From Blastocystis hominis (taxonomy: Eukaryota; Sar; Bigyra; Opalinata; Blastocystidae), in NCBI RefSeq assembly GCF_000151665.1, contig NW_013171827.1:1323066-1387065 (forward strand): a DNA stretch of 64,000 nucleotides, read 5' to 3'. Positions 1-64,000 of the stretch are shown piece by piece. Numbering within the stretch: the first letter of the stretch is position 1; each line of letters starts with the position of its first letter. The notes below the pieces were generated by a model. It worked only from the letters and a program-made list of their open reading frames with translations, made no database searches and was not told the origin of the DNA. The position numbers were made by a program, and so were the translations under genes.

Positions 1-566
1 GTCTGGTCTGCCATTGCCTGGCGCAACTCACTGTTCTCCTTCATATACACCGCGATGTCTTGCCGATTCTCCTCGAGCTCCTTCGTGGCAGACTGATAGA
101 GCTGCTGGTATCGCTCCAGCTCCTTCGACAAACGCGCCGTCTCGTCACGGAGCGCGTTCGACTCCAATAAAGCGCTGTTGTACTGTTCTTTCGCCACGTC
201 GTACCCGTCGACCAACTCATTATACTTCGTCACGGTCTCACGAAGCTCCTTGCGGCAATCCGCGAGCGCATCCTTCAGTTTCTTTGAACCCGTCCCCGGG
301 ACATAGGATGCTTCATACTCCTGCAATTTCTCGATCAATGAGAAATTCTGGGAGCGTAGGGTAGTAACATCCTTGACCATGCGCGATAAATCCTCTTTGA
401 GGGCTGCTAACTCCTGCTGCGCTGCTTTTCTTTCTTCGCTGTTCTTCGTTTTTAGATCATCCATCTCTTTCTGCAGAGATGAGACCTTTTCTTTGTAAAA
501 CGCATTATCCTTTTGAATGGACTGCACGTAGATATCTAAAAACGAATTCTTCTTCGAACTCGACAT
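1..566 (-). CDS. Coiled-coil protein, N-terminal part (runs off left edge)
   Basis: The minus strand is open from an ATG at 566 to the window edge (188 codons, no stop, no intron needed). The start MSSSKKNSFLDIYVQ is followed by almost uninterrupted charged heptads rich in Glu, Lys, Gln and Leu, which is a long coiled coil. No catalytic motif is visible in the part present. Family not recognised; golgin-, kinesin- or kinetochore-type scaffolds would all look like this at their N-terminus. The C-terminus is outside the window. Real gene: likely. Function: unknown. Confidence 0.7.
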   Translation of the reverse strand, partial: MSSSKKNSFLDIYVQSIQKDNAFYKEKVSSLQKEMDDLKTKNSEERKAAQQELAALKEDLSRMVKDVTTLRSQNFSLIEKLQEYEASYVPGTGSKKLKDALADCRKELRETVTKYNELVDGYDVAKEQYNSALLESNALRDETARLSKELERYQQLYQSATKELEENRQDIAVYMKENSELRQAMADQ

Positions 567-637
567 CGTGTTCCGTTTTCTCGAATAATTAAAAATATCG
601 TTACTCAAAAATAGCCTCGATTTCTGGAATTGACGCA

Positions 638-645
638 AACAAACA
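638..645 (-). terminator. TGTTTGTT 3'-end motif of the kinase gene
   Basis: On the minus strand this octamer lies four bases after the last T of the kinase reading frame. It is the motif associated with mRNA cleavage in Blastocystis. Confidence 0.6.
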
Positions 646-647
646 AG

Positions 648-1759
648 TCAAAGGAATAATTCATTATACAGAGAGTGAATATCATAGAGAGAATAGTCAG
701 AGGAGTAGCGCAGCGCAAAAGTGAAGAATTCTACATCACGAGTCCTCTCCCAGCCAATACTCTTCAATCTGGGTCCTAGAGATTCCATGTACTGCTTTTC
801 AACACAGCAATTGTCCAGAAACAGCGACTTATCCTTCGTCCGAGTCCATTCCAAATAGGGGTTTCTCATGAACAGAGCAAAGTAGCAAACGATCCCCAGC
901 GACCAGAGATCGCTCTGCAAAGTATGGTCTGCCTCGCCAACATAAACATCGGGTCTTGTATAATCTAGAAATGAGAGTAGGAATGAAGGAATGCATCTGG
1001 TACCGCAGAGCGCATGATTCGAGCCGCTAAATCCGAAATCTAGGAATCACTCGATCGCTCCTGCCCTCACCACAAAGCTTGTAGATGATACTATTTTCGC
1101 TTCGTAAAAACTCGGTATATTCACTGAGAAGGTCCGAGTGAGGAAAACTATTCCGGAAAACTAATATATTCTCGGGCTTGATGTCGCGATGCACAATCAT
1201 ATGGTCTTCGTATAAAAACAGCAAAGCATCGAAGAGTTGCTTTAGCATCTGAATGGCTTGAATCTCGGATAAGCAGCCGTGACACTGAATGAAGTCATAC
1301 AACTACGGGTAATAATGCAATGGAGGCAGTACACTGCCATTCGGTGAATACTCCAGTTCAATGATTCGACAGAGCGTTGTTTTTCTTGTACAATAGCAGC
1401 GAATAATATTGGGGTGGTGGCACTTTGCGAGAATATCTCTCTCGTTACAAAAGGCATTGGATCTTGTCAAAATGGGATCATAAGCGAATAGAACTTTAAT
1501 ACAAACTTCTTTTCCATCGGACAATCGTTCTGCCTGATAGATAATAGCCGTCTTTCCCCTAGCACTCAAGTGTTTGATGAAAACGATACGAACCTATCTT
1601 TTTCTTTATGCTATATATCGTATTCACGTCCTTTTCCATTCTCTTCTCGATATAAATCCGGATCCAGCTTTTTAGAGAAGAGAGGATATCCATGCACATT
1701 TGGTACCCAAGAACAATACAAAGACCTGCTACTGTGTACTTTACAATAGCATTTCTCAT
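648..1759 (-). CDS. Membrane-anchored Ser/Thr protein kinase
   Basis: Five exons (introns 965-1003, 1040-1070, 1303-1332, 1559-1589; 30-39 nt) give 326 aa. Reading across the junctions restores all kinase landmarks: glycine loop IGSGKTAIIYQ, VAIK-type lysine in EVCIKVL, catalytic loop VHRDIKPEN, DFG in KLCDFGFSG and DLWSLG in subdomain IX. The N-terminus has one hydrophobic segment (about residues 5-25, KYTVAGLCIVLGYQ), so the kinase is probably tethered to a membrane. I chose the ATG at 1759, just before that segment; the frame stays open upstream to 1858. The frame reaches CTT then T four bases before the octamer on the minus strand (638-645), so polyadenylation would give TAA; a genomic TGA overlaps the same T. 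Nearest to ULK/NEK-like kinases by eye; substrate unknown. Confidence 0.8.
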
Positions 1760-1826
1760 TATTGCAACAAAACAAGTAAAACAATAATCAAATTTCCAAT
1801 TGCTCCCCTTAATCTTCCCATTCATT

Positions 1827-3472
1827 CTAATTTCTAAATCCTGTCCCGCCCTCAGCACTTCGAGACTGGTGTGCCTCCGATAGTGTAGGAAACCTCCCCT
1901 TCATCAATTCCTTCTTCAGCGTGGTCTGGTTTATCACATCCAATCAAATCCCTACGTTCATTCCAATCACCCCTGCAGAATTATCCTTCCATTTACTCGG
2001 AGCTGCAGGCTTCGGCTCCGCTTTGGCCGAAGGCAAATTCATCGGCAAGCAGGGAAAACTTCGGCAATCCATGGGGTTTGGCTTTTCTTCCGGCTCTTCA
2101 TACGAGAACTCAAAGCACTGCTCGAGATACGCCTTTTCGTCCTTTTCAATTCGATGCTATGAATGAATGGAAAGGAAAAGAATAAACTCGAATTCGCTGG
2201 TCTTCTCGTTTCATTTGTTGCTTTGCTTTCCTTCGAGCGTGTTCTCGTTTTTTCAATTTATCGAATAAGGCAGAATCGATTCGCCCAGGAATCACCGAGA
2301 GAACGTTCAGTTCCACCAAGTGCACGATCGAAAAAGCGGGCATGTGGTTGAGAATAATGTCTTTTCGCCCATCAACGACGAACTCCATGTCATCGATTTG
2401 ATTCACCGAGGCGGTGATGAGTGGCGGCAGCTCGTTGTATCCGCCGAAAAACGAACAAAGACAGCGGAAACAAAGAGGAAGCAAGTGATACGACAAGTTC
2501 GAGGGCACTGTGTAGTAATAGAGAAGATCGACATTGTTTTCTCTCTCCTTCCCATCGAAATCAAGCTCTTTCTTCTCACTTCCATTCGAATTCGAGTTTG
2601 AGTTTGAGTTTGAGTTTGAAATTGAAATTGAATTTGAATTTGAATTCAAATTTGAATTCACTCGCTTCGAAACGAATTCTTCGAGTTGACGACGAACCAT
2701 CTCGACTACGCCTTTCATCAGCACTTCGCCCGCTTGATCCATATCGGATTCCGCTTCTTGCAGCTGTTTCAACTCCTCTTTGGCGCAGTTCAATTCATAG
2801 GAAGGCGAGTTCACTAAGTAATGACAGAAGGAAATGTCTTCGATTGGAGCGTCCGCGCGCGGGATATTCACGGAGAGGTAATGCTGCAGGCGGGGATTCA
2901 GCACGGAGAACGCATTCACGCAGGTGGAATGGCGAACTACGAGCTCCATCGTGGTCTTCGCGCCCTCTTTGATTCGATTTCGTCTGGAGAAAAAAGTGAC
3001 CGGACGCAGAGAGGAGGCGCCGATTATTTCAGAGCACATGGGACATTTGGTGTACTCCGTGTTTTGCTGCCGGAAATAGTACATAATGCATCCTAGGCAG
3101 AAGATGTGACCGCAACTCGTGGCACGGGGCACTGAGTATTCCATCAAGCAGATGGGACAACAGTCACCGTCTTCTTTGCAACATTGCAGAGAGGCCACGT
3201 CATCCCACACCACCTCCTTTTCTGGGTTTGATACATACCGTTTTACGTCACAAAATTCGTTTAGCACGATACGGAAACTAGAAACTGAAGAGAAAAACGA
3301 ACTCCCACTTTGTCTGCGCAAACTTTCGGTTTTTCTTTTTATGAAACTGCTGCTTCGAAGAGTGGTGGTAGTGAGGACGACTTTCGGAAACAATGGGAGA
3401 GAAAAAGAACCCCACTGGGCTTAACTGTGCCTGCTGGTCCTCTCCCACTCGGTTAGACCTTTTTCCTGGCAT
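1827..3472 (-). CDS. RNF10: RNF10/Mag2-type RING finger protein
   Basis: Four exons (introns 1926-1955, 2157-2187, 3278-3308; 30-31 nt) give 517 aa. Residues after about 50 match RNF10: a FRIVLNEF/VVWDDV lead-in, then a C3HC4 RING (CPICL ... CGHIFCLGC ... CPMC), then the conserved middle and the basic tail around KKREHARRKAKQQ. RNF10/Mag2 proteins are E3 ubiquitin ligases linked to ribosome quality control; that role is inferred here. The middle has a Ser-Asn tract encoded by a microsatellite near 2590-2660. The first exon start MPGKRSNRV was preferred because splicing it gives KFAQTNFRIVL, which matches the family. The 3' exon is short and its stop (TAG, 1827-1829) is the least certain part; no exact octamer follows. 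It ends 68 nt before the kinase start. Confidence 0.85.
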
Positions 3473-3517
3473 ACTTCTAAAAGAAGAGAAAAAAGTAACA
3501 CTTTTCCTTTTTTCTTC

Positions 3518-4615
3518 ATGAGTTCTTTGACAGGATTTATTGTTTCGATTGTCTCGTCAAGGGGAATACCATGTGGATGCTATTCTGTGAAAGTAACACA
3601 CCTCCTTCCGATCTTACCCGATTAGGTTTCTTACAAGGAAAACGAAGCGGACCTCGGCCATATGAAAAAGAACACAAATGTACACCTCGGCCGTTTTTTT
3701 CCTTTCTCTGAGAGCGAACTTGGATCGAAGCTGTATCATAAACTCGAAATCAGTGTTTTTCGTCGCAATCACACATATTCCAATGCGTTTTCGTTGATGT
3801 TTTGGATGAAGTGTAGAGAGTTGTTTTCTACCGTCTCGCTTCCTATCTCTAATTTAAATTTGAGTGGTAACGATAAATGTCAGACGAAAGAAATACCGTT
3901 ATCCGTGATTCTACCATACTTTCAAAAAACTAGCTGTTTTCTTACGGTCCGCATGCAAACGGTGTATTCTGATTCTGTTTTTCAACTTTCCAATCCAGAA
4001 GGCCACATTCCCATTCTAACCTCGTTTGAGATGATTCAAGCCCGTCTAACCGAAGGTGAATGGAAACAGAGATACATAGGCGCGATTGAACTTCCAAATC
4101 GTGACGTCTTGTTCACGGAGCCTCTTTTCGGACTCACTCCAGGTTTCTTTTCGATCTTTCCTTCATTTCCAGCGTGGAAACGGAGGTTTTTTGTGGCCTT
4201 CAACCCCGAATGGCTTCGCCAGAAGTTCGAAGTCGTTGTATACAGTCACAACGACGGATTGCTTCGCTTCGTAGCCAGCGGCACGTTCACCTTCCAGTTC
4301 TCCAGCGAGCTCAAAGAGCTCTGCGTTCCGGTAGTTTTTTCTTTTTGGTTTTGAACGGCAGCTGTTCTCGGGAAGGAGGCGGATCGGAGAGGTGTCTGTC
4401 GAGCTGAAACACGCTTTCTGCTGCTCGGAATATACGCGTATGGAGGTTTCTCACGAGAGGTTTTGTGATACGTTTACGAAGTCTGCGGAGTCGAGGGATG
4501 CGATTTCGGAGGGGTCACCCAGTGAAGAGGATTCGCCGTATTTGTGTTTTGGGGCGGTTTAGACGTAGATCCTCTCCGCGGAGACACTTTGTGAAGGTTC
4601 GTGAATCATTTAAAT
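3518..4615 (+). CDS. Hypothetical protein with C2-like N-terminus
   Basis: Four exons (introns 3593-3625, 4331-4361, 4557-4596) give 331 aa with every junction in frame. The first 70 residues (starting MSSLTGFIVSIVSSRG) look like a C2 beta-sandwich opening, and a second segment near residue 200 (EWLRQKFEVVVYSHND) resembles another C2 strand pair; this is a weak structural impression. The last exon reads VRESFK and then T at 4615, exactly four bases before TGTTTGTT at 4620, so the stop is TAA made by polyadenylation (a genomic TGA overlaps it). Divergent from RNF10, with only about 45 nt between the two starts, so the promoter is shared. Function not recognised; lipid or membrane binding would be a guess. 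Confidence 0.7.
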
Positions 4616-4619
4616 GAAC

Positions 4620-4627
4620 TGTTTGTT
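4620..4627 (+). terminator. TGTTTGTT 3'-end motif of the C2-like gene
   Basis: Exact octamer four bases after the final coding T at 4615. 4628-5076 downstream is AT-rich and shows no gene. Confidence 0.6.
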
Positions 4628-5076
4628 GGAATGGCGTGTATTTGGTTGAAGATATGTTGAGAGGATATTGGAATGAGCGTTGATAGGTGTTTTGCTGAGA
4701 AATCAAAAATAAAACCTATTATACGTCTCAAAGAGCACTATTGTAGACAGAAAATATAATATGATAATCACATACGCCGTAGAGTATTACCGGAGTAATA
4801 ACGAAAACGCTCGCTTATTTTCATTTCAAATAGGATGCAAGGTATACTTACATCCTAGCTATCTTAATACAAATCAAAAGATATCGAATAGTTCTCTGTA
4901 CAAGTGAATGAACACGAGACGACCAACTGGGTTGTCCATCAACTCTATAACAGTTTGTTTCCAAAATTTTCAATTCATGTTCGAGAAACTACAAATCGAA
5001 AATGAATGTCAGGCGTTTCATTATTTTGAATTGCAGTTTTCTCAATAAATATACCCACTTTCTGCAAAGAATCAGA

Positions 5077-5538
5077 ATGGTGAATACCTTTGTTCGATTT
5101 GGAGTCATGGCCGTAGCCATGGTGCTCTCGCGTTTTGTAGATACTTCAAATCCTGACATGCTCATGAAAGTAAGAATTGCATATGTAGTGAGCGTTGTTT
5201 TAAATGCTTCTATATTTTGGTACATCCGTACTCTAGTGAGAAGCAAGCATGACGATACGAAGATCTACATCGTTCGTAAACTATTGGGACAGGAGAACGT
5301 CGAGGAGACGACCTATTTTGAAAAGGAGGAGCAAGTTTGTTCTCAGTCCATCACAGGTGCAGTTTCTGGTGTTGCGATGACTCTGGGACTGATGTCTATG
5401 AAGTTGGGACTGCATTACGGTATGGTGATGCAAATTATTCAAATGCCTTTTAATCTGTGGATAAACCCTCTTTTCCAGATGTACATTTTGAAGAAACCCG
5501 TTGATCATCCTTGGGACGAGCAAACTGAAGTGTATTGA
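5077..5538 (+). CDS. PHO88: Pho88/SND3-family ER membrane protein
   Basis: Single-exon gene of 153 aa. The start MVNTFVRFGVMAVAMVLSRF matches the Pho88 opening (two N-terminal hydrophobic helices, SR-D pattern), and the C-terminal half has the family's hydrophobic block (GLMSMKLGLHYGMVMQIIQM) followed by NPLFQMYILKKP. Pho88/SND3 is a component of the SRP-independent (SND) pathway that brings proteins to the ER membrane. The in-frame ATG at 5002 would add 25 residues the family lacks, so 5077 was chosen. Encoded TGA stop at 5536; no octamer follows and the next ATG is only 17 nt away, so the two genes are packed tail to head. Confidence 0.8.
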   Translation: MVNTFVRFGVMAVAMVLSRFVDTSNPDMLMKVRIAYVVSVVLNASIFWYIRTLVRSKHDDTKIYIVRKLLGQENVEETTYFEKEEQVCSQSITGAVSGVAMTLGLMSMKLGLHYGMVMQIIQMPFNLWINPLFQMYILKKPVDHPWDEQTEVY

Positions 5539-5555
5539 GTGACCGAGCAGCAGTA

Positions 5556-6141
5556 ATGAATAGACCTATTGGAAAGATGAGCAAGAACGAGTCAGTGGAA
5601 GGTTTGAAGAAGGAAATTCAGAAATGCTGGGACGACGGTGAAGTAGCGACCTATGATTCGTTGCTTCAGTTGTGCTCTCTGGCGGGCGTGAATACTGCAA
5701 CGGAGGTTTGACATCTTATCTCTTTCGTTAGATCTAGCACGGTTGGACACCCCTGATGGTCATCATGGGCAATCCTCTAGGTGATATGAACGCCATTGAC
5801 ACACTCGTGAAGCTGCGTGTTTCCATCGACGCTCAGGATGACGAGGGTTGGACCTGTCTGCACTGGGCGGCGTATCACAACAATGTGGGAGGAGTCGAGA
5901 AGCTAATGGAGACGGTGGGCTCGGTTCCGGTGCTGAAGCTTCTGACAGTGAAGAATAAGGAAGGCTTAACAGCGCTGGAGGTGGCGAAGAAGAACGGACA
6001 GTTGAATTTCGAGAATTGGCTGCAGGCCACTGTGAAGTAGACAAGTTGAGGGAAGTGAAGTGTAGGGATGAGATGTCGTATCTGGAGGATATTGGCCAGA
6101 GTGTTGATGATTCTTTGAAGAAGCAATTGCTTACAAACTAA
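5556..6141 (+). CDS. Small ankyrin-repeat protein
   Basis: Three exons (introns 5706-5737 and 6037-6065) give 174 aa. After a short acidic start, residues about 50-140 contain ankyrin repeats: EHGWTPLMVIMGN, DDEGWTCLHWAAYHNN and NKEGLTALEVAKKNG. Without the second intron the frame would stop at TAG 6038; splicing it continues into a helical tail (DEMSYLEDIGQSVDDSLKKQ) ending in TAA. Ankyrin repeats bind other proteins; the partner is unknown. TGTTTGTT at 6172-6179, about 30 nt after the stop, marks the 3' end. Compact head-to-tail arrangement with Pho88 and NSUN6. Confidence 0.8.
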
Positions 6142-6171
6142 ACGAATTTATGAGGGTGTTTAGAATTTTGC

Positions 6172-6179
6172 TGTTTGTT
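6172..6179 (+). terminator. TGTTTGTT 3'-end motif of the ankyrin gene
   Basis: Exact octamer between the ankyrin stop (6141) and the NSUN6 start (6190). It lies inside the apparent 5' leader of the next gene, which shows how tight the packing is. Confidence 0.5.
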
Positions 6180-6189
6180 CTGTATACCT

Positions 6190-8216
6190 ATGCAAACTGA
6201 TACGCTTGATGAGGGAAGTAGTGTGAGGAACAATTACGTGGGCTTGGATGAATACAAAGTTGGTTTTTCTGCCGAAGTGGAGGAATTCTTTTCTCAGCGT
6301 ATTGGCCAAGATGAATTTTCCAAAATATGCAAACTCTCATGCCAAGCACCTCCGTATCTTTCACATTTCGCATTTTCATCATCTAGGTACACTAGCATTC
6401 GTATAAATGTATTATCCACAACTAGAGAGGAGGCAGTAAGAAAAGAGAATATTAATAATGGGTTAGTTGGAGAAAGTGAAAAACTTGCTGATTCCTTTTA
6501 ATACAATGTTGGAAGGTGAAGGGAGAAAACCCGTCGTTCCGATTTTAGATGAATCGATCAAGGAGTTTATCATGATTCCGCCTGCAGAACCTAAATGCCC
6601 ACCCATTGATTCCCTGCGGTTGTTACCTATTGTAGACTATAGTGGTAATGACGAATTAGGTTGTTATTGACCGTTTATGTGGAGAGAGTGTTTTGCGAGG
6701 AAGCAACATATTTGTGAAAGGAATTCAGAGCATGGAGCGGACCTGCACAAAGGGAGAGCGTGTATGCATTGTGGTAAACATCTGCAACACAAATCTTCCC
6801 CGAGGTTCCGATTTGGGCTTGTATGATGGTAAAAACATGTATTCTAATCTTTTTTTCCCTGTCGTAGCATCATTGGCGAGGGCGTTCTCGAACTGACTCG
6901 AAGCGAAGTGTTTTCACTTGAATCAGGTCTTGCAATCGATCAAATCCATCGATCTTCCTGTTTCCTTCCTGTTTCCTTCTCAGCCTAGTCGATTTACCAC
7001 CCCTCGAATCCCTTCCCAACGATCTACTCATGCAGAACTTCCCATCGCTCATCACATCCCGCATCCTCGATCCTCAGCCCGGCGAAGCCATTCTCGATTG
7101 CTGCGCTGCTCCAGGGAACAAATGGTCCCATTTATGCATGCTGATGCAGGACAAAGGGCTGGTTTTAGGAATGGATCGAAGCCGAAAGAAAGCCATCGAC
7201 AATCTTCTCGCTATCAAACAAAAATTCGGATATCAAAGCCTTCAAATCCGCTATCTCGATATGACCAAAGTGCGGATTTGAGGATCAGGGTTGATGATAG
7301 GGCGTGATGAGTGAAGAAGAAGAGCAGAAACTCTATCGAGAGGGAGCGGATTATCGCATCCCCGCGGGGAACGACGCGGCCGTTTCGCCATTGGAGAGTA
7401 AATCGTTCGAGAAGAAACTCCGCCGCATCATGAAACAGAAAGAGCGAAAACAAAAACAAAGGGAGCAAAAACAGGGCAATGCGAGCGTTTCATCCGTCGA
7501 GAAGGAGTCTGCGATTCCCGCGGTTCTTCCCGAGCGAATCATGGAACGCTATCTTAACAGTCGCAAACAGAAACAAGCGAGTGTCTAGGAATTGTGTCAC
7601 TCTCAGAAAGCGGAACACAACCAGCAGGAGAAACGCCTTCTCGACTCCACGCTTTCCCCCGCGGTTCCGTTGCCCCTCCAGCACCTTCTTCTCGCCGGGA
7701 TAATCGCGGGGAGTGCGAAGCTCCCCGGCTACCCGCGGGAAATCTTCGATCGTGTGCTGCTGGACCCTCCGTGTTCGGCTTTGGGTCTCCGCCCGCGGTT
7801 ATTGCACGAAGTGACGATGAATGATTTGATGGGGTATCGAAACTACCAGCGCCAGTTTATCGAAGTGGCGGTGCAGCTGCTGCGTGTGGGGGGAACGCTG
7901 GTGTACAGCACGTGTAGGAGAGAAGGGGGAGAGTGAGGGCAAGGCACGATCGACCCGATGGAGAATGAAGAGAACGTGGCGTTTATTGTGAGGGAGTTCC
8001 CGATGCGGTTGGTGCCGATTGAGGCGGAGTGGAGATTTGGGAAGGCAGGACTGGAGAATTGTGGGTTGAGCAGAGAGCAATGCGAGTGGGTGTTGAGAGA
8101 AAGGGGAGATGGAGTGTAGGATGGTGCAGCGGTATAATATGACGGAGAAGTGTAATTCGATCGGCTTTTTCGTTAGCAAGTTTGAAAAGACCGCTTCGTA
8201 TAGGGGAAGGAAGTAA
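6190..8216 (+). CDS. NSUN6: NSUN6-type RNA cytosine-5 methyltransferase
   Basis: Ten exons (introns 6354-6386, 6436-6466, 6632-6659, 6839-6867, 6960-6988, 7270-7300, 7583-7606, 7914-7943, 8090-8129) give 583 aa. The layout is that of NSUN6: N-terminal region, PUA domain (ESVLRGSNIFVKGI), then the Rossmann methyltransferase (PQPGEAILDCCAAPG for SAM binding, LLDPPCSALGLRP for motif IV and YSTCTIDPMENEENV for motif VI). The nucleophilic and release cysteines (TC and PC) are both present. NSUN6 methylates tRNA acceptor-stem and some mRNA cytosines using SAM. A charged, Lys/Gln-rich insert (about residues 340-440) sits inside the catalytic domain and is not in animal NSUN6. The 24-nt intron at 7583 is the least certain junction. 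Encoded TAA at 8214, then TGAA, then TGTTTGTT at 8221. Confidence 0.9.
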
Positions 8217-8220
8217 TGAA

Positions 8221-8228
8221 TGTTTGTT
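8221..8228 (+). terminator. TGTTTGTT 3'-end motif of NSUN6
   Basis: Exact octamer four bases after the TAA stop, the same spacing as in genes whose stop is made by polyadenylation. I see no gene in 8229-8902. Confidence 0.6.
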
Positions 8229-8902
8229 TGGAAAGAAAACCTTGTTGCATGATATGGGAGTTAGGAAAGATTGATTCTGATGTGGAACACGCAAAAGGAT
8301 ATCATTATGGAACCTTTGCTGGGAACATAGCGAATTCATCAAGAACTGTGGTATAATAAGGTAGTTTTATGTTTGTTGTGAAATATTACAAACAAAATGA
8401 ACATGTGAGTGAGAAAATGGCTAAAAGTCTGGAAAGCCATATTCCTTGTCATGAAGAATAGTTAGAGCTTAAGATAACGAACGAATTGAAAAAAGAAACA
8501 AGGTTGTGCAAACACTAACAAATCAAAGATTTTCTATGTGCATAATCGGCAAATACAGAATTGTTCTATATTGGAAGGTAGTAAATAAGAAAGAGTGAAT
8601 GGAAATGGAAGTCATCGTTTTTTTGGTAATATTACCTATGCGGATAAATTCAAAATGACTAGTTATACATATCCATATATGTACTGGAAGAAGGTGCGAA
8701 TTTGGTGATCGATTGTTTGGTAACCTAGACTTCTCATACATGTTGCAAATGATTCCCCATATTCCATATATTTATAAAATCGGCACATCTTTAGCTTTCC
8801 TATTTATTCCGGAATGTTCGATAGAATTCTGAATCTTTTGGAATCGTTTCCTAACTTTTCATAATTTATTTATTTGATAGAACTAAGTTAGTGATAGTGA
8901 TA

Positions 8903-9358
8903 ATGAGCATTATTTTCCGTGATCCTTTCTTTGATAACTTTGATGATCTGCTGGTTTCGACCTTCCCCAAGCAGCATGACTTGGATTCTTGGTTCGGTGA
9001 TGGAATTCGTCGTGATGTGATTACTCCGTTCAGTGGATTTGGCCGAATGGACATGAAGGAGAACGAGAAGGAGTATGAAATGAGTGTGGATCTGCCTGGA
9101 ATGGACAAGAGCGAAATCAAGATGCATGTTGAAGATAATGGACTTGTGATTGAAGGAGAGAGAAAGAGCGAGAAGAAGGAAGAGAAGGACAAGTGCCATT
9201 TCTGTGAGCGCCACTTCGGTTCTTTCCATCGTGAAGTATCTCTTCCGAAGAATGCGAATGTGGATGGTATTAACGCGATGTATGAAAATGGAGTTCTGAA
9301 GGTAGTGATTCCCAAAAAGGAAGAAAGCGCCCAGAAGAAGCAGATTTGCGTGAACTAA
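8903..9358 (+). CDS. HSP20: Small heat-shock protein (HSP20/alpha-crystallin)
   Basis: Intronless, 151 aa. The alpha-crystallin domain spans about residues 45-145: EYEMSVDLPGMDKSEIKMH, VIEGERKSEKKEE, FHREVSLPKNANVDG and the closing GVLKVVIPKKE (the L-x-V/I strand). The N-terminal arm is short and carries repeated DPFFDNFDDLL-type aromatic/acidic residues. Such proteins are ATP-independent holdases that form oligomers. The start MSIIFRDPF was preferred over an upstream GTG/ATG because class I HSP20s begin this way. A TGTTTGTTTGTT run at 9395 marks the 3' end. 9403-9804 downstream is AT-rich and shows no gene. Confidence 0.92.
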   Translation: MSIIFRDPFFDNFDDLLVSTFPKQHDLDSWFGDGIRRDVITPFSGFGRMDMKENEKEYEMSVDLPGMDKSEIKMHVEDNGLVIEGERKSEKKEEKDKCHFCERHFGSFHREVSLPKNANVDGINAMYENGVLKVVIPKKEESAQKKQICVN

Positions 9359-9394
9359 GTGACGTGACGTGATGTAATGTGATGTGATATTGAT

Positions 9395-9402
9395 TGTTTG
9401 TT
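9395..9402 (+). terminator. TGTTTGTT 3'-end motif of HSP20
   Basis: Octamer (overlapping repeat) about 37 nt after the encoded TAA. Confidence 0.55.
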
Positions 9403-9804
9403 TGTTTATAAACTAACAAAAATGTGGTGTGAAAGATCGATGCTCTCTGTTGAAACTAAGCGCAATCATACATGGGTTGGACTGTTTCGATTCCTCAATA
9501 ACACTTTAATTACAATGCTCTATGACACTTATATTCAGGAATATCCATACTTTACCAATCCTTCAATTTAAAACAACACAATACTCTCTACTGTTCACAT
9601 AAATGGGTAAACTCCTTTTGAATCTTATACAACTACATCAATAAGATGCTAGTAATAATCGCAATCAATGTTTTTCCGACTCAATGTTCACACTTTTCTT
9701 TCATTTGAACTACTCCTTTATTTCTTTCGTATTCCCTATTACTAAGGAGCATAATGAAGAAAGCAAAAGAGGTAATATTTGATAATTACACTAGAAACAC
9801 TTCT

Positions 9805-12141
9805 ATGCCTTCGAAGAGGGTAAATAGGAAAAATGTATGGATTATAGTAAGCATTCATTCTAGTTGGAAGCAGAGAGAAAAAGCCTTCCTGTGTTTGCCT
9901 ATCGGAAAGACATTATTGAATCAGTAAAGAATAATCCCACTACAATTATTGTTGGAGAAACAGGAAGTGGAAAAACAACTCAAATTGCCCAATACCTGCT
10001 AGAATCTGGTTATTTTAAGTAAATACATTTCTTATCGATTATATATAGTGATGGTGTTATTGGAATTACTCAACCGCGTCGTGTGGCTGCCATCACTGTA
10101 GCCAAGCGAGTTGCTGAAGAAAGAGGAACAGAACTTGGAGACGAGGTTGGCTACAGTGTTCGATTCGATGAATGCACCTCAATGAACACTTGTATCAAGT
10201 TCCTAACAGATGGAATGCTCCTTCGTGAAGCCATGCTGGACCGTGAATTATCCCAGTACGCATTCAATCAGAAAAACTAAAATTTCAGATATAGTGTGCT
10301 AATCCTCGATGAAGCACACGAACGATCCCTTCAAACCGATATTCTGTGTTCTTTCATCCGCTATGTACAGCAAAGCCGAAAAATCCGTTTGATCGTGATG
10401 AGTGCCACCATTCAATGCGAACTATTCGAAAATTTCTTTTATCCAAACCACTCTGGATCGAATTTCCCAAACCACATCATTCAAATCAAAGGCCGCACTT
10501 TCCCCGTTGAGATCTAGTCTTTGTTTGGAATGAAATAAACGATAGTTACACACCCACACCCGAACCAGACTATTTAGAAGCTGCTTTAATCGCCATTCTC
10601 CAAGTACTCATTCATTCTCTTCTTCTCATTCTTTCAGATCCATTTAGATCTTCCCACTGGCGATATTCTCGTGTTTCTCACCGGTCAAGAAGAAATTGAA
10701 TCACTGGCAGAAATGCTGGAAGAAAAGCTTCCTCTCTTCCCGAAAGACGCCAAATCGCTTCTGATTTATCCACTCTACGCAGCCTTGCCTCCCGAACAAC
10801 AATTGGCCGTGTTTACTCCCACGCCTCCCGATTCGCGCAAAGTGATTCTGTCTACGAACATCGCGGAATCGTCGGTGACAATCCAAGGCATCAAATACGT
10901 CGTGGACAGCGGTATGATCAAAATCCGCGTGTCGCAAACGACCACCGGACTCGAATCGCTTCTCGTCACGCCCGTTTCGAAGTCACATGCGTGGCAACGA
11001 TCGGGACGAGCAGGTCGTGAAAGTGCTGGGAAGGTAGATTTGATCAAACGATGAGACGCAGTGCTTTCGCTTGTTTCCTGAAGACGCGTTTCTCGCTCTT
11101 CCTGAAGACGCAGTGCCCGAAATTCAGCGATGCAATTTGAGCAGCATGATTCTTCAGGTGTGTCGTGGGTTATTGAATGGAACATAGCTGAAAACGATGG
11201 GGATCGAGGACGTTTTGGGGTTCCACTATCTGCAAGCTCCTTCGCGCGATTCGCTCAAACGATCGTTGGAGCAGCTGCTTCTCTTGGGGGCTCTGGATCG
11301 CCGATCTGTAATGAAGAGGTCTGGTTTGGATGTAGGGATCGCTGACCAAGCTGGGGAGAGAAATGGCGCTGCTTCCTTTAGATCCGCTATACTCCCGCCT
11401 GCTGATTCTGAGCAAAGAATACCACTGTTCGGCTGAGGTAGATGCGGATATGGATGAATGATGGAAAGATTCTGGATATCGTGTCGATTCTGTCTGTGGA
11501 AAATGTCTTTTATTCTCCACGCGAGGAGCGAGAGAAAGCCAACGTGTCGCACAAACGATTCGCTTCCGTGTATGGAGATCATTTGACTTATTTGAATGTC
11601 TTCCATGCCTATCGGTAGTCACCCATTTGGACATATCAACAATAGAGAGGAAAAAGGGAATGTTCAGTGGTGTCATGATAATTATATCAATTCTCGATCG
11701 ATGAAGACTGCTGTGGAAATTCGCAAGCAACTCGTTGGCTATTGCCAGAAAATTGGAATTGAAGAAATCGTAACCTGCGTTGTGATTTCGTTGATTAGAG
11801 CTGCGAAGGGGAATTCGATCAGGTTCGGCGTTGTTTGGCTGCTGGAATGTTCGTGCAGGTTGCGAATCGAGTGAAGGAGGTTGTGAAGAACAGTCGGTGT
11901 GAATATCAAACCATTATAGGTCACAAAACGGCAGCCATCCATCCAGCCTCCGTTCTTTTTCAGAGGAAACCATACCCTGATGCGATTGTTTATACCATAT
12001 CCAAATAGAGAGAAGGAGGGCTGTCCTTAACGGAGCAGGAGCTTGTGTACACGACAAAGGAATACTTTAGAGGAGTAACAGCGATTGAAGCAGCTTGGCT
12101 TCCTGAGCTGATACCTGAATGGTTTAGTTCGAAGAGTAATT
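9805..12141 (+). CDS. DHX33: DEAH-box RNA helicase, DHX33-like
   Basis: Thirteen exons (introns 9835-9863, 10019-10048, 10256-10288, 10517-10545, 10604-10637, 11034-11061, 11158-11187, 11308-11335, 11438-11468, 11615-11645, 11770-11798 and the unusual 11997-12038). Helicase motifs in order: [59 protein letters not shown]. The C-terminal half matches DHX33 more than PRP2/16/22/43: RKSLPVF start, [31 protein letters not shown] and [13 protein letters not shown]. There is no extended N-terminus; the protein begins at the helicase core. DHX33 acts in ribosome biogenesis and RNA sensing in animals; a ribosome role is inferred. The frame ends at AAT then T, four bases before TGTTTGTT (12146), so the stop is TAA made by polyadenylation. 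Confidence 0.88.
11997..12038 (+). other. Candidate U12-type (AT-AG) intron in the DHX33-like gene
   Basis: A 42-nt segment with an in-frame TAG interrupts [12 protein letters not shown], a stretch that is continuous in DHX33. It begins ATATCC, the U12 5' splice-site core. It carries TCCTTAAC, the U12 branch-site consensus, about 8 nt before its terminal AG. No GT donor gives a comparable protein: the GT-AG alternatives (21 or 51 nt from 11988) either insert or delete family residues. Confidence 0.6.
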
Positions 12142-12145
12142 TGGA

Positions 12146-12153
12146 TGTTTGTT
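12146..12153 (+). terminator. TGTTTGTT 3'-end motif of the DHX33-like gene
   Basis: Exact octamer; the genome has no in-frame stop before it. The next in-frame stop is TAG at 12181. 12184-12972 downstream is AT-rich with no supported gene. Confidence 0.65.
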
Positions 12154-12972
12154 TGATAAACAGTGTGCATTCTTTATTGTAGAATGAGAGGAAGCGATTG
12201 GAAAGATAGGTGTTCAATTCACTTTGTTTAGATATAATAATCACAATAATAGAGAAGAATCACAATGCCATTCACAGTACTATGTTTGTCATGTATAAGA
12301 AATACTGGTCATTCATTCATTCAAAATATACTCAGATAACATCAAGCACAGAATGAAGTGATATGTTTGCTTTTCTGCCCTAAATTGCATTTTGGTTTTG
12401 ACTCACTATACAATCTTCCATATTCCACAATAACATCATTATTATTACAATAATGTGGATGATTCTAGATTAAAGAGCAATCGTGTCAAAAGAGAATCAA
12501 TCCCTTCACACCAATAGCCCCAATCAACAATACTGAATATCTATTCTCTTAAATCTAAATAGTTATATTTATGATAATATGCTAAAAACAAAATACACTA
12601 TTGGTACTTGCTTTCTAAAGTGAATTGCACAGAAATGGTACATTCTACTTAGTATCAATATAATGCGTGAGCAAGTCCTCATTATTAACTGCAAGGATAA
12701 TTGTCTGAACAAGAAATGACAAAAACGTAAGAAAGTCAAATGTATGGCTTCTGAGCTGAGTATATAGATATATAGTGCATAAAAGCAGCGAATTTATCGA
12801 AATACTAAGAAAATCAAAGGGATGAAGGAATACAATCTTTTAATGTATTCTCTTCATTTCGCAACAGAATAAAAGTGAAATAATTGTGATAATGAATAAA
12901 AATGAGTATCCCGTCCATAAAGAATAGGAAAAGAATGGTGATAACCATTGATTTAAAATAGTCCATATTTCG

Positions 12973-14787
12973 ATGCAAAACATTGTTGATTTTGCCAATT
13001 CTGTTAGTAGTAACTATCAAGTAGACAGTTCTATCATTCAAATTGTTCAGGCATGCTTGGGGAAAGCAATGAAACCATATGGCTGGATTTCACTTATATT
13101 GAGTAATGGAGAATGTGTAGTATTGCAATTCGATAATGAAATATTCATGAATCAAGGATTTGTGGTCAATGAACAGAAAGTGTTGAAAGTGTTTGGAAAT
13201 CATCAAATTGGTGCTATTTCATATAATGAAGAACAATCCATAGAAATAGTAGAAGGAATCGTGGATTTAGATCATGGAAGTCGATTTGAAGGATTGATAT
13301 TGGCAGAAAACAAGTTTGGAATTCCATTTGGATATGGTGAAATGTATGATGATGATGGATTCTTGGTGTACAAGGGCATAATGATCAATTGGAAACGATT
13401 TGGATATGGAACGAGTTATCATGATAATGGATGTATTGAATATGAAGGATATTGGTGTGATGATAAGCGATTTGGAAGCGGCATTGTGTATGATCGATCA
13501 GGTAAATTAGTGAATGAATGTGAATGGTATAACGGAATTGAAAGCGATATTGATTATGAAGGAGATGGAAGCAAACCAATGAATATGGGAGTGAAACATT
13601 TGAAACTGAGTAACAATTGTGTATTGGTTGATTGGGATGTTTCATTGTTGTATAATTTGGAATCAATCGAAATCGGCAATGAATGTTTTGAATCAGTGCA
13701 AACATTCAAAATTGATAGATTGAATCAATTGAAAAGCCTGAAAATCGGAAACAATTCATTTACTCAGAGAAAGAATGAAGAGGATTATGATAAATCGAAA
13801 TCATTCCACATATTGAATTGTGAATCATTGGAATCCATTCAAATTGGTCGATATAGTTTCAGTGATTTTGGAGGAGACTTTGAATTGAAAAATCTACCAC
13901 AATTACAATCCATTCAAATTGGAATAATTGGAAGTGAATCATGCAATTTCAATGCTAATTCATTTGTGCTTCGAGGTATTGATATGATATTGAATATTTG
14001 AATGATGCATAGATCTTCCAAATCTACAATCCATTACATTAGGTGATTATGCATTCTATAGATCCTTATCGACAGTAATTGAAAGTATTGAATGAATTGG
14101 ATTGAAATGATTGATGTAGATCTTCCATCATTAGAATCCATTCAACTCGGTAAATATGCACTTGAAGGAAGAGATTATTATTCAAGTTCATTGATAATGC
14201 GAAGTAATAATGAAATGATTCGAAAGATATGCTTTGTAGATCTTCCAAATCTAACATCAATCACTTCTGAAAAATATAGTTTCTATAATCCTCGTTGGGT
14301 GACATTGGAAAGTATTTCTGCATATTGAATATTGATAGTATTTAGATATTCCAAATCTTCGAAATGTCAAACTACCTAGTTCATTCAAGAAAGTTCGATC
14401 GAGATCAATATTGAGTATAGTTTGATTGATTTGATTTGATTCATAGATGTTTCTTCGATTCTGGTTGATCTTGTAAATCAAATGACTGATTCCGATTCCG
14501 ATTCCGATTCCGATTCCGATTCCGATTCCGATTCTGATTCTGATTCTGATTCTGATTCTGATTCTGATTCTGATTCTGATTCTGATTCTGATTCTGATTC
14601 CGATTCCGATTCTGATTCCGATTCCGATTCCGATTCTGATTCTGATTCTGATTCCGATTCCGATTCCGATTCATATTCCGATTCCGATTCATATTCCGAT
14701 TCCGATTCATATTCCGATTCCAATTCATATTCCGATTCCAATTCATATTCCGATTCCGATTCATATTCTGATTCATATTCTGAATAA
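12973..14787 (+). CDS. MORN + leucine-rich-repeat protein with Ser-Asp tail (copy 1)
   Basis: Six exons (introns 13976-14012, 14085-14119, 14204-14239, 14312-14345, 14415-14446) give 546 aa. Order: unique N-terminus; MORN-like repeats about residues 110-195 ([42 protein letters not shown]); BspA-like LRRs from about 215 ([31 protein letters not shown]); then exons 2-5 that each encode one LRR beginning D/N-LP; then a C-terminal Ser-Asp repeat of roughly 100 residues from 14482. All internal introns are phase 1 and abut ATCTTCCA-type codons. No signal peptide is obvious, so membrane exposure is uncertain. The LRR type is common in surface or interaction proteins of anaerobic protists. Encoded TAA, then TGTTTGTT at 14835. 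Confidence 0.8.
14482..14784 (+). repeat. GATTCY hexanucleotide array encoding Ser-Asp repeats
   Basis: About fifty copies of GATTCC/GATTCT, passing into GATTCATATTCC-type units at the 3' end (Ser-Tyr-Ser-Asp). The array lies in frame with the last exon of the LRR gene. All six frames are open across it, so antisense Glu-Ser and Asn-Arg ORFs here are by-products. Confidence 0.9.
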
Positions 14788-14834
14788 ATAAAGTGATAAT
14801 ATGCAGTTCTTTTTTAGATGATTGCATTTTCAAT

Positions 14835-14842
14835 TGTTTGTT
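14835..14842 (+). terminator. TGTTTGTT 3'-end motif of LRR copy 1
   Basis: Octamer within a TGTT-repeat run about 48 nt after the TAA. 14850-16400 beyond it is AT-rich, low-complexity DNA in which I see no gene. Confidence 0.5.
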
Positions 14843-16402
14843 TGTTTGTTTCAAACTCGTTACCATCATTCTCTGGTTTTTGACTATAGATTTATTCATC
14901 GATTGACTCTTTTCCATCATTACAACATAGATTGAATTGACTAACATATTTTAATTCTTTGTGTAATCGATAATGAAAATGAAATAGAACTGTTGGGAAA
15001 ACAAAAAGCTAAATGGATACGAATAGGTTTGATCCAATATTCAAAATAGAAATATGTTATACGAAACTGATTACTTAGACGATTCTTAACAATTCAACAA
15101 ATCCTATCAACAGGATAGTCACATAGAGTATTGAGATTGACTAAGTTATTTAAGAACGGAAATGAATGTCAATAGAATTTGTTGTTTCGATTTGATTTGT
15201 GTATATTGAATGAGAATAACCTACTATTACTAAAAATGAAAGATAATGGAATTGTCTTGAATTGAGATGTGAAATGAATTGTTCAATAGTTTTCGTATTA
15301 ACAATAAATAAATAAATTGAATAGTTTGAAAACGATAGAACAGAATTGTGTAACGGAAAAAATTAGTGAACTGAGAATAGAGAGTTTCAATCAATTGATT
15401 ATGTAAATGATGAGATTTTGAATTTGCTTTTACCTTTGTGCTTTGCAATTATTCATCACAATTCCATTTTCAAATTCACCTATTCATCAAAGACTTTATT
15501 CCATTATTGTATTGAGAACGAAAGTGTGTGTTGTTTGTTGTTTCATCTCAAACCTATTATCATCAATTCACACATAGATATCACTGTACTATTTTTATCA
15601 TTGATTTGATCACATCCATTAAGTTCATTGTTTCCGATAAATACTCATTTCTTATTCTATACTACTATTATTTACACTCTATCTATTGAATAATATCCAT
15701 TTTCACTGAATAGATCAATCAATGAATCTTGTTTGTCAAAATTACACTCTATGTGTTATCTTTCATTCCATTCGTTCATGGTGAATTGAATATCCAACTT
15801 ATGACTCTCCTATTCAAACAATCATTCACAGTTGTTAGTCTTTTACAAACATTCAAGTACAGTTATCAATATTACATGATTTCTGTTGAAATGTTATGTA
15901 GAATCTGTTTGTTTATCAAACCCATTGTTTTGATATTAGTTCTTTAACTCAACTCCATAATATTACGAATTAACAAACAATTCCTTATTTCTTTTGTGAT
16001 TATTCCAATCCTTCTCTATCACTAATCATTGAAACTTAGTCATATTTCTTGAAATGCTGAAGTCCAAAGTTTATTCATAAATGATAAATCTCCTCATATT
16101 GATCTGATGCTTTTTATTCAGATTTAACTCTACTTAAGAAGCATTCTGAATTCATGGTCAGGATCTCTTCACTTCACAGCCCTCAGCACTATGAACGATC
16201 AATGTTTGCTCAACGATTGTTTTTCCTGGATTCCTTACCACATTCCCATACTTCAATTAGCTGCAAACGATACAAAACCATAAATTCCAGAAAATATCCT
16301 GACTTTTGACTATTACCACTCAAATACAATCCATTCTTCTCACATATCCAACATACCACATATCATTCATCCTTCAATTCCTTCAACTATCTCTTGTATT
16401 AC

Positions 16403-16410
16403 AACAAACA
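16403..16410 (-). terminator. TGTTTGTT 3'-end motif of the giant (pseudo)gene
   Basis: Octamer 15 nt after the terminal TAG on the minus strand. Confidence 0.5.
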
Positions 16411-16425
16411 CGCTACACATACTCT

Positions 16426-19400
16426 CTAATGTGCAACAGAAATGGGGGGCAATGATTCCCGAATACACGATCCATACCCCTCTTTATCCTCAAAAATCTC
16501 CAATTTCTTTGCTTGTTCGGCCACATTCATACTTACCGAATAATATGAATCAAAACAGCCACTGATATCCGTGAATCTATCCTTCAAGAACTTGCTTTCT
16601 CCACTCTTCGTCTCCGCGTAAACCTTCACATAGCAGCACGGAATTCCCATATGCGTCTTCTTATCCATCACTCGCAACTGTCCAGACTTCACAGACAGCG
16701 CCACGAGCAGCGAATTGTTCAGCGAATAGCAGGCTTCGCGCAGCGTTCCGTTCCGCACTTCCACCAAAACATTCTTCTCCTGGTATTCTTTCGGAAGCGT
16801 GTAGCAAAACTCGCCCACGCCATCGACTTCAAAAGGCAGCTGGACATGCTGCGTGTAGTTGGGACGAATGAAGAGCGACGAAGACTTGTTGAACACGAAG
16901 GGATTCAGACTGAAGAGCAACTCCACATCCAGCTCGTAGAGATTGATGTCTGCCTCGCGTAGATTGTAGTAGTGCAGCGTAATCACCTGATTCGTGGATG
17001 ACACTTCGAGTGAACTGTCCATATTCATTTGTAATCGTTTCGATTTGAATTCATCGCGAGCAAGGTCCGATTCGTCCCTGATTTCGAAGGTCTTCTCGAC
17101 ATCCATTGTTCCATCCACGCTCTTTACCATCGAAGAAATGTTGCTGAATAGATTTCGCCAGTACAGAACTGGATAGGACTCATAGCGAGCACAGATCTCG
17201 CGAGCCTGCGTCAAACTCTCCGTGAAACAATCGAAATACGCGATCATAGAATCGACCTGGACGTTGCAAACGCAGTCTGCGCGCGAAACAAAGCGGCCTT
17301 CTCGCTCTTCACAGACAAACTGTTTAAACACAGAAAGGGCGGTCATTACACGATCCTGAAGAATCAAATAATACACCAACAACGCGTAATCATTGCACGT
17401 GGGCTTCTTTTGCATCAGATACTTCAAGAAAAGCTCGTATTGCTTCTTTAGCTTGTCGTTCGGAATGTTCATGCTCTCTCCTAAGCGGAAACAACGATTA
17501 TTCACGTAGGGTTTGTACTCGCGAATATTGAAGAGTCCCTCAGCCACTGAATCGATTGTGAGCATCGGCGAAGAGAATGCCAATCCAACACGCTTCCTCA
17601 TTCTCATTCCCACAAGATCCTTCGTGGACTGCAGATCGTGGTGTTTCACTCCGAACTTCCAGATATCCTCGTTATAGAATCAAATTCGACTCAGCTCGGC
17701 AACCAGCTTCGTAAAGAACGAAGCATTGGACAGTCTGCCCAGCACATACTTCCATTCCAGCTCCTGAGCATCATGTGATCGAATGGAATCAAGCAGAACG
17801 TCCTCCGAAGCGTTGAGCGCTACATCTTCCCACGAAGTGACATCAAGCGTCTTCGCCTCCTTCACGCAGTGGAGCGTCGTGAAGGAAGGAGAAGCGACAG
17901 CGAGGATGGTCGCCTTCGTTGAATCGATGATGTGCGCTGGAAGATGCTCAAAGTCTCCCACCTTCGGGAAATAGAAGAAGCGAATAACTCAACGTGCAGG
18001 TGCTGAAGGCATCGATTGTCTTCACCTCGTTCACCAAAGACTTGAAATTGGATAGAGGGTACGATCCCCGCGGAATCTGATACATGATCTCCACGACTTG
18101 CTGGATGGGCGCCACATTCGTAATGACAATCATACAGGTGTACGAAACTCCCGCGACGAACTCGTTGGTTTCCATGAAACGCTCCACTTTCTTCCCGTTC
18201 ACTGTCTTCCAGTGATTGCTGTTATCGATGTACTTGGTCAGCACCATGAGAGGACAATCCGCAGGCTTTGTTCCCTCCTTCAGCATTTTGTGGAACACGA
18301 ACACGGGCGAATTCGTGACTAACTGCGATTTCTGTAGGTGATAGGCGGCTTCTTCACTCTGAATTCCCAGCACAGACAGGCAGAATAATACTTCCGAACC
18401 AGAGTGAGTGCAGAGAATGAAGTCTTTGGAGAGGAAGGGACAAGACGAGCCGCTGCGCAAATGATGGGCAAAGGACGCCCAAAACGCTGAATTGGGAACA
18501 AGACTCACAGGAGAAAACATTTCAGTGCTTTGGTAATAATATCCCTCTTGATACTCCTTCGTTTTCTCTAATCGTTCGTAGTGATGTTCTACACTCTTCT
18601 TCATTTTGTAAGTGTCAATGTCTTCCATTCGATCAGCCGACTGAGCAATGAATCGATGAGATGGCATGGCATCCATCCGATGCATTCGTGGAGCGGTCAT
18701 CGGAGGAGGCATTGGCATAGAACAATAATAGACTGCATCAGACATAGACTCAAAGTCCATGCTCCCATTACAAGCTCCAAATCTCATCATTCTTGGTTGA
18801 TTGAAATCAATAGACCTCATACACATCATTGGTGGAATAGCTCCATAAAGCATTGGCTTTGGTCGACATAACTCTTCCATAGGACGAGGAATAGAGTCAC
18901 TAAGAACTTCTTTTTCTTGCTCAGGTGGAAGCACAGAAGGCGGCGCATTCCAACTCTTCAGATTCATCGCACTTTGGAAAATGGAGGCGAACGCAAAGCG
19001 AGATAGAGGATTGTGCGCAGCATTATTCTTCATTCCAAGTTCGATTGCTGCACCTTTTCCTTGGACATTAAACTGGCCAGCAAAGCGCGCTCAAAAGCAT
19101 TCAGACGCTCAAAGAATTGGGGTTGAAGGAAGCGAGACACATCGCCCCCAGTAAGCCACACATCCAAAAATGATTTCTCGACCTTCGATTGCAGAGAAGA
19201 AGCGAGATATGCATCAAAGAAGGGACGGTCACGGAAATAGATGAAGACATTCACTTCCGAGCAGTTTTACTTGTTGTACAATCGCATCTTTTCCTTTTCG
19301 TTCATTCTGTCCCACGAAAAAAGGAACGAGAATTGCTGTAGCCTTGAATCGTCCAACAACACCTTCAAAAGCAGCCATACATCCTCTAGAGACGCCAACA

Positions 19401-20430
19401 CTTGCATCTCTGACTTGCTGTCAATCGACAACGGTTCCTCCGCCGTTACTACCGATATCCGCTTCTCCTCCGTGTAATTCTTCGAGGGATCCAGCGATTC
19501 CTCCAGCTCTTGCTGCTGAACCATCAGTGAAACACGGTCATCCTCGCTCCCAGAATCGAACAACACAGTGTCCAAGAAGCGGCCTTCATCCACTGCAACC
19601 ACTTCAACCTCGCATCCATTCTCCTTGTAATCGCTCAGATCGATTTCTGCTTTTCCATCTACCATTTGGATGTTCGGCAGCAAACGAGAAAACACACGGA
19701 TCGTCTCACGACTATCGCGCTGTTTCATATCCTTCGGAGCAACATCCAACTCATCTCGTGTCTTGGAAACGCAGGCTCCTGGACGTTCTTCATGCTTTTC
19801 TGCAAAGTTCGTTCCAGCCAATGCCTCCTTCGCTTTCGTCGTCGTTTCATCCACTTTGATCGGATTCATCAGCAATCCAGGAGGAGGCAGCATGTTGCCA
19901 GGCAGCGTTCGATTCGCTCGCTTTCGTCCCTGGATGTAGTCGTACTCTTCTGGAAGTTTACAATCATTCACGATAAGAGAAGAAACGGGATCTAGCTTAA
20001 TTCGCGCATAGGAAAGATTGTTCAGATCTCGGATGTGATTGCCAAGCATCAAACTCTCGTAGAACGACTTGAACAACACATGAACGTGTGTAGATGGTGT
20101 GGCTCCATAAAGCTGGATCGTAAGATGCTGATCGTTCGGCGTGCAAATCATTGAAATGGGAGCATTACTCAGTTGCCGAGCCCAGGAACCAAAGAACGCA
20201 TAATGTTCAGTAATGTTTATCTTGGAAGCATGATAAACGCTGATTCGAATGGTGTACAAGGTTCCATTCCTATCTCGAACATACAACACATATTTTCCAG
20301 GCTTCAGATTGTGAATCAAAACATAGCCATCGACCCTTGCCAAACAAGATTGCAAGGATTCAATTTCGTCCTCGCTCTTCCTGATACGAAATTGAGTAAG
20401 ACATTCGAGTGTAACTGTGGAAGTAGTATT
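16426..20430 (-). pseudogene. Disrupted giant protein with macroglobulin/MG2-like C-terminus
   Basis: The minus strand carries about 1,320 codons of one continuous protein. Its C-terminus (FLKDRFTDISGCFDSYY ... EDKEGYGSCIRESLPP) matches a family of very large uncharacterised protist proteins ending in an MG2/carboxypeptidase-regulatory-like domain; central parts (NCSEVNVFIYFRDR, FYFPKVGDFEHLP, DIWKFGVKHHD) also look family-like. One 26-nt intron (about 19034-19059) is clear. Three lesions break it: in-frame TAA at 19267-19269, a +1 frameshift near 17975 and in-frame TGA at 17680-17682. No plausible GT-AG intron removes any of them. The 5' end is unclear; exonic frame continues to about 20430 and the N-terminal part expected for the family is missing next to a mobile element. 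A 3' octamer (16403-16410) is intact. Pseudogene, sequence errors or stop readthrough are all possible. Confidence 0.6.
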
Positions 20431-20909
20431 GAAATCGTATCCGAATCATTTACATCGGCTAATACAACTCTGAAACAAGCAATCACACTTATTGCCAGTA
20501 AATCATATTTGATCACGATTGATACGGTGATTTTTTGTTCGAACTATGAACAGGTGCTAATGGGATTCACAAGCACGCCGAAATTAGTAATCGGTGCAGA
20601 CACGGCACGTATTATCAACATTCCAATGAACAATTTCGTGCCTACCACACTTGTGAGTGGTTCGTCCGTGATTACACCGACAAAGACGAATGCACAGACG
20701 ATTTAAGTGGTTAGTAGTGTCGCCACTATGATCACACATTACTTTACAGGATTGAAGGTGAGCGTGGTTGAAATGTAAGAGAGGGAATCAAGACCAAAGT
20801 GAAAGGCAAGCCCGCCAATTCACTTTGGCAAGCGCACATGGAACTTGTTGACCTTGTCCTTTTTGTCCTCTCAGAAAATCAAAGATTTCCCCTTCTCTAA
20901 CCCCTTTAT

Positions 20910-21041
20910 TTATCCTCTAATGAACTCTTCAATTTTGGTATGATCAAAGACCACACAGTAGATTTTAATTTCGATGGTTCCAATGAGCGGACCGACACAA
21001 TGACCATCGATGTTGTACCTGTCGACTCCGTAAGGATCCAT
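20910..21041 (-). CDS. Small element-associated ORF, 43 aa
   Basis: Starts MDPYGVDRYNIDGHCVG and ends in an encoded TAA. Composition is protein-like and it lies in tandem with two other minus-strand ORFs of element A. It may instead be the last exon of the ORF at 21060. Not recognised. Confidence 0.3.
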   Translation of the reverse strand: MDPYGVDRYNIDGHCVGPLIGTIEIKIYCVVFDHTKIEEFIRG

Positions 21042-21059
21042 TGAATACAAGAGCAAGTG

Positions 21060-21257
21060 CTATACTTCGTAGCTATTTTGTTCACAGATGGTTTGAAGTA
21101 TGTGCTTAAAGTCGGCTAAGTAGAACGAGACTGATAGAGGCATGTTTTCAAAGTCTTTTAACATTCTAGTATCTGGATCATCGACGAACGAGTTGATCAT
21201 GTCGAATATGGATCGCCCGGCAATTTCACGTCGTTCTTCAGTTATCCAGTAGTTCAT
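21060..21257 (-). CDS. Small element-associated ORF, 65 aa
   Basis: Begins MNYWITEERREIAGRSIF. Acidic, helical-looking and without recognised motifs. It follows the 21275-21466 ORF by 17 nt on the same strand, so the two may form one transcription unit. Confidence 0.35.
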   Translation of the reverse strand: MNYWITEERREIAGRSIFDMINSFVDDPDTRMLKDFENMPLSVSFYLADFKHILQTICEQNSYEV

Positions 21258-21274
21258 TTCTATTTATGAATCCA

Positions 21275-21466
21275 TTATTTCACTTTAATCTCTGTTGGAC
21301 TGATTGTGATGTCACTACCACTATCATTTTCGGATTTATTCTTTTCGTTGTAAACACATAGACAGCTACAGCGATCTTTGCATTTCGAGTCTAGCACCAG
21401 TTTGTGGTTCTTCCTCTTACTCATCCATTTCCATATCCCTTTCAACCATTGAATAAAGCGGTTCAT
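21275..21466 (-). CDS. Small basic, cysteine-containing ORF, 63 aa
   Basis: Begins MNRFIQWLKGIWKWMSKR and has a cluster of four cysteines near the middle (KCKDRCSCLCVY), possibly metal-binding. It diverges from the integrase, whose N-terminal remnant starts just across the strand boundary. Not recognised. Confidence 0.35.
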   Translation of the reverse strand: MNRFIQWLKGIWKWMSKRKNHKLVLDSKCKDRCSCLCVYNEKNKSENDSGSDITISPTEIKVK

Positions 21467-21472
21467 TTATGA

Positions 21473-22493
21473 ATGAGATCAAGGAACTATGGAAACCAGC
21501 AAAACGAAGAGGTGCCACTTGAGTGATCATCAGTGGATTCAAACGAAACATATACTTCATCGATCTTATCGATTTCTCTTCCAAACAACACAAATCGATA
21601 CAAGAAGTGTTAGGAAGACAAAAGAGTACCGGATTCTACAAGAGTCGTGGATACAAATATGTCCTTGTATGTATTGATGGATATTCGAAATACCTGATGA
21701 CTCGGCGATTGAAGAGCAAGAGTGCCACAGAAGTCACTCAAGCAATGAAGGACATCATTCAGACATATGGTGAATCACCAAAGCATATTTGCTCGGATCG
21801 AGGTACCGAATTCACCAATGCGATCTTTCGTACCAACATCTTGAACAAGTATGACATCACCATGTATCACATGGATTCAGCGAATAAGGCAGTACTAGCT
21901 GAACGAACAATTCGAGATATCAAGAATACATCATGGTTCCATTCAATCAATGGAAAGGTGTATGGTTTGATTTGATCGATGGTGCAGTTCGTAGACATAA
22001 TGCAAGGAAGAACAGAGACATCGGATATACACTTAATGACATTTGGCTTGACAACAACAACAACGATATCTTGTACATGGAGAAAACAGAACCATCCAAC
22101 ATGACAGCAAAGGACACAACACCTCAATTCAAGGTGGGTGATTATGTTGGAGTGACACGAAGACCTCGCATTCTGGAAAAGGGATCATTGACGATCAAAT
22201 GGTCTCAGGACTTGGTTGAAGTTGTTGATATTGACGATCACATCATGCCATTGATGTACGAAGTGAAGAATGTGGAAAGCGATAGCACACAGAAGTGTTA
22301 TGATTGGGAACTACTGGCAAGCAAATGCAAACCACAACCAGCACCACCCATTACTCGATCCAAGAGTGGTAAAGAACCTAATGCATTGAGAGAGGCAGCA
22401 ACATCACATCGACCCATTACGATCATACAGAAGATGAAGAAACAGAAGAAACAACAACAACAACCTGGCTCAAGTGTTCGAAAACGATCGTGA
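21473..22493 (+). pseudogene. Polinton-type integrase, copy A (frameshifted)
   Basis: An N-terminal remnant (MNEIKELWKPAKRRG) is cut by an in-frame TGA, then the core follows: first Asp in YFIDLIDFS, second in CSDRGTEF and Glu in LAERTIRDIK, so the DDE triad is intact. About 10 bp are missing near 21930 relative to copy B, which shifts the frame; the C-terminus continues in another frame with the SH3-like tail (PQFKVGDYVGVTRRP ... KWSQDLVEV) typical of Polinton integrases and ends basic. The N-terminal zinc-finger region of full-length relatives is missing. Broken, not functional as it stands. Confidence 0.75.
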
Positions 22494-22647
22494 TGCTCTT
22501 CACACCTCCCAGACATACAAGAGAAAAGATATTCGCGAATACAGAGATCGTATGACTCTCCCTTGTCCAATCTATTCCATTTATCAGTTTTGTATGGGAA
22601 AGGGTCACAAGATTGTTGAGTGTATCGATGAATGGCACATGGAACAA

Positions 22648-23076
22648 TCACACACCATCCATTGAAACATTCACCTTGTATCCCTTATCCACAATCGATT
22701 CGATGGAATCACAATGTTTGAATGTGGCATCATTCTCATTGTAACATGGAATCGATGTGATTATGAGATATAAAGCAGAAGATAATTCGAATTGGCATTG
22801 ATTATTGAATGGTTGAGTGGATGTGGATGTATGTTCAAACATTATGGTATTATTGACTTTCACAAAACACTCAGAAGGTGTCGTCCATGAATATTGATGA
22901 ACGCCATCCACTGTCTCACACACGAGGACATATTTGCCATCGTTCTCTGGCATATTGATGAGCATGTTGTCGAGTTTCTTGAACGTGTAATTGTTTGGAT
23001 TGCTACTGAATATGTACGACATTGATTGATTCAATTTACTTTGGTTGATTTGGTTCATAGTGTTTGACACATACAC
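22648..23076 (-). CDS. Element-encoded protein, possible structural protein
   Basis: 142 codons, or 135 from the internal MNQINQSKLNQ start. Beta-strand-like pattern (GKYVLVCETVDGVHQYSW, SALYLIITSIPC). A homologue with broken frame lies at 39868-40260 in element B at the same relative position, so the gene belongs to the element. Function not recognised; a virion-type structural protein is a guess from context. Confidence 0.4.
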   Translation of the reverse strand: MYVSNTMNQINQSKLNQSMSYIFSSNPNNYTFKKLDNMLINMPENDGKYVLVCETVDGVHQYSWTTPSECFVKVNNTIMFEHTSTSTQPFNNQCQFELSSALYLIITSIPCYNENDATFKHCDSIESIVDKGYKVNVSMDGV

Positions 23077-23079
23077 TCT

Positions 23080-23400
23080 TCAAACAAGCTCAATTCATAT
23101 TCGAATATGTGAACATGTTGAGTGAGAAACGAGCCAAATCCAAGACCATTGTGGAGTAGAACCTATACTAGTTATTGGCAAACTCGACACATGGCAAATA
23201 TGTGGATACTGGATTGAAACGAATGAAATAGAAGTTCGTCACCACATTGATCGTGTCCATATTATTGAATTTAACTTGATTGGGTTTGAATAGCACAGTC
23301 ATGGACGTGATGTAAGGATCCTTGAACATGGAAGGGTTGGTTTATTCGAATGTATTATTACTAGGTGAACCTTGTATGAGAATGGAGTAATGCATGGGTA
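23080..23400 (-). pseudogene. Degenerate copy of the 38220 element gene
   Basis: On the minus strand the start HYSILIQ and the stretch TVLFKPNQVKFNN are recognisable as the gene at 38220-38772, with at least one in-frame stop. It lies on the opposite strand relative to the integrase when compared with element B, so parts of these elements have been rearranged. Confidence 0.45.
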
Positions 23401-23419
23401 ATCTCTATTTAACAAGGGA

Positions 23420-24840
23420 TGGGACGCGAGGTGATCAATCGCACGATGTGAATAAGCCTATTTTTCGACCTCATTCTTATGAAGGGCAAAAATACAAGCT
23501 GCCCCTGTGAGCAACAAGAAACACTCGTTGCCAGGGATTAGAGGGCGACTTTGATAGGAATCATATTCGCGCTTTCTTCGTCAATTACATACTACTAGCA
23601 CAACTTCAGTAAGGTATTCAAGAAGATAGATAGATAGATATCAATGTCTATCTTCCATCTATATACATATATATACATACATATATCTGAAAAGTAATAG
23701 TTTGATTGTTGCCTCCAACAAATAATCAGTCAGATATGTCTCACAGCTTGATATTGGACAACTACTCATTCCCATAGAATCCATTCTTATGGATTTCAGC
23801 TTTATCATCAACAATACTGATATCACTATTAGTGAGTAATTCTATTCATCCTAATGAGTTGGGAACCAAAGCATTTCACTTTCATCAACCAACTCAAACA
23901 GCAAGTATTATGTATACTATTGTTATTCATGCTCGTAATAGAACAACATTGTGAATCACTTTGTATCCCTATTGAAGTGGTGTACAATTCGATCCTTCCT
24001 TTAAATAGGAGATATTCTGCATTATTTGGCAGGTGGGGGATACTATAAGGGATAGTATCCTCTGGCAATATAACAAACTCTGACTAGGTTCAGAGTGCAT
24101 CAAAACGACAAAAACTGGCACCAACTATCCAAAAACCTAGAAACAGTGGAATATGAACATATCTCTATTTGTTCGTATAAAATATATTATGTAGTCTACC
24201 TTATTTTGCTCAGTTCTTCAACGACACACCCACCTTTCTCACAAACTCTACTATTCGATTCTACTATACACATATCACATATTATTACTATAAATGATAA
24301 CCCAAAAACTGCTTATCGCTAGCTTTTCCATTTTCATTCCTATCATCATCTTCTACATACCCTATTTCTTTCTATCCCATCTAGAGTAGATTCCAAATGA
24401 ATAGAACGAAAAACAAAACGCTTCCACTGGAAACAACACTCTTCGATCTATTCATTCCACAATATCCCATTTCCGCTCATCTCCTTCCACTTCACAGTAA
24501 AAACAACTCCCTCCCTATTCGAAATCTATTCTTCCACTCATACCCAATTTCAACACTATTTTCACAATTGCACAATTCCTGTGTATTTTTGAAATCATTT
24601 GTTTTACAATAAAAGCTATTAGATTCGTCTTACTGGGTTTGAATGTATTCAAAATTTGGAATTGGACTTGTATGTCCTGTCTTTTGTTTTGTTTTCGGAC
24701 TTCTATGTGTTTTTGTGTGTTATGTTATGGGAGTGTAAGTATTGTAGCTGGGATGGGTTCTGTCGTCAAGTTGGTGTGTTTGAAGAAGCTAGTGTAGTGT
24801 GTGCTATCGTATACGTTTGACTAAACTGTGTGTGTGAGAT
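23420..24840. other. Gene-free AT-rich interval
   Basis: No supported gene. Short GATA and ATAC/ATAT runs occur near 23630-23690. The many short ORFs are not conserved in pattern. Confidence 0.5.
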
Positions 24841-27540
24841 ATGCATCGTGAACGCATTCAATACCATAATGGTGGTGGACCCTGGTTCCATTTTTGCTGT
24901 GTGGAGTGTGTTCCGAGTGAGGAATTTCTGTACTTCAAACTGTGCAACGTGGCGAACCCATTCATGGCATGTGGGACCGCGGATACATGGAGATAACTTG
25001 CAACGTGGGAGGTATCTGGTACAGGCACGACGTTCTTGCCTAGGATATCTGTTCTGTTTCTCGTATTTTCATTTTCATATTGTGAGGTGGTAGAGTGTGG
25101 TAGAGAGAACGGATTTGCGATGAGTGAAAGGGCAAACTATGGGAGCAAGACCTGTAGGTTTGTAGAAGCGGAGCGTGTGTGGAACTTGGGAGAATGGGAC
25201 AAGAAGGCGGAGTATGCGAACTGCTGTGGGTACGGTCCTCGCCTCTGATTGATGGGAGCCGAGTGAACTGGAATGGGCAGTGGGAGCAGGCGAGTTCCAA
25301 GACGGTGCAGTTGTGCATTTGTGGGTCTGTGGAGCATGGGAAGGTGGAGGTGTGCGTGGTGCGGGCGTGTGGGAAGTGGTGGAATGGAAGAGAGGTGAGG
25401 TGCGTGGCGGTGGTGTGCCCCGCGGACGAAGCGGCGGGGTAGCCGGAAGGGCACTTGGGGCAAGTGTTGGATACGAAGTGCGATGTGGACTAGCGGGGCA
25501 TGATCACGGATGGGTGCAACGCCTATCAGCAGTGGGAATCGATCGATCGATCGATAGGGGACGGGCTCCTGCCAGCCCATCCTGCCGATGCTGCGCTGCG
25601 TGGCGGGCGATGGGGCGAGGGACGTGGCGCTGTGGACGATGGGAGATGGGAAGCAATCCACGATGTACTGCACGAGCAATGTGGGCGTGGACGAGGTGAT
25701 CAACGACCCATTCGAGCCCATGAACATCCACATCGTGTTTGAATTGGCCGAGGCCACGTTCTCCTATCCCACCACCGCGATCTCCATCTCCGACTACACC
25801 ATTGCCTTCGCCTTCGCCTTCGCGTTCGCCTTCGATGGCTCCTTCCCGCGGTTCTGCGAAGGCACGCACGCTCTACATCAATGCCAACAGGTTGGTGTCC
25901 CGAAACGGCCTCCCCTTCCCCGCGGAAACCCTCATCGCGACCTTCTCGACCCGCGCCGGCGTTCGGTTGGCGTTCGGTTGGCGTTCGGTTGGCGTTCGGT
26001 TGTGGCCTGCTCGGATTGTGGAGAGCGCGATTGGTATGAGGGAAGTGGAGTAGGCGCAGCGCAGCGCAGCGTGTCTGTGCAGATGGAGGTTCCCTGGAGC
26101 AGTGGCATCTCCGATGAAGCCCCGATGGATGGCCTTGATGGGCAGCAATGTGCAGAGCCAGTTCTTCGAGACGCGCTCCGTGTTGGTGGCGGGCGCCATT
26201 GTGAACAGCGTTATGGCCATCAGCTGGCGTGTCCGCAAGGGCGCCTCCTGGTCCGCCTTCGCGTCCTTCTCCGTCTACCGCCCCGTCGTGCTGCTGCCTC
26301 CCTCCCTCCGCGCCCGTCGTGCTGCTGCCGCCTTCGAAGCCACGCAGGTGCGCTGGGTCTGGTGAGTGGTGGCGAGCTCTTCGTGCAGGCCATTGGTTGG
26401 CTCCCACTCCCAGCTCTTCGCCGCCGACGCGCTCCTCCAAGAGGGCGACGTCCAGCAAGACGAGCTCTCTCTCGATGCGTGCGTGGCCTACTGGGTGCGC
26501 GTGGCGCTGTGCTCCGCCGCGTGCTCCATCCTCTCCGAGGCCTCCTCTCCCATCACCCTCGCCGCGTATGTCGTCGCGCCCGGCGCGGTGCAGAACCTCG
26601 AGGTGGCCGCGCTCTCCTCGACCTCGCTGCGCGTGCAGTGGGCAGAGCCGGCGGAGCTGGGCGGCGCCAGCATTCGGTACTACGTGGTGCGACGCTCGTG
26701 GATGGCGTCGATGGCCGTGATCCAGAGCGAGAGCGAGAGCGAGAGCGAGAGCGAGGTCGCCAGCACGAACTGCTTCCTGGACCTGCAGAGCGTGCAGAGC
26801 GTGCAGAGCGTGCAGAGCGTGCAGAGCGTGCAGCACGCGCCCATCTATCTGAGCGTGGCCGCGTTCAACGGGTATCTCTCCCGCCAAGAGAAGATCCCCG
26901 CGGTTCTGTATGCGGTGTGTGTGGAATCAGGCGGAGGGCATTGAGTGGGACTGTGCGATGGCGATTACCGGATCCTTCCATGATCTCTGCACCGCCACGT
27001 GCGAGCTTCGCGCTCCCGCGACTTCCTCCTTCCTCCTTCCGCCGAACCGTCTGGTTCCCCGCGGGACGCGATGTGTGGGACGTGTTGGAGGGTGGGATCC
27101 CCGCGACTTCCTACACGCTGGAGTGCGTCCCGAGCGAAGTGGGCAGTGCCGAGTGGATGGGCAGGCAATTCGGAGTGTCCACGATGGCCACGTCGGAATT
27201 CGTTGGGTGTTGGTGGTGGACGGCGAGCCAACCTCCTCGCTCACCGGTTCGCTCTGGGTGTGGGTGTGGGTGTGGGTGTGAGTGAGCAGGAATCTGGTGG
27301 GCGATGGGGTGGGGTCCGTGGCTCCCTACGAAGGTGTGCAGAGTCGACCGGGCTCTCTGGATCTCTTCCTGTCCAACTGGGCGCAGAACGCCACCGTGGT
27401 CTCCGTCACACAGCCCCTCCGCCTCCGCCTCCGCCTCCGCCTCCGCTTCCGCTTCGCCTACGACGTGACCGGCGCGCTCATCCGCGCCCACCTCGTCGAT
27501 CACGCCTGGTGCGCCGTGGGTCGCGATGTTTCCACGTTTC
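24841..27540 (+). CDS. Fibronectin type III domain protein, GC-rich, many tiny introns
   Basis: The plus strand keeps protein-like sequence that hops frames at short GT-AG introns; supported ones are 25389-25418, 25471-25500 (30 nt each), about 25532-25557, about 26363-26389 and about 26911-26941. The N-terminal part is Cys-rich (FHFCCVECVPSEEF, YGSKTCRFVEAERVWN). The C-terminal part has FN3 features: PGAVQNLEVAALSSTSLRVQW, GGASIRYYVVRR, YLSVAAFNGY and a second unit around GGIPATSYTLECV. Repeat tracts encode Ala-Phe, Glu-Ser and Val-Gln-Ser runs. A triple 11-bp GTTGGCGTTCG repeat near 25970 is not a multiple of three, and one junction near 25850 could not be closed, so the gene may be damaged. 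FN3 domains mediate adhesion or binding; function unknown. Base composition differs sharply from the AT-rich flanks. Ends approximate. Confidence 0.5.
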
Positions 27541-27544
27541 CACG

Positions 27545-28570
27545 ATCCAGACCGATTTGGCAGTTGCTGAGAGAAAGAAAGAGAGAGAAATGGTTGCGGT
27601 GTTTGGTTTGGAAGATGGATGGATGGATGGATGGATGGATGGATGGAATTGTAGAGATGTGGAATGGTTGAAGCGTTGTAGGATTTGAATGAGAATCGAA
27701 AATGTGTTTAGGAAGGAAGGAAAATGTAGATTTAGAGTGTGTAGGGTGTTGGAATGATTTAGAAACATGAACAGAATAATCCAGAACGAGGAACCAAACG
27801 ACTCTAGTTGATAATAATAATAATAATAGAGTGCTGTGAGTTGATAGTTGAAACAAAGAAAGATAGATAGAAAGATAGAAAGAAAGTGTATTTAGAGTTA
27901 GTTGGTTGGTTTAGGATAAGGAAATGATAGAAAATGGAGTGAATGGTTAACGATGTGCGAAGATAGGTTCTTTGTGTGAAAATCACTGGATCAAAACCAA
28001 TTTCCATTCCATTCCATTCGATTTGATTTACTAGTTTTACTAGTTTGAATTGCTTTCAAACCCAACCATTCCCAAGTCAAAATGATTTTGCTAGAATCAT
28101 GGATGGATAGATTGGATTATCGAAATAATAAAGATAATGATAATGATAATATAGACTATTTAGACAAAGTGGAGTGAACAACCAAATCCTTGCTTCATAA
28201 CACGATTTCACTATGATATCATAAATATACAACCTATACAGACATAGTAGACAACAAAATGGACTTTTCCATTCTGAGTGTTTCCAAACAATCCTGATAT
28301 TATTAATATTATAAATATCTATACCTCCGAACTATTTCAACCACAAAAATGTGAACAAAATGATGCGAAACACAAGTGAGTACTTCACTTGGAAATCTTG
28401 GATCCAATGTGTATATGGTCGCACTCTACCATAATTTTTTAATATGAAGAATACTTAGGTGTACGGCAATAAACTGATCTCTCTGTTTTCTTCATAAATT
28501 CTTTATATTTGGCTACAAATTACGGGTTCAAAGAGTAGAGGATAAGGATATGTGATTCCAAATAGGTAGA
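27545..28570. other. Gene-free interval with GATG tetranucleotide repeat
   Basis: A (GATG)n tract near 27615-27645 and AT-rich DNA after 27700. No supported gene. Confidence 0.5.
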
Positions 28571-29312
28571 ATGGAAGAACTTAAGGGAAGCGAATTTCTC
28601 CTGGGCGGTTACATAACGCTTGGTGAAGCAAAGAAAATCACTATTGGAGGCTGCAAGTATAGCCTCCAATATTATCAAGGCGATCACGAGGATGAATACA
28701 CGTTGACGAGAGCTGGGAAGGTTTGCCTATTCCAAAATGGCATAATGAAGATGTGCTTTGAGGTAGATGCGAACGGGAGCGAAATCGGTGACTTTACCCG
28801 ATTTGAAAATGGATGCGTCGCATTTGTGCAGTCCTTCGATGAAATCTGGGACAGAAAGAATTTTCATCGTATAATAAACCATGTCCGAGGCGAGCGAATG
28901 GAAATCTATTTGCATGCGAGTGATCACCTGATTTATCATGGTGAATTCAATGAGAAGCGAGAACGAGAAGGATGGGGCATCGCGTATGACGAAAAAACGG
29001 GTACCATGCTGCTCGAGGGAATATGGAAGGGAAACAAGCTGGTGGAGATCATCCGCAAAATCGAAGGAGCCATTATGATTGAGTTCAAGCGAAACGGTGA
29101 CAACGCCATCGCTTCGAATCGAATTCCCCTGTATGTGGGTGAATTCGTGTATGATGAATCGAAAGAATCGTTTCTTCGAAATGGTCGAGGATACTGGATC
29201 GATGAAGAAACTCGGATTGCTACTCGCGAAGTGGAATGGAAAGATGGAGTGGAAGTGAGTGGAAGAGATCTCTATGATGGATGGCATATTCATTCATTCA
29301 TTCACTCAATAT
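28571..29312 (+). CDS. MORN-repeat protein
   Basis: Single exon of 247 codons. MORN-type units occur at about residues 118-150 (HLIYHGEFNEKREREGWG) and 193-220 (LYVGEFVYDE ... RNGRGYWIDEE), with a glycine-rich N-terminal part that probably forms related strands. MORN repeats usually mediate membrane or protein contacts. The frame passes ATA then T at 29312, four bases before a variant octamer TGTTTATT (29317-29324); polyadenylation there would give TAA. Otherwise translation would run on through a low-complexity stretch to TAA at 29342. It lies just upstream of the MORN+LRR copy 2 and is a distant relative by domain type only. Confidence 0.65.
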
Positions 29313-30063
29313 TACTTGTTTATTATATACTATTGCTATGGTAATCACATCGCATTTCACATTGTTTTGTTGATCAAATAGAAAGCAAGGTTTTCATTCA
29401 TAGGATCCACACATTCCATCCATTATCATATTACTCAATCGATTGTTTTGTTTAATGATACTATGATTCCTATTCACCATTTCAATCTATGAACCACATT
29501 TCTTTCTCTGCAATATCATTCTTTGTACTCAATATGGATGATCATTGTGACAGAAGAGAATCGAAGTATCAACAGAGAATCAATACAATAAACCACTTGT
29601 CAAATAGAAATGATGGATTTTGCATTCTACATATTACTGCCATACTCTCTATTACGAATCTAGCCATTCCAACAGTATTCACTATTATGAGTTCGATTGT
29701 TGCAAAACAAGATCAACTACCACATAATTGATATATTTTGAAGAACATATATCCATTATAGACTTAATAGAACAGCCATTCTGACATGAGAGAGTAAAGG
29801 TGATCAAAATGCGTAAAAATATACAATTATAGCTATAAGTAACTAAATATAACACAAGAATAAATGAATAGATAGAAATGCACCAAAATAAAGAAAAATA
29901 GAAATGGGTGGAGAAAATGAGATATTATTATATGTATTCTAGTTTATAACATACCAGCATATCAAAGCCATACACAATAATCCATAACGTGTGTATTATC
30001 GAGAAATAATGAAACAGATCTTGTTTCCAAAATAACCGTTTTACCACATTTCTTTTCATTTCC

Positions 30064-31591
30064 ATGCAAAACATTGTTGATTTTGTCAATTTTGCTATCA
30101 GTAACTATCATATTGATAGTTCCATTATCCAAAATGCGCAGGGATTCTTGGGTAAAAAATGGAAACCAAATGGCTGGATTTCACTCATATTGAGTAATAG
30201 AGAATGTGTAGTATTGAAATTCGATAATGGAATATTCATGAATCAAGGATTTGTACTCAATGAACAGAAAGTGTTGAAAGTGTTTGGAAATCATCAATTT
30301 GGTACTATTTCATATAATGAAGAACAATCCATAGAAATAGTAGTAGAAGGAATCGTGGATTTGGATCATGGAAGTCGATTTGAAGGATTGATATTGACAG
30401 AAAACAAGTTGGGAATTCCATTTGGATATGGTGAAATGTATGATGATGATGGAATATTGGTGTACAAGGGCATAATGATCAATTGGAAACGATTTGGCTA
30501 TGGAACGAGTTATCATAATAATGGATGTATTGAATATGAAGGATATTGGTGTGATGATAATCGATTTGGAATTGGAAAAGTGTATGATCGATATGGTAAA
30601 TTAGTGAATGAATGTGAATGGTATAATGGAATTGAATGTGACATTGATGAAAAATATGAAGGCGATGGCAGCAAACCAATGAATATCGGAATGAAACATT
30701 TGAAACTGACTGACAATTGTGTATTGGTTGATTGGGATGTTTCATTGTTGTATAATTTGGAATCAATCGAAATCGGCAATGAATGTTTTGAATCAGTGCA
30801 AACATTCAAAATCGATGGATTGAATCGATTGAAAACTATCAAAATCGGAAGCAATTCTTTTACTCAGGAAAAGAATGATTGGGGATATGATGAATCGAAA
30901 TCATTCCACATATTGAATTGTGGATCATTGGAATCCATTCAAATTGGTGAATATAGTTTCAGTGATTTTGCTGGTGACTTTGAATTGAAGAATCTACCAC
31001 AATTACAATCCATTCAAATTGGGACAATTGGAAGTGGGTCATACAATTTCTATTACAGTTCATTTGTGATTCGAGGTATTGATATGATATTGAATATTTG
31101 TATAATGCATAGATCTTCCAAATTTACAATCCATTAGATTAGGTTATTATGCATTCTGTAGGTCCTTATCAACAATAATTGAAAGTATTGAATGAATTCA
31201 AATGAAATGATTGATGTAGATCTTCCATCATTACAATCCATTCAACTCGGTCATGAAGCACTTGAAGGAATATGGGATGATTCAAGTTCATTGATAATGC
31301 GAAGTAATAATGAATTGATTGGTTATGATTTGTTTTGTAGATCTTCCAAATCTAACATCAATAATTTCTGTTGGATATAGTTTCCGTAATCCTCGTGTAG
31401 TGACATTGACAAGTATTTCTGAATATTGAATATTGATAGTATTTAGATATTCCAAATCTTCAAAATGTCAAACTACATGGTTCATTCGATTATGTTCGAT
31501 CGAAATCAATTTGGAGTATAGTTTGATTGATTTGATTTGATTCATAGATGTTTCTTCCATTCTCGCTGATCTTATTCAAATCAAGCAATAA
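30064..31591 (+). CDS. MORN + leucine-rich-repeat protein (copy 2, no Ser-Asp tail)
   Basis: Paralogue of the 12973 gene with the same six-exon structure (introns 31076-31112, 31185-31219, 31304-31340, 31413-31446, 31516-31547) and exactly the same LRR exon lengths (72, 84, 72, 69 nt). It encodes 450 aa. The N-terminal exon is nearly identical (MQNIVDFVNF ... [15 protein letters not shown]), and the MORN and LRR motifs are conserved. The last exon reads VSSILADLIQIKQ and stops at TAA 31589, so the Ser-Asp tail of copy 1 is absent. TGTTTGTT at 31671 ends the gene. 29345-30063 upstream is AT-rich with no supported gene. Confidence 0.8.
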
Positions 31592-31670
31592 ATCTATAAT
31601 TTTGATTTGATTTGATTTGTTCAGTGATTCGCCATTGTTTAGGAACATTTCCATTGATTGATTGCTTGAT

Positions 31671-31678
31671 TGTTTGTT
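31671..31678 (+). terminator. TGTTTGTT 3'-end motif of LRR copy 2
   Basis: Octamer about 80 nt after the TAA, in a similar context to that of copy 1. Confidence 0.5.
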
Positions 31679-31679
31679 T

Positions 31680-34600
31680 CAAACCGATTCTTGATCACAA
31701 TTCATGATTCTATAATTATCAAAATATCATTCCTGCTTGATTATTATGATGATCTTCTTTACCATTTTAACAATGATACTGAATTATGATTGTTGTTTCA
31801 ATCAATCAATCATTGTTTTCGATCATCATTATTATCATTATTAATATTACCAATGACCCAATGATCACATTTGCAACATCGACAAATGATGAACCCAATC
31901 TACCAATAATAATATACAAATGATGGTAGGAATAGATTTGACTTGGGATTTGTTCAATTTTGATAGGAAACGGCTTGCTTCGAATAATAATAATAATAAT
32001 CATAATAATCATGAATAATAAGATTGGATTTGCTAGTGACACAATGGAATGGTTGGAATCGATTGATATTGGATGATTCTTCACATTTGTGAATCCATTG
32101 TTAAATCGGTAGATAATACAATACAATACAATACAATACAATGGAATGATTGAAATTGAATTAGAATATTGATTTTGACTAATGGAATAGAATTCGATCA
32201 TTGTATACATAGAATAGAATAGAATCAAATAGAGGTGAAATGGATAAAACAAGGCAATGAAACTAGAATAGAATAGAATAGAATAGTATAGAATAGAATC
32301 CGATTGAATAGCATTGGATATCATATTGGATTCACCATTCAATCAATCCAACTATCTATCATTTGTTTGTTTGTTTGTTTGTTTGTTTATCAATGAGTCA
32401 CAAAACATGGATTTATCAATTTGATAATAATGGAATCAAATCGGATGTGTTTGATACTTGCTAGTTGTAGTTAGTAGTAATATCAATCGTGGTTTCACAA
32501 TTCGATATTTGGATGGAATGTCGTATTCTTCAATATCACACAAACCACTCATTCAATCACTCATTCACTCAATCAATGGATGAAAGATAGCTGATTCAAA
32601 ATGCAAATGAATGTTGAATATCGTAAAGAATCAATTCATCATTCACACTCAATAATACTGATAAGAATAGAAAGGCTCTTCAATCCATTGATCGATTGAA
32701 TGAATGAATGAATGGTGTGTATTTGGTTAGTTTTCGATCTCCATTCATCATTATTATTATTATGATTGTATGACCATCCACATTATTCATCGGTCTATTT
32801 CAGCATATTGAATATCATTAGATCATTTTGGTATTGTTGATCATGAATAGAATGATTGGATAGGATCGATCAATCAGAATCAGAATCAGATTGATGATGA
32901 GTATTCAACCATCAATCCTCGTGATTATTATTATTATTATTATTAGTAGTAGTAGTAGTATTTGCTTTTGTATTTTTATTTGTATTTGTTCGATTTTCAA
33001 TGATAATGAATGGATCGAATGATTCATTGATAGCGATCCAATCGACTGATAGAATTATACAATTGATTCGATCGAATCCAAATGGAACAATCACTCAAAC
33101 ACATTGTAGTCTCAATGGTTGTTTTGCAATTGAATCGATCGAGATTCATGAAATCATTATGTTCGATCATTGTATTAGCTGGAATCAGCATTTGATAATC
33201 ACAATACAATAATGAGGCATATTGTGAGAACCATTTGTGTTGTGGTTTGAATATGAGTAGTTTGATAATGGGTTTTCTTGGAATCCATTGTTTGATTGTA
33301 TATTCAATATGCTGTTTGTGATTTAACACCGATGAATCCACAAATCACATACTTCGAATGAATCTTGATCGAACGACTTCAATCGAATCGTTTTGACAAG
33401 ATTCATTGCACTTAATCCAATTGAATCAATAGGAATCGACACAATCCATATTTGTATGTTGAGATAGTATTAATTTGGATAATACTCAATGATTCATTAT
33501 TCTTTTGTTTTCTTTTTGTTTTCTTTGTTTTGTTTTGATGTTGCTTATCTATTTTTGATTATCCCATTTTTCAGTTGTTGTTGTTGTTGTTGTTGTTGTT
33601 GTTATTGTTATTGTTTTTCAACTTTTGGAATTGATTGTAGTTCATTTCATTATTTCATTTTCGATTTTGATTTTTAGTTTATTCTTGTTTGTTTTGCTAT
33701 TCTTTAGTTTTCTTTGTTTCTCATTTTCTTACATTTGTGCATTTTATTCCTCTTCATTTTTCTTCTTTTGTTTTCTTTTGTATCATATGATTCTAATTTG
33801 TTTTTAGTTTTTCTTTTTTGAATTTTCTTTTTCTTTATTCTTTTCTTTGTATATTCTAACATTCATCTTATTATTCACTATCCACAGGACAAATTGGATT
33901 GTGTCGATTCTTATTGATTCAATTCTCATAAGGAAATATGTGATTATTTGTTTGGATTGTTCCATGTTTTGTTTTGCTTATTTCTGTTTGTTTTCTGTTC
34001 ATCATCATCATTATTATTATTATTATATATCCATTTTAACCAATCATAGAATCAATCATGTGCCATCAGTTTGAAACAACAATACAAATTCCACAGATCA
34101 TTGTAAAATGAACCAGATAGAATTGTTCCAATCATAATCAATCGAAATGTGTTCCTATTAAACGAATCAAATCAAATCAAATCAAATCACCTAACAAGAT
34201 AATATAAGATAAGCTTAGACTTACCAAATGGAATTGAAATCTATGAAAATCATATGAAATCAATTCCATTCTATTTATCAACAATACTCGAATCGATTTC
34301 GATTGAACATACCCCAATGATACAAGTAGATTGACATTTTGAAACAGATTTGGAATATCTATTTACCATCTCTATTCAATATTTAGATCCACTTTCCAAT
34401 GTCACCAAAACGAGGACAACAGAAACTCCATTATACAGAAGTTAGTGATGTTAGACTTGGAAGATCCAAAGCAAATCATAACCAATCAATTCATTATTAC
34501 TTCGAAGTGTCAATGAAGTTGAATCATCATCATCCCATCTTTCTCCCCTACCTTCCAGTATCCCATATCATATGACACATATTGTTTTTTTCTTATTCAT

Positions 34601-35741
34601 TCATTCATTCTGTTTTCCTTCATCACTCATTCACTCATTCACTCATTCATAGATTAATGGATCATTGATTGTCATAAAGGAAACACTTGATTCTTTGCTT
34701 TCATTGATTCCATTTCTTCTATTGTTGACAAGGAATATTGTTATCGATTTTGATGGTTTGGAATCAATGAATGAATGGTAGGGGAGAAAGAGAGAAGTTA
34801 CAATAGCAGCAGCAACATCCACAGCAACAATAATAATAATAGTAGTTGTAGTAAGCAATGGACCAAACTATCTACCAAATGATTTAATCAATAATCAGAA
34901 CCTACAATACGAAATCATTTCAAATCAATCCGATTGATGATTCGTGACAACAATCAATCTTTCCATGCAAACCGATAATCAAATGATCTTCTCTTCATTT
35001 ATATTTAAATCTGAATCGATTCACATAGATTCATTCAATTATGTGGATTGTTTGAAATTGATATGCATTCTTGGTATTTGTTTGTTTTCACATATCGAGT
35101 TTGTTCTTCATTTCGATCATCCCACATAACAATCTAATTGATCTATTATCCAGAATCGATCAGTAAGTATTATTGATCGATTGATTGATTGATTGATCCA
35201 TTATAATAATAATACTCTTATTACCAATAATATGACTATTATCATGGATTTGGTTCTTTCCTTATTTCTGAATTAAACTACACATATGATTGTTTCAATA
35301 TCTCTTTCTATGATGATTACTATTATTATTATTATTAATCATCAATAGCTATGGATTGTTCTCAGATATTATTCTTATTCTTATTATTCCTTTTACTGTT
35401 ATTATTCTCATTATTGCTTGTTATTCACATACATATTGTTTGTTCTACATCAATTTGGTATTGATTCGATATCGGACACTGCATTGAGTTACAATTCATC
35501 CATTTGGATGATTATTCATGTTATTGTTCGTTCCTATTATGTTGTTGCTGCTCATTACTTCATTTCATTTTTGTTCTAGACATTGCTTTTGAACACATAA
35601 TCTTATTATTATTCTCACTGATTTCTATTACTGTTATTATTGTTGCTGTGCCATTTTAACGAATTCATTGTCGTTATTATTGTTATTTGCTTTGTTGCTT
35701 GATAGATTCATATTATGAAAGAGTATATAGAATAAACATCG

Positions 35742-35779
<38 letters not shown>

Positions 35780-38215
35780 GCGTTAAACAGTTATAAAAGC
35801 ATGAACAAATGATTAAATGAATAAATGATTGAATCGATGACATTATTGATGCAGAATTACAGTTCATTGGTTGTGATAAAGGTCTTTGTTGTTTTGTGAA
35901 TCACTCCACAGAGAGAATCTTTCGTTCATTCGTTCATTCATTCATTCAATGATTCAATGATTTGTTGGTTGATTCAATCATTCAATCAGCCATCCAAACC
36001 AAAGTGAATCAAATATGATTATGTGAATGAATATAGAATAGAATAGATTGAATGAATGAATGAATGAATGAATGAATGACATCCTTGTTACTGATTTACA
36101 GATCATTGGTTGTGAGTAGTGTCTTGAGATTATCAATCATTTCTTAGATAAGATATCATTCATTCATTCATTCATTGATTTGATCGTATAATCATTCAAA
36201 TATCCCATTGTAATTCACATGATTGGTCCACTTTATACAGATTTAACGATATTTCCTTGTCAACAATCTATCATTCATTCTTATGGTACAAAATATACAT
36301 AATCACAGTATGCACTCAATTCAAATCGATGTTTGTAGGATTACTCATTCATTCATTCATTCATTTGTGTTCTTTTCAGTGTTGAATTGCTGAAATCGAA
36401 TCGAATCCAACTCCAATATCACAACCAATCACTTCCATTCATTTCGATTCTCTCTCATTCACTCTTCATTATCATAATCACATATTACATTCATAATAAC
36501 TAACTAATACATATCATTGAATGGATTAAGATCTTAAGCAATGAATACTATTTCTTCTTTTCTTTTCTTATTTCTTTCATCCATTCATGGTACAAACCAT
36601 CTCCATGCTATGCAATCTTTGTACATCCAACTCATATTCATTCAATAGATTGTGACCAATTACACAAATCATTCCAGTACTATTCTATTCACATATAACA
36701 TACAATCTGTGATAATATCTAGGAATCATTCAGTTATAACCACTATATACCAATCATTGTGCATTCCAACTAACAATAACGGAATTTACTACAAACTCCA
36801 ATCAATCAATCATTCATCGATTGGTTATTCCAGTACTAAGTATCAACAATATTGTTCCTGTTACTCATAATTAGTTATTTTATGAAAATGGATTTAACAG
36901 AATCAAACATTGTGTTAAACCAATGAAATGACAGAATCGTGTTTGTCTGGATTTTGTTTGTTTTGAAGCAAAACTATGCATGATCTATGTAATTCGTTTC
37001 AGGATGTGATAAAACAGATCCCTGTGAAATATCATCATTTCAGCTATTGTTCGTCATAATTTGTGAAAATGACTGCATTTCCATTGCTACTTCATACATA
37101 TGTTATTTTCTACTATTCTATTACATTCTAGTATTGTTGTTGTTTTCATTCATATTGGCCATTTCTGATTATTCTACACTTACCTATCTTATTTTCACAG
37201 TATTCTATTCCATGGAGTATACTAATAAGCCAAAATATACAATCAATCACAAATACACATTATTCTATCTTCCCATACAGAATAATGATGATAATGATGA
37301 CAAAACATCAACTATTCACAATCAATACTATTGAGAATAACTATTGTGAAGACTCTTGTTTGTTAATACTGCTCATTCCTTCTCTCAGATTAGAACACGA
37401 ACTAGCAACATTATTAGATGTCACATTTAGAATGTGAATTCATTATGGGCTTTGATACAATTCATATCACACAATATGTACCAAAATGAAACAATACACA
37501 TTTGTTGTTATTCTATTGCAGATATTCATTTTCAAAGTATTGATTCAAAGTATCTCAAGACTATAGTATACAGATTAGTCATATATCAAAGGAAATACAA
37601 CAATACTTGTGGTAGATGACTGATTCATCCTTCCTATTTCTATTGGTGAACTCATCCATATTTGATACATGTCACATAACAAAAATGATCCTATTTTCAC
37701 TATAACAAAAGCTCTTTCGATCAATAATAATATGATTTATCAACTTGTAGCTATCTTAAACCTCATTAATATGGAACAATAGTAGTAAGGGAATGGCACT
37801 ATTTGTGTGAAACCTGGTGGCAGTTTTCTTTATATGCTATTTTGCTCAATGACCACAATTGCGATCATTTGTCTATTGATGTAATCGACCAACCGATTCT
37901 GAGTCCTCGACTATCGTTCCTAGGCTGTCTGGTCGACTATCATCGGTCAGGAACCAGGTTTCGTGCTTTCTTACACCAATTCCTTTCTACTATCAACCTA
38001 ATGCTCGTTTCGATTGTTGTGTTTGTTACATCAGTTATACCTGGATGCTAGAAAACAGTAGACATACCTAGCTAAGGTGAATTACTGTTATTTCTCTCTT
38101 GTATTTACATGTTTGTTTGCCTATTTGTAATAACCGAAAGCCAATATGTGTATATTGTCATCACAAATCCATCTATTGTTGTCCATGTAAGTCATAAGTG
38201 TCTTTGGTAAAGAGA
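31680..38215. other. 6.5-kb AT-rich, gene-poor, simple-repeat region
   Basis: Dominated by short tandem runs of ATTC/TGAA, CAAT/ATTG, AATA, TAGAA and GTT units. The only gene-related sequence I can support is the LRR remnant at 34140-34550. Short ORFs here have low-complexity compositions and look like chance. Confidence 0.6.
34140..34550 (-). pseudogene. Degenerate third copy of the MORN+LRR gene (3' exons)
   Basis: Read on the minus strand, 34550 to 34140 follows exons 3-6 and introns of the two intact copies: the GGATGATTC/AAGTTCATTG block, AGTAATAATGAATTGATTGG, a GATCTTCCA exon start, GTGACATTGG and GATATTCCAAATCT. Splice-site AGs and frames are lost by point changes. A dead copy in inverted orientation relative to the functional genes. 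Confidence 0.65.
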
Positions 38216-38219
38216 GAAC

Positions 38220-38772
38220 ATGCATTATTCCATTCTCATACAAGATTCACCTATCAATGGCACATTCGAATGGATCAATCCTTCCAAGTTCAGAAATCCA
38301 TTTATCACTCCCATAACTGTTCTATTCAAACCCAATCAAGTCATGTTCAATAATGTGAACTCAATCAATGTGGTGACAAACACCAATGGTGAAGAGATAA
38401 CGATCTCGCCTGGTTATTATACACTGACTGATATCATTGCCATTCTGAACACCATGATTAATACTACATTCTCAATTTCCACAATGGATACAAGTTATGA
38501 GTGTATTTGGATCCACTCTCCATACTCTATCGATTTCACGAGGTATATATGATATCGAAACGATCATTGCAATGTTGAATGCGAGTGATGCTCTATTTGA
38601 AATAGTGTATAGTGGAGAAAATGCATTTCGAATCTATAACCAGTTTGTGATTCTTCCTCTGGCACAACTTATTCATTCCTTGAATAAAGCGATTCATTTA
38701 TCGAGGTGTGTGTGGAGCATGAATGAGATCAAGGAACTATGGAAACCAGCAAAACGAAGAGGTGCCACTTGA
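38220..38772 (+). pseudogene. Beta-rich element gene (possible minor capsid type), frameshifted
   Basis: Starts MHYSILIQDSPINGTFEW, has an ISPGYYTLTDIIAILN stretch, then shifts frame near 38530 into RGIYDIETIIAMLN and continues into the integrase N-terminal remnant. The repeated G-Y-(D/T)-x-x-x-IIA-x-LN pattern is reminiscent of minor structural proteins of Polinton-like elements, but this is not a firm match. Two further relatives lie on the minus strand (23080-23400 and 41270-41395). Confidence 0.4.
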
Positions 38773-39468
38773 GTGATCATCAGTGGATTCAAGAGAAACA
38801 TATACTTCATCGATCTTATCGATTTCTCTTCCAAACAACACAAATCCATACAGGAAGTATTAGGAAGACAAAAGAGTACTGGATTCCATAAGAATCGTGG
38901 ATACAAATATGTCCTTGAATGTATTGATGGATATTCGAAATACCTGATGACTCGGAAACTGAAGAGTAAGAGTGCTATAGAAGTCACTCATGCGATGAAA
39001 GATATCATTCAGACATATGGTGAATCACCAAAGCATAGTTGCTCGGATCGAGGCACCGAATTCACCAATGCGATCTTTCGTACCAACATCTTGAACAAGT
39101 ATGACATCACCATGTATCACATGGATTCAGTGAATAAGGCAGTACTAGCTGATCGAACAATTCGAGATATCAAGGAACACATCATGGTTCCTCCATTCCA
39201 TATCAATCAATGGAAAGGTGTATGGCTTGATTTGATTGATGGTGCAGTTCGCAGGCACAATGGAAGGAAGAACAGAGACATCGGATATACACCCATTGAC
39301 ATTTGGCTTAACAACAACATCGATATCTTGTACATGGAGAAAACAGAGCCATCCAACATGACAGCAAAGGACACAACACCTCAATTCGATGTGGGTGATT
39401 ATGTTGGAGTGACACGAAGACCTCACATTCTGGAAATGCGATCATTGACGATCGGTTCATGCCATTGA
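38722..39468 (+). pseudogene. Polinton-type integrase, copy B
   Basis: Same remnant start and same in-frame TGA as copy A. The core is intact through residue 230 without the 10-bp deletion of copy A, but the catalytic Glu position reads Asp (VLADRTIRDIK). The C-terminal SH3-like tail starts (PQFDVGDYVGVTRRP), then a deletion at about 39455 shifts the frame; the rest of the tail (ALREAARSHRPI ... SSVRKRS) follows at 39590-39696 in another frame. Not functional. Confidence 0.7.
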
Positions 39469-39676
39469 TGTACGAAGTAAAGAATGTGGAAAGCGATAAC
39501 AGACAGAAGTGTTATGATTGGAAACTGCTGGCAAGCAAATGCAAACCACAGCATAGCACCATCCATCACTCGATTCAAGAGTGGTAAAGAACCCAATGCA
39601 TTGAGAGAGGCAGCAAGATCACATCGACCCATTACGAGAACCCAGAAGAAACAGAAGAAACAACAACCTCATTCAA

Positions 39677-39868
39677 GTGTTCGAAAACGATCGTGATGCT
39701 CTTCACACCTCTCAGACATACAAGAGAAGGGATATTCGTGAATGCAGAGATCGTATGACTCTCACTTGTCCATTCGATTCCATTTATCAGTTTGGTATGG
39801 GAAAGGGTCACAAGATTGTTGAGTGTATCGATGAATGGCACATCGAGCAATCACACACCATCCATTGA
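39677..39868 (+). CDS. Conserved small ORF of the elements, 63 aa
   Basis: Starts MFENDRDALHTSQTYKRRD. The matching ORF in element A (22474-22665) has the same length with only a handful of substitutions and no frameshift, unlike the neighbouring genes. The opposite strand is also open in both copies, so coding strand is uncertain. Not recognised. Confidence 0.35.
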   Translation: MFENDRDALHTSQTYKRRDIRECRDRMTLTCPFDSIYQFGMGKGHKIVECIDEWHIEQSHTIH

Positions 39869-40260
39869 AACACTCACCTTGTATCCCTTACCCACAACCG
39901 ATTCGATGGAATCACAATGATTGAATAGGGCATCATTCTCATTGTAACATGGAATCGATGTAATTATGAGATATAAAGCAGAAGATAATTCGAATTAGCA
40001 TTGATTATTGAATGGTTGAGTGGATGTGGGTGTATGTTCAAACAGTTTGGCATTATTGACTTTCACAAAACACTCAGAATGTGTTATCCATGAATATTGA
40101 TGAACACCATCCACTGTCTCACGCACGAGGACATGTTTGCCGTCGTTCTATGGCATGTTGATGAGTATGTTATCGAGCTTCTTGAACGTGTAATTGTTTC
40201 CATTGCTGCTGAATATGTACGACATTGATTCAATTTACTTTGGTTGATTTCGTTCATAGG
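39868..40260 (-). pseudogene. Degenerate copy of the 22648-23076 element gene
   Basis: Minus-strand homology to the element A gene is clear at both ends (MNEINQSKLNQ; VDKGYKVSVSMDGV region), but frameshifts and stops interrupt it. Confidence 0.5.
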
Positions 40261-40382
40261 GTTAAATGTATACACTTTTTAAACAATCTCCATTCATATT
40301 CGAATATATGAACATGTTGAGTGAGAAATGAGCCAAGTTTAACACCACTGTGGAGAAGAAACTATACAAGCTATTGGCATAA

Positions 40383-40724
40383 TTAACATATTGCAAATTC
40401 GTGGAAACTAAACTGAATCGAATGAAAGTGAAGTTCGCCACCACTTGGAATGAATGCGAGGCTATCATTCAGAAGCATTGGTACGATATGATCGCAGGAA
40501 CCACCACATAATCCGAGAATCTGATCAGTATCAATCGGAATAAAGCGGTGAGAAAAAGTGGTGAAACCATTCCTCATCAGATTTGCCTTCTGGGCATGTC
40601 CAAACACATTATATACGATTTCCACTACAATATTATCAAGACGACATTCCATAACGTGGAGCTTTTGGGACAAGACACAGGCTCGCTTATCGTGTAGTTG
40701 AATGATCAAGGGAACACCATTCAC
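40383..40724 (-). CDS. Element-associated ORF, 113 aa
   Basis: Starts MNGVPLIIQLHDKRACVL; the sequence is protein-like with a C-terminal beta-rich part (IPSGGELHFHSIQFSFHEF). It overlaps the start of the polymerase-like fragment by about 27 bp on the opposite strand. Present only in element B within this window. Not recognised. Confidence 0.35.
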   Translation of the reverse strand: MNGVPLIIQLHDKRACVLSQKLHVMECRLDNIVVEIVYNVFGHAQKANLMRNGFTTFSHRFIPIDTDQILGLCGGSCDHIVPMLLNDSLAFIPSGGELHFHSIQFSFHEFAIC

Positions 40725-41252
40725 AAGATGTGTGACATGTACAAGTCATTCGACTACTTGAAGTTGGAAAACACGAGCTATTTCTATGGGCAATTTGTGA
40801 ACTATTACGATCAGGAGGTGGACAAGAACAAGTTCCCTCCGCTCTCATCATTTCTCAACTTCAAGATGAAGCTGCTGGGACCTATTTTGAAGGATGAATA
40901 CAGCATCCATCGTATCACCGAGTTTGTAACACTCAGACACAAGATGTACTGTCTTGAGGATGAGAAGAACGTAGTAGAAAATGCAGCAAAGGGAGTTCTT
41001 TGTAATGTGGCAATCGATGGTGAGAAAATGAGTGTGAAGAACACCGAGTTGTACAAGCGTGTACTTGAGGCAAAGAGGAAGGGAGATGCAGTAATAGAGG
41101 GCAGCTTCAAACGTATCAATAACCAGGAATTGACAATTAGCACAAAGAATCAAACCAAGACACTCATGATATGCGCAGGTAACCAGAGATTGATCTTGGA
41201 CGACAATGTACATACACTAGAAATCGTGCATTATCGTTTTTGTGACCTATAA
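40698..41252 (+). pseudogene. Protein-primed family B DNA polymerase, C-terminal fragment
   Basis: 184-codon ORF. The block LLGPILKDEYSIHRITEFVTLRHKMYCLED ... AAKGV has the spacing KDE ... I-EFV-LR-KMY ... KGV seen at the extreme C-terminus of Polinton/Maverick pPolB proteins (quoted in parts, key residues K, D, E, F, V, L, R, K, M, Y). The exonuclease and palm motifs are absent, so only the tail survives. Moderately confident by pattern alone. Confidence 0.5.
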
Positions 41253-41269
41253 AAACGAGTTGTTTCATT

Positions 41270-41395
41270 GGTCGGAACAATACAGTCATGGAAGTGATAA
41301 GGCGTTCCGATACTTGTAAGGGTTGATCCACGAATAAGTACCATTACTTAATAAACCTTGGATGAGCATGCAATAGTACATGGCTTACCTCTTTT
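41270..41395 (-). pseudogene. Fragment of the HYSILIQ-type element gene
   Basis: Minus strand reads MYYCMLIQGLLSNGTYSWIN, matching the start of the 38220 gene, then degenerates within 40 codons. Third relative of this family in the window. Confidence 0.4.
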
Positions 41396-41784
41396 TACCA
41401 TAAACAGCATAGGTTAGCATATTAATATATAGTTAATATTTCACACCAAATTTCTTATAATGAGCAAAAAACTAGTTATCCAATGTCAGCAACAGCAATA
41501 GAAACTAAATATTAGGGTCAACAACGAGCTGTTGGTTCGCAACTGACAGGGTCTGAAGAATAACTCTAACCTAATATGGCCCAAAGCATATAAAAACGCG
41601 CAATAGGCATCCGTATGAAACAAAAAGCTCACTCATTCATTCACTCGCTCAGTAAATTGATATGATGATAAAAGAAGAAGAGAAATGAAATGAAAAGAAT
41701 TGAGTGTAATTGAAATGGAGTGTGAGTGAATGAGTGATGATAAGAATGTGATATTTAAATAGGCAATTGAATAATAATAAAATG

Positions 41785-41900
41785 AGAACGGCCATATCTG
41801 ATGGAAAGCGCCCTAACCCGTCCGATCTAGGAAGCTAAGTCATCACGAGTCGAGTTAGTACCAGTGTGGGTGACTCGCTGAGAAGTCTCGATGCTGTTCT
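41785..41900 (+). rRNA. 5S ribosomal RNA
   Basis: About 116 nt with the eukaryotic 5S order: ACGGCCAT near the 5' end, CCGTCCGATCT, GGAAGCTAAG (internal control region), GTTAGTACC and a 3' end that pairs with the 5' end (AGAACGGC with GCTGTTCT, one G-U). A TTTT pol III terminator spans 41900-41903. It stands alone in AT-rich DNA beside element B, not in an rDNA unit. The ends are inferred from the terminal helix. 41396-41784 and 41905-42205 hold no other gene I can support. Confidence 0.92.
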
Positions 41901-42209
41901 TTTACTCCAATATTCTATTCTATTCCATCCATTCTATTCTATTTTCCATTTTCCATTTTTACATTCTATTCCACACTCTCATTTTTTCATTCATTCATCA
42001 TTTTTGGCAATAATTGGCATTCAAATACGATTTCTTCCATTCGATTCTTCCCAATAAATCAAAGTTATTAAAGAGTATAGTGCAATTACTACTCACAAGT
42101 TTTCGTCATTCATCGATTGATTACTTTTGTACCTCAGTAATCGTTCGTTAAGACCCAATTTCAGACCTTTTTTATCGAACCCAGCGTCAAAAACTCATTC
42201 ATTACTAAC

Positions 42210-43385
42210 TCAAACAAGCCAAAGAGAATGCACACAACTAAGAGGCGATCTATAAAACCCTGTTCCCTCAATTCTGCAAGTAACCCCCATAAAACTCAAC
42301 TGTCGCAAGTACTTCTCAATCTCCCTCACAATCGCTTTCTCCTTCTTCTCTAAGCCTCATTCTACGTTCGTTCGACCTACCCAAAGCCACTTCCACACTC
42401 TCCAATTCCACAGGCAAATTCTCAACCAGCATGCGCAGAAGTGCCAGAATCGAGTCCGGCCGTGTCGCATCTGCGTCTGCATGGCAGGGAACGCATAGAG
42501 ACTTCACGGCCAAATGCGATTGGCAGTCGCGGACACTCCCGAGCTGCATCTTCGGAATGATCTGAGACTCCGAAAATCGGATTCGGACGAGATAGGGATA
42601 AAGAGTGTCACAAAAGCTGTTTAGAAATTGGAGAGGATTGGTGAACGCTTTGCCTTTTCATAACAAAATTATAACAAATGTACATTGCAGAGACCAAGTG
42701 GAGTACTGCTGAATATCAAACGGCTCCTCAAACAGAATCGCATTGATGTCGTACTCGGGGCCGGATGGAGCGAGATATTGAATCGCATATGGAGGATTCG
42801 ACTTCGCTTGATCATCGAATGATGTGATTCTTCCTGTGCTGGTGAGGAAGAATAAATGCCCTTCCAGCATGGGAGGCTCGTTGTTGATTATAGAGACAGG
42901 GTTTGTTCTCCGTTCCTGCGCAGAATCTCGGATTACAGGTATACGAGGAGGAGGATGAATAGGATTAGCAGCATTATTCGGATTCGCAGCAGGAGGATGA
43001 AAAAGATGGGTTGGGCGAGGTAACCTAGAGAGAGATGGATTCTCTGGGAGATTGCGTTGAGCGAGATAAGAAACAGGGACAATCTCAAATTTTGAGTTAG
43101 ATGGGAAAAAGGATGCGATTTTGTTAGATAAAGTTACTGGCTTGTCTTTAATACAGTCAAAAAGAATATAGTTTGAAATGATAAAGGATTTGGCTACCAG
43201 TTTCTAGGGTTGATCGAATGAATCAAAAATACAATCAGGCAGCGCACAAAAAAGTCTTTATAGGTTTCACCTAAGATCCCCTGCATTACACACGACTTGT
43301 CCATATATTGTATTTTGGATCTTGTAAGGATCCCTTCACATTTCAACGTAACGGAAGATTCAGAAACTTGCTTATACAGATCCAT
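42210..43385 (-). CDS. Hypothetical protein with proline-rich linker and C-terminal coiled coil
   Basis: Four exons (introns 42350-42380, 42654-42683, 43204-43232) give 361 aa with all junctions in frame. About residues 1-95 are folded-looking (MDLYKQVSESSVTLKCEG), residues 95-155 are Pro/Asn-rich (NPNNAANPIHPPPR), residues 155-290 form a second folded part (LEGHLFFLTSTGRITSFDD) and the end is a coiled coil (EKKEKAIVREIEKYLRQL). Not recognised; a nuclear-pore or complex scaffold is possible but unsupported. The 3' end lies next to a variant octamer, TGTTTGAG. The start ATG at 43385 is the first in-frame Met; an upstream exon is possible. Divergent from HRD1 with a 286-nt shared upstream region. 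Confidence 0.6.
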
Positions 43386-43671
43386 TCCGAGATTTATGAC
43401 TTTATTGTTCCATAATACTCTCAGAAAGGACAACTCATAGTGAAAAGTACTCTGAACTATTACATGAACAGAAAAAGTTTACATAGAATTCCTTCTTGAA
43501 CTGTTTCAAACATTGGCCTTTACCAACAGAGAGCTCAAGAGACTGGTCACGAAATTGTAGAATTACTTTGATCATACGTCATTAATTAATATAAAATGAA
43601 ACTGAGTACGAATAGAGCAGTACCAATAAATACCCCCGATTTCTTGTCTATTCTTCTGTTTCAGAAAGAAG

Positions 43672-45695
43672 ATGAAATCGTACATATATTTAGTTCTTAG
43701 TATAGTCATAACTTTGTCATACGCGTACTATTGCCAAAAGTCGAACCCTTCTGTTTTGGGATATGATTATCCCTTTGTCATGTCGGATTGGTTCCTCCCT
43801 GTATTCTATTACGAAATTTCAAATAATGTCTTTAGATAATGGGCAATCTGTGTGTTTCGCTGTTCGTAACTGTATTAGATATATCAAAATCGATTTTCAT
43901 CGGAGCGATAAGCGATCAAGAGAAACAACACATCGTGGGTACATTTCAGTACGTTTTTTGCTATACACTCACTCCAGGACGGATGCGATTGGCTTGTTCT
44001 TTTCTATCGCCTATTTACGCGAGCAATTCACTCTGGAAAACTCATTTTCGATCAGCATCTGGATCTATCTCTCCTGTTGTGCCTATCTCCTCGAAGCCCG
44101 TATCAAAACCGTATTTTCTCTCTCTACGCTTTCTCTCCTAGTTCATCACGATGCATCTCTCCCTCATGCGTCGTCTTCGTCTGCTCTGCGGAATCCTGCA
44201 ACACGCTGCGCTTTCCTTCCTCTGGATGCGTCTCAACATGCTCACCTTCATCCACTACTTCCCCAGACACGCCTCGCTGGACTTCCTTCTCTTCTCTTAC
44301 GTATTTCCGCCCTTTCCTCCATCATCTCTAGAGCATCATGTTCTTCTGTCGCAGCCTCTATCTCCTCTTCCAGTACGCCTTGATCCCCCTCCGCGACCAC
44401 AACCTGGTTTCCACGTTTCCACGTTTCTACCGTAGATCAGCGAGCACTCCTTCGCCATCTACGGAATCGCCGGACTTCTCCTTTTCCACGTTTCCTCCGT
44501 CGTCAACTACCTCGTTTCCCCCGTTTCTCCGGTTTCCCCTAGTTCTACATCGCGTTGTCGACCGATTCCCAGTCCCTTCTGGACCTTCTCTTCTGCTACC
44601 CTTCCTTCGAGCTCCTCGTCGCTCTCTCCGTTTCCACGTTTCCACGTTTCCACGATAGGCGATCCACAAGGGCGTCGTGAGTCTGCGCAGCTACTCCCGC
44701 TTCGAATCGCGTCTCGGCCAGCAGTACCGTTCCCCCGCGGTTTCCGACCTGTCACGTGACCCCGACTGCATCATCTGCCGCGACCCGAACGACGCAGCGA
44801 GCTCGCTGGTGATGCCGTGCGGGCACGTGTTCCACGCGGACTGTCTGAAGTCGTGGATCATGCAGAAGCAGAGCTGTCCTACCTGCAATAAGTCCCTTCT
44901 CGACGAAGAACCGCGGGAGACAGTGGCGGTCGAGGACCCCACCGTGACGGCGGCGGCGGCGGCGGTGCGGGAGATCGCGCGGGTGAACGTGGAGACGCAG
45001 CTGCGCGCGCTGGGGTTCGGCGAAGAGGAATTGCCGCGACGCGTGGAGGAACTGATGCAGGAAGCCGACAAGGCGTTCCAGGCGCTGCTGAAGACACCCA
45101 ATGCGGTCAACGGGGTCAACGGATTGAATTGGGTCAACGGAGTCAACGGGGTTCCTGGACTCAATGGATTGAATGGAGTCAATGGAGTCAATGGAGTCAA
45201 TGGAGTCAATGGATTGAACGAATTTAATGGATTAAATGGGTTGAACGGACTCAACGGACTCAACGGACTTAACGGACTCAACGGGGCCGTGGGGGCGCAG
45301 GAGAATGGCGTGGGGACGGGCGGCGCGCAGGGAGCGACGGGGGCGAAGGCGGCGCAGATGTACAGGCAGGACGATTGGGTGTGTAGGGGAGCGGGGAGCG
45401 TGCGATGTAGATGAGCAGCCCGAAGAGGAGGGAGAGCAACGAGGAGAAGAGGAAGAAGAAGTGCAGGAAGAAGAGGAAGAGGAAGAAATCGTGGAGGAAT
45501 CCGTGGAGTGCGAGGACGAACCCATCGAAGAACCAGCCGTGCAAGCCGAGCCCATCGAACCCATCGAAGCGGAGGAAAACAAAGACAACGATAGCGCAGA
45601 GGAGGAGGACGACGACGACGATAGGGAATCGATTCGCGCCAAGCGTCTCCAGTTTTTATCGCGTTCGCAGCCCCCTAACGAAGCATCGTCCCTTT
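43672..45695 (+). CDS. HRD1: HRD1/synoviolin-type ERAD E3 ubiquitin ligase
   Basis: Nine exons (introns 43801-43835, 43949-43977, 44111-44141, 44301-44331, 44407-44435, 44514-44542, 44630-44658 and about 45384-45411) give 594 aa. Several membrane helices (from [16 protein letters not shown] to the [12 protein letters not shown] region) precede a RING-H2 finger, CIICRD ... CGHVFHADC ... CPTC, in the HRD1 arrangement; upstream helices align with HRD1 ([24 protein letters not shown]). After the RING comes a Gly-X-Asn repeat region and a very acidic tail. HRD1 ubiquitinates misfolded ER proteins at the cytosolic face. The frame reaches TCC CTT T at 45695, four bases before TGTTTGTT (45700), with no genomic stop: the stop is TAA made by polyadenylation. 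Introns 5-7 are each 29 nt and made of three GTTTCC units. Confidence 0.92.
45107..45290 (+). repeat. 9-bp minisatellite encoding Gly-X-Asn repeats in HRD1
   Basis: About twenty tandem 9-bp units of the AACGGACTC/AATGGAGTC type give Gly-Val/Leu-Asn triplets, interrupted once or twice (NWV, VPG, NEF). Confidence 0.85.
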
Positions 45696-45699
45696 TTCC

Positions 45700-45707
45700 T
45701 GTTTGTT
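45700..45707 (+). terminator. TGTTTGTT 3'-end motif of HRD1
   Basis: Exact octamer that overrides an otherwise open frame; the next in-frame genomic stop lies at 45755. Confidence 0.7.
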
Positions 45708-45761
45708 TCTATTTCAATTTCAATTCCAACTCCATTCACTCATCCATTCCAATCTGATTCC

Positions 45762-45769
45762 AACAAACA
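45762..45769 (-). terminator. TGTTTGTT 3'-end motif of the type II membrane protein gene
   Basis: Minus-strand octamer about 25 nt after the TAA at 45794; convergent with HRD1, whose octamer is 55 nt away on the other strand. Confidence 0.55.
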
Positions 45770-45793
45770 CACACAAGCTCGTCCACTCATCGC

Positions 45794-47545
45794 TTACGCA
45801 AACTTGAGCAGCAGTTCCGTCTCGGACACAGCAATACCGACCTGGTTGTAGGTGCTCAGCAGCGACTCGTCCGATCGCGAGGTGATGTAGAACGTTCCGA
45901 AGGCTCTGTGCGCATAACCCGCAGGACTGAATCCGGTGATGATCATACCGCGATCGTTGCTGTAGTACATGAATCCGGGGATCAGCTTGCTTCCGCGGCG
46001 CGACTCCGTGTTGGGCTTCCACAGACCGCCGAACTGCACCTGGTTGCCTCCGGCGAAGGACTTCACCGCCACACCGATGGGGCGCGGGTACACGTACATC
46101 GTGTGCAGGTAGGCCTTGCTCTCGCGGTCGCCCACGCACAGCTCCACGATGGCCGTCTTGTAGTTGTCCACCTGGCTCACGCCCACCACGTGCTGCGTGA
46201 CGCGCTGGTAGCGGTTCCACTGCGACACCACGTACGTGGGGCCGTTCAGACGCATGTCACCCGCGTCGTTGAAGGTCACCATCTGCAGCGAGAGCGCGCC
46301 GCCGAGGTTCTGGGTGGCGTACATCACCGCGAAGGTGCGGCGGTTGATGATGGTCATCTTGGTACGCGACTCCTCGATGGCCGAGCCTCCCGTGCTCAGA
46401 CGCACCGTCGACGCGAACATCACGCCGCCCTGCGGACCGTACGTCACGTCCAGGTTCACGCAGTCGATACCGCCCGACGCCAGACGCGTGTAGCACATCA
46501 CCGCGCCGTTCTGGTTCATGTTATCCAGCGAGAAGAAGCCGATCGACGACGTGAAGGTCATGTTGCGGAACTCGCCCACGCGGATCGTGGAGCCCTGGAT
46601 CGACACGTACGCCACGCTGATCGGACCGATGCCTCCGTGCTCCGTGTCGTCCCAGTCCGAGCCCACGGCCGCCACCAGGTAGCCCTGAGGACCGCAGCCA
46701 GCCAGACCGTGGTACTGACGCTGCTTCGCGTACTCCACTTCGTTGGTGCGCTCGAACTTGCCGCTCGTCTGCAGGGTGAACACAGCGGTCACCAGCATGT
46801 GGTTGCGCTCGAAGGTGCAGGCGATCATGTCCTTGCGGTTGCTATCCTTGAGGTCATCGCAGTGCGGATAGGCGTTGTCGCCATCCTCGGCGAAGCGGAA
46901 CGCGTTCGAAGCGTCCGTCTCGAAATCGATGTGGAAGGACATCTGCTTGCCGCCCGAGGTGTCGGTGACCTTCACAGTCACGGGCAGGATTTCTCCGCTG
47001 CCCACCACAGCCAGGGTGTTGTCACCGATCTTGTACAGGGACTCCACGTTACGAGACTTGCCATTCACCTGAGGAAGAGTGAAAGAAGGGTTGTCGATGG
47101 GGATATCATCGTAGCTGATCTCGAAAGCGACCAGCATGCCCTTCGATCCGGTGAAGACAATGTTCTCGTCCCAAGCGCAGACACGGATATCGTCCACGTC
47201 CTGGCCGTAACGAATCTCACTGCGAGTCACATTCTGAGAAATGGTGGTTCCAGCGCCAGTGAACACGTAACCATTCTCATCCAAAGACACGACCATTCCG
47301 TTTCTCACCTCAGGCTTCTGGTTGAAGTAAGGGAAAGAGAACGTGTACAGGGTCTTCTCAAGATTAGCCTACTTATCAGATGCTCAAATCACCTCTACCT
47401 GACGAGCCATGTTCAATCCAATGCAACTGAAAATGAACGCCAGCATGGTCAACAGAATAGCAATATACGCCACAATACGCTTGTAGAGCATTTGGCACTT
47501 CGAAGCGCTTCCAACTCCATAGCTTTCTAAGTCGTTACCCTCCAT
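45794..47545 (-). CDS. Single-pass type II membrane protein with large extracellular beta domain
   Basis: Two exons (intron 47369-47398, 30 nt) give 573 aa. A short cytosolic head (MEGNDLESYGVGSASKC) is followed by one strong transmembrane helix (residues about 28-50, IVAYIAILLTMLAFIFSCIG) and about 510 residues of repeated beta-strand-like sequence with WDD, GG and NG turns, reminiscent of a beta-propeller. Few cysteines. Codon choice is strongly biased to C-ending codons, as in the nearby aminotransferase, which suggests high expression. I do not recognise the family; an abundant surface or secretory-pathway protein is the likely class. The long open frames on the opposite strand (45908-47530) come from this bias and are not genes. 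Confidence 0.85.
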
Positions 47546-47659
47546 TGTAGTAATTTTTGATGAAAGATACAATGGGTATTGTGTTTACCCAAATTCGAGA
47601 CTATTTCTGGAACCTGATCAATTTGTGTTTTCTGTGTTTCTCTCTATTTGGATTGTTCA

Positions 47660-47667
47660 AACAAACA
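47660..47667 (-). terminator. TGTTTGTT 3'-end motif of the GT61-like gene
   Basis: Minus-strand octamer about 55 nt after the TAA at 47721. Confidence 0.5.
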
Positions 47668-47720
47668 CCCAGACATGATCACAGAAGAAATATAACTATA
47701 AAGGGAATGCAAACGGCTTT

Positions 47721-49010
47721 TTAGTCTCTCCGAGAAGGAGGTAACTGGTATTTTACAACTTGGATGTGTGCAGTCGCTAAACGCAAATAGTTGTGAAGCT
47801 GTCCATAGTGAATAAAAAGATGACTGCTTTGATTATACACTGGATAGTATTTTAGCCCAGCCACTTCGGCGAGCGCGTTATAATACCGATTCCGCACATT
47901 TGTGTACGAAATCACTGCGCTATTTGGAGCGAGATAGACCAAATAGCACAGATGATCTCCAAAAACACTCACAAAGATATCCGTGTCCGCAAGCATCGTC
48001 ATCACGGCTTGGTCCACTTCTTTATCCAATCCACTTTCAAAATACCACCAATTCTACGCCACTTATACACATCTTCCATGCACATTACCCCATTCTTCTT
48101 AAAATACTCGCGAATTTCCTCCATTCCAGCAATTTCTACCCCTTTAGGAACCGCAAACAGCACTCTGGACACATGATAACGTCGTTCGGGGAGCATCACG
48201 TTGTAATGCTTGTAAGCAGCGGCTCGAAGCAAGTGCAATTCCTCGGGATGCGCAAACAACCCGCTTTCCCCCGCAAACCCACTCTCACCGACACAGAACA
48301 GCGAGGCAAAGCCGAGAGTCGGTTCCTCGGCAAACCAATCAGCAATAGAATCGCGGGAAAGGATCCGAAACGGGAAGACAGAGGGCGTCATCGACTGAAC
48401 GATCTCGAAAAGCGATCGAACGAATGGCGAGGCCGACGAGAGCGTGAGCTGGGGGATCCAAAGCTGTCGAATCTTGGAGTCATTCGATGTTTTAGTGAAT
48501 GAAACGAAGGGAGAAAGCGGAGCGTGGCGGAGGAGCTGCGGAACGAGGCTCAGCGATCGAATCGCGGTGGAGGCGTCACGGTTGGCGTCGCGGTTGGCGT
48601 CGATCTGGAAGAGAAAGAGACCGGAGGTGTCGATGAATCGGTGGGATGGGAAGGGCTCTTGGTGGAGGTGAAACGTCCAAGGCGAGGAAGGGAAGGCTGC
48701 GGGGATGAGGAGAGAAAGAATAGATTACAGAGGAGGAGAGAGCGGAGAGAGGAACAATCTTGGGAACAGTATAAATGGAGGGAAAGAGACGAGAGAGTGA
48801 CACACACATTGTCCAGACGAAGAATTGTACGCTCTGAAAAGTGGATCTTCTCGATCGAACTCTCCAATTTCGATCTAGCTGTCAAAGAGAGAGATTACAG
48901 AAACAAATCTCTGTGAACAACAGGAGGCTGACGCAAAGGACTAGATAGTCATGTTGATTCGAAATTAAAAACACAAAATATTCCTCTTCCAATCGTTTTT
49001 GATAACTCAT
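47721..49010 (-). CDS. GT61 (DUF563)-type glycosyltransferase
   Basis: Four exons (introns 48020-48057, 48697-48728, 48879-48904) give 397 aa. The start MSYQKRLEEEY and a hydrophobic segment (about residues 22-32, YLVLCVSLLLF) form a type II Golgi signal-anchor. The lumenal part has the family's lead motif (ILRLDNVCVTLSS) and the C-terminal nucleotide-sugar region: ML-ADTDIFVSVFGDHLCYLVYLAPNS, which corresponds to the ADI-VG-HGAGL-N-PG motif, though the usual HGAG is FGDH here, so activity is not certain. GT61 enzymes transfer xylose, GlcNAc or arabinose to glycoproteins or polysaccharides. The third intron could equally be 41 nt (both in frame). Divergent from the aminotransferase; 49011-49610 between them holds no gene I can support. 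Confidence 0.72.
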
Positions 49011-49610
49011 ATACCAAGAATCCCTACTTCTCATTCAATCGCTATCCATACCATCCATCCTTGTAGGGTGTTGGTGATTCAATTTGAAAATGGGGTTTGT
49101 TTACTAGAATCTCCTCGTGTCTCTGTTTTTCGTGAGGAACACTGGGATTCGCGATCTGATTCGTCTGGGAGGCAATTCGCTTGTTTCTATAGTTGGTACG
49201 AAAACAAAGCAAAACGATAGAGAATGGCTAATGAATCCATAGCTGGAGTAGAGGAAAACAACTAACAGTGTCTCAAGTATACACAGGGCCACTCGAACCC
49301 GATACACCAGCATGGCTCAGGAAGACGAGGAAATTATTGCTGAATGTTTCCTAATAATACTGTAAATCATTAGTGTGTGAATCCATTGTCTCCACGCCGA
49401 AAAGACCCGTTTCACTCATCCGAGCAAAAACTCCGTCAAAGCTCTGTTTACCCCTGTTTTCTTCAATATCTAATAACAGAACTGTATATCTGATCTCCGT
49501 TTATTTACATACTACAGATTTTCGGTAATCCCGCGGTAAAACGGGGAAACTAAAACGGAGAACTGTGGAATACAATAGCGAAAGTCATAAAATCCTTGAA
49601 AACTTAACAG

Positions 49611-51080
49611 ATGCTGCGCATTGTAAACAGATTCAGTCTTCCTACTCTGAGATCTTTCTCCTCCCGCATTACTATTGACAACATCAACCAGCACATTCGC
49701 ACTGCTGACTATGCTGTCCGTGGAGAGGTTGTGATTCGCGCTAATGAGATTGACGCCGAGATGAAGAAGGGCAAGAAGTTCCCCTTCGATTCTCTGCTTT
49801 ACTGCAACGTCGGTAATCCTCAGGCTATTTGCCAGAAGCCCATCACCTTCCTGCGTGAGGTGCTGTGCATCACCTCGTGGCCCGAGGTTGCTGAGAAGCA
49901 TCCTGAGATGTTCCACCCCGATGCCATCCAGAGAGCCAAGGAGCTGCTGGCTGCCAACCCTGGTGGTTCGGGTGCCTACTCGCAGACTGCTGGAGTGGGT
50001 AAGGTTCTGGAGGATGTGGCTGCTTACATTACGAAGCGTGACGGTTTCCCCGCTGATCCCAAGAACATTTTCCTGACGAACGGTGCTTCCCAGGGTATTC
50101 AGGACTGCCTGAAACTGCTGATTGACAAGCCTACGGATTGCATTCTGATTCCCATTCCCCAGTACCCTCTGTACTCTGCTTCGATCCACGTGTTCGGAGG
50201 CCAGTACGAGCCCTACTATCTGAACGAGAAGAACGACTGGGCTCTGGACCCCGCTGACATTGAGAAATCGATCAAGAGCGCCCGCGCGAAGGGTCTGACG
50301 GTGAAGGCGATCGCTGCGGTGAACCCGGGCAACCCGACCGGCAAGTGCTTCACTCGCGAGAACATCGAGGACATTTGCAAGATCTGCGCGCGCGAGAACA
50401 TCGTGATCATGGCCGATGAGGTGTACCAGGAGAACATCTACCGCCCTGGCGACAAGTTCATCTCCTTCAAGAAGGTGATGTGCGAGCTGGGTCTGAACTG
50501 CCAGATGATGTCCTTCCACTCGACCTCGAAGGGATACTGGGGTGAGTGCGGACGCCGCGGTGGCTACGTGGAGCTGGTTAACTTCCCCGATGACGTGCGC
50601 GCCGAGCTGTACAAGCTGCTGTCGATCTGCTGCTGCTCGAACGTGGACGGCCAGTACACCATGGACGTGATGATCAACCCGCCCAAGCCCGGTGATGCCT
50701 CCTACGAGCTCTTCCAGAAGGAGAAGAACGGCATTCTGGAGTCGCTGAAGGTGCGCGCGAAGAAGCTGTCGACCGCTCTGAACAAGCTGGACGGCGTGTC
50801 CTGCCTGTCGGTGGACGGTGCTCTCTACACCTACTTCCGCCTCACCATGCCTCCCAAGGCCATCGAGGAGGCCAAGAAGCAGGGAAGAGCCGCCGATGCC
50901 ATGTACTGCATGGATCTCCTCAACGAGGCCGGAGTCGTGTGCGTGCCTGGAAGTGGATTCGGACAGGAGGAGGGAACTTACCATGTCCGCTCCACCATTC
51001 TGCCCCCTGAAAACGAGATCGATCAGGTCGTGGAGAGAATGAACAACTTCCACAAGAAGTGGATGGCTAGATACCAATAA
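49611..51080 (+). CDS. ALT: Alanine aminotransferase with mitochondrial-type presequence
   Basis: Intronless, 489 aa. Residues 1-20 (MLRIVNRFSLPTLRSFSSR) are Arg/Ser-rich and lack acidic residues, a presequence for mitochondria or the mitochondrion-related organelle. The rest is a class I PLP aminotransferase of the ALT type: GNPQAICQKPITFLREVL, NPGNPTGKC, IMADEVYQENIY and the PLP-lysine motif SFHSTSKGYWGECGRRGGY; the length is normal. The enzyme interconverts alanine + 2-oxoglutarate with pyruvate + glutamate; alanine is a common end product in anaerobic protists. Codon bias suggests very high expression. Encoded TAA; TGTTTGTT at 51138. The 556-codon ORF on the opposite strand is a shadow. 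Confidence 0.95.
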   Translation: MLRIVNRFSLPTLRSFSSRITIDNINQHIRTADYAVRGEVVIRANEIDAEMKKGKKFPFDSLLYCNVGNPQAICQKPITFLREVLCITSWPEVAEKHPEMFHPDAIQRAKELLAANPGGSGAYSQTAGVGKVLEDVAAYITKRDGFPADPKNIFLTNGASQGIQDCLKLLIDKPTDCILIPIPQYPLYSASIHVFGGQYEPYYLNEKNDWALDPADIEKSIKSARAKGLTVKAIAAVNPGNPTGKCFTRENIEDICKICARENIVIMADEVYQENIYRPGDKFISFKKVMCELGLNCQMMSFHSTSKGYWGECGRRGGYVELVNFPDDVRAELYKLLSICCCSNVDGQYTMDVMINPPKPGDASYELFQKEKNGILESLKVRAKKLSTALNKLDGVSCLSVDGALYTYFRLTMPPKAIEEAKKQGRAADAMYCMDLLNEAGVVCVPGSGFGQEEGTYHVRSTILPPENEIDQVVERMNNFHKKWMARYQ

Positions 51081-51137
51081 ATAAGAAGAAAAGAAAGACG
51101 GCGATGATGAAAGTTGTTGTTGCAGATTAACGTGGAT

Positions 51138-51145
51138 TGTTTGTT
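51138..51145 (+). terminator. TGTTTGTT 3'-end motif of alanine aminotransferase
   Basis: Exact octamer about 57 nt after the TAA. Confidence 0.55.
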
Positions 51146-51260
51146 GATATACACATACACAAATAGTAGTACACACAATCAATCAAACAAATGAAAGAGA
51201 ATCTGGACGCAAAGGACGATTCTTTCCTCGGGTGTTCTATTCTTTTAGTTATCTTTCGTG

Positions 51261-54200
51261 ATGGAAAGCGTCCCTCAGTCGCCCTATCAAAATACAGAGC
51301 TGGAAGATATGTTGCTGGACGGAATCACCAGCCTGAAGGAATCTGAGAGGACGAACGCAATCCTCGAATTTTCCCGCTGGATAAAGAGCGAGTACATCAA
51401 ATGCAACGGAAAGGATACGGATCACATCAAGGAGCACGTTTTCCGAATTCTTCAAATCTACATTACTGGTAAGACCGAGACTTCAATTTTAGGATTCATT
51501 GAATTGGTGGATATTGTGTTACACTTTCCCGATATTTTCTCAGACCGTTTTCAATTGGTTTGGTCCTCTCTGGACTCTGTTATTTGTGGAATCATCACCG
51601 AAAGCATGATCGAGCCAATCGTTCGAGTTTGTGTTCCTTCTCTCCTCAACTCCAGACATTTAGGCGCTTATTGTTATTCAAACAGTCGAGCATTCCCGAA
51701 ATCCTCGAAAAGACCATCACAATCTGTGACAGTCGCATCAAGGGTTCGATCTCCTCCTACGAAGTGGTCCTCTCTCTGCAACTCTACGCAGTGATGCTGG
51801 ACACTTCCTACACCCAATTTCCCACCCGCAAAATCCTAAAGCTCCCCTCTCGCATCCTCCCCTTCCTCATCAGCACCGATGAGCCCCAATTTTTAAGCGC
51901 CTGCGACGTTCTGCACAGCCTCTTCCAATCTCTCCAGCTCTACCCCAACAACGACCTCATTACCTCGCTCTGCGACAAGTTTATGGACCTCTTCAAGCCG
52001 TTTTTGTCCGAGTTTCTGTCCGACCTCCCTTCCTCCGGCCAATCTTCGCAGTATCTGCGCATCCAGTTGAACGATCCGGACGGTCGCGACTGCGTCGCTC
52101 GCGGCTGCTTCCGCACGCTGAATCTTCTAATCGAGTTCTTCAAGGATTCGATGCGGAAGTACTCGAAACAACTCGTTCGATTGGTCATGTGCTGCATTTC
52201 CTATCGCGAACCCACCGTGCAATCCGACGTTCTATGTTCGTTTTCTCGCTTGTTTCGCTCTCTAGACCTGCTTCTCCTCATCACTCGAATCGACAGCGAG
52301 CAGTTCTCAACGCTGTGGGATCCCCTATTTTTGATGACGTGCAGAATGCCGGTGTTGGTGTCGCATATTTGTCCGAAATGCACGTCGAAATATGCGCTGA
52401 TTCTGTTCGGCGTGTTGGCGCGCAGCTATCCGGTGCAGAGTTTTGGCTTCGTCAATGGCGTGATTCCGCTGATCGAGGAACTCATTCGCGCAGAAACGTG
52501 GAAACCATCGTGGAAACCATCGTGGCTCTTGAGAAATAGCGGGAATTCGTTCGGGTCCTCAGCGCTGCTGTGTCTTCTGATCATGCTTCCTTCGTTTCCG
52601 TCGCTGCTTTCCTTCCTTCATCATCACCTTTCTTCGCTGCTTTCCCTCCCCTTCGATTCCCTCCTCGCCGACCTCCTCTACACCGCCAACTCCCTCCAGA
52701 ACTCCCCCGATTTCTCCGAGCTTCTCCTCGTCAAAACCGCCGAAGGCCTGCGCACGCCGCTCTACCCGCTTTCCCGGGCGTTTCTCTCCGAGACGGTGCG
52801 GAACTACGTTTCCACGCACGCGATCAACCGGGACTGCTGGTGTTCTCTGTGCGTCCAATGGCGTGCGTCGACCGTAGAAACCCGGAGGAACGTTTCGTCT
52901 CGCAAATCCAGATCGCGAACACGCTTCAAGTGCTCCTGGTGTCACCCATCCAAAATTGGGGGATCGCACGGTCGCTGATCCCCTCTCTTCTGCAGTGCGT
53001 GGTGTATCCGTCCTCCGAAATCGCGCTTTTGGCGCTGTGGGTTTTGGAGAAACTGCTGAAATCGGCCGAAAATGTGGATTCTCTCATCGATCCGCGTGTC
53101 ACCGACCGAATCCTGGGCGTTTCATTGCAGTACAGCGATCCCTGCATGCAGTCGGCTGTGGCGCACGTGCTCGCGTATCTCCCGCCGTCGTATCTCATCC
53201 AGGTGGTTCCCTGTTTCCCCTTTTATATAGGAATCGTCGTGGATTCTCTTCCGGAATTTCATCCGTCCGCTGGATCTTTCGGTTCTTTTCCCGCTCTCCC
53301 GGCTTTTCTCGCGTCTCTCCACGGACCGGTTTCCCCCTTTCCACTCTCTCCTCCACTTCCTCGTCGTCGAGGCGCTCTCCTCGCTGCGTCTCGGGCAAAG
53401 CCTCGCCCATCAGCTGCCGTCTCTTCTGATTCTGGCCTTCTGCTTCCAGCACGCGGCCGCGTTGATGCAGCAGGACGTGTCTCTCGTGATCGACACGCTG
53501 CTTTCTCTCACCATCGCCGACAATTCGCCCGGATTTATCGTCCTCATCCACACGCTCACGCAGATCCTCGACGATCTACCCACCGAATTCACGCCCAAAA
53601 TCGACCGGTTTGTCGACCGCGTCATCGATCGTCTCCACGAATTGATGCGTCAGGAGGAGAAAAAGGACTGGACCGAAGACCAAAATAACCGCCGATTTCT
53701 GGAATTCGGCGTGCTGATGCTCTACCTCCAGAAATACCTCGTTTTATTGAGTTTAACAAAAACCTCCCGATTTCCGGAATTGCCGTATCCCAGGATCCAA
53801 GAGAAATACCCGCGGTTATCTCGAATTCTGGTGTCCTTGGCGACGAGTTCGTCTCCGAGGCCTCCCGCGGTTATTCCCTTTTTCTCGCTGGAGCCGCAGT
53901 GTGCGAAGCAGTTGCGGCGTTTCACGGTGATTCATCGCCATTACCTGGACTCCTCCCGCGGGAATCGGATCGAAAGCATCATGGCGTCGTTGGTGCAGTA
54001 TTACCGCGAAAGTGTGACAGTTTCGTTGTGCGGCGTTTCGTGGGAAGAAATGGGTGTGGATTTGAATGGGCCGGGAAGTGTTCCGTTTTGGTGGGAACAC
54101 AAATTGTGTAACGAGTTTTCGTGTTTGGCGGGGGAGAAGCAGCCAATCCAGTTAATCGCGACCCAATTATTGAGTTATTTCGCCTTTTATGACGTTTCAT

Positions 54201-57200
54201 CGATTCATTTGGAGCATGAAGAGGGCGTTTCGCCCTCCGAAGAATTGCTGAATTTCCATCAGAACACGGTGCACCGATTGAAACCCCTGCTGCACTCGCG
54301 GCAGAATCTGGAGCGTTTGGTGCGCGAGGATTTGATGCAGGAATTCGTGCGTCGGTGTGTGTTCTCGCTTCTCAAAACGTCCCGCGTTTCGGAGCAGCAA
54401 ATCATTTTGGAGTCGTTGCTGAAAGCGGTGCCTTCCATTCCATCCGTACCCATGACTCCAATGGCTCCAATGGCTCCAATGGTTCCAATAGCTCCAATAG
54501 CTCCAATAGCTCCAATAGCTCCATCTATTTCATCTATTTCATCCATTCCTTCATCCATTGAATCCATTGAATCCATTGAATCCATTCCTTCATTCATTGA
54601 ATCCAGTCCTTCGGGGTCGCTTCGAACCTCCTGGCTTTCCATCGCATCCCACATGCAGGCCAAGAAGTTCAACGTCCGCCTCATTCCCACCATCCTCCAA
54701 CTCTTCACCGCGGTAATCCAGCGATTCCCTGGCGCGGTGAACGACCTCCCGCTCTATTTTTCCGCGGTAATCGTGTATTGGAAATCGAATTTGGACGCCA
54801 TTCTCCTCTTCCTGCGCAGCTGTGAGAATTGCCCAGGCTTCGACGAGAGCTATTCCGTGGTTCTCCGGCAGTTCCTCGTCCTCCTCCACGATCACGTGTA
54901 CTGCGACGAATCGGAACGAATCTCGGTACTTTGAGCGAGCCTTGCCTCCACTCCAGATTTTGCTTCACTTGACGGAAATCGCGGGACATCTGGGTCCGCA
55001 GCTGCCTCTCCTTTTCCCCTCGCTGCTCCACTTCGCGATGGACAATGCCCAGTCCTCGGTTCTGCTCACCCTTCTGCTCCACTTCCTCAAAGAACTCATC
55101 GCTTCCCTTCCTCTCCGCCATCATCTTCTCTCCGTCATTCCCATTCTCCAGATCGCCGCCTCCAATTCCCCGGGCGTTTTCATCAATGTCTGCGACCTCG
55201 TCTGCATGCTCGTCGCTCAAATCGCGGAAATGGACCAGGAGCCCCGCGGGAATCCAGCCGTTTTCACCCTCGCCAATTCGTTCTTCGAACTCGGCGGGAT
55301 GAACAGTCCTCGGCTCGTTTTCCCCGAATCTCCGCTCCCCCCGCGGGAATCCGTCCTCCCCGAAGACGAGGGAATTGTGTTCCCCGCCAAAGAGGGGCGA
55401 AAAAAGGGGCAGAATCCCCGCGAGAATTGGAATGTGCCGAGTTCCGCGGGTTGTTGGTGGAAATGGAGAAACCGGGGTTCAGCGCCGCCCCTTCCGTTTC
55501 TTTTCCGCGGGAGTGGGTTGGATGCGGGCGTTTCAACGATGGGGCAGATTGCGTTTCATTTGCTGGACGACTGCTCGCTTCGTTTGGCGGCAAATCGTCA
55601 GACCCACGCGGTGCTGGCGCAGCTGAAAGCGATCGTAGAAACTGGGGAAACCTGAGACACAGATCGTACGCCACTTGCAGGAGTTGAGAAGAACCGCGGG
55701 AGAGGTGGAAACGGAGGACGGTGGAAACCGTGGAAACCCGTCAGATCGTGGAAACTCACCAGATTGTGGAAACTCATCGAATCGTGGAAACCCTTTTGAT
55801 CATGAAACCCCGCTAGATCGTGGAAACGTGGAACCCGTTCTGCACGCCACTCCCGATTCCCCGGAAGTTTCCCCGGAAGTTTCCCCAGTTGAGTCGCAGG
55901 AATTTCCCCGGTTTGTTTCGGTGCCTTCCCCGCGGTTCTGCCCTGTGCGGCATTTCCCGCGGTTCCGCGTGGCGTACACGAATCACCTCGCTACCACGGT
56001 TTCCACGTTTCGTTCGCTGCGCCTCTTCGACACCGCGGTTTTTTCGTCCAACGACGGGAATGTGCCGTCGTTCCCCGCGGGTTCGCCGGCTCGCACGCCG
56101 CAGATCGTCGAGTTGTTCGCGTCCCCCGCGGGAGAGGAGTGTTCGTCGTTCGACATTTTCTCGCGGATAACCGCGGATCTTCCGACCACGGAGGTGTGAA
56201 GCGATCGGAATAGTGTTCCGTAGATGCAGTGGGAACAATGGGAGCAGCACGTGCTTCTTTTGGTGGTGCGTCACGTGTGTCGCGACGTTTCTCCGTTTCT
56301 CCCGCGGTTACACGCCATCGTGCCTTCCCTCCTTCCCTCCCTTTTCTCCGGGAGTTTCCTTCTCTTCTGGCTCCAACTCGATTCTTCCCGCCAACTTTCC
56401 CTCCAATCCCGCCTTTCCTATTTGGCGGGAGTTTCACCGCCCCCCGCGGCAACCGTCCTCCTTCTCTGCCTCCAGCTCAGCCTGCTCCACCTCACCCCCG
56501 TTTCCCTGATTTCTCCGGTTTCCCTCCCTCTCACCCTCCCCGCGGGGATCCGCCTCGCGCTGAGCCGGAAGCTGGACACGATCGGCCTGCAGCTTCTGGA
56601 CGCTCTCCCGCGGGAAAATCGGATCGGGGTTTTGTCGGACGCGATCACGATTCTGCGGAGACTGAAACTCCCGCGACGGGCCAATGGGCTGCTGGCCTGG
56701 GCGAAACGGTCGTTCCCCGCGGAAGAGGAGGCCTGCGTCATCGCCATGGGGGATTGGCGGGAAATCCGCGACAGCTTGAATTCCCGCGGGGAGCTGTCGG
56801 AGGACGAGAGGAAGTACTTAACCGCGGTGAACTTCCATCTCGGCGAATTCGACGAAGTGCTGCGTCTGGCGGGCGTTTCATCCGGCGAGGAGTTTCACCA
56901 GTACGAAGTGTGCGCACGACTTTGCAAGGGAGAGCCCTATTCCCCGCGGGACGCCCTGCACGGCCCGGGCGTTTCCTTGCCGGACGACGCGACGATTCTG
57001 CAGCGCGAGCGTTTCTTCTTCTATTCCATCGCACAGTTCCTCGCCTGCATCCGGCGCGCCGACACGCGTACCGCGGCTTCGCTGCTCCGCGACGCGCACC
57101 GCGTTCTGCTGGTGGATTACCAGGCGCAGCTCCACTCCACGCAGCTGCAGGCGCTTCCGCGGCCCAATTTCCCGCCCGTTCTCAACGAAATTCGACGCGT

Positions 57201-59565
57201 CCTCCAGCACCCAGAGCGCATCCCCGCGGTTGTCGAGTTCCTCGACACGCTGGAGACACGACCCGCGGAACTGCGAAGGTTCGACCGCGAGGCGCGCCTG
57301 CTGCGGAGAATAATCGCGGTTCTGCGGCCGAGACCGAGGGAGAGCGAGCCGTCGCTGCTGGATTTGAAGCGGAGATTCTGCCGTGTGGAGGAGCTGTTTT
57401 CCCGCGGGGAGAAGGAAACCGCGGTGAAGGGGTTGGAGGAACTGGAGAAGGCGATCGGGTCGTTCGAGAGGAAGAAATCGGTGGAGAATCTGGAGTTGCT
57501 GGAGCTGAAAGAGTTGAGCGCGGATTGTTTTCATTTGCGGTTGAATTGGTGCGCACCCGATCTCAACGCCGAGGGATTCCCCGCGTTTCTGGAGAGCATG
57601 AAGAAGCGGCTGCACGCGGTGCCGCGCACGTCGAGCGTGTTCCCGGTGTTTCGAAGCATGGAAACACTGTTCCACCGCATCAACCTGCCCTCCGTCCCCG
57701 ACGAACAAGTGAAACTCCACGTGGATTTTTTGCTGGAGACGCTGGCGCTCGTCCCGCAGCCGTCCTCGCTGGAACACTTGAATTTACTGCATCACCTGCT
57801 TCACTGCATTTCCATCCATCCGAAGCTGGCGCCCTGCTTGGCGGAACGCATCCTATCGCTTCCTTATTTGTTGTGGCTGCCGTTGCTGCCCGTCCTGCTT
57901 CAAACCATGCTGTTTTTGTCAAATTCGGCTCCTCGTTCGCCGCTCGGCGAACTGTTTGTTTCGCTCATTACCCACATTTTGATTCATCCACACATCACCA
58001 AACGATCCGTGCTCACCTTGCTCCAAAACCCGTTCACTTCGCTGCCCGTCTCCATTCAGGTGCTGCTGAAAACGAGATATCCGCGGTTGTTGAGTGACGC
58101 GTTGGTGTTCACCGAGGAGATTCAAAAGGTGTGTCACAACAAATTCTGCAAACTGTATTCTCTCATCCATCAAAGCAAAACGCTCGACGAAGCAAAGTTC
58201 GCTTCGATTTTGGATTCCCCGTCGAACGTACGAACGAATTGAATGAATTGTAACAAGCAGAGCAATCTAGATGTGTTTGTCACGAACCAGTTTTCCAATT
58301 TCCAATCCGATCCGAATGCATTCCATTATGAATGGGTTTCCATCCCTTGTCTTCGCTCATTCGCAGATTCGAAACGAACTCGAAGTGCAGAAAACGCGCG
58401 AAGCTTCGCTGCTCGCCAATTATTCCCCCATTCTTTCGGTATTCCAGAATTCCCCGCTGATTCTCAACGTCAGTTCGGGGGATTGCAGGGAAGTGAAGCA
58501 GTTCGACCGAAAAGTAGAATTCCTCTACGAGAAAAAACACCATCATTGCAACCCCATTTTGACCCAATTCTTTTCAGGGGACCCATCGTCCCAATCGTCC
58601 CAATCGTCCCAATTTTTAGTCCTTCCCTCCACCTCGTCCCTCCAATCGCTGCACGTGATTCGGCTGTTAAGCGTGCTTCACTCGCTCTCCCTCCCTGACA
58701 CCCCGCTCGAAATTCCCGCCACCTTGCAGGAAGTTTCATCGTCCATCGTGTTACTCCACTTCACCCCCGGAACAGTATTACTCACCGATCTCCTCGAAGA
58801 AGGGCAGCAAATCGCCGCGCATTGGGCGCCCGAACTCAAAATCGAGACGCTTTCGGGTATTCCAAAAATAGGGACTATTTTCGTATAGAGCAGGCGTTTC
58901 GTTTGGTGCTGTGGAAGCAGTGCGAAACGGCCGATCGCTGGCTGCAGTGCATCAAAACCTTCACGTCCAGCTTGGTGACTCGCGGATTTGATGCATGGCT
59001 CACCTCCATGGGAGAAGTTTCCACGTTTGACTTCTTGATATTCAAGAACACCTGTACATGCATTCCATCGAATTCGATTGTAGGCTATCTGGAGTTCGCC
59101 TTGCTCTACAAGGCGTTTCATTTCCTCGATCAAACCCCGATCTTGCGGCTGTCGAAGGCCTGCCAACCGGCGCTGGGGATCGGCAGCGAAGAAGGCGTTT
59201 TACCGCGGATGTGGAACGAGCTGACCGGCAGCGCGACGACGCACTTTGACATGGTCATTGACATGATGAACGGCGAGCGGATGGACGGATGGATGGGGAA
59301 AACGGGGAAACCAAATGGAGAAACGGGGAAACCAAACGGGGAAACGGAGAAGTGGAGACAAGAAGAGGGAGAGAGAAAGGTCGATTCAAATGGAGAAACG
59401 GAGAAACCAAATGGAGAAACGGAGAAACTCGCAGCCGAAGCACCGGAGTCAAGAGAGGAAACGTGGAAATCGATGGAGGAAACGAGCGCGCTGCTGGTGG
59501 AAAGCATGCAGAATCGGCTGGAAGCGACGAAAGAAGCGGACTGGCGGTGGATCGAGTTTTGTTAA
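51261..59565 (+). CDS. TRRAP: Giant HEAT/FAT protein, TRRAP/Tra1-like (PIKK-family pseudokinase)
   Basis: One plus-strand gene of about 2,600 codons spread over many exons. Resolved introns: 51627-51655, 58228-58257, 58336-58366, 58857-58888 and probably 51469-51492; others between 52.9 and 56.2 kb are visible as frame changes but not all placed. Most of it is HEAT-like helices. Near the end, ALWAYS by pattern only, KTFTSSLVTRGFDAWLTSMG ... FDFLIFKNT and ILRLSKACQPALGIGSEEG line up with the TRRAP segments following its inactive kinase catalytic region. No HRD/DFG or LLKG-EDLRQD kinase signature appears, as expected for TRRAP, the scaffold of SAGA and NuA4 histone acetyltransferases. It ends DWRWIEFC, unlike a canonical FATC. 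Repeats encode MAP/IAP, IES and RGNxxD tracts. The stop TAA overlaps the CTU1 octamer on the other strand. Confidence 0.6.
55733..55830 (+). repeat. 18-bp minisatellite GTGGAAACNC...GATC in the TRRAP-like gene
   Basis: Five to six tandem 18-bp units start GTGGAAAC and end AGATC/GAATC; in frame they encode RGNPSD-like hexapeptides. The unit contains the reverse complement of the GTTTCCAC found in HRD1 introns. Confidence 0.8.
59289..59460 (+). repeat. GGAGAAACGGGGAAACCAAAT-type tandem repeat
   Basis: Imperfect repeats of GGAAACCAAATGGAGAAACG-like units near the 3' end of the TRRAP-like gene; in frame they encode PNGETGK/PNGETEK. Confidence 0.75.
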
Positions 59566-59571
59566 CAAACA
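59564..59571 (-). terminator. TGTTTGTT 3'-end motif of CTU1
   Basis: Minus-strand octamer that lies four bases after the last coding T of CTU1 (59576) and overlaps the stop codon of the convergent TRRAP-like gene. Confidence 0.7.
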
Positions 59572-59575
59572 AGCG

Positions 59576-60871
59576 AGTTGTGCTTGAAAGCAAGTTTGGG
59601 TTTCTTCAAGTCGAGCGATCGAATCAAGTGGCAGCACTGGCAAACGCGCTGCGAGCAGGGATAGCCGCAGTGCTCGCAGTGGAGTGTGGCATTGTGTGTT
59701 CGTTTGAGCGAAACATCCTTGGAAACAAACCAGTCTATTCATTCACACGCGGTTTCGTTCCTACCGCTGCTGCTGATTACGTTCGACACTATTTCCGGGC
59801 GAATCAGCTGCGCTTTGGCGAGGAACTGCCGCACTAACAAACATGCAAACACTCAAAAAAAACTACTGTTTCCACGATAGCCGAACTTGGCGTAGCTGCA
59901 CTCGATCGAGAAGTAAAGCAGCTTTTTGAAATGGGCGTACAAAACGATTTCTTTCTGATAGCACAAGCTTTGATTCATTTCGCGGTTTTTGTCGTTTACC
60001 GAAGCGGTTTGCAGCGAGGCGTCACTTCTTTTGCGTTCGATGCCCGCGAATTCGAAGAGGATTCCATCGAATTCGGAGTGGTTTCACTCCGAGGTGCGGA
60101 ATCTTCTTTCGAATTCGACGTGATTCCTGACGAATTCTGTGAATCGATCGCGTAGCCTTGCCGTGTGAGGCGGTGGATATCGCCTCGGAAAAAGTTCATC
60201 AGCACTTTTCATTACAAAACAAACAAGAGAAAAAACCCGTTTCTGCATTGTCGTCCGCGTTGTGACCAGTAGCGATCAAATCGGCATGGCTTCGCTCTGC
60301 TCCGATATTCAATGCCTGACGGCGAAACACGCCGCAGTAGCTACACGCCTTTGTATAGCCCGATTCGTCTAGGGTTTGTGTGACAATCTCATCCATGGTG
60401 TAACCGAAGAGTTCCTACAATTTGTGTTTAAGCTACAAAAGCCACTTTGTAACTATATATAACCAAAGGAAGCTGGTAATCGATCGAGTTTTGTTTGACG
60501 GTTTCCAAAGAACCATCGCGATACCCAACGATTCCTTCATCGATTGATAAAAGATAGAGGTCTAAACCGTAGTCATAACGCTTGTTGAGTGTGGATAGTA
60601 CGTAGGCAAGTACAGTACTGTCTACAATCGATTCTACACAGTATTACTCACCTTTTCCACCCGAAGCGCCAATGGCGACACGTTGACCTCGTTTGAACAT
60701 TTTATCCTTCAGAATTGTCTCATGAACCTCTGTTTCGAATAATTCAAAGAAGCAATCCTTGCAAACATATTGACCTGTCTTGGGTCGTTTCAGCTGCGCC
60801 TATTTTCTATCTCTACCATCTTTCTCCCCTACCTTCTTCACTTTGCAGTGTTCACAGAACCGAGCCGGCAT
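59576..60871 (-). CDS. CTU1: Cytoplasmic tRNA 2-thiolation protein 1 (Ncs6/CTU1)
   Basis: Eight exons (introns 59735-59764, 59834-59866, 59968-59999, 60205-60236, 60415-60445, 60622-60651, 60794-60832) give 356 aa, every junction in frame. N-terminal zinc pair (CEHCKVKK ... CKDC), PP-loop ATPase motif IGASGGKDSTVLA, central [12 protein letters not shown] and [22 protein letters not shown]-terminal zinc cluster [19 protein letters not shown]1 with CTU2 thiolates the wobble uridine of tRNA Lys, Glu and Gln. A Ser/Asn-rich insert follows [10 protein letters not shown]. The frame reaches AAG CAC AAC then T, four bases before TGTTTGTT, so the stop is TAA made by polyadenylation. Introns 4 and 6 themselves contain TGTTTGTT. 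The plus-strand ORF at 59600-59837 is antisense to the last exons and is not a gene. Confidence 0.93.
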
Positions 60872-60891
60872 GGCACCAAGAATTTTCTTTC

Positions 60892-60899
60892 AACAAACA
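60892..60899 (-). terminator. TGTTTGTT 3'-end motif of UPF3
   Basis: Minus-strand octamer about 30 nt after the UPF3 stop and only about 20 nt before the CTU1 start codon; end of one gene and promoter of the next coincide. Confidence 0.6.
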
Positions 60900-60930
60900 C
60901 AGAACTACAGATATTCTTTCGTTTTAGCGA

Positions 60931-62104
60931 TTACAGATGTGGAATGATGGGAGTGATGGGTTTAAACATGATTTTCGCTGGCTTGGGAATCGTTCTTTCC
61001 TTCTCACTTTTCCCTCCAACTCCCGATTTTTCATTCTTTTCGTTTCCTCCCTTCGGCTTCGGAGAGACATTGCTTCCTACTTGCGAAGACACAGATGGCT
61101 TTGCATTTAACATACTCATCGATTCTTCCAATTTGGGCATCTCGCTAAAGTTCAATCCAATCTTCCGAACTGGCTCTGGAGGCACAATCGCTTTTATTTT
61201 TGGCTTTTGCTGCTTCGGATTGGATGTAGCGGAAGGAGACACATTGGAATTGGAATTCGCGTTAACGCCGGCTTTGGCTTTGGCTTTGGCTTTGGCTTTG
61301 GCTTTGGCTTTGGCTTTGGCTTTGGAACTAGAACTAGAACCGGGACTGGGATTGGAATTGGGATTGGGACTAAGGTTGGGACTGGGATTGGCATCCCCAT
61401 TGGCTTTGGCTTTAGATTTGGCTTTAGATTTGGCCTTCGCTTTGGCCTTGGGGCGTGACTTGCGCGATTTCTTTTGGATATCTCCGGAAGCAAGCTCTGG
61501 ATTCTCCTGGAGAATGCTTTCGAAGAACTGGCGACGCACATTGTCGAGCATTCGCTGGTCGACGGGATCATCGTCCGAGAATGTAATGGGTTTGTATTTC
61601 TTTTCCTCGCCCTTGTGGACCTCCTCCGGGTTTTCTAGTTTTTGCTTTGTTTGAAACCACAACGCCGATCCTACCTCTTCCATTTTCAAAAAGTTTCGAT
61701 AGCTCTGGCTCGTTTCAAGACGATTTCCATTTCGTATCTTGGGGGGACCCGGAATTACTTGACTCGGAGCAGGGAATATACAGTTTGCATCTAGTTGTAA
61801 CCACATGCGCACAACGACTTTTGAGATTCTCAGCGCCGTATTTCTTCCAACTTTCAACGATTCGGTCTGCAACTCCCTTGTTTGGCAATACCAAATAGCC
61901 GCTCGAATAGGGAAGAGAGCTACAACACAAAAGAGGAACAGATATATACAATTGATTTCCTTGCACATAGTACGTCAGAGTGTAGTCTTTGGGACACGTA
62001 TAATTCCAACTCGCCAAAATGTCTGTGAATTGCTCGCACGTCATTGAGTTAGGTAGTGTTCTCACGACATATCGAGCAGGATATTTCAAGTTATTTGGCT
62101 TCAT
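60931..62104 (-). CDS. UPF3: UPF3-type nonsense-mediated decay factor
   Basis: Two exons (intron 61791-61818, 28 nt) give 381 aa. The Smg4/UPF3 RNP-like domain is N-terminal: YVVRTLPNSMTCEQF, then LPNKGVADRIVESW and IFPAPSQVIPG, then the Y--FL helix (SYRNFLKMEE). UPF3 links the exon-junction complex to UPF2 in NMD. The C-terminal half is disordered and basic, with Lys-Ala repeats encoded by a GCCAAA microsatellite (about 61265-61325) and Pro/Ser/Asn-rich spacers; an exon-junction-binding motif at the very end is not evident. Encoded TAA at 60931. Same strand as CTU1 and packed 60 nt upstream of it. Confidence 0.8.
61265..61325 (-). repeat. GCCAAA repeat encoding Lys-Ala in UPF3
   Basis: About ten hexamers of the TTTGGC type on the plus strand give a Lys-Ala run on the minus strand; a shorter, imperfect run lies at 61400-61450. 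Confidence 0.85.
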
Positions 62105-62116
62105 TTCTAAAGACAA

Positions 62117-62498
62117 ATGAACACGATGCAATTGTCTCCCTTTTTGGGAATTCCACAATTTGACCGAAATTTCCCTAATTGCCCTTTTACCATTCTTTTT
62201 TTATCAGCAGGTTCGCGAATCGTTCGTTTAGTTTTTACGTTCTACGAGTTTCGATCTTCGATCTTTTTGTTTCGTTGGATGGATAGAGAAAAGGGTAAGT
62301 TGTGTGAGCTGGTTTTTGGGAGGTGAGAAGCACCTTAATATCAGGACTCGTGTATTCCGTGACGAGATCCTTTCATGCGGGTGCGAGAGTGTTGTTCGTG
62401 TAATTAGCGTGATGTTTCAATTCCCTACTGAGTCTCAGTTCTTGAGGCTCAACCCAGGGTTGCATTTATGTTACGCCAGTCCACTTACGTATATGTAG
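62117..62498 (+). CDS. Possible small protein, about 115 aa
   Basis: An ORF from 62117 reaches a 28-nt GT-AG intron (about 62296-62323) and continues in frame (GEKHLNIRTRVFRDEILSCG) to TAG at 62496. The codons look moderately protein-like and a plus-strand TGTTTGTT lies at 62567-62574 with no other plus-strand gene nearby, which supports a transcript. Not recognised. The start overlaps the UPF3 promoter region; an internal ATG at 62280 is an alternative. Weak. Confidence 0.3.
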
Positions 62499-62510
62499 AT
62501 CGAGTTGAAG

Positions 62511-62542
62511 AGACCTAGAGACCTAGAGACGTAGAGACGTAA
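62511..62542 (+). repeat. Octanucleotide repeat AGAGACCT/AGAGACGT x4
   Basis: Four perfect-length 8-bp units, two of each variant, just before a plus-strand TGTTTGTT. Confidence 0.85.
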
Positions 62543-62624
62543 GGTTTGTAGTGATTGCATGATTGTTGTTTGTTGAACACTCAAAGCCGCACTCATTAAA
62601 ATTGTATCCTAGTATAAAAGACGT

Positions 62625-64000
<1,376 letters not shown>

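Follow-up and report, generated by a model that had tools for sequence, protein, structure and literature searches.

A 42-nt interruption in a DHX33-like helicase gene of Blastocystis hominis, very probably a U12-type AT-AG intron

In the window (the whole stretch of Blastocystis hominis DNA analysed, 64,000 nt), positions 11997–12038 very probably (roughly 0.93) constitute a U12-type AT-AG intron, of the kind removed by the minor spliceosome, within a gene for a DHX33-like helicase. This assignment, which a first-pass annotation of the same DNA had already put forward and which is supported here, relies on the sequence motifs, the reading frame and the protein restored by removal, together with matches to four minor snRNAs, one minor-specific protein (25 kDa) and similar candidate introns elsewhere in the genome. 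From the sequence we infer the splicing event, the branch adenosine and the choice between two AGs at the 3′ end.

Architecture of the helicase gene and of its interruption

By comparison with homologues, the gene is DHX33/DHR2/DEAH10-like and belongs to the DEAH-box class. Its features are as follows.

9805..12141 (+): DHX33/DEAH10-like DEAH-box helicase gene with 12 introns, from the spliced frame and homologues; the start codon was chosen, at about 9805
9835..9863 (+): intron 1, GT-AG, 29 nt, from the spliced frame, as for introns 2 to 11
10019..10048 (+): intron 2, GT-AG, 30 nt
10256..10288 (+): intron 3, GT-AG, 33 nt
10517..10545 (+): intron 4, GT-AG, 29 nt
10604..10637 (+): intron 5, GT-AG, 34 nt
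11034..11061 (+): intron 6, GT-AG, 28 nt
11158..11187 (+): intron 7, GT-AG, 30 nt
11308..11335 (+): intron 8, GT-AG, 28 nt
11438..11468 (+): intron 9, GT-AG, 31 nt
11615..11645 (+): intron 10, GT-AG, 31 nt
11770..11798 (+): intron 11, GT-AG, 29 nt
11997..12038 (+): very probable U12-type AT-AG intron, 42 nt, phase 0, from motifs, frame and alignment
11997..12002 (+): U12-type donor core ATATCC, followed by AAAT, from the sequence
12006..12008 (+): in-frame TAG, a stop if the intron is retained, from the sequence
12024..12031 (+): putative branch-site motif TCCTTAAC, complementary to GTAAGGA in the genome's U12 snRNA
12033..12038 (+): tandem 3′ splice site GAGCAG, with the second AG at 12037–12038
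12146..12153 (+): TGTTTGTT polyadenylation element, 4 nt past 12141, where the poly(A) site is presumed to lie, by the rule given in PMC4159000

A single open frame results when the 11 GT-AG introns and the 42-nt AT-AG stretch are taken out. All 11 GT-AG introns measure 28–34 nt, as previously described, and the 42-nt interruption likewise proved real: it carries an in-frame TAG, lies in phase 0 and, once removed, restores a conserved protein block. The stop codon of the gene is probably completed by polyadenylation, AAT T (ending at 12141) plus AA giving TAA, a mode of termination described for Blastocystis (PMC4159000). The C-terminal ends of three homologues (P0001, P0003 and P0004) coincide with the gene end at 12141, and the public ST7 model P0002 runs beyond this proposed stop. 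Downstream of the helicase, the region 13000–14500 contains LESIQIG-like repeated motifs and by eye resembles a leucine-rich-repeat gene; further along the window, a 5S rRNA gene lies at 41784–41902 (89.2 bits).

The consensus of U12-type donors is [AG]TATCC(TTT). The helicase donor, whose full string is ATATCCAAAT, matches the core in six of six positions (ATATCC) and has AAA in place of TTT; both motifs named in the first-pass annotation, ATATCC and TCCTTAAC, are thus present, with the usual T run missing after the former. A branch motif complementary to U12 lies near the 3′ splice site, its last A being 8 nt from the intron end at the second AG and 5 nt from the first AG. Use of the second AG restores the protein without extra residue, whereas the first AG (12035) adds one Q (VYTQELVYTT). 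No polypyrimidine tract is evident by eye in the 42 nt. The window contains the combination ATATCC N8-38 TCCTTAAC a single time, against a mean of 0.01 in 100 dinucleotide shuffles of the window, one of which contained a match.

Two more copies of the helicase gene were observed at G000:C39:558580 and G000:C39:596380, on opposite strands, in inverted orientation with about 38 kb between them. They are 97.6% and 98.1% identical to the helicase of the window across about 3 kb, and the 42-nt stretch is identical in all three copies; in view of the overall identity, this shared stretch says little about selection.

Protein evidence at the junction and alternative readings

Sixteen homologues, picked from the 120 that were listed, were aligned. 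In 14 of them the block [V/I/L/M/F]Y[T/N/S][E/D][L/V] runs through with nothing missing or inserted. The other two sequences, P0002 (ST7) and P0005 (ST1), are gene models, and both depart exactly at the intron site. P0002, from Blastocystis hominis itself, is 99% identical to the helicase over 83% of the query, so that the genome is probably that of subtype 7 or of a close relative. Its residues at the junction are those produced by removal of 48 nt from the GT at 11988 to the AG at 12035; the public ST7 model thus appears to have been spliced as a 48-nt GT-AG intron, with loss of conserved residues. P0005 diverges immediately after PEAI, which suggests that the ST1 helicase gene is interrupted by an intron in this position or close to it. 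By comparison, P0001 (83% identical over 97% of the query) reads AIVYTELVYTTKDY continuously across the junction; since the contig from which it comes (2089 nt) is about as long as its 672 codons, the source sequence is probably a transcript. The finding corrects the public ST7 gene model, at the place where the ST1 model departs as well.

As a U2-type GT-AG intron, none of the three in-frame options examined (21, 48 and 51 nt) fits the site, since all replace or delete conserved residues. The major-spliceosome intron that P0002 implies, of 48 nt (11988–12035, +), or its 51-nt variant (11988–12038), has its GT and its AGs at 12035 and 12038 in frame, and the 48-nt form gives exactly the residues of P0002. 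It is nonetheless very unlikely, because the conserved VYT would become Q or be deleted in a block that is ungapped in 14 of 16 homologues, because 48–51 nt is far beyond the 28–34 nt of the 11 other GT-AG introns of the gene, and because the ATATCC/TCCTTAAC pair would be a coincidence; moreover, P0002 is a gene model, and the ST7 annotation is called inaccurate in many cases in PMC5608401. The shorter GT-AG option of 21 nt (11988–12008) is also in frame and would remove the TAG, with ten residues replacing VYT; an insertion of this sort is found in none of the 14 continuous homologues and the intron would be shorter than the others of the gene, which leaves this option scarcely credible.

A U12-type intron with the same AT donor and a different end is improbable too, if somewhat less so than the 48- or 51-nt intron. 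The AT-AG end at 12035 (39 nt, used alone or as an alternative) and the AT-AC end at 12050 (54 nt) both keep the frame, and AT-AC introns predominate in ST1 (PMC10639083). However, the 39-nt form adds a Q present in none of the 14 continuous homologues and shortens the branch distance to 5 nt, compared with 6–9 nt in six other candidate introns of the genome, while the 54-nt form deletes the conserved ELVY. As for a stretch that is no intron at all (a gene copy that has been disabled, an error in the assembly or readthrough of the stop codon), the existence of three near-identical copies means that one could decay; yet the same stretch stands in all three, the remaining frame stays undamaged across the 11 other introns and the ST7 model, too, leaves this place out, so that such an explanation is hardly tenable.

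Minor-spliceosome components and similar introns in the genome

The snRNAs were sought in the assembly with Rfam covariance models, a search that the first-pass annotation had recommended. One U12 snRNA (64.6 bits, cut-off 53), one U6atac snRNA (61.6 bits, cut-off 33) and one U11 snRNA (49.5 bits, cut-off 39) score above their cut-offs. U4atac stays below the gathering score (42 bits versus 53, E 6e-5), which counts against the U12-type reading; a computed U4atac/U6atac duplex of 14 bp is possible (−26.3 kcal/mol). The search for minor-specific proteins covered the U11/U12 25 kDa protein alone: the genome contains a match to PF18036 (E 1.8e-15), and the best solved relative of this stretch is named U11/U12 small nuclear ribonucleoprotein 25 kDa protein (E 1.2e-8). 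The absence of all minor-spliceosome components, on which the earlier reading was to fall, was thus looked for, and components were found instead.

An element AACCCATAA starts 58–68 nt upstream of the Rfam match at the U12, U6atac, U4atac, U11 and U6 genes (loci L001, L002, L018, L019 and L058). The 246,785 bases scanned, a total in which loci partly overlap, contain it six times: once at each of the five snRNA genes and once at L026, a second instance of the U6atac gene and not a separate sixth site. Its shared position argues that all five snRNA genes are genuine, and it is likely to be an snRNA promoter element; no Blastocystis paper on it appears among the literature matches listed.

With these components, ATATCC and TCCTTAAC would be recognised by U11 and U12, U12 pairing with the branch motif (computed at −6.5 kcal/mol) so that one A is bulged as nucleophile, and U6atac with U5 would catalyse excision to the second AG of GAGCAG. 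Excision would join ...IVYT to ELVYTTKEY, and intron retention would yield a helicase truncated at the TAG at 12006. The predicted pairing of U11 with the helicase donor is weak (−2.3 versus −8.3 kcal/mol for a full consensus donor) owing to the AAAT that follows ATATCC, a further point against the U12-type reading.

Pattern scans covered the genome of 18.7 Mb in 40 contigs. The scan for ATATCC followed by TCCTTAAC, also proposed in the first-pass annotation, gave 15 matches versus 3 for the reversed control pattern; the 15 amount to 12 distinct places, as three are the helicase copies and two are copies of one other place. The pattern ATATCCTT with CCTTAAC gave eight matches versus none in the control, and ATATCCTTN{0,30}TTCCTTAAC, which was too strict, gave none. 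A GTATCC donor with TCCTTAAC was matched once in the genome versus three times in the control, which gives no hint that GT-type minor introns are built on this branch motif. The looser pattern ATAT N12-40 TCCTTAAC had 56 matches versus 121 in the control, so that it is not enriched overall and most of its matches are due to chance. Fifteen of the 56 begin with ATATCC (12 distinct without the gene copies), as against an expectation of about 3.5 with an even distribution of the two bases after ATAT.

Ten exon joins were made at nine loci and seven candidates were scanned with Pfam. A family scores above cut-off across the junction in four of the seven (L014, L021, L024 and L011). In L021 (AT-AG, 40 nt) IP_trans spans the junction (1.6e-24), and in L024 (AT-AC, 40 nt) RRM_5 does so (9.2e-7). 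L014 (AT-AC, 43 nt) has a donor, ATATCCAAAT, identical to that of the helicase intron, and its Glycos_transf_2 match (1.8e-5), with the domain end 11 residues beyond the junction, gives weaker support. The ERAP1_C match of L022 (AT-AG, 45 nt) is below cut-off (3.3e-4), no Pfam family lies across the junction of L020, and the scan of L025 gave a weak match alone (0.018, below cut-off), away from the junction. The branch-to-acceptor distance is 6–9 nt in L014, L020, L021, L022, L024 and L025, which makes the 8 nt and the AG end of the helicase intron look ordinary for this genome.

L011, the fourth candidate whose junction is spanned by a Pfam family, is not counted as support, since the AG join made there encroaches on the YchF-like reading. 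Its gene (around 1500), which matches Pfam MMR_HSR1, is one that we take to encode a YchF-like GTPase; a stretch with ATATCC and TCCTTAAC interrupts it, and the best join may need an AT-AA end. Four other loci (L003, L006, L010 and L013) are without clear intron reading, and five (L004, L007, L012, L017 and L023) look like chance matches inside open coding sequence.

The sole U6atac gene detected (L002, 1501–1617, minus strand; G000:C4:154865–154981) has a peculiarity of its own. The Rfam alignment shows GAGCCGAGAGAAGGUUAGC where the consensus is GAAAGGAGAGAAGGUUAGC, and the three changes all fall within one block, AGCCGA instead of AAAGGA. In other species the AAAGGA block of U6atac pairs with the donor, an interaction with which Incorvaia and Padgett reportedly dealt in 1998. 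The gene keeps intact flanks and intact pairing with U4atac, as well as a TATA-like box, a T run at its end and the shared upstream element. Pairing of a consensus donor is computed at −3.9 kcal/mol with the genome's U6atac versus −7.9 with the Rfam consensus piece, and that of the helicase donor at −0.7 versus −3.4 kcal/mol, the latter counting against the U12-type reading. One of the 56 ATAT N12-40 TCCTTAAC matches begins with ATATCG, G being the base that the altered U6atac would prefer at position +6; when ATATCC is required in the search, the introns obtained vary in the bases that follow it.

It is tentatively proposed, as a possibility on the doubtful side, that pairing between U6atac and the donor has been lost or rebuilt in the minor spliceosome of this Blastocystis. 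The AGCCGA block may instead stem from an error in the assembly, or a second copy may have escaped detection. With at most one mismatch, the U6atac core GAGAGAAGGTTAGC had eight matches in the genome versus 21 in the control, and the U6atac context was found in one of the eight, the known gene itself; the U6atac search with Rfam scored 46 of 913 candidates, so that a divergent copy could be missed. If the proposal were true, donors would be chosen through U11 and proteins, a possible reason why ATATCCAAAT is tolerated; its confirmation would speak to the question whether a minor spliceosome can dispense with the pairing of U6atac with the donor and still work. The change may be new.

Comparison with known minor introns

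That no such intron had been reported in a Blastocystis-like genome, as the first-pass annotation believed, is wrong, because Gentekaki et al. (2017) and Larue & Roy (2023) report them. According to the former (PMC5608401), 346 U12-type introns occur in 319 genes of Blastocystis ST1, the full set of four minor snRNAs is present in ST1 along with seven specific proteins, and both U12-type introns and minor-spliceosome components are reported in ST7. The re-analysis by Larue & Roy (PMC10639083) counts 253 minor introns in ST1, 77% of them (196/253) AT-AC and 49% in phase 0, with a median length of 39 bp; it raises the possibility of false positives among them and argues against it, and it reports the loss in B. 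hominis of 11 of 12 aligned ST1 minor introns. The false-positive question and these losses were counted against the U12-type reading of the helicase intron, as were two statements in a review (PMC3584512), namely that AT-AG termini are disfavoured for U12-type introns and that the optimal branch-to-acceptor distance is 11–13 nt, compared with 8 nt here.

The helicase intron is a new example of a class known in Blastocystis since 2017, as judged from the text of the articles. That Blastocystis has minor splicing is already established; what the helicase gene very probably adds is a minor intron with AT-AG ends, set in a genome whose introns are very short.

Resemblance to the minor introns of Blastocystis ST1 and ST7 extends to genus, class, AT donor, phase 0 and the four minor snRNA matches, and the length of 42 nt is close to the published Blastocystis median of 39 bp, both being very short. 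Unlike 77% of the ST1 set, which is AT-AC, the helicase intron is AT-AG. With U12-type introns in general it shares the donor core, the branch motif and the lack of a clear polypyrimidine tract. From those described in the review (PMC3584512) it differs in its AT-AG ends and in a branch distance of 8 nt instead of the optimal 11–13 nt. The distance called U12-like in the first-pass annotation is thus below the general optimum and within the 6–9 nt range of this genome.
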